DNA of 20,115 bases from positions 1-20,115 of the IMG/VR virus record IMGVR_UViG_3300037628_000315; one strand, given 5' to 3'. Shown one piece after another: positions 1-20,115 of the stretch (position 1 is the stretch's first letter; the number at the start of each line of letters is the position of its first letter). The position numbers and the translations under genes were made by a program. The notes beneath the pieces are model-generated. The model searched no databases, was not told where the DNA came from, and saw only the letters and a program-made list of their open reading frames with translations. The stretch comes from a virus.

Positions 1-1
1 A

Positions 2-235
2 TATCAGCCCGACTTAATCACTAGCATGACGGCATTCACAGGGAATAAGTACTCACAAGTAATCGCGCGATCTGATCAAACTTCTAGATTTGAAGATGAC
101 GATTACACTACTATTTTCCCACAGGCTATGGGCATAGGATTTAGATACATAGAGGCGTGGGAATACGAATTCACTAACAATACATTCCCTACAGAATTTG
201 CTAATTTTAACGCGTGGGCAGACGCTAACTTTTAA
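2..235 (+). CDS. C-terminal part of a phage tail/completion protein, probably Mu gp37-like (DUF1834); 5' end cut by window
   Basis: The frame is open from the first bases of the window to TAA at 233-235, so the gene very probably begins upstream. The ATG at 26 is only an internal methionine and no ribosome binding site precedes it. The visible 77 residues are acidic and aromatic-rich, ending in WADANF. I do not recognise the protein from sequence alone. Its place directly before a DUF2635 gene and the sheath gene matches Mu gene 37 (DUF1834), which lies between the head genes and the tail genes. A tail-terminator or neck role is therefore inferred from position only. Confidence 0.55.
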   Translation, partial: YQPDLITSMTAFTGNKYSQVIARSDQTSRFEDDDYTTIFPQAMGIGFRYIEAWEYEFTNNTFPTEFANFNAWADANF

Positions 236-249
236 ACACAGGGGCAGCG

Positions 250-429
250 ATGAAACTTGTAAAACTCAAAATTAATAATGTACCGGGGTATTCGGGCGTT
301 GTTAATGTTAAAACTGACGCAATGGGGACGCCACTAAATAAATTCTGGCGCAATCGATTAAAGGACGCCGAGACTGACAAATGTGTCGAGATCGTCAAGC
401 CCACCAAAAAAGGAGATAGCGCGAAATGA
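250..429 (+). CDS. DUF2635 family protein (Mu gp38-like), 59 aa
   Basis: This small gene starts at ATG 250 after the purine-rich stretch AGGGGCAGCG. It encodes 59 residues and ends in TGA 427-429, overlapping the ATG of the sheath gene (ATGA, 426-429), so the two are translationally coupled. The protein carries the GTPL..FWRNRLKDAE signature of DUF2635. In Mu-like phages such proteins sit between gp37 and the sheath gene L. The molecular role is unknown, although conservation of position next to the sheath suggests a tail-assembly function. One cysteine is present and there is no membrane segment. Confidence 0.8.
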   Translation: MKLVKLKINNVPGYSGVVNVKTDAMGTPLNKFWRNRLKDAETDKCVEIVKPTKKGDSAK

Positions 430-1979
430 CGACTATTAACCAACCAAAAGTCACCACCAACATAATTGCAGCGTCCACTACTGCGGAAAATACAGCCCAA
501 AAAATTCTGTTTATAGGGCAGAAAACTGCGGCGGGAACCGCTGGCACGGGCGAACTGTTTGAAAATATTGCAAACGGCGGCGCGGAGGATGCTCTTTTTG
601 GCCCTACTTCAATGCTAGCCACATTGATTCGTGCTAACAAAGTTAGGAATCAGCAGGTTCAGATTGACGCAATAGTATTGAATGATGATGGAGGCGGATC
701 AGCTTCAGAGGGTATATTCACTATTACCGGCACGGCTGCGGCAGACGGTGAATTAGTTTTTACAATCGGATCAGATAGAAATCATAAATACAGCATTGCT
801 ATCACATCGGGCGACACCCCAACGGTGATTGGAGATGCGGTAGACGCTGCTGTGTTAGCGGATCTTAATTCACCTGTAACCTCCGCTAATGTTACTGGTG
901 TTGTGACCATCACAGCGGTTAACCTAGGCACCTACGGTGACTCATTTCCAATCGGCATAAGCGGAGAGGTGGACGGGGTCAGCATTGCAATCACGGGGAT
1001 GACAGGGGGCGCAACTGATCCAACATTAACCGGCGTTTTTGATCCTGTAGGTGATCGTCGATATCAGGCAATAGTATGGCCTTATCCCGATGATACAACC
1101 GAGCTATTAGCGTTTTTAGATCCTCGATTCAATGCAGACGGTGCGGTACTAGACGGCGTGGGTTTCACAGCAACTAACGCAACATTTTCAAACCTAGGGT
1201 CACTAGGTGATGGACTTAATAGCCAGTCATTGCTAATCATTGGCGGCAAACAAGAAAACACACAATCTTATAAAGGTGGCGATATTGTCGAAATTCCTAT
1301 GGTTAAAGCTGCGCAATTTGCTGGTTATCGCGGCCTGCGTCTTGACACTGACGGTTTCAGCATTGCTGATTTGGTCATTTCAGCAAACGGCCCACTTGAT
1401 GCGTTCGGGGGTCCAGCGCTGGCGTCGAAGCCCTATTTTAATACCCCCTTTGCCGACTTATCGCCAATCTTGCCGGGGCGTGGATTTGACGCGACAGAAA
1501 TTGAGACACTAAAAGATTCTGGTATTTCGGTGCTTGGGAATAACCTCACTGCAACGGGTATTATTGCCGGCGAAATGGTCACATCATATAAAACAGACGT
1601 GGCGGCTAACCCTGATCCCACGTTTACGTTTTTAAACTATGTCGATACCGCAAGCCAATCGCGTGAATACTTTTCTAATAACTATCGTAAGCGGTTCGCG
1701 CAATCCCGACTCACTGAGGGGGATATTATAAAAGGCCGGGACATGGCGAACGCTGTTGTTATGCGGTCCTTTTCAAAGCGGCTCTACCAGGACTTAAGCG
1801 GTGTTGATTTTGTGCTGCTTGAAGCCGGGGAAGATGCCTTAAAGTTTTTTAATGGCAATATGATCATAGCCATTGATAAAGTAGCCGGGAAGATCACAAC
1901 ACAAATGACAGTGCCTATCGTCACCCAAACCCGCGAAATACTCACCACCATGAAAATCGCTTTCAGCGTCAACGCGTAA
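426..1979 (+). CDS. L: Contractile tail sheath protein (Mu gpL-like), 517 aa
   Basis: This is the sheath subunit that polymerises around the tail tube and contracts at infection. The length (517 aa) is close to Mu gpL. The N-terminus (TTINQPKVTTNIIA) is the usual start of Mu-type sheath proteins, and residues 75-210 are a beta-rich, glycine-rich surface region. The C-terminal part (around residues 390-517) contains DTASQSREYFSNNYRKRF, RDMANAVVMRSFSKRLYQ and MTVPIVTQTREILTTMKIAFS. These correspond to the conserved sheath C-terminal domain, which packs against the tube. It is coupled to the preceding DUF2635 gene by ATGA and is followed 15 bases later by the tube gene with a strong AAAGGAG site. 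Confidence 0.93.
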   Translation: MTTINQPKVTTNIIAASTTAENTAQKILFIGQKTAAGTAGTGELFENIANGGAEDALFGPTSMLATLIRANKVRNQQVQIDAIVLNDDGGGSASEGIFTITGTAAADGELVFTIGSDRNHKYSIAITSGDTPTVIGDAVDAAVLADLNSPVTSANVTGVVTITAVNLGTYGDSFPIGISGEVDGVSIAITGMTGGATDPTLTGVFDPVGDRRYQAIVWPYPDDTTELLAFLDPRFNADGAVLDGVGFTATNATFSNLGSLGDGLNSQSLLIIGGKQENTQSYKGGDIVEIPMVKAAQFAGYRGLRLDTDGFSIADLVISANGPLDAFGGPALASKPYFNTPFADLSPILPGRGFDATEIETLKDSGISVLGNNLTATGIIAGEMVTSYKTDVAANPDPTFTFLNYVDTASQSREYFSNNYRKRFAQSRLTEGDIIKGRDMANAVVMRSFSKRLYQDLSGVDFVLLEAGEDALKFFNGNMIIAIDKVAGKITTQMTVPIVTQTREILTTMKIAFSVNA

Positions 1980-1994
1980 AAAGGAGCCGCCAAA

Positions 1995-2384
1995 ATGGCA
2001 ACACAATTAAACGACATTACAATTTTTGTTAATGATACCCCCGTGGCTTACACTGCTGACTCACTGAGCTGGAAAGACGGTCTAGGTGATTCTAGTGTTA
2101 GGAATGCAGTGGTAGGTGGTGGGCAAACGGAGCAGGTTTTTAGTAAAGACCTGGCTACAAAGTTTGGCATGGTAAAGTTCTCAATGCCTACTACCGAGGA
2201 AAACGAGGCTTTCAAAAGAGCTTGGAAACTCAACGACAATAACAACGTGGTTGAGTTAATCGGGCCGTCTAGCGGATCTTTCACTAAGATCTTCACGCTT
2301 GCCGCTATTCTCGAAGATCCAGAATCCAACGCCGCAACTGATGGAAACATTGAGGTAGAATTTAACACTAACCCAGCACAATAA
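1995..2384 (+). CDS. M: Tail tube protein (Mu gpM-like), 129 aa
   Basis: The gene encodes the inner-tube subunit of the contractile tail, through which DNA passes. At 129 aa it has the usual size for the Mu gpM / Tail_tube family. A beta-rich fold is suggested by alternating strands such as DITIFVNDTPVAYTADSLSW, MVKFSMPTTEEN and GNIEVEFNTNPA. It starts at ATG 1995 after AAAGGAGCCGCC. It lies immediately after the sheath gene, the standard sheath-tube order, and is followed after 20 bases by the chaperone pair. Nothing odd is seen. Confidence 0.9.
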   Translation: MATQLNDITIFVNDTPVAYTADSLSWKDGLGDSSVRNAVVGGGQTEQVFSKDLATKFGMVKFSMPTTEENEAFKRAWKLNDNNNVVELIGPSSGSFTKIFTLAAILEDPESNAATDGNIEVEFNTNPAQ

Positions 2385-2404
2385 TCTAACTGCAAGGTCA
2401 AAAC

Positions 2405-2857
2405 ATGAGCGAACATATTTACGAACTAAAGCACCCGTTTAAATACGCTAACAAAGGGGAGCAAGTAGACGCTAGTTTTATTACCGTCTTCGCCCCCACT
2501 TTTAAGCAGATAGACAAGGTAGCCCCCATCAAGCAAGCATTCACTGTTGCCATTGATGAAATATCAAGCGGTCAGGAGGACGTGAAAGAAAAGGAGGGAG
2601 AAAAGGAGAGTGAAGGCATTACCCCTTCCCAAGTTTTACAGCTTTTATACCGGGCAAATGCTGATATAACGAAACTATTTCTACATGCTCAAGAGCTTTT
2701 TAAATCGGGCGCGGCGCTTGTTGATGGTGAGTCAAAATTAACTATCCCCCTAATGGAAAAAATGAGCCTTGATGACTTTGAGGGGCTAGTGGGGGTGTAT
2801 ATTGCAAATTTTATAGTGCCATCCCTGATGGATGGAACCGAGAACAGCACAGACTAG
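2405..2857 (+). CDS. Tail assembly chaperone, upstream frame (Mu gp41-like), 150 aa
   Basis: This is the first member of the tail-assembly chaperone pair, which binds the tape measure before tube polymerisation (the role of lambda G and Mu gp41). The start EHIYELKHPFKYA and the middle LLYRANADITKLFLHAQELFKSG fit the gp41/E chaperone family. A lysine/glutamate-rich insertion occupies residues 58-72. The short product ends at TAG 2855-2857. A canonical slippery heptamer A-AAT-TTT in frame at 2806-2812 lies within the 75-base overlap with the -1 frame, so a fraction of ribosomes should make a longer fusion of about 199 residues ending at 3003. Confidence 0.88.
   Translation: MSEHIYELKHPFKYANKGEQVDASFITVFAPTFKQIDKVAPIKQAFTVAIDEISSGQEDVKEKEGEKESEGITPSQVLQLLYRANADITKLFLHAQELFKSGAALVDGESKLTIPLMEKMSLDDFEGLVGVYIANFIVPSLMDGTENSTD
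2806..2812 (+). promoter_or_regulatory. Probable programmed -1 ribosomal frameshift site A AAT TTT
   Basis: In the reading frame of the upstream chaperone the codons are GCA AAT TTT ATA, so the heptamer has the X XXY YYZ form. The -1 frame is open from 2782 to the TGA at 3001-3003 and the zero frame stops at 2857, leaving an ideal overlap window. Conserved frameshifting in this gene pair is well established across long-tailed phages. The exact site is my prediction. Confidence 0.72.
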
Positions 2858-2859
2858 AA

Positions 2860-3003
2860 ATGCTCAAGATATGTGCTTTTTTCGATGGGGGTATGCCCTA
2901 CCCCTTTTTAGAGGACATGCCTATCGACGAGTTTAACGGAGTGGTCAAGGATGCCAACGAAATACAACGGCTTCGTGATATCGAAATGAATAAGGCTAAA
3001 TGA
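2860..3003 (+). CDS. Tail assembly chaperone, downstream (-1) frame extension, 47 aa from its first ATG
   Basis: This frame encodes MLKICAFFDGGMPYPFLEDM followed by a charged C-terminus, and ends at TGA 3001-3003, overlapping the tape-measure start at 3000. The frame is already open from 2782, and the ATG at 2860 has no Shine-Dalgarno sequence in front of it. It is therefore probably translated only as a fusion, after a -1 slip at 2806-2812. The frameshift product would read ...YIANF-YSAIPDGWNREQH... before reaching this methionine. In lambda (G-T) and Mu-like phages the corresponding extension contacts the tube protein while the common part holds the tape measure. Expression as a free 47-residue protein is possible but less likely. 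Confidence 0.72.
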   Translation: MLKICAFFDGGMPYPFLEDMPIDEFNGVVKDANEIQRLRDIEMNKAK

Positions 3004-4568
3004 TGACGAATAAAGTAAGTTTTATAATTCAATTCAAGGATAAGTTTAGCCGCACTTCCGCAGCCATTAGACGCCAGTTTAAAGGCATTAAAAAAGGTGC
3101 TGATGCCGCTTCACGTGGCATAAGAAAGATATCATCAGCCCTAAAAGCCGTCAGCTTTGCGAATCTTGAACGTGGCGCAAAGCGCGCAACTGCCCGCCTT
3201 AAAGAGCTAGGCAAACGGGGTGAAAATCTACGAAAGATTGGCAAAGGGATAGCTACGGCTGGCGTTGCTTCCACGGCTGCGGTAACCCTACCTGCGGCAT
3301 TGATAGGTAAATCCCTAGTCGATGCGGCGAGCGATGCTACAGAAACAAAAAATAAATTTAATACCGTTTTTGAGTCAATTAAGAGCAAGGCTAATGAGGT
3401 AGCTAGTGAATACGCTAAGAGCTTTGGCGTGGCTACTTCGACCTCACAAAGGCTCTTAGGGTCTACTGGTGATCTACTGGTGGGTCTGGGTCAATCGGAA
3501 AGTGCCGCTCTTTCTACGTCTAAGCGGATTATTGAATTAGCTGCTGATTTAGCATCATTTCAGAATCTTGAAGGGGGCACGGCTGACGCTGCGGACAGAC
3601 TCACCAAGGCGCTTACGGGCGAAACTGAAAGTCTTAAAATGCTGGGCATCATCATTAGGCAGGACACCCCTGAATTTAAAAAATTAGTTAAACAGACGAT
3701 GCGAACTGACAGGGTATCGATTCAATTAGCAAAATCAACAGTGATACTAAACGAATCGATTCGTCAAAGTAAAAAATCAATTGGCGACGTTTCACGAACA
3801 TGGGACGATTACGCAAACTTAACGCGTAGAGTAAGCGAGAGAAATATAGAATTAAAAGAAACCTACGGGCAACACCTTATCCCATTGGCAACAATGATGG
3901 TTAAAGCTTATGAAAAATTGGTGGATATCTTTATAAACTTATCACCAGCCACCCAGAAATTTATATTAGCGGTGGCTGGAATAACGGCTGTATTAGGGCC
4001 GTTATTGCTAATTATTGGCGGGTTGGTGATCGCATTTAGTTTTATTAGTTTGCCTATTTTAGCGATCACTGCGGCAATAGCTGGTCTAGTGTTGGCGGGC
4101 GCGTTCTTGATTGCAAATTGGAAGAAGGTCACACAATTCATGCGAGATAGTATGAACCTAGCGGCTGCGGGGGCTATTATCGCAATCGTGCTCATTATTA
4201 AAACCTGGCGTGAATTTAAAGCATCAGTGATGGGGGTTATTGACGATATAAAGGTGGCATTTGCTGATCTGTGGGATAGTTCGTTCATAACCTCGATTAA
4301 AAACGCCGTTAGTAAAGGGCTTGATTTATTAAAACCGTTGTTAACGCCTCTCGCTGCTGTTAGTGATCTTATAGGGTTCGGTGATGTCAACGTGGCAAGT
4401 GTCGCAGCTAATGATGCTGGAGCACCGAGCGCGCCGGTAGTTGCCGCAAATGGCACTTTAGACGGGCAAATAACAGTAGCAGCCGCGCCAGGTTCAGAAG
4501 TAAAATCAACAAAGCTAATAAATAGAAGCAGCGGCCTGAATGTTGGCATGAATATGAGGGCGTTATAA
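3000..4568 (+). CDS. Tail tape measure protein, 522 aa
   Basis: This protein sets tail length and is later released into the host envelope. The first 110 residues are strongly basic and helical (RRQFKGIKKGADAASRGIRK). Residues around 190-215 contain GGTADAADRLTKALTGETES, a conserved tape-measure core motif. Residues about 320-373 form a long hydrophobic block (ILAVAGITAVLGPLLLIIGG and following) able to span membrane, as is usual for this family. The length predicts a short tail, near 75-80 nm by the usual 0.15 nm per residue. The start ATG at 3000 overlaps the stop of the chaperone extension; the ATG at 3003 is an equal alternative. The stop abuts the ATG of the next gene. Confidence 0.92.
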   Translation: MMTNKVSFIIQFKDKFSRTSAAIRRQFKGIKKGADAASRGIRKISSALKAVSFANLERGAKRATARLKELGKRGENLRKIGKGIATAGVASTAAVTLPAALIGKSLVDAASDATETKNKFNTVFESIKSKANEVASEYAKSFGVATSTSQRLLGSTGDLLVGLGQSESAALSTSKRIIELAADLASFQNLEGGTADAADRLTKALTGETESLKMLGIIIRQDTPEFKKLVKQTMRTDRVSIQLAKSTVILNESIRQSKKSIGDVSRTWDDYANLTRRVSERNIELKETYGQHLIPLATMMVKAYEKLVDIFINLSPATQKFILAVAGITAVLGPLLLIIGGLVIAFSFISLPILAITAAIAGLVLAGAFLIANWKKVTQFMRDSMNLAAAGAIIAIVLIIKTWREFKASVMGVIDDIKVAFADLWDSSFITSIKNAVSKGLDLLKPLLTPLAAVSDLIGFGDVNVASVAANDAGAPSAPVVAANGTLDGQITVAAAPGSEVKSTKLINRSSGLNVGMNMRAL

Positions 4569-5804
4569 ATGGCAGACGAAGGGAAAATATTAAACGGGTT
4601 TTATAAAACCATCCCAATCGCTATGCGTTCTGGAAGCGTTGCGGGTGGGCGCAAGACGGTAGTGAAGCAATTCCCAAGCCGCGACACTCAATCTGTTGAA
4701 GACCTCGGATTACAGCCCCGGAAATACTCCCTTGAGATTATAGTCAGGGATACGGTAGACGCTGAATATTTTAGTTATCGTGATACGCTTTTGGCCGTGC
4801 TTGAGCAAAAAGGGCCAGGTGAATTAATCCACCCGATGTTTGGCAGGATTGAAAACATTCTAGCTGTTAGTTATAACATCAGCGAAAACTTTAACTCGTT
4901 CGGCGATACTATCGTTAGTGTTAATTTTGAGGTTGATAACAGCACAGGCATTCCGCAGGGAACAGACAACGTAGGGCCTCAAATTGCTACCGCTAATAAT
5001 GCCGTGCAAGCCGCCGTTAATTCAGATATTGCCGAAAATTATAGCGTGACCGATTCGTTAGTGGGTAATTTCCAGGCGGCAGTAGATAAAGTTGAAGGCG
5101 TTATAGACGCGGCTAGGGAGTCCACGGCATTCATTGGTGAAGCGGCGCAAACATTAAACGAGTTCAGCGCAGAACTAGGGCAATTATCGGCTGATATTAA
5201 CAGCCTAGTGTCTGATCCATTGGCGTTGGGCGATGCTATAACAGGGCTATTTGAGAGCGTTAATGGGCTGTATGCTTCGGCATCGGCTACATTCGATACG
5301 TTCTTAGGCTTCTTCGGGTTCGGTAGCGCTGACGTTGAAATAAAACAGGACACAGTGGGCCGAATTGAACGGCAAACCAATAACGAAATACTAAACGGGG
5401 CAGTGGCGGCATCGGCTTTAGGTTATGCGTTTTTAGCCGCAACTGATATTGAATTCGAGACTGTCCGAGAGATTGACGAGTTAACCGCCGAACTCGATGC
5501 ACAATACGAATTAGTACTAACCGGATTAGCTGCGGGCGCAGACCCAGCAAGCCAACATACCACCGGTAGCTCTCAAGATGTAATCGATTCAATCACTGAC
5601 ATGCGTGTGAAAGTTCTTGCTGCGTTGGATGATATCCGAATCGATACGAGCCAGATTATCAGCGTTCACACAAACCCTACCACGGCCCGATTATTAGGGT
5701 TCACGTATTATGGTAACGATACCGAAGGACAGGCGCTAGTGGATTTAAATGGGTTCACAGACGTATCCTTCATTGAGGGGACTGTCGAGGTGCTAACCGC
5801 ATGA
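4569..5804 (+). CDS. N: DNA circularisation / tail protein N (Mu gpN-like), 411 aa
   Basis: The N-terminal 95 residues match the DNA_circ_N family: PRKYSLEIIVRDTVDAEY, then RDTLLAVLEQKGPGELIHPM, with the typical GPGxLxHP motif. The middle (about 110-290) is helical and low-complexity. The C-terminus YYGNDTEGQALVDLNGF has the shape of the conserved tail end of this family. In Mu, N is a tail protein and its circularisation activity is historical; in this position it is a baseplate/tail component linking the tape measure to the hub. The gene begins directly after the tape-measure stop codon and overlaps the hub gene by 4 bases (ATGA). Confidence 0.88.
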   Translation: MADEGKILNGFYKTIPIAMRSGSVAGGRKTVVKQFPSRDTQSVEDLGLQPRKYSLEIIVRDTVDAEYFSYRDTLLAVLEQKGPGELIHPMFGRIENILAVSYNISENFNSFGDTIVSVNFEVDNSTGIPQGTDNVGPQIATANNAVQAAVNSDIAENYSVTDSLVGNFQAAVDKVEGVIDAARESTAFIGEAAQTLNEFSAELGQLSADINSLVSDPLALGDAITGLFESVNGLYASASATFDTFLGFFGFGSADVEIKQDTVGRIERQTNNEILNGAVAASALGYAFLAATDIEFETVREIDELTAELDAQYELVLTGLAAGADPASQHTTGSSQDVIDSITDMRVKVLAALDDIRIDTSQIISVHTNPTTARLLGFTYYGNDTEGQALVDLNGFTDVSFIEGTVEVLTA

Positions 5805-6889
5805 TGCTTGAGGTTAACGGCGTTCAGTACACTGACTTTGTTTCTGCTAATTGCGAAATAAGACTAGACGCGTTGAGCAATACTTTCAACTTTGAAACTG
5901 TGATGACTGATGGCCAAGCACTGCCATTTAAAGGTGGCGACGCATGCAAAGTTATTGTTGACGGGGAAACAGTTCTAACGGGATTCATTGAAGTCATAGA
6001 CGTTGATTATGATGGCGAAAGCCACTCGGTAAATATTAGCGGGCGAGATAAAACCGCAGATCTTTTGGATAGCACTATCGATATTCTAGGCGACATTCGC
6101 GGTAAGGAATTATCATTAAAAGTAATTATCGAAAATGTAATAGCACACATTGGCGCTGATATTAAAGTGATTGACGAAGTGGGACCGCCTTTATTTAACG
6201 GTGCTGAAGACATAGCCGCGCCTGAACCTGGGGACAATGCGTTTAGTTTTATTAGTAAATACGCTGAGAAAAGGCAGGTGCTTTTAACTTCCAACGGCGA
6301 CGGCAATTTAGTGATTGCTACTAACTCGGGAATCCCTACGGACGGCGCTATACAACATATTATCGGCGCTGAAGACAATAACGTAATGGAGGGCCGCTAC
6401 CGCTACGATTTAACCGGACGCTATAACGATTATCAAATGTCGTCCGGTCTTAACCCTGTCGCTTTGAACAACGCTGGAGAGACTGACCTTGCCTCTGTCG
6501 TTGATCAGGGCGGCGGGGTCTTTGATACTGAGATAAGAAAGGGTAGACGCCTAACGCTCGAATCAAAGACCTCAATGTCTAGCACAGAATGCACAAAGCG
6601 CGCATTTTGGGAGGCCGACATAAGAAAAGCTAGGGGCACTGTATATTTTGCCAAAGCGCCCCTTTTTAGAGTTGATGGCACTAAAGGTAAATTGTGGGAG
6701 ATCAACCGAATTTATCAAATAGTTGACGACTTCATAGGGAAAGTCGAGCCGATGCTCTGCAACTCGATTACATTTAGTTTTGATTTAGATGGGGGTAGAG
6801 TAACGTCATTGGGATTTGTTGGCCAAAACGCATATACTTTAGATCTAACTCCAGACCCAAGCGCAGAGGTAGCCGACAATGTTGCATAA
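5801..6889 (+). CDS. P: Baseplate hub / tail protein P (Mu gp44-like), 362 aa
   Basis: This is the hub protein of the gp27/gpD type that forms the base of the tail tube above the spike. The order (after N, before gp45) and length match Mu gpP. Visible features include the N-terminal beta-strands LEVNGVQYTDFVSANCEIRL, a conserved VNISGRDKTADLLDSTI segment near residues 73-92, and DNAFSFISKYAEKRQVLLTS near 143-162, which is typical of hub domains. It overlaps N by four bases and the spike gene by 11 bases. The sequence TTTAGATCTAAC at 6838-6849 also occurs elsewhere in the window (see findings). Confidence 0.88.
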   Translation: MMLEVNGVQYTDFVSANCEIRLDALSNTFNFETVMTDGQALPFKGGDACKVIVDGETVLTGFIEVIDVDYDGESHSVNISGRDKTADLLDSTIDILGDIRGKELSLKVIIENVIAHIGADIKVIDEVGPPLFNGAEDIAAPEPGDNAFSFISKYAEKRQVLLTSNGDGNLVIATNSGIPTDGAIQHIIGAEDNNVMEGRYRYDLTGRYNDYQMSSGLNPVALNNAGETDLASVVDQGGGVFDTEIRKGRRLTLESKTSMSSTECTKRAFWEADIRKARGTVYFAKAPLFRVDGTKGKLWEINRIYQIVDDFIGKVEPMLCNSITFSFDLDGGRVTSLGFVGQNAYTLDLTPDPSAEVADNVA

Positions 6890-7421
6890 ATTGATTAGGT
6901 GGGCGCGAATTACTAAGCCCGCACCGGCTGAACCTCAACAATTCGCAGTGCAGCAAGTAAGCTATTCCGGCAAAGTGGGTGATGCTGCGGTGGTAATGCC
7001 CTACGGTCTTCATGCTAATTTGCCGGTTGATTCGTTAGCGCTGATGTTTGCGGTAAATGGTGAACCAGACAACAGAGCGATTATTGGATACGATGCAAAA
7101 AAACGGCCAGCCCTAGAAGAGGGTGAGGTGGCTTTTTATCATCCCCCCACCGATTCATTTATAATTTTTCGCGCATCGGGTGATTTGGATATCCAGGCAG
7201 GCACCGAGGGCGGCGCTAATGTTAATATCATTTGCACAGACGCAAATATAACCGCCTCAGGTGATGTGAATGTGGAGGCTGCTAATGTAAACATTGACGC
7301 GGGTGTGACTAATCTCGGTGTTGGCGGCCTTGCTATTGCGAGAGTAGGAGACGCTGTAGCTGTCGATGGCGTAACACATAGTGGAACAATTACGGCGGGG
7401 GGGCTTAATACGAGCATATGA
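6879..7421 (+). CDS. Baseplate spike/assembly protein (Mu gp45-like), 180 aa
   Basis: This is the membrane-piercing central spike. The N-terminal half is an OB-like domain (FAVQQVSYSGKVGDAAVVMP, then AIIGYDAKKRPALEEGEVAF). The C-terminal half has alternating short beta-strands (SGDLDIQAGTEGGANVNIIC, then NVNIDAGVTNLGVGG) forming a trimeric beta-helix needle, as in Mu gp45 and P2 gpV. The tail tip ends in THSGTITAGGLNTSI; the HxH metal-binding tip motif known from some spikes is not seen. It overlaps both neighbours (11 bases with P, 4 bases with gp46). Confidence 0.88.
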   Translation: MLHKLIRWARITKPAPAEPQQFAVQQVSYSGKVGDAAVVMPYGLHANLPVDSLALMFAVNGEPDNRAIIGYDAKKRPALEEGEVAFYHPPTDSFIIFRASGDLDIQAGTEGGANVNIICTDANITASGDVNVEAANVNIDAGVTNLGVGGLAIARVGDAVAVDGVTHSGTITAGGLNTSI

Positions 7422-7867
7422 CAACTGACGCGATTTTAACAATTGACCCCACGAGCGGGCTTTATGACATTAGCATCGATGCCAACGGTGATATTGCCAA
7501 CGATGATTTTTTTGATACGTCGATTTTATACGCGCTTTATGGTGAAAAACGGGCGGCACCGGAAGAAGTTTCTAGTGCTGAATTGCGCCGGGGCTGGATT
7601 GGTAATCGTGAAGACTTTGAAAACGGCTCTAAATTATGGTTACTTTCACAATCACGACTTACACGCGACACGTTAAATAGGATTGAAGATGAGGCTAGAA
7701 AAGCGCTTCAATATCTTGTTGACGACGGCTTAGCGGTGTCTATCGATCAAGTAACGGCGGGAATAAATAACGGCGCGGTAACACTTGTTATCACTATTCG
7801 GCGCTCTCTAGATCGAGTAGAACGTAAATTTTACACATTATGGGAGAATACAGGCCGTGGCGCTTAA
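7418..7867 (+). CDS. Baseplate wedge protein gp46 (Mu GP46 / gp25-like), 149 aa
   Basis: This protein belongs to the Mu GP46 family, the wedge component that joins sheath to baseplate (analogue of T4 gp25 and P2 gpW). Family features include FFDTSILYALYGEKRA, then RRGWIGNREDFENGSKLWLL near residues 58-77 and EARKALQYLVDDGLA near 92-106. The short acidic N-terminus ILTIDPTSGLYDISID is also typical. The length is normal. It overlaps the spike gene by four bases and baseplate J by 11 bases, so the block is translated as a coupled unit. Confidence 0.9.
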   Translation: MTTDAILTIDPTSGLYDISIDANGDIANDDFFDTSILYALYGEKRAAPEEVSSAELRRGWIGNREDFENGSKLWLLSQSRLTRDTLNRIEDEARKALQYLVDDGLAVSIDQVTAGINNGAVTLVITIRRSLDRVERKFYTLWENTGRGA

Positions 7868-9167
7868 TATTCCAGAAACGGCAGCAGAGGTTGACGACCG
7901 GGCCAAGGCGGACGTTCAACGCGAGCTTGCCCAGTCTAACCCTTTCTTAAAAAATAGCTGGTTAGGCGCTCTCGTCACTGCCTACAGTAATAGAATTTTT
8001 GATTTTTACATTCAATTAAATATCGCTATTCGAGAGAATTTCCCAGACACCGCAACCGGTGATTTTTTGATTCGCTGGGCGGCCATTTGGGGTAAGCAAA
8101 TAACCCCCGCAACGCAATCTAACGGCAACGTTGTAGCGACTGGTGTTGCTAGTTCAAGCATTCCCAATAATACGATAATGACTGTTGCTGATGTTGGGGA
8201 ATTTATCACTACGTCTCTCGCAACTATTAGCGACCAAAGTTTATCGATAACCGATTTAACAAGATCGGGCACCACCGCAACGGCTTTATTCCCGACTGAT
8301 CACAACTTAGCAAGCGGCGTTACTGTCACGGTGGTCAATGCGAGCAATACAGAATATAACGTCACCGGCATCATCACTGTGGTTTCTGCCACTAGCTTTG
8401 AATATCAAATTACAGGGACACCTCCAGACGAGCTGGGAACGTCCGCCTTTGCTCAATTTACAACCGCGTCTGTTCCGGTAACGTCCGTTGATTTCGGTGA
8501 CGATTTTAATTTAGACGCTGGAACACAATTAACATTACAAAGCCCTATTGCGGGCGTTGACGACATACTGACCGTTGATTTCGGGGCAATTGGTGGCGGC
8601 ACTGGTGACGAATCGGACGACTCTCTACGTGCTCGAATGTTGGATAGAATACAAAACCCAGTGGCCCACTTTAACTCTGCTGATATTATCGAAAAAGCAA
8701 AAGAAGTAGCGGGAGTAACACGGGTTTTTGTGCAAAAGGTTACGCCATCGCTGGGCGAGGTAACAATTTATTTTATGCGAGACAATGACTCTAACCCCAT
8801 TCCGTCGGGTAGCGAGGTGACGACTGTTAAAAATAAAATCCTTGAGATAACGCCAGCTAATACGGGCGATGCCCAGGTTTTTGTATTCGCTCCAACTGGC
8901 GTTGATGTCGATTTCACTTTTACCGCTTTAGACCCAAGCACAGCATCCATGCAATCGTCAATTAATGCAAACCTTAGACAGTTTTTTGATGAGCGTACAG
9001 AAGTTGGCGTAGATATCGAAGAAGACGCGTATAGATCCACCATTTTTAATACTGTGGACACTGAGACCGGCGCGCTAGTTTCATCATTTACGCTGTCGGT
9101 TCCATCGGGTGATATTACCATTGCGTCCGGCGAAATTGGAACATTAGGGGCGGTTGTCTATCCATGA
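7857..9167 (+). CDS. Baseplate J protein (Mu gp47-like) with an inserted beta-domain, 436 aa
   Basis: Baseplate wedge protein of the Baseplate_J family (T4 gp6 / P2 gpJ relatives). The N-terminal helices (residues 1-80) include ARIENFPDTATG-like RENFPDTATGDFLIRWAAIW, and residues 246-268 carry the family signature GGGTGDESDDSLRARMLDRI. The C-terminal domain includes QFFDERTEVGVDIEEDAYRS. Residues about 128-205 are an extra beta-rich segment (HNLASGVTVTVVNASNTEYN, ATSFEYQITGTPP) of the Ig-like module type found in many phage structural proteins. It explains why this protein is longer than Mu gp47. The gene starts at 7857 with a gtGGCGC context (GTG) overlapping gp46, and its stop overlaps the next ATG. 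Confidence 0.92.
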   Translation: MALNIPETAAEVDDRAKADVQRELAQSNPFLKNSWLGALVTAYSNRIFDFYIQLNIAIRENFPDTATGDFLIRWAAIWGKQITPATQSNGNVVATGVASSSIPNNTIMTVADVGEFITTSLATISDQSLSITDLTRSGTTATALFPTDHNLASGVTVTVVNASNTEYNVTGIITVVSATSFEYQITGTPPDELGTSAFAQFTTASVPVTSVDFGDDFNLDAGTQLTLQSPIAGVDDILTVDFGAIGGGTGDESDDSLRARMLDRIQNPVAHFNSADIIEKAKEVAGVTRVFVQKVTPSLGEVTIYFMRDNDSNPIPSGSEVTTVKNKILEITPANTGDAQVFVFAPTGVDVDFTFTALDPSTASMQSSINANLRQFFDERTEVGVDIEEDAYRSTIFNTVDTETGALVSSFTLSVPSGDITIASGEIGTLGAVVYP

Positions 9168-9694
9168 TTTTATTCCAAAAGCGGGACATAGAACGTTATA
9201 CAGACAGCTTGGCGGCATACTTGCCAGGGGGCATACTATTCGCTATTAAGTCTTTCCAAGATAGCAATTTTAGAAAACTGTTACGCGGGCTTGCTGGCGA
9301 GTTATTTAGATCTAACGGGTTATTAATCGAGTATAGCGACGAGATTTTACCCGATACCACGGAGAAATTTCTAGGTGAGTGGGAATCCGCTTTGAAGCTG
9401 TCGCCGGGGCCTGGTTATTCTAGTTCTGATCGTCGGCGTGACATTCTAGTTAGGCTTGCCTCTTCGGGCGTACAATCAAATAAAGATTTTGTGGAATTGG
9501 CCGCTATTTTTGGCGTACCTATAACTATAACGGGCGACACTTACACTATTACAATCGGGGTAAATATACCTCTTGCTGAAACTTTCCCTTTAGAATTCCA
9601 GATAAATTTCGGTAGCGCTGAAATAGAGTTGCTTCGAGGCCTGTTCGAGAACCTAATTCCGGACAATTGCGAGCTGGTAATAATTCAACTTTAA
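9164..9694 (+). CDS. Tail protein gp48 (Mu gp48-like, DUF2313), 176 aa
   Basis: The DUF2313 family lies directly after baseplate J in Mu-type and P2-type tails (position of P2 gpI) and connects the wedge to the tail fibre. Family motifs are DRYTDSLAAYLPGG-like RYTDSLAAYLPGGILFAIKS at residues 10-29, LPDTTEKFLGEWESALKLSP near 63-82 and DRRRDILVRLAS near 91-102. The start ATG at 9164 overlaps the previous stop (ATGA). It is followed after 10 bases by the fibre gene. Confidence 0.9.
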   Translation: MILFQKRDIERYTDSLAAYLPGGILFAIKSFQDSNFRKLLRGLAGELFRSNGLLIEYSDEILPDTTEKFLGEWESALKLSPGPGYSSSDRRRDILVRLASSGVQSNKDFVELAAIFGVPITITGDTYTITIGVNIPLAETFPLEFQINFGSAEIELLRGLFENLIPDNCELVIIQL

Positions 9695-9704
9695 AAGGTG
9701 ATCA

Positions 9705-10961
9705 ATGCAACTACTAAATGACAAAATCGATGGTTCGGGAAGTCCTGAAAATGTGCTAACCGCTGCGGAGTGGAACCAGCTACCCACCGAGATACAAAAT
9801 ATAATCACTACGCTAGGTTTATCGCTATCAAACGGTGATTTAAACCAGTTAGGCAAGGCTTTAGCGGGTTATGTTGCTAACGGTGCGTTTTACACTGACA
9901 GCGGCACAGCCAATGCTTACGTGTTAACCCCGCTAAATGGTAAACAAGCGCCACCAGCGTATACAGACGGCACGCGCGTCGAATTTGTTACGACTAACCC
10001 AAACATAGGGGCTTCAACTGCTAACGCTGCTGGAATTGGCCTTAAAAATATAAAATTACAGGACGGCAGCGACCCGGCAGCAGGAGATATTAACGGCAGA
10101 ACCATACTTAAATTTGATGACGCAAATGATTGGTTTGAGTTAGAGCTAATAGAGACAGTATCGTGGGCGGGGTGGCTTCTTGACAATGCGTTTTATACTG
10201 ATGTGAGCCACGACGTTTCGTCAGAAGACACCGAACCCTCAGGCGTTTTCTTCAAGCCTGACGGCACCAAAATGTACCTGGTCGGAGACAGCAACAACAG
10301 AATTTATCAATACTCTCTTTCGACCGCTTGGGATCTGAGCACCCTAAGCTATGACTCTGTTTCCATTTTGTCGCAGGACACCGCGCCCCAAGGCGTTTTC
10401 TTTAAGCCTGACGGAACCAAAATGTACCTGGCAGGACTAGGCAGCGGCAATATTTATCAATACTCCCTTTCAACCGGTTGGGATTTAAGTACCGCGAGTT
10501 ATGATTCTGTTCTTCTTAATATTACGCCAGACGCCGTTGGAGTAACTGGCATTTTCTTCAAACCTGACGGCGAAAAAATGTATCTGGTCGGATTCACCAA
10601 CGATAATGTTTATCAATACTCCCTTTCAACCGGTTGGGATCTAAGCACAGCGAGCTATGATTCAGTTTTCTTTGATATTTCGTCAGAAGACACCTCCCCC
10701 TCAGGCGTTTTCTTCAAGCCTGACGGAACCAAAATGTATATTAGCGGAGACAGCAACAACAGAATTTTCCAATACACGCTTTCAACCGCTTGGGATCTGA
10801 GCACCCCAAGTTATGACTCCATTAGTCACTATGTTGGCCTGGAGGATACTAGCCCGCAAGGCGTTTTCTTTAAGCCCGACGGCGTAAAAATGTACATGAT
10901 AGGGAGCCTCAACGATAACGTTTATCAATACTCAACAGGCAGACCGTACCAAGGGTCCTAA
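9705..10961 (+). CDS. Tail fibre / receptor-binding protein with C-terminal five-repeat beta-propeller, 418 aa
   Basis: The start ATG at 9705 follows AAAAGGTGATC. Residues 1-55 (MQLLNDKIDGSGSPENVLTA, then QLPTEIQNIITTLG) are typical of fibre proteins that attach to the baseplate, and residues 60-150 form a second beta-rich module. Residues 167-418 are five tandem repeats of 50-52 residues with GVFFKPDGTKMYLVG, YQYSLSTAWDLSTLSYDS and similar. The last repeat lacks its final strand, and a matching strand (WLLDNAFYTD, residues 157-166) stands before the first repeat, as in a closed propeller. Host recognition is inferred from position. No fibre-assembly chaperone gene follows; the endolysin comes next. 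Confidence 0.85.
   Translation: MQLLNDKIDGSGSPENVLTAAEWNQLPTEIQNIITTLGLSLSNGDLNQLGKALAGYVANGAFYTDSGTANAYVLTPLNGKQAPPAYTDGTRVEFVTTNPNIGASTANAAGIGLKNIKLQDGSDPAAGDINGRTILKFDDANDWFELELIETVSWAGWLLDNAFYTDVSHDVSSEDTEPSGVFFKPDGTKMYLVGDSNNRIYQYSLSTAWDLSTLSYDSVSILSQDTAPQGVFFKPDGTKMYLAGLGSGNIYQYSLSTGWDLSTASYDSVLLNITPDAVGVTGIFFKPDGEKMYLVGFTNDNVYQYSLSTGWDLSTASYDSVFFDISSEDTSPSGVFFKPDGTKMYISGDSNNRIFQYTLSTAWDLSTPSYDSISHYVGLEDTSPQGVFFKPDGVKMYMIGSLNDNVYQYSTGRPYQGS
10203..10958 (+). repeat. Five tandem in-frame repeats of about 156 bases in the fibre gene
   Basis: Units begin at 10203, 10359, 10509, 10665 and 10821 (52, 50, 52, 52 and 46 codons). The core GGCGTTTTCTTCAAGCCTGA and the codons for GTKMYL are conserved at DNA level, so unit gain or loss by recombination is plausible. 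Confidence 0.95.
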
Positions 10962-10964
10962 TTC

Positions 10965-11510
10965 ATGACACTAAAAACAGACCTAATAAACGCGGTAATA
11001 GACATTGAGGGCGGCTATGTGAACGATCCCGATGATAGTGGTGGCGAAACTAACTACGGCATAACCTCGACCGCTGCGAAAGAGCACGGCTATACCGGCT
11101 CAATCGGGGCAATGCCGCTGTCTGTTGCTGTTGATATTTACGAAGAAATGTATTGGCATGCAATACACGGTGATTCGATTGTAGAAATGTCGCAAATAGT
11201 AGCCGCTGAAGTTTTTGATACGGCGGTTAACACAGGGGTTCACAGGGCATCGATATTTTTGCAAAGGGCGCTGAACGTTCTTAACGACCGTGAGCGGCTT
11301 TATCCGGACATTAAAACAGACGGCGCTATTGGTCCTAATACTATCAATGCGCTGCGGTGTTACGTTAGGCGACGTGATGCGGCTGTTATGGTAACTGTTC
11401 TCAACGCAATGCAGGGCGCGTTTTATGTAGAGCTTGCGGAACAGCGAGAAAAAGACGAAAAATTTCTTTATGGTTGGATTAAAAACAGAGTGGAGGTAAC
11501 AAATGATTAA
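10965..11510 (+). CDS. Endolysin, glycoside hydrolase family 108 with PG_binding_3 domain, 181 aa
   Basis: Muralytic enzyme that cuts peptidoglycan at the end of infection. Residues 1-90 are the GH108 domain: the EGGY motif at 15-18 holds the predicted catalytic glutamate (E15), followed by VNDPDDSGGETNYGIT. Residues about 95-175 form the C-terminal peptidoglycan-binding domain (GAIGPNTINALR). There is no signal peptide or N-terminal anchor, so export needs a holin from the genes just downstream. The length is normal for the family. The stop overlaps the start of the next small gene. Confidence 0.93.
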   Translation: MTLKTDLINAVIDIEGGYVNDPDDSGGETNYGITSTAAKEHGYTGSIGAMPLSVAVDIYEEMYWHAIHGDSIVEMSQIVAAEVFDTAVNTGVHRASIFLQRALNVLNDRERLYPDIKTDGAIGPNTINALRCYVRRRDAAVMVTVLNAMQGAFYVELAEQREKDEKFLYGWIKNRVEVTND

Positions 11511-11622
11511 AACGAATGCAGGCGGACGAGGAACACAGCGACCGAGAACAACTAGCCCGAAAAGGCCTAAACCAGCCGCAGGAGGGCGGGGGAAGTCCCG
11601 CGTTAAAAAGCCGGCTAAATGA
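11503..11622 (+). CDS. Very basic 39-residue protein of unknown function in the lysis cassette
   Basis: ATG 11503 is preceded by GGAGG (in GTGGAGGTAACAAATG) and overlaps the endolysin stop. The TGA at 11620-11622 overlaps the ATG of the next gene (ATGA). The product is almost entirely lysine, arginine, proline, glycine and serine/threonine (TQRPRTTSPKRPKPAAGGRG) and carries roughly 14 positive charges with no acidic residue. It has no membrane segment and is predicted to be disordered. The strong ribosome binding site and coupling on both sides support a real gene; the function is unknown. Confidence 0.7.
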   Translation: MIKTNAGGRGTQRPRTTSPKRPKPAAGGRGKSRVKKPAK

Positions 11623-12089
11623 TAATTTCTGCTTTAATGACGCTCATTGCGGCATCATGTTTAGTTCAACCGAACGCGCCGCGCTTATTCGCGGCGCTAG
11701 TGTTTGGGGGAATGACTGTTGCCCATGATTTAGCGTTTGCTGGATGCAGTGGAATTGAGTATTACGGAAGTGCCGCGCTGGCGGATCTTGCTATTATGAT
11801 CTTCATAAGCGGCATATCTCCCACACCAAGGATGGTTATTAACCTGCAATGGGTCTGTATTGCGTCGATTGTCACAAACATAATGGGTTGGGTGATGTGG
11901 TTAACATATTTATCCCCGGTAGCATATAATTACGCGTATGTCTTGTTATACATAATCGCGTTTGTAGTGCTGACGAAAAAGGATAATAGTGATGTGGGAG
12001 GATTTACACTGGATGGCTGGATGTCTTGTTTTCGCGTCAATATTTTTACAGGCGCTCTCAATTCTCACGGGAGTAATGACAAGGCATGA
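11619..12089 (+). CDS. Polytopic membrane protein, candidate holin or antiholin, 156 aa
   Basis: Hydrophobic segments lie at about residues 3-16, 23-41, 52-67, 77-98 and 103-119, giving four to five possible membrane helices. Residues 120-156 are hydrophilic. I do not recognise a family. Location directly after the endolysin suggests a lysis role. The ATG overlaps the previous stop (ATGA), and the stop overlaps the ATG of the 93-residue membrane protein (ATGA at 12086-12089). A third frame (11992-12168) with its own membrane helix overlaps the last 32 codons, exactly where the hydrophobic part of this protein ends. Confidence 0.72.
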   Translation: MIISALMTLIAASCLVQPNAPRLFAALVFGGMTVAHDLAFAGCSGIEYYGSAALADLAIMIFISGISPTPRMVINLQWVCIASIVTNIMGWVMWLTYLSPVAYNYAYVLLYIIAFVVLTKKDNSDVGGFTLDGWMSCFRVNIFTGALNSHGSNDKA

Positions 12090-12168
12090 GCGTGAGAGAA
12101 TTGGTAACAGATCCAAGAATAGCGGCGGCGGTGGCATCAGGGACAGTCGGGACCGGGACAATAATTGA
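11992..12168 (+). CDS. Small single-span membrane protein, 58 aa, overlapping two lysis genes
   Basis: ATG 11992 is preceded by AAAGGATAATAGTG, a good ribosome binding site. The product begins WEDLHWMAGCLVFASIFLQA, then LSILTGVM, forming one membrane helix at about residues 8-29. A charged, arginine- and glycine-rich tail follows (TRHERERIGNRSKNSGGGG). It overlaps the end of the 156-residue protein and 83 bases of the next gene, so all three forward frames are used near 12086-12089. The N-out/charged-tail layout would suit a small holin, antiholin or spanin-like lysis protein. I cannot assign it to a family, and existence as a gene is inferred from the start site and composition. Confidence 0.5.
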   Translation: MWEDLHWMAGCLVFASIFLQALSILTGVMTRHERERIGNRSKNSGGGGIRDSRDRDNN

Positions 12169-12367
12169 TTTTATCCCCGATGGCATCGGAAAAATAGCGA
12201 CCGTTATAGGAATAGTTTTGTCTCTGTTGCTCATCCGTGTTCACTACGTCAATTTGCAAAAATCTAGGCTTGAACTCGAAATAATGAAACGGAAAGAAGA
12301 GGAGCGGCTCGAAGCGGCGACGGCACGCAAAACAGACGGTATGCCACTTCGCCGGGGTGATGATTAG
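12086..12367 (+). CDS. Candidate holin: membrane protein with cytoplasmic charged helix, 93 aa
   Basis: Residues 10-29 form a glycine/alanine-rich amphipathic or hydrophobic helix (RIAAAVASGTVGTGTIIDFI). Residues 35-54 form a clear membrane helix (GKIATVIGIVLSLLLIRVHY). Residues 57-83 are a charged coiled helix (KSRLELEIMKRKEEERLEAA). This pattern and the place at the end of the lysis cassette fit phage holin-like proteins of the GH108-associated type. Translation is coupled to the 156-residue gene by ATGA. The gene is the last one on the + strand before the convergent leftward operon. Confidence 0.65.
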   Translation: MSVRELVTDPRIAAAVASGTVGTGTIIDFIPDGIGKIATVIGIVLSLLLIRVHYVNLQKSRLELEIMKRKEEERLEAATARKTDGMPLRRGDD

Positions 12368-12381
12368 ATTTTTATCTGATC
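12362..12381. terminator. Weak AT-rich hairpin between convergent operons
   Basis: GATTAGAT (12362-12369) pairs with ATCTGATC (12374-12381) around a TTTT loop with one G-U pair. It lies between the end of the lysis genes and the end of the leftward operon. It is AT-rich and no long T-tract follows on either strand, so a terminator function is uncertain. Confidence 0.3.
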
Positions 12382-12398
12382 GTTAATAATAAGTTCAT
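12372..12398 (-). other. Eight-codon vestigial reading frame with intact ribosome binding site
   Basis: On the minus strand GGAG lies six bases before ATG 12398-12396, which opens MNLLLTIR and then TAA. The layout copies the stop/start junctions of the genes before it in the operon, suggesting that a downstream gene was lost here. Confidence 0.35.
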
Positions 12399-12399
12399 T

Positions 12400-12693
12400 T
12401 TATTCTCCTTCGGGTTGCTGTATCATTCCGCCTAAAATAGCTGCTCTAGCCTCTATTTTCCTCTCTCTAAGAGAGTTAACGTGATCAATTCTTTTCTTCG
12501 ATATAGCCCCTGGATGAAAAATAATACCCATAGGATCGTCTCTGTAGTCCCACACTGCATCAAGGGTTTCCACTCCGTCATCATCTATACTGACAGATAA
12601 AGCAAGGCCGAGAGGGTGGAAAAACATTCGGTTAGCTTCCTGCAAAAATCCCTCAGCTCTGAAATCTTTAATGCTCATTGTTTTAATTGTCAT
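12400..12693 (-). CDS. Conserved phage protein of unknown function, 97 aa
   Basis: The protein contains FLQEANRMFFHPLGLALSV (residues 16-34) and AVWDYRDDPMGIIFHPGAI (residues 46-64). I recognise these as a conserved pattern of small phage early proteins without known function. It is soluble with no membrane segment. It is the last full gene of the leftward operon. The start ATG shares one base with the upstream stop (TAATG), and the GGAGGG ribosome binding site lies inside the last codons of the upstream gene. The C-terminus is EGE. Confidence 0.8.
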   Translation of the reverse strand: MTIKTMSIKDFRAEGFLQEANRMFFHPLGLALSVSIDDDGVETLDAVWDYRDDPMGIIFHPGAISKKRIDHVNSLRERKIEARAAILGGMIQQPEGE

Positions 12694-12908
12694 TATTCAC
12701 CCTCCTGATAGTTTTTAGTCCGGCAATAAAAATCTATCGCTACCCATATCGCTACCCATGAAGCAATCCATTTTACGTGGCCTCTCTCTTTTAAAAGTAT
12801 CCCGCCACAATCGGCAGCAAGCAAGATAACTAAAGAAACTAGAGTTGCTGGAATAAGTCTTATGATTGTTGACAGAAAAAACCTTCCGGCGATTCTTAAA
12901 AACTGCAT
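12693..12908 (-). CDS. Small membrane protein, 71 aa, unknown function
   Basis: Two hydrophobic segments are visible: residues about 12-34 (STIIRLIPATLVSLVILLAA) and 46-62 (WIASWVAIWVAIDFYC). The C-terminus RTKNYQEGE is charged. It starts at ATG 12908, sharing one base with the upstream stop (GAATAATG), and ends with EGE, whose codons GAGGGTGAA supply the ribosome binding site for the next gene. No family is recognised; an envelope-located host-takeover or exclusion role is possible but unsupported. Confidence 0.65.
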   Translation of the reverse strand: MQFLRIAGRFFLSTIIRLIPATLVSLVILLAADCGGILLKERGHVKWIASWVAIWVAIDFYCRTKNYQEGE

Positions 12909-13153
12909 TATTCACTCTCCTTTGTGGCGCTGTAATTACACGTAACGCCAACCATTCCAGAATACATTCCGCCAAGAATAATCGTACACGGAGTGCCGTC
13001 TTTCAATATGAGCGGCTTTTCTCCGTATTTCGGGCGCTCAACTGTAACGCTTCGAACGTTTTTGAAACGATCAGAAGTAAAAATTATATTTAAAGCAGCC
13101 ACCATCACAAATAAAAAGAACAAGGGAATAAGTAGGTTATTTATATGTGTCAT
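12908..13153 (-). CDS. Membrane-anchored small protein, 81 aa, unknown function
   Basis: An N-terminal hydrophobic helix (residues 6-27, NLLIPLFFLFVMVAALNIIF) is followed by a polar domain of about 54 residues with two cysteines (C56 and C72). The stop/start junctions on both sides are TAATG overlaps. The polar domain would sit in the periplasm or cytoplasm depending on orientation, which cannot be decided from the sequence. No family is recognised. Confidence 0.65.
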   Translation of the reverse strand: MTHINNLLIPLFFLFVMVAALNIIFTSDRFKNVRSVTVERPKYGEKPLILKDGTPCTIILGGMYSGMVGVTCNYSATKESE

Positions 13154-13584
13154 TATTCACCCTCCGCTAGTTCGTACCATTCGGGTTTAGGTACAACTTC
13201 ATCGTGAAAGAAAACCGATATCCTAGCCTCAAAAAACCCTCTACCCTCTTCGCTCTGCACAATTGGTGATCCTGATTTACTTACTCCAATCAATCGGCAC
13301 ACCGCACCGTCAACAACAAGTCGAACATGTAGCCCGTCATTCTCGACTACTTTTTTCCAGTTTATTTGGGTTTCAGCGATTTCGTATTTTTCGGGTTGCA
13401 TCATAAAGTTGGGTGACTGTGCCAAACGACCCTTACACCGGATTTGCGAACCCTCGGAATACGCCTTTATCATTTCCCAGTTCTCGACCCACATATACAA
13501 TTCATGTTTGGCAGACATGTGGCCAAGTTTTTCAATGTTGTCTTTGCCCATCGAAATAAGGTGTGATGCTTCTTCTCTGTTCAT
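13153..13584 (-). CDS. Hypothetical phage early protein, 143 aa
   Basis: A soluble protein with an alpha-helical N-terminal half (REEASHLISMGKDNIEKLGH) and a beta-rich C-terminal half ending PKPEWYELAEGE. It starts at ATG 13584, overlapping the upstream stop by four bases (ATGA), with GGAGAAC as ribosome binding site inside the upstream coding sequence. The last codons GAGGGTGAATAATG form the start signal of the next gene. No family is recognised. The C-terminal phrase PEWYEL resembles the PEWFKL of the 118-residue rightward protein at 18243-18599, which is too short a match to imply homology. Confidence 0.65.
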   Translation of the reverse strand: MNREEASHLISMGKDNIEKLGHMSAKHELYMWVENWEMIKAYSEGSQIRCKGRLAQSPNFMMQPEKYEIAETQINWKKVVENDGLHVRLVVDGAVCRLIGVSKSGSPIVQSEEGRGFFEARISVFFHDEVVPKPEWYELAEGE

Positions 13585-13826
13585 AAGTGTTCTCCGTTTT
13601 TTGAGTAGACTAATTCATGATCCGCGTCATTTCTGCTATAGGGATACCTTTTGATGTTATCCGCACAACTAATCAACTCGAACTCGTAAAGCGCCCATTG
13701 GTGATACTTGTCAAAATCGCTCCCTGCGAATGCGTCAACCTGGCGCTTGCCTTCTTCTACGTCGTCACCGATCCAGAAAACCCCGTGGCCATAGATTCCG
13801 TTTTTTTGTACAAAATACGTTGCCAT
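13581..13826 (-). CDS. Hypothetical phage early protein, 81 aa
   Basis: Starts at ATG 13826 after AGAGGAGCGCTAAGC on the minus strand, a strong ribosome binding site. The sequence is rich in aromatic and acidic residues (MATYFVQKNGIYGHGVFWIG; HQWALYEFELISCADNIKRY). No motif is recognised. Its stop overlaps the start of the next gene, placing it firmly within the leftward operon. Confidence 0.65.
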   Translation of the reverse strand: MATYFVQKNGIYGHGVFWIGDDVEEGKRQVDAFAGSDFDKYHQWALYEFELISCADNIKRYPYSRNDADHELVYSKNGEHL

Positions 13827-13848
13827 TGCTTAGCGCTCCTCTTCTTTA

Positions 13849-14118
13849 TTAATAATCCCACTCTGTAGTTATCAATTCACAGCCCTGTGATTCTAGCCAG
13901 GGCTTAAGCTTTGTTGTAAAGCAGTCTAGGCACATATCCACCCCCTCTAACTCACCTCTCCCGCACTCCGGGTAGACTGAGCCTGTTTTACATTGAACGG
14001 TAACTTCATCAACAGAAAACGAACCTCGTTTAATAGCTGTATTACAGAGATCGCAAATTGTTTTTTCCAGCACTTGCCTGGTTTTTGCGGGTACATCAAC
14101 GGTTTTATATTGCTTCAT
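13849..14118 (-). CDS. Small zinc-binding-like phage protein, 89 aa
   Basis: Cysteines occur as CDLC (C22, C25), C43, C52 in PECG, and CLDC (C63, C66), the pattern of a treble-clef or zinc-ribbon domain, with C80 as an extra. The end of the domain, DMCLDCFTTKLKPWLESQGC, is seen in small phage and bacterial proteins of unknown function. It starts at ATG 14118 after AAGGTCGG on the minus strand. Metal binding is inferred from the spacing. DNA or protein binding is possible. Confidence 0.7.
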   Translation of the reverse strand: MKQYKTVDVPAKTRQVLEKTICDLCNTAIKRGSFSVDEVTVQCKTGSVYPECGRGELEGVDMCLDCFTTKLKPWLESQGCELITTEWDY

Positions 14119-14132
14119 TTTTCCGACCTTGT

Positions 14133-14357
14133 TTAATATTGGATTTCTACAGCTGGCTTTTTGCCCTTGTAGCTTCTCATTACCGCATTCAACGACACGT
14201 CAAAAAATATCTTATTGTTTCTCTCGCCGTAGGAGACTTCGCCTAGATCTTTTTCCGCTCTCAAGATGTTTAAGATTTCGTTAGTAATATAGATTCTTTT
14301 CATGCCGTTCTTTTTCCACTCGTTACCGCCAAGCTCTATTAGTTTTGAAGATTTCAT
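14133..14357 (-). CDS. Hypothetical phage early protein, 74 aa; first gene after a minus-strand promoter
   Basis: A basic protein starting KSSKLIELGGNEWKKNGMKR, a pattern (LxxLGGxEWxKxGxxR) that I associate with small phage proteins of unknown function. It starts at ATG 14357 with no strong Shine-Dalgarno (AACGAGACATATT). It is the first gene behind the promoter at 14396-14424, so it and the genes to 12400 may be expressed separately from the upstream half of the operon. Confidence 0.68.
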   Translation of the reverse strand: MKSSKLIELGGNEWKKNGMKRIYITNEILNILRAEKDLGEVSYGERNNKIFFDVSLNAVMRSYKGKKPAVEIQY

Positions 14358-14395
14358 AATATGTCTCGTTTAAGTTAATCTTTAAGCTTGTGGTA

Positions 14396-14424
14396 ATAAT
14401 AGCAAGGGTTAGATCTAACGTCAA
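14396..14424 (-). promoter_or_regulatory. Sigma70-type promoter with palindromic operator in the spacer
   Basis: On the minus strand TTGACG (14424-14419) is followed after exactly 17 bases by TATTAT (14401-14396). The spacer contains the perfect 12-base palindrome GTTAGATCTAAC (14408-14419). The expected transcript starts near 14389 and reads the gene at 14133-14357 and onward. Confidence 0.72.
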
Positions 14425-14441
14425 GAGTTAAGGGTGATTAG

Positions 14442-14618
14442 TTATGTGAACAACCCTTTTATCATTTGCCACGTTGTTTTAACCGTTCCATCTTTATTAA
14501 AAGCATTTGGGTTCATCGATATAGCCTCTTTCTTATATTCATTAAACATCGCTATCCTTTCTTCCTTCGTTGCGCCTTCAGGAATTGGTTTTAATGGTGG
14601 AAAATATGATCTAGCCAT
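14442..14618 (-). CDS. Small conserved-looking phage protein, 58 aa
   Basis: The start ATG at 14618 is preceded by AAAAGGAGCGTTAACT, an excellent ribosome binding site. The stop TAA is at 14442-14444. The product MARSYFPPLKPIPEGATKEE continues with an amphipathic helix (RIAMFNEYKKEAISMN) and ends DGTVKTTWQMIKGLFT. Composition and the gap it fills between neighbours support a real gene. The PIPEGATKEER phrase suggests a proline-rich N-terminus followed by a helical pair. The function is unknown. The promoter at 14396-14424 lies just beyond its stop codon. Confidence 0.75.
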   Translation of the reverse strand: MARSYFPPLKPIPEGATKEERIAMFNEYKKEAISMNPNAFNKDGTVKTTWQMIKGLFT

Positions 14619-14636
14619 AGTTAACGCTCCTTTTAT

Positions 14637-14918
14637 TTAATCCCCAAGCAATCGATACTTAACACCAATAGCATTAAGTCCTCTATCATCCATAGCAAAA
14701 CTGCTAACGTGCAGAAAAAACACACTGACAGGCGAGGCGTTCAGACCCCACCCAGCCTCTACTATGCCTAGCGGGTTCGCCCACTGCCCTTGGTACTCCT
14801 CGGCCTCAACTGTTAGCCTGTCGCTACGCTCATCATGAACAGCTATAGCAACGTCTAGGTAGCCCCCTGCGTAAGCACCACCAGAGCAAAGCATTAATAA
14901 TAAAATTAGTTTTTTCAT
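14637..14918 (-). CDS. Secreted/periplasmic small phage protein with signal peptide, 93 aa
   Basis: Residues 1-17 are a clear signal peptide (MKKLILLLMLCSGGAYA) with an AYA cleavage site before GGYLDVAIAVHDE. A cysteine at position 11 is in the hydrophobic core and does not form a good lipobox. The mature part, about 76 residues, has alternating beta-strands (VEAGWGLNASPVSVFFLHVS) like a short outer-membrane or periplasmic beta-protein. Similar proteins occur in many phage genomes without a known role. It starts at ATG 14918 after AAAGGATTAATAA. A role in modifying the infected cell surface is speculative. Confidence 0.78.
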   Translation of the reverse strand: MKKLILLLMLCSGGAYAGGYLDVAIAVHDERSDRLTVEAEEYQGQWANPLGIVEAGWGLNASPVSVFFLHVSSFAMDDRGLNAIGVKYRLLGD

Positions 14919-14950
14919 TTATTAATCCTTTAATTAATTGTTATAGAGAA

Positions 14951-15373
14951 CTACCAGCTCATTCTTGGAGGCACTACATCTTCATTACCGTCATATTCAG
15001 TTATTTCAAACTCGGCCCCGTCCGGTATCTCTTCGATTGCTAATTTTGCGCAATGTCCGTTAGCCTTTTCACCGAGCCTTTCAATCACTTCTATTAAGTC
15101 TGGATCTGATCTATTTTTATCGCCATAAAAAGATTCATAGAAAAAATTATCATCCGGTATTTTTTTCACCTTCTCGCCGAGGTCAGCATTTGAGGAAATC
15201 AAAAATATTCCTTTAAATTCAGATAACGTTGAAATATCATTAATTCGTTTATATCCGCCGCCTTCAAGCTCTTCATACCACGTAAGATTGATTCCTTTTT
15301 TCTTTCTATACTCATGTTCCGCAGTAGGGCTTAAACTAAACCCACCAAAGCAATTGTTATAAGCTACTTTCAT
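14951..15373 (-). CDS. Conserved phage protein of unknown function, 140 aa
   Basis: The start KVAYNNCFGGFSLSPTAEHE and the C-terminal block DPDLIEVIERLGEKANG, AKLAIEEIPDGAEFEITEYD, ending VVPPRMSW, are a pattern shared by many phage and some viral proteins; no function is known. Start ATG 15373 follows GGAGAAATGAA. A six-codon leader frame (MDKLEK) ends one base before the start codon, and the same leader is present before the next upstream gene. Confidence 0.85.
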   Translation of the reverse strand: MKVAYNNCFGGFSLSPTAEHEYRKKKGINLTWYEELEGGGYKRINDISTLSEFKGIFLISSNADLGEKVKKIPDDNFFYESFYGDKNRSDPDLIEVIERLGEKANGHCAKLAIEEIPDGAEFEITEYDGNEDVVPPRMSW

Positions 15374-15406
15374 TTCATTTCTCCAATTTATCCATTTTTA
15401 CCTTCG
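15370..15406 (-). repeat. 37-base direct repeat, copy 1: leader with six-codon reading frame
   Basis: It is identical to 15661-15697. On the minus strand it reads AAGG, then ATG GAT AAA TTG GAG AAA TGA (15395-15375, peptide MDKLEK), then the gene start one base later. The GGAG of the leader codons serves as the Shine-Dalgarno of the main gene. Confidence 0.9.
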
Positions 15407-15418
15407 TTAAGTATGGGG

Positions 15419-15664
15419 TTATGGGTCTAGTTCATTAACGGCCTCGACTTCAAATCTAGGGTCGTACTCTGTGAAAAAATTGACCGCGTGTATTTTCCCA
15501 TTTGCATCTTCAACATAAACCGTAAACTCCATATCACTAGCTTCATCAATTTGATGCTCTTGTTCTGCGAAGCCTTTAGCAACTTCCTCGATAACGTCCG
15601 CATCATCAATATCATAAAAAGCAACGGGATCAACAAGTTCATTCTTATAAAATCCGACTCTCAT
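15419..15664 (-). CDS. Acidic hypothetical phage protein, 81 aa
   Basis: A strongly acidic protein (MRVGFYKNELVDPVAFYDID; EQEHQIDEASDMEF) with a beta-rich C-terminal half (FTVYVEDANGKIHAVNFFTE). Start ATG 15664 lies behind the second copy of the 37-base leader repeat, directly downstream of the SSB gene. The high acidic content is reminiscent of DNA-mimic or anti-host proteins, but no such family is recognised. Confidence 0.65.
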   Translation of the reverse strand: MRVGFYKNELVDPVAFYDIDDADVIEEVAKGFAEQEHQIDEASDMEFTVYVEDANGKIHAVNFFTEYDPRFEVEAVNELDP

Positions 15665-15697
15665 TTCATTTCTCCAATTTATCCATTTTTACCTTCG
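15661..15697 (-). repeat. 37-base direct repeat, copy 2: leader with six-codon reading frame
   Basis: It is identical to 15370-15406 and precedes the 81-residue gene. The leader frame MDKLEK lies at 15686-15666 on the minus strand and stops one base before ATG 15664. Confidence 0.9.
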
Positions 15698-15711
15698 CCG
15701 TTTTCGTTATA

Positions 15712-16179
15712 TCAAAATGGAAATTCATCATCGAAATTATCAGGCCCTTGCGCCATTGATCCGCCGCTCATTTGCTGTGGTTGCTGAGGATGAAACCCTT
15801 GGTTGTTTTGAGATCCTTGGCCCGATTGATTCTGACCGCCCTTACTGTCTAACATTTGGAGTTCTCGCCCTACAATTTCGGTAGAATATTTGTCTTGGCC
15901 GGTTTCCTTGTCCTGCCATTTTCGGGTTCTTAGAGATCCCTCAACGTAAATCTTTGAGCCTTTCTTTAAATACTGAGCTACAATTTCGGCAACTTTTCCG
16001 AAGAATACGACCCTGACATATTCAGTGTTATCAACTACATCCCCGGTGTTTTTATCTTTGTAGCTATCATTTAAAGCCAGCCTTATGTTGGCAACCTGCG
16101 TGCCATTTGGCATTGCTTTAATTTCTGGATCAGCGCATAAATTGCCAATGCTGATTGTTTTATTGATACCTTTACTCAT
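15712..16179 (-). CDS. ssb: Single-stranded DNA-binding protein, 155 aa
   Basis: The OB-fold occupies residues 1-110: NKTISIGNLCADPEIKAMPN, then NTEYVRVVFFGKVAEIVAQY, GSKIYVEGSLRTRKWQDKET. These are the usual bacterial SSB strands, including the GNL start and the EGSLRTRKWQDK segment. Residues 111-145 are a flexible glutamine/glycine-rich linker. The C-terminal tip DNFDDEFPF is the acidic hydrophobic tail that recruits replication and recombination partners. It lies two bases downstream of the Rad52-like gene, so the two probably act together in phage recombination. Start ATG 16179 follows TTGGAGAATTAAA. Confidence 0.95.
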   Translation of the reverse strand: MSKGINKTISIGNLCADPEIKAMPNGTQVANIRLALNDSYKDKNTGDVVDNTEYVRVVFFGKVAEIVAQYLKKGSKIYVEGSLRTRKWQDKETGQDKYSTEIVGRELQMLDSKGGQNQSGQGSQNNQGFHPQQPQQMSGGSMAQGPDNFDDEFPF

Positions 16180-16180
16180 T

Positions 16181-16786
16181 TTAATTCTCCAAGTATTTTC
16201 TAACTTTAACTTCTGTTATGCTTAATTTGCTGGCGATTTGAGCAATACTTGCTCCTTTGTCATGGCCGTCTTTTATTCTGGCTATAATCTCTTCCGCTAA
16301 TTCATCGTTATCAAACGAATCCCCAGCAATTAGCTCGCCTTCCTTGTGCCAAAGGTCTAAGGCCAAGCCAAATCTCATTCCAGCGTTCCTTAGCGCGTCT
16401 CCAATTCGTTCTTTCATAGCATCGCCGCCAGTCTTACCACCAGCATCACCACAACCTATTCTTGTGACTCCGCAAACAGTGAGCTTTATCCATAGTAAAC
16501 CGTCCCTATCTGTCGCAGGTAGGCCGTTCTCTAATGCCATTGGCTCCCAATTCCATAAAGGGTCCACGTCAAGCAGGCGGGCAGTGAGAGCCGCGTGGCC
16601 AACATAATCAAGATGTATGACCTTCGGGTGATGCCATCCACCGCAAATCACGCAACGAACCCCGGCCTTAAAATCAGCTCTGACCTCTTCGGTCTGCTTT
16701 TTTGTAGGCTTAGGCAGCTTCCCAATGAAATTATCTGGAAATGGCTCTCTAAGCTTATCAAGACCCTCTAAAATTCCGTCGTCCAT
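16181..16786 (-). CDS. Rad52-like single-strand annealing protein, 201 aa
   Basis: Single-strand annealing recombinase of the Rad52/22 (Sak-like) type. Residues 58-145 contain HLDYVGHAALTARLLDVDPL, NWEPMA, LWIKLTVCGVTRIGCGDAGG, GGDAMKERIGDALRNAGMRF and GLALDLWHK; the DALRNAGMRFG helix is the conserved end of Rad52-type domains. Residues 45-53 hold CVICGGWHH, a possible metal-binding addition before the domain. Residues 178-201 look like a small helix-turn-helix (ASIAQIASKLSITEVKVRKY). The SSB gene follows after one base, the usual pairing for phage annealing systems. It overlaps the upstream gene by 19 bases. Confidence 0.83.
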   Translation of the reverse strand: MDDGILEGLDKLREPFPDNFIGKLPKPTKKQTEEVRADFKAGVRCVICGGWHHPKVIHLDYVGHAALTARLLDVDPLWNWEPMALENGLPATDRDGLLWIKLTVCGVTRIGCGDAGGKTGGDAMKERIGDALRNAGMRFGLALDLWHKEGELIAGDSFDNDELAEEIIARIKDGHDKGASIAQIASKLSITEVKVRKYLEN

Positions 16787-17109
16787 ATTTCCTCTTTAAT
16801 ATATCTATAAGTTTCAGGTAGTGTTAATTCTAAAATGTGTAGAATCCCAGGCTCATCAAGTATCGGTTTTAAGCCAAAACAATCCTCCGCCTCAACCATT
16901 AAATCGATATCTTCAGCTAAATATATAGCGATCATATACCCAGCTCTTTCCAATGAATCATGGACTCTCTTGTATTTTACTTTTTTGCCTTTCTCGAATG
17001 AGTTATACAAATCAGCTTGACTATCTTGCGTTTGATCTCGAAGAAAGAACCATAGGCCCAAGCTGTTCCAGCTATTAATAAGGGCTAAATATTCGCCTCT
17101 ATGGTCCAT
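16768..17109 (-). CDS. Hypothetical phage early protein, 113 aa
   Basis: I place the start at ATG 17109, behind GGCAGGGAGATACG, rather than at the upstream ATG 17163, whose extra 18 residues would run through the small gene at 17099-17245 in another frame. The protein begins MDHRGEYLALINSWNSLGLW and contains a mixed helical region (VHDSLERAGYMIAIYLAEDI), ending with LPETYRYIKEEIWTTEF. No family is recognised. Its end overlaps the Rad52-like gene by 19 bases. Confidence 0.65.
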   Translation of the reverse strand: MDHRGEYLALINSWNSLGLWFFLRDQTQDSQADLYNSFEKGKKVKYKRVHDSLERAGYMIAIYLAEDIDLMVEAEDCFGLKPILDEPGILHILELTLPETYRYIKEEIWTTEF

Positions 17110-17245
17110 CGTATCTCCCTGCCTCAATTTCGCACTGCTCATACCCGTGTGCATAACCGTCAATAAAATACAGCGATCCTTCTACAAAATTAGGGCCGAC
17201 AATGCCCGCAAAATACCCGCCTAGCCACTCTAAGAAGTTAATCAA
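17099..17245 (-). CDS. Small phage protein with TTG start, 48 aa
   Basis: On the minus strand CAGGAGGGTTTTAC precedes TTG 17245-17243, giving a consensus ribosome binding site at good spacing. The product INFLEWLGGYFAGIVGPNFV continues with EGSLYFIDGYAHGYEQCEIE and ends AGRYDGP. It overlaps the upstream gene by 8 bases and the next gene start by 11 bases, exactly filling the apparent gap. The aromatic GYFxG and DGYAHGYEQ phrases give it a protein-like rather than random character. The function is unknown. The non-ATG start makes it easy to miss. Confidence 0.7.
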   Translation of the reverse strand: MINFLEWLGGYFAGIVGPNFVEGSLYFIDGYAHGYEQCEIEAGRYDGP

Positions 17246-17624
17246 GTAAAACCCTCCTGTAATTGTTTTCGTTGCTTAATCGATTTACAAAAAAACCGGT
17301 AATTTTATCCTTGAAAATCTCTTTATTCTGAGACACAAAAAGACTAAAAGCCCCGATAGATATTGAATCTTTATAGAAATCATCCAACTCTAAATCCATT
17401 ATCTCGCATCCGAAATCGATAATAAGAGCCTTGTTTTCGCACCCTAAAATTGCCTCGGCATCGCTGATAACTGAATTAACAAATGGACATGCGCGGTGAT
17501 TCATGGCTTCTAATTGAATGCATTGAGAGTCCATTCCTTCCCCTATTTGAGATTCGCAAGCGTTACATTCAGGCCGTGCAATAAAGGCCGCATCGTGTAT
17601 ATCCCAGAGATCAATATAGTTCAT
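17238..17624 (-). CDS. Cysteine-containing hypothetical protein, first gene of the leftward operon, 128 aa
   Basis: The frame is open from ATG 17714 (158 aa), but I choose ATG 17624 (MNYIDLWDIHDAAFIARPEC) because a promoter lies at 17655-17683, inside the longer version. The ribosome binding site is weak (GGCGGAAAC). C20 and C23 (CNAC), C35 and C46 could bind a metal. The C-terminal half includes DSISIGAFSLFVSQNKEIF. The last codons AGG AGG GTT double as the ribosome binding site of the TTG gene that follows. No family is recognised. Confidence 0.68.
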   Translation of the reverse strand: MNYIDLWDIHDAAFIARPECNACESQIGEGMDSQCIQLEAMNHRACPFVNSVISDAEAILGCENKALIIDFGCEIMDLELDDFYKDSISIGAFSLFVSQNKEIFKDKITGFFVNRLSNENNYRRVLLD

Positions 17625-17645
17625 GTTTCCGCCGTTGTTTGTTTC

Positions 17646-17683
17646 GATAGATCTAATGTAGCAAAAGATAACGTACGCGTCAA
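17646..17683 (-). promoter_or_regulatory. Leftward early promoter with operator-like AGATCT palindrome
   Basis: On the minus strand TTGACG (17683-17678) is followed after 17 bases by TACATT (17660-17655). The sequence ATTAGATCTATC (17657-17646) covers the end of the -10 box and the expected start of transcription. The -35 sequence, the spacer length, the TTGC before the -10 box and the TTAGATCTA core all match the promoter at 14396-14424. Confidence 0.6.
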
Positions 17684-17707
17684 CAATAAACTCAAAGAAA
17701 CCATATA

Positions 17708-17736
17708 TTGACAAGATCCATATAGTAGCATAAGCT
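17708..17736 (+). promoter_or_regulatory. Possible rightward early promoter
   Basis: A consensus -35 box TTGACA at 17708-17713 stands 17 bases before TAAGCT (17731-17736), which is a poor -10 match. It lies 27 bases upstream of the GTG start at 17764, facing the leftward promoter. The -35 match makes a regulated, activator-dependent promoter possible. Confidence 0.42.
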
Positions 17737-17763
17737 TTCTACAATCAATCACGGAGGCATAAA

Positions 17764-17979
17764 GTGGAAGTCAATAAAGTGCTTTACACCACACGCGAAG
17801 CTAGCATCTATTTAGGTTACTCAATGACCACAATAAGAAGTAGCAGAAGAACCGGCTATTTGGGCGATGTAGAAGCCCCTAAGCATCTAAAACTAGGAGA
17901 GTCAAAAAAAAGCCACGTTAGGTACGAAAAAAAAGAGCTTGACGCGTGGATAGCTCGAATTAAAGAGCAGATATTTTAA
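17764..17979 (+). CDS. AlpA/excisionase-like helix-turn-helix protein, 71 aa
   Basis: The start is GTG 17764 behind ACGGAGGCATAAA. The protein reads YTTREASIYLGYSMTTIRSS, the TxxEAxxYLGxSxxTIRxxxR pattern of MerR/AlpA-type winged helix-turn-helix proteins (HTH_17). A wing and C-terminal helix follow (SHVRYEKKELDAWIARIKEQ). Proteins of this size act as phage excisionases or early transcription regulators. As the first gene of the rightward operon facing the leftward promoter, it is the best candidate for a ligand of the AGATCT sites, but this is inference. Its last codons form copy 1 of a 32-base direct repeat. Confidence 0.82.
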   Translation: MEVNKVLYTTREASIYLGYSMTTIRSSRRTGYLGDVEAPKHLKLGESKKSHVRYEKKELDAWIARIKEQIF

Positions 17980-17987
17980 CCATTAAT
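17956..17987 (+). repeat. 32-base direct repeat, copy 1
   Basis: Covers the last codons and stop of the HTH gene (CGAATTAAAGAGCAGATATT and on). Copy 2 at 18190-18221 matches in 31 of 32 bases. Confidence 0.95.
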
Positions 17988-17999
17988 GGGAGATTAAAA

Positions 18000-18188
18000 A
18001 TGAGCAAAGAAGATTTATACAACATGGATTTACATGAAGAAACTGAGCTGTGGCGTGGGTGCTGTGTTATGCGTGTGCCTGGAGGCTGGTTATATAGATT
18101 TGAAAACGAGCAAGCAGGCGGACACTGGACAACATCAACAGCCTTTGTCCCGAACGACGACCCTAAAATAGAAATAACCCAATTATAA
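18000..18188 (+). CDS. Small conserved phage protein, 62 aa
   Basis: Starts at ATG 18000 after GGGAGATTAAAA. It contains ELWRGCCVMRVPGGWLYRFE (residues 16-35) and HWTTSTAFVPNDD (residues 41-53), a pattern found in small early proteins of many phages with unknown function; the fold is probably a small beta-sheet. The gene is bracketed by the two copies of the 32-base repeat, as if inserted as a unit between the HTH gene and the next gene. Confidence 0.75.
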   Translation: MSKEDLYNMDLHEETELWRGCCVMRVPGGWLYRFENEQAGGHWTTSTAFVPNDDPKIEITQL

Positions 18189-18189
18189 A

Positions 18190-18221
18190 CGAATTAAAGA
18201 GCAGATATTTTAACTATTAAT
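18190..18221 (+). repeat. 32-base direct repeat, copy 2
   Basis: A non-coding copy of the 3' end of the HTH gene, placed directly after the 62-residue gene. The single difference from 17956-17987 is T for C at 18215. Confidence 0.95.
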
Positions 18222-18242
18222 AAACAGGAAGGAGAACAGAAA

Positions 18243-18599
18243 ATGGCTAAGTATGATTTTAAAAGCGCTAAAAGATACATTCAAATGCACTCTGATTTAA
18301 TTTCATCTGCAACTATGGGAATGCATGAGGATTGGTTCTGGACAGCTGAAAACATTTATGAGGATGATAAATTTTCTGTTGATTTAGATGAAAAAGACCT
18401 AACGATTGCAGGTCTTAGAGGAAGCGATTGGGCTACCCCAATGCTAGAAATTGAATTCAAAGACGGTACTAGCGTCAAGAAGGACTGTTTTATAGGGGCC
18501 GTTGGAGGACAAAAACCCGAGTGGTTTAAATTGGGATGTTTGTCCCAGCCCGTACAGGATGCCAGAGAGGGAGTGAAGCTATTAGGTCTGGACGCATAA
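18243..18599 (+). CDS. Conserved phage protein of unknown function, 118 aa
   Basis: ATG 18243 is preceded by AGGAAGGAGAACAGAAA. The first half has KSAKRYIQMHSDLISSATMG then MHEDWFWTAENIYEDD, a phrase common in phage early proteins. The second half is beta-rich (TIAGLRGSDWATPMLEIEF) and contains VGGQKPEWFKLGCLS. No catalytic motif is recognised. It is followed by a copy of the border sequence ATAACCCAATTA-TAAAC that also ends the 62-residue gene. Confidence 0.75.
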   Translation: MAKYDFKSAKRYIQMHSDLISSATMGMHEDWFWTAENIYEDDKFSVDLDEKDLTIAGLRGSDWATPMLEIEFKDGTSVKKDCFIGAVGGQKPEWFKLGCLSQPVQDAREGVKLLGLDA

Positions 18600-18624
18600 C
18601 CCAATTAATAAACAGGAGAACAGA

Positions 18625-18828
18625 ATGCTAGTTAAAGAGCTAATAGAGTTTTTACAAAAACAACCGCAGGATATAAAAGTTGCGTATAGGCTTTGCAGCG
18701 AGCAATGCTTGCTGCAAAGCGAGGAAATCGAAATCGTTGATCTATGTCACCCAAGAGATGATGGGTGGGTACAAAATAAAAGACGAGATAAGCCAACAGA
18801 AACTTATTTATTGTTACCAGGTAATTAG
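18625..18828 (+). CDS. Small conserved phage protein, 67 aa, with a strong internal hairpin in its gene
   Basis: ATG 18625 is preceded by ACAGGAGAACAGA. The sequence LVKELIEFLQKQPQDIKVAY then LCHPRDDGWVQNKRR and YLLLPGN is a pattern of small phage proteins of unknown function, with a helix followed by a three-stranded sheet likely. Three cysteines (C24, C28, C41) are present. Codons for LCSEQCLLQSE coincide with a 13-base-pair hairpin at 18690-18720. Confidence 0.72.
   Translation: MLVKELIEFLQKQPQDIKVAYRLCSEQCLLQSEEIEIVDLCHPRDDGWVQNKRRDKPTETYLLLPGN
18690..18720 (+). other. Strong intragenic hairpin, 13 base pairs
   Basis: GCTTTGCAGCGAG (18690-18702) pairs with CTTGCTGCAAAGC (18708-18720) around a five-base loop CAATG; one pair is G-U. 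No T-tract follows. Confidence 0.85.
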
Positions 18829-18885
18829 CCTTATAACCCCCACTAGTCCATGTTAAGTGATTTGTTATATTTTAGGAGATGAGTT

Positions 18886-19047
18886 ATGCAGCCAATGGGT
18901 AGGAAAAGCATACAGCTCCCTGACGCCAAGCATAAGCCAAAAGATAATGGTAAGAATTTAATTGGATGGTGGGAAGATATGGGTAGCGAGAACAAAAAGG
19001 CTGAGAGACAACAATCAAAAAAAGATATAGAGAAAGAAATAGAGTAA
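18886..19047 (+). CDS. Small highly charged phage protein, 53 aa
   Basis: ATG 18886 follows TTTTAGGAGATGAGTT, a consensus ribosome binding site; the stop TAA is at 19045-19047. The product MQPMGRKSIQLPDAKHKPKD continues with NGKNLIGWWEDMGSE and ends in a lysine/glutamate-rich helix (KAERQQSKKDIEKEIE). It is probably disordered with a C-terminal coil. The strong ribosome binding site and the fit between neighbours support it as a gene; the function is unknown. Confidence 0.72.
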   Translation: MQPMGRKSIQLPDAKHKPKDNGKNLIGWWEDMGSENKKAERQQSKKDIEKEIE

Positions 19048-19052
19048 ATATT

Positions 19053-19337
19053 ATGGAAATTAATGAGCGATTTGATGCGGTAGAAGGCGATTATGCAAAG
19101 TTTGACTTAGTAGAAGCAAAAAGAAGCCAGCGCCCGGACCTGCATGCTTTGTTACTGCTAGACGAACTATTCCCGAACCCAGGCAGAGATATTATTCGTT
19201 CAGCTGCCCATAGTGAAATATGGCTTGATGTCGAGGGGGAAAAGCTGAACGATTTAACGGACCCTCAAATCCTGGAGCTCGCTAGATGCGGCGTTAGATA
19301 CGATAGCGAGAACGACTACCTAATTATGTTTGTTTAG
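19053..19337 (+). CDS. Conserved phage protein of unknown function, 94 aa
   Basis: Starts at ATG 19053, five bases after the previous stop, with only a weak ribosome binding site (AGAGTAAAT), so it may be coupled to the preceding gene. It contains PDLHALLLLDELFPNPGRDI (residues 28-47), HSEIWLDVEGEKL and a C-terminus RCGVRYDSENDYLIMFV, a pattern present in small early proteins of many phages. No function is known. It is the last gene before the cro-like promoter. Confidence 0.8.
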   Translation: MEINERFDAVEGDYAKFDLVEAKRSQRPDLHALLLLDELFPNPGRDIIRSAAHSEIWLDVEGEKLNDLTDPQILELARCGVRYDSENDYLIMFV

Positions 19338-19366
19338 CCGTAGAGTAAAAAGATAATCTAAGACGG

Positions 19367-19397
19367 TTGACATAATATAATCCGTTAGGTATTATAT
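19367..19397 (+). promoter_or_regulatory. Near-consensus promoter of the cro-like/replication operon with inverted repeat
   Basis: TTGACA (19367-19372), 17 bases, TATTAT (19390-19395). The inverted repeat ATATAAT (19375-19381) / ATTATAT (19391-19397) overlaps the spacer and -10 box and could be a repressor site. Transcription should start near 19402. Confidence 0.78.
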
Positions 19398-19431
19398 ATC
19401 CCTGCTAACAAAATAAATTAGAGGCACTGAT

Positions 19432-19599
19432 TTGAAGATATTAGAACACATAAAGAAGCATTATAACGGCAATCAAGCCGCGTTTGCTCGATCCCACGGC
19501 GTACTACCTCAACAGGTCACAAAGTGGGTCAACATGAAATGCGTAGTCGTTAATGGGGTTCTCTACTCACCCAGGCGAGAATTGAGAAATAGCGCTTAG
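19432..19599 (+). CDS. Cro-like helix-turn-helix repressor, TTG start, 55 aa
   Basis: The start TTG 19432 follows GAGGCACTGA; no in-frame ATG gives a complete protein. The sequence HIKKHYNGNQAAFARSHGVL then PQQVTKWVNMKCVVVNGVLY, SPRREL has the Q-AAFA-x(4)-V-x-QQVTKW helix-turn-helix of Cro and related small phage repressors, and the C-terminal VVVNGVLYSPRREL matches the dimer strand of that class. The gene lies behind a strong promoter and directly before the replication gene, the cro position in lambda-like phages. No CI partner is found in the window. Confidence 0.85.
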   Translation: MKILEHIKKHYNGNQAAFARSHGVLPQQVTKWVNMKCVVVNGVLYSPRRELRNSA

Positions 19600-19619
19600 C
19601 CCGAGTTATAGGAGAATAA

Positions 19620-20115
19620 ATGCACTACTACAAGAGAAACATTGGCGACTATCACAAAAAAGCGGGACGGCTAAGTATGCTTCAGCACGGAGCGTACACG
19701 CTTTTGATAGATTCGTGCTATGACCGTGAGAAATTCCCGACGAAAGAAGAGGCGATTGATTGGGCCTGGGCTTCATCTTTAGATGAAATTGAAGCGGTAG
19801 AGTTCGTTCTAAAAAAGTTTTTTAAGCTTGAAGATGGCGTTTATATTCAAAAGCAAATAAAGGAAAATGTTTGTAAGTATCAGGCGAATTCATTAACCAA
19901 TAAGCGCATTGCTGTAGATAGAGAAAGGAAGCGTAGAGAGACGAATGGTAAAGAAAAAGGAACGGATTGTGATGATAAAAGCACGGTTCGTGCACAGAGC
20001 GTTAACGAACCTCCACCCAACCATAAACCATTAACCAATAACCATAAACCATTAACCAATAACCTAAGTAAAAAACAAGCAAAAAAAACCGATGTTGATT
20101 ATTCAGTTTTTGATG
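19620..20115 (+). CDS. DUF1376 phage replication protein, N-terminal part; 3' end cut by window
   Basis: ATG 19620 follows TATAGGAGAATAA. Residues 1-90 (HYYKRNIGDYHKKAGRLSML, then HGAYTLLIDSCYDREKFPTK, DGVYIQKQIKENV) match the DUF1376 domain found at the N-terminus of phage initiator proteins of the lambda O type. Residues 97-105 are strongly basic (VDRERKRRE). Residues 134-148 are the tandem NHKPLTN-NHKPLTN repeats, encoded by phased 7-base repeats. The remaining C-terminal part lies beyond the window. Confidence 0.85.
   Translation, partial: MHYYKRNIGDYHKKAGRLSMLQHGAYTLLIDSCYDREKFPTKEEAIDWAWASSLDEIEAVEFVLKKFFKLEDGVYIQKQIKENVCKYQANSLTNKRIAVDRERKRRETNGKEKGTDCDDKSTVRAQSVNEPPPNHKPLTNNHKPLTNNLSKKQAKKTDVDYSVFD
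20019..20067 (+). repeat. Seven phased 7-base repeats AACCNNN (two 21-base units), possible iterons
   Basis: Heptamers AACCATA, AACCATT, AACCAAT, AACCATA, AACCATT, AACCAAT, AACCTAA run without gaps. Three heptamers form a 21-base unit that repeats once. They lie inside the replication gene, where lambda-like phages carry their origin. Confidence 0.85.

Follow-up and report, generated by a model that had tools for sequence, protein, structure and literature searches.

A Mu-like phage tail fibre ends in a predicted five-bladed beta-propeller that is likely a horizontally acquired receptor-binding tip

What does a phage gain from a tail fibre whose C-terminal end is built of five near-copies of one unit? 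The window, by which we mean the whole 20,115-base virus record analysed here, carries a Mu-like tail module with a GpP/Gp44-like hub, baseplate J, Gp48, a fibre ORF and a GH108 endolysin. The baseplate J-like protein (7857..9167, + strand) was recognised by Pfam PF04865 at 4e-41, and the Mu Gp48-like baseplate protein (9164..9694, + strand; PF10076 at 6e-13 and PHROG 203, baseplate wedge) lies immediately 5' of the tail-fibre ORF of 418 aa (9705..10961, + strand). On the other side stands the endolysin (10965..11510, + strand; PF05838 at 2e-22 and PF09374 at 4e-21). A PHROGs search with the fibre protein gave weak or unnamed matches only. Short, weak matches of its N-terminal 156 residues to engineered or repeat proteins among the PDB sequences were set aside. 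The right end of the window also holds tandem AACCATT-like 7-mers, 6.6 copies at 20019-20064.

The original prediction placed five repeats of 52 residues at 10173-10958, which correctly corresponds to residues 157-418 of the fibre. There are indeed five units, each anchored by FFKPDG (residues 182, 232, 284, 336 and 388). Their spacings are 50, 52, 52 and 52 residues, so unit 1 falls two residues below the stated 52. The repetition is also seen in the DNA, with four copies of 142 nt (75-89% identity) and five copies of 91 nt (66-80% identity), and the TRF scores of 498-674 are well beyond chance. Units 1-4 are each followed by WDLSTxSYDS, which unit 5 lacks, and a diverged version of it, WLLDNAFYTD, stands 5' of unit 1, both as originally described. 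With a blade HMM derived from 1987 blades, residues 157-179 fell on positions 30-52 (9.4 bits, which is weak, yet in register) and the last blade of the fibre fell on positions 1-31; therefore, the two pieces together make one whole blade. A separate feature of this region is a 35-nt direct repeat at 9864-9898 and 10167-10201, 71% identical, where GYVANGAFYTD of the shaft resembles GWLLDNAFYTD of the velcro strand. This resemblance could be accidental, or it could be left over from the recombination event by which the tip was joined.

In the fold that we propose, the fibre C-terminus would form a closed five-bladed ring with a four-stranded sheet in each blade, and the outer strand of blade 5 would come from the N-terminal side and shut the ring. 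The alignment given to AlphaFold2 comprised 71 sequences, namely the window protein plus 70 modules taken from viral contigs. The model of the fibre reached a pLDDT of 96-98 across most of residues 161-410, with residues 54-132 at low confidence, and the domain modelled alone had a mean pLDDT of 95.4 and a pTM of 0.92. DSSP assigned 20 strands to the models in the order D'-(ABCD)x4-ABC, in agreement with the four-stranded antiparallel blades of the beta-propeller superfamily, and assigned both terminal strands as hydrogen-bonded. The velcro strand, strand D of blade 5, is a DSSP strand in both models at residues 163-170 (10191..10214, pLDDT ~97) and would pair with strand C of blade 5. Strands A-D of blade 1 span residues 178-222 (10236..10370), blade 2 residues 228-272 (10386..10520), blade 3 residues 280-324 (10542..10676) and blade 4 residues 332-376 (10698..10832), while blade 5 has strands A-C only, at residues 384-410 (10854..10934); all are on the + strand. 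We infer ring closure from the strand assignment, the model confidence and the structural matches. Structure prediction had been suggested as a check, and it gave a 20-strand, five-blade domain at high confidence rather than an open solenoid. The C-terminal ~260 residues of the fibre are thus strongly predicted to be a closed five-bladed beta-propeller.

The matches of this domain point to a known lineage. Foldseek against the PDB gave propellers as its top matches, with seven-bladed lactonase and WD40 types first and 6-phosphogluconolactonase-type propellers among them, and the best of these superposed in part only (rmsd 5-7 A, TM ~0.5). In a viral library, the best match was a protein of Lentibacter phage ICBM2 with an rmsd of 1.5 A and 56% identity. 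The Pfam matches above cut-off were SGL (6e-12) and Lactonase (1e-6), and the nearest solved relative by sequence was 1l0q, at 7e-13 with the single sequence (phmmer) and 1e-15 with the profile (hmmsearch). The YVTN propeller has seven blades. The blades of the fibre are homologous to those of the YVTN/lactonase-type lineage, but there are five of them rather than seven.

Next, the variation among blades was compared by face. The DA and BC loops make up the top face by propeller convention. Over the 71 sequences, mean entropy was 2.40 bits for the DA and BC loops against 0.97 bits for the AB and CD loops, with a p value of 3e-15 that is indicative only since alignment columns are not independent. 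Between the window blades, dN was 0.65 on the top face and 0.12 in the remainder, and a fast top face on a slow remainder would fit a binding face. Conventional dN/dS on the window blades showed no positive selection (top face 0.55, rest 0.19), and a pooled top-face dN/dS of 1.95 is biased, the pairs having been chosen for low synonymous difference, and is a hint only. A fast-evolving receptor-binding domain had been suggested; variation is concentrated on one face as this would imply, positive selection did not appear, and binding itself is a reading that we infer.

Recent duplication of the units had also been suggested. Where the window blades share a residue, a synonymous difference was found at 22% of codons, against 57-60% in comparisons with foreign blades. 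The within-protein synonymous divergence of the window was the 10th lowest when set against 293 other proteins (9/293 lower). This suggests that amplification or homogenisation of the blades is more recent here than usual, although blades 1 and 4 are the only pair that looks very recent, so the suggestion holds in a relative sense only. Gene conversion and duplication would be indistinguishable as the cause of such similarity.

One alternative is that the propeller is an enzyme at the tip, either lactonase/gluconolactonase-like or a glycan-degrading depolymerase, and not a pure binder. Many phage tips are depolymerases, and both the SGL and Lactonase matches and the 6-phosphogluconolactonase-type propellers among the top PDB matches are consistent with an enzyme. 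However, the Pfam matches probably reflect the PDGxKxYV motif that is repeated in the blades. The nearly invariant residues (F+1, D+4, G+5, Y+21, L+23, T+25 and D+28) for the most part occupy matching offsets in several blades and seem structural, and no asymmetric, catalytic-like conserved residue stood out in the alignment. Nor would blades so nearly identical be expected of an enzyme that has one active site. We regard an enzymatic tip as unlikely.

As to its position in the fibre, the ring is an exchangeable tip, probably a horizontally acquired one, on a conserved fibre base. The base comprises residues 1-146 (9705..10142, + strand), with N-terminal helices and a shaft-like domain, and is 41-74% identical in eight fibres of related phages that have other tips. 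Residues 62-147 match the 'major tropism determinant' of Pseudomonas phage AH02, the N-terminus of which is Mtd_N. In the close relatives (L159/L213, L160/L214, L161 and L162), DNA identity of ~70-74% extends from the baseplate genes to 10139-10142, at fibre residues 145-146; the L162 match stops at 9970 in DNA but continues to residue 146 in protein. The tip cassette, residues 147-418 (10143..10958, + strand), has no similarity to these relatives, which carry unrelated tips in its place. Where the contig reaches, DNA similarity returns at 10960-10965, at the endolysin that forms the 3' border of the cassette. This replacement supports the original description of the domain as a fibre tip, and the ORF has the layout of a tail fibre, encoded after the baseplate genes of the tail module with a conserved base and an exchangeable C-terminal tip.

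The tips of L159, L161 and L162 share more with one another than with the window tip, with L159 and L161 alignable as far as residue ~285. Therefore, the window propeller is probably the newcomer, gained by replacing a tip that the close relatives still carry. More distant relatives have the same base with other tips: a weak C1q match in L164 (0.004, below cut-off) and an S74 endosialidase chaperone in L165. Another relative (L163:4001-6468) has two tandem fibre genes, 66% identical, after Gp48. In other phages, the neighbours of propeller genes match tail-fibre and baseplate PHROGs, and chaperone genes also adjoin them.

A second alternative gives the propeller a structural part, as spacer or platform, and leaves host contact to another protein, a second fibre or an adhesin. 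The propeller of phi11 Gp45 is such a platform, followed by a tower (PMC4901313), and several relatives bear further domains or have two to three rings in one protein. In the window protein, however, only ~8 residues lie beyond the ring, the ring is exactly the part exchanged in close relatives, and one of its faces is hypervariable. A spacer role is accordingly improbable here.

The reading that we favour is a receptor-binding tip, because of its position, its exchange, its one variable face, the fact that no asymmetric active site is evident, and the precedents. The DA/BC-loop face would grip a repeated structure on the cell surface, probably a glycan and probably through several equivalent sites, with the fibre possibly a trimer and the tip serving in adsorption. 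Taken together, we consider it likely that the tip of this Mu-like phage fibre is a horizontally acquired, five-bladed, receptor-binding propeller, probably one that binds glycans.

Comparison of repeat number in related phages had been proposed as a further check, and it was made with a single blade as the query so that five-repeat proteins were not favoured. Viral sequences gave 145 repeat modules, 130 with 5 units, 5 with 10, 1 with 15 and 9 with other numbers. Exactly 5, 10 or 15 units were thus found in 136/145, and multiples of five also in 100/109. The N-terminal half blade was detected in 122/136 five-multiple modules (independent set). On inspection, most of the exceptions had a diverged blade below threshold or a truncated frame, and L113 may be a true four-unit module. 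GTDB genomes (SAR11 for the most part, plus some MAGs of Patescibacteria and archaea) gave 61 modules, of which 39 had five units; the other 22 were weak or partial detections. Gaps in uninterrupted 10-unit arrays were ~51 residues, except for the fifth, which was usually 55 (~4 longer). This longer gap between units 5 and 6 marks the ring boundary and would be expected of velcro-closed rings placed in series. The number five is therefore kept in relatives, and this census and the model with a pTM of 0.92 both support the original prediction of a five-bladed propeller closed by a velcro strand.

It is very improbable that the units form a solenoid-like or otherwise open array, or a ring of another blade number (for example, via oligomerisation): the best PDB matches do include seven-bladed propellers, and single-motif propellers could in principle close by oligomerising (PMC4735018), but 94% of modules are multiples of five, a longer gap follows each fifth unit and the N-terminal half blade complements the C-terminal truncation, and with the model confidence the census and the boundary gap ruled out an open-ended array.

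The survey also turned up several unusual arrangements. Contiguous runs of 10 or 15 blades occur in the proteins L052:2884-5289, L015:2506-4677 and L063:2839-5007. Apparent arrays of paralogous propeller genes occur in L008:131-3373, L022:1604-4799, L030:2914-7152 and L057:2803-7344, where three or four ORFs lie side by side, often overlap and encode one or two five-blade rings apiece. A six-unit array in a Patescibacteria MAG (L169:2559-7163) is apparently a true exception to five. Related five-blade proteins in SAR11 (Pelagibacteraceae) single-cell genomes (most of L174-L201) could be host, prophage or viral contamination.

Five-bladed propellers in phage receptor-binding proteins are already known. 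We found no description of a strictly five-bladed, YVTN/lactonase-like family of fibre tips in the literature, with most subscription journals and preprints outside the coverage, and no paper with the motif FKPDGTKMY in the full-text literature. Such a family, common in viral metagenomes and marine viruses, seems undescribed. A broader proposal, which we offer tentatively, is that this is a large, strictly five-bladed and mostly marine receptor-binding family in which a single blade is re-amplified and then diversifies chiefly in its top-face loops, with 5, 10 or 15 blades to a protein and with paralogous fibre genes set next to each other in runs. If true, it would be a repeat-based route to new host specificity without a diversity-generating retroelement. 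The results give a fold and a likely role to widespread phage proteins that are annotated 'hypothetical' or left nameless, and they show tip exchange cleanly in the fibre of a Mu-like phage. They also offer a natural setting where blade amplification, the size of the ring and diversification of the binding face are readable from the DNA. If the variable face binds, specificity would be traceable to a few loop positions per blade.

Among known systems, Gp45 of the Staphylococcus aureus phage phi11 comes close in architecture, with five blades of four strands and a blade 5 made of an N-terminal strand and three C-terminal strands (PMC4901313). It is a phage host-recognition protein, the role that we propose for the window protein, and it has the blade number and velcro closure predicted there. 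The propeller of phi11 Gp45 (residues 142-439) is a mid-protein platform with a helical stem and a C-terminal tower, whereas that of the window is the C-terminal tip and, unlike Gp45, has near-identical blades. Single-sequence and profile searches gave no significant match between the two. PRD1 P2, with five blades, and phiKZ gp131C, with seven, are propeller precedents cited in the same work (PMC4901313).

The protein AYP28110.1 (A0A3G2YRG7) of Lentibacter phage vB_LenP_ICBM2 belongs to the same family, with 56-57% identity across the propeller, models that superpose at 1.5 A, five blades and an N-terminal half blade. It differs in coming from a podovirus, in having another N-terminal domain, and in being annotated as hypothetical and located among tail-assembly chaperone genes. 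The region of the ICBM2 genome that holds the propeller gene is described as coding for tail fibres (PMC6775973). In ICBM2 (L208:2875-6879), two large hypothetical proteins, the propeller being one, are interspersed with genes for tail-assembly chaperones, and each of the two may have a chaperone of its own.

The archaeal S-layer YVTN propeller (1l0q) and the lactonase/SMP-30 propellers have the PDGxKxY blade motif in common with the window, but they are cellular and have blade numbers other than five (seven in lactonases). Tachylectin-2 resembles the window propeller in its five similar blades, velcro closure and tandem-duplication origin (PMC4735018), but it is an animal lectin with ~47-residue motifs and sugar sites between blades, and it gave no sequence match in a search with the window protein. 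The recently amplified beta-propellers described in 2022 were, like that of the window, built by amplification of a single blade, and the terms phage and five-bladed are absent from the main text of that study (PMC9218822). Finally, beta-propeller lectins occur on the fibres of contractile injection systems (PMC12923769).
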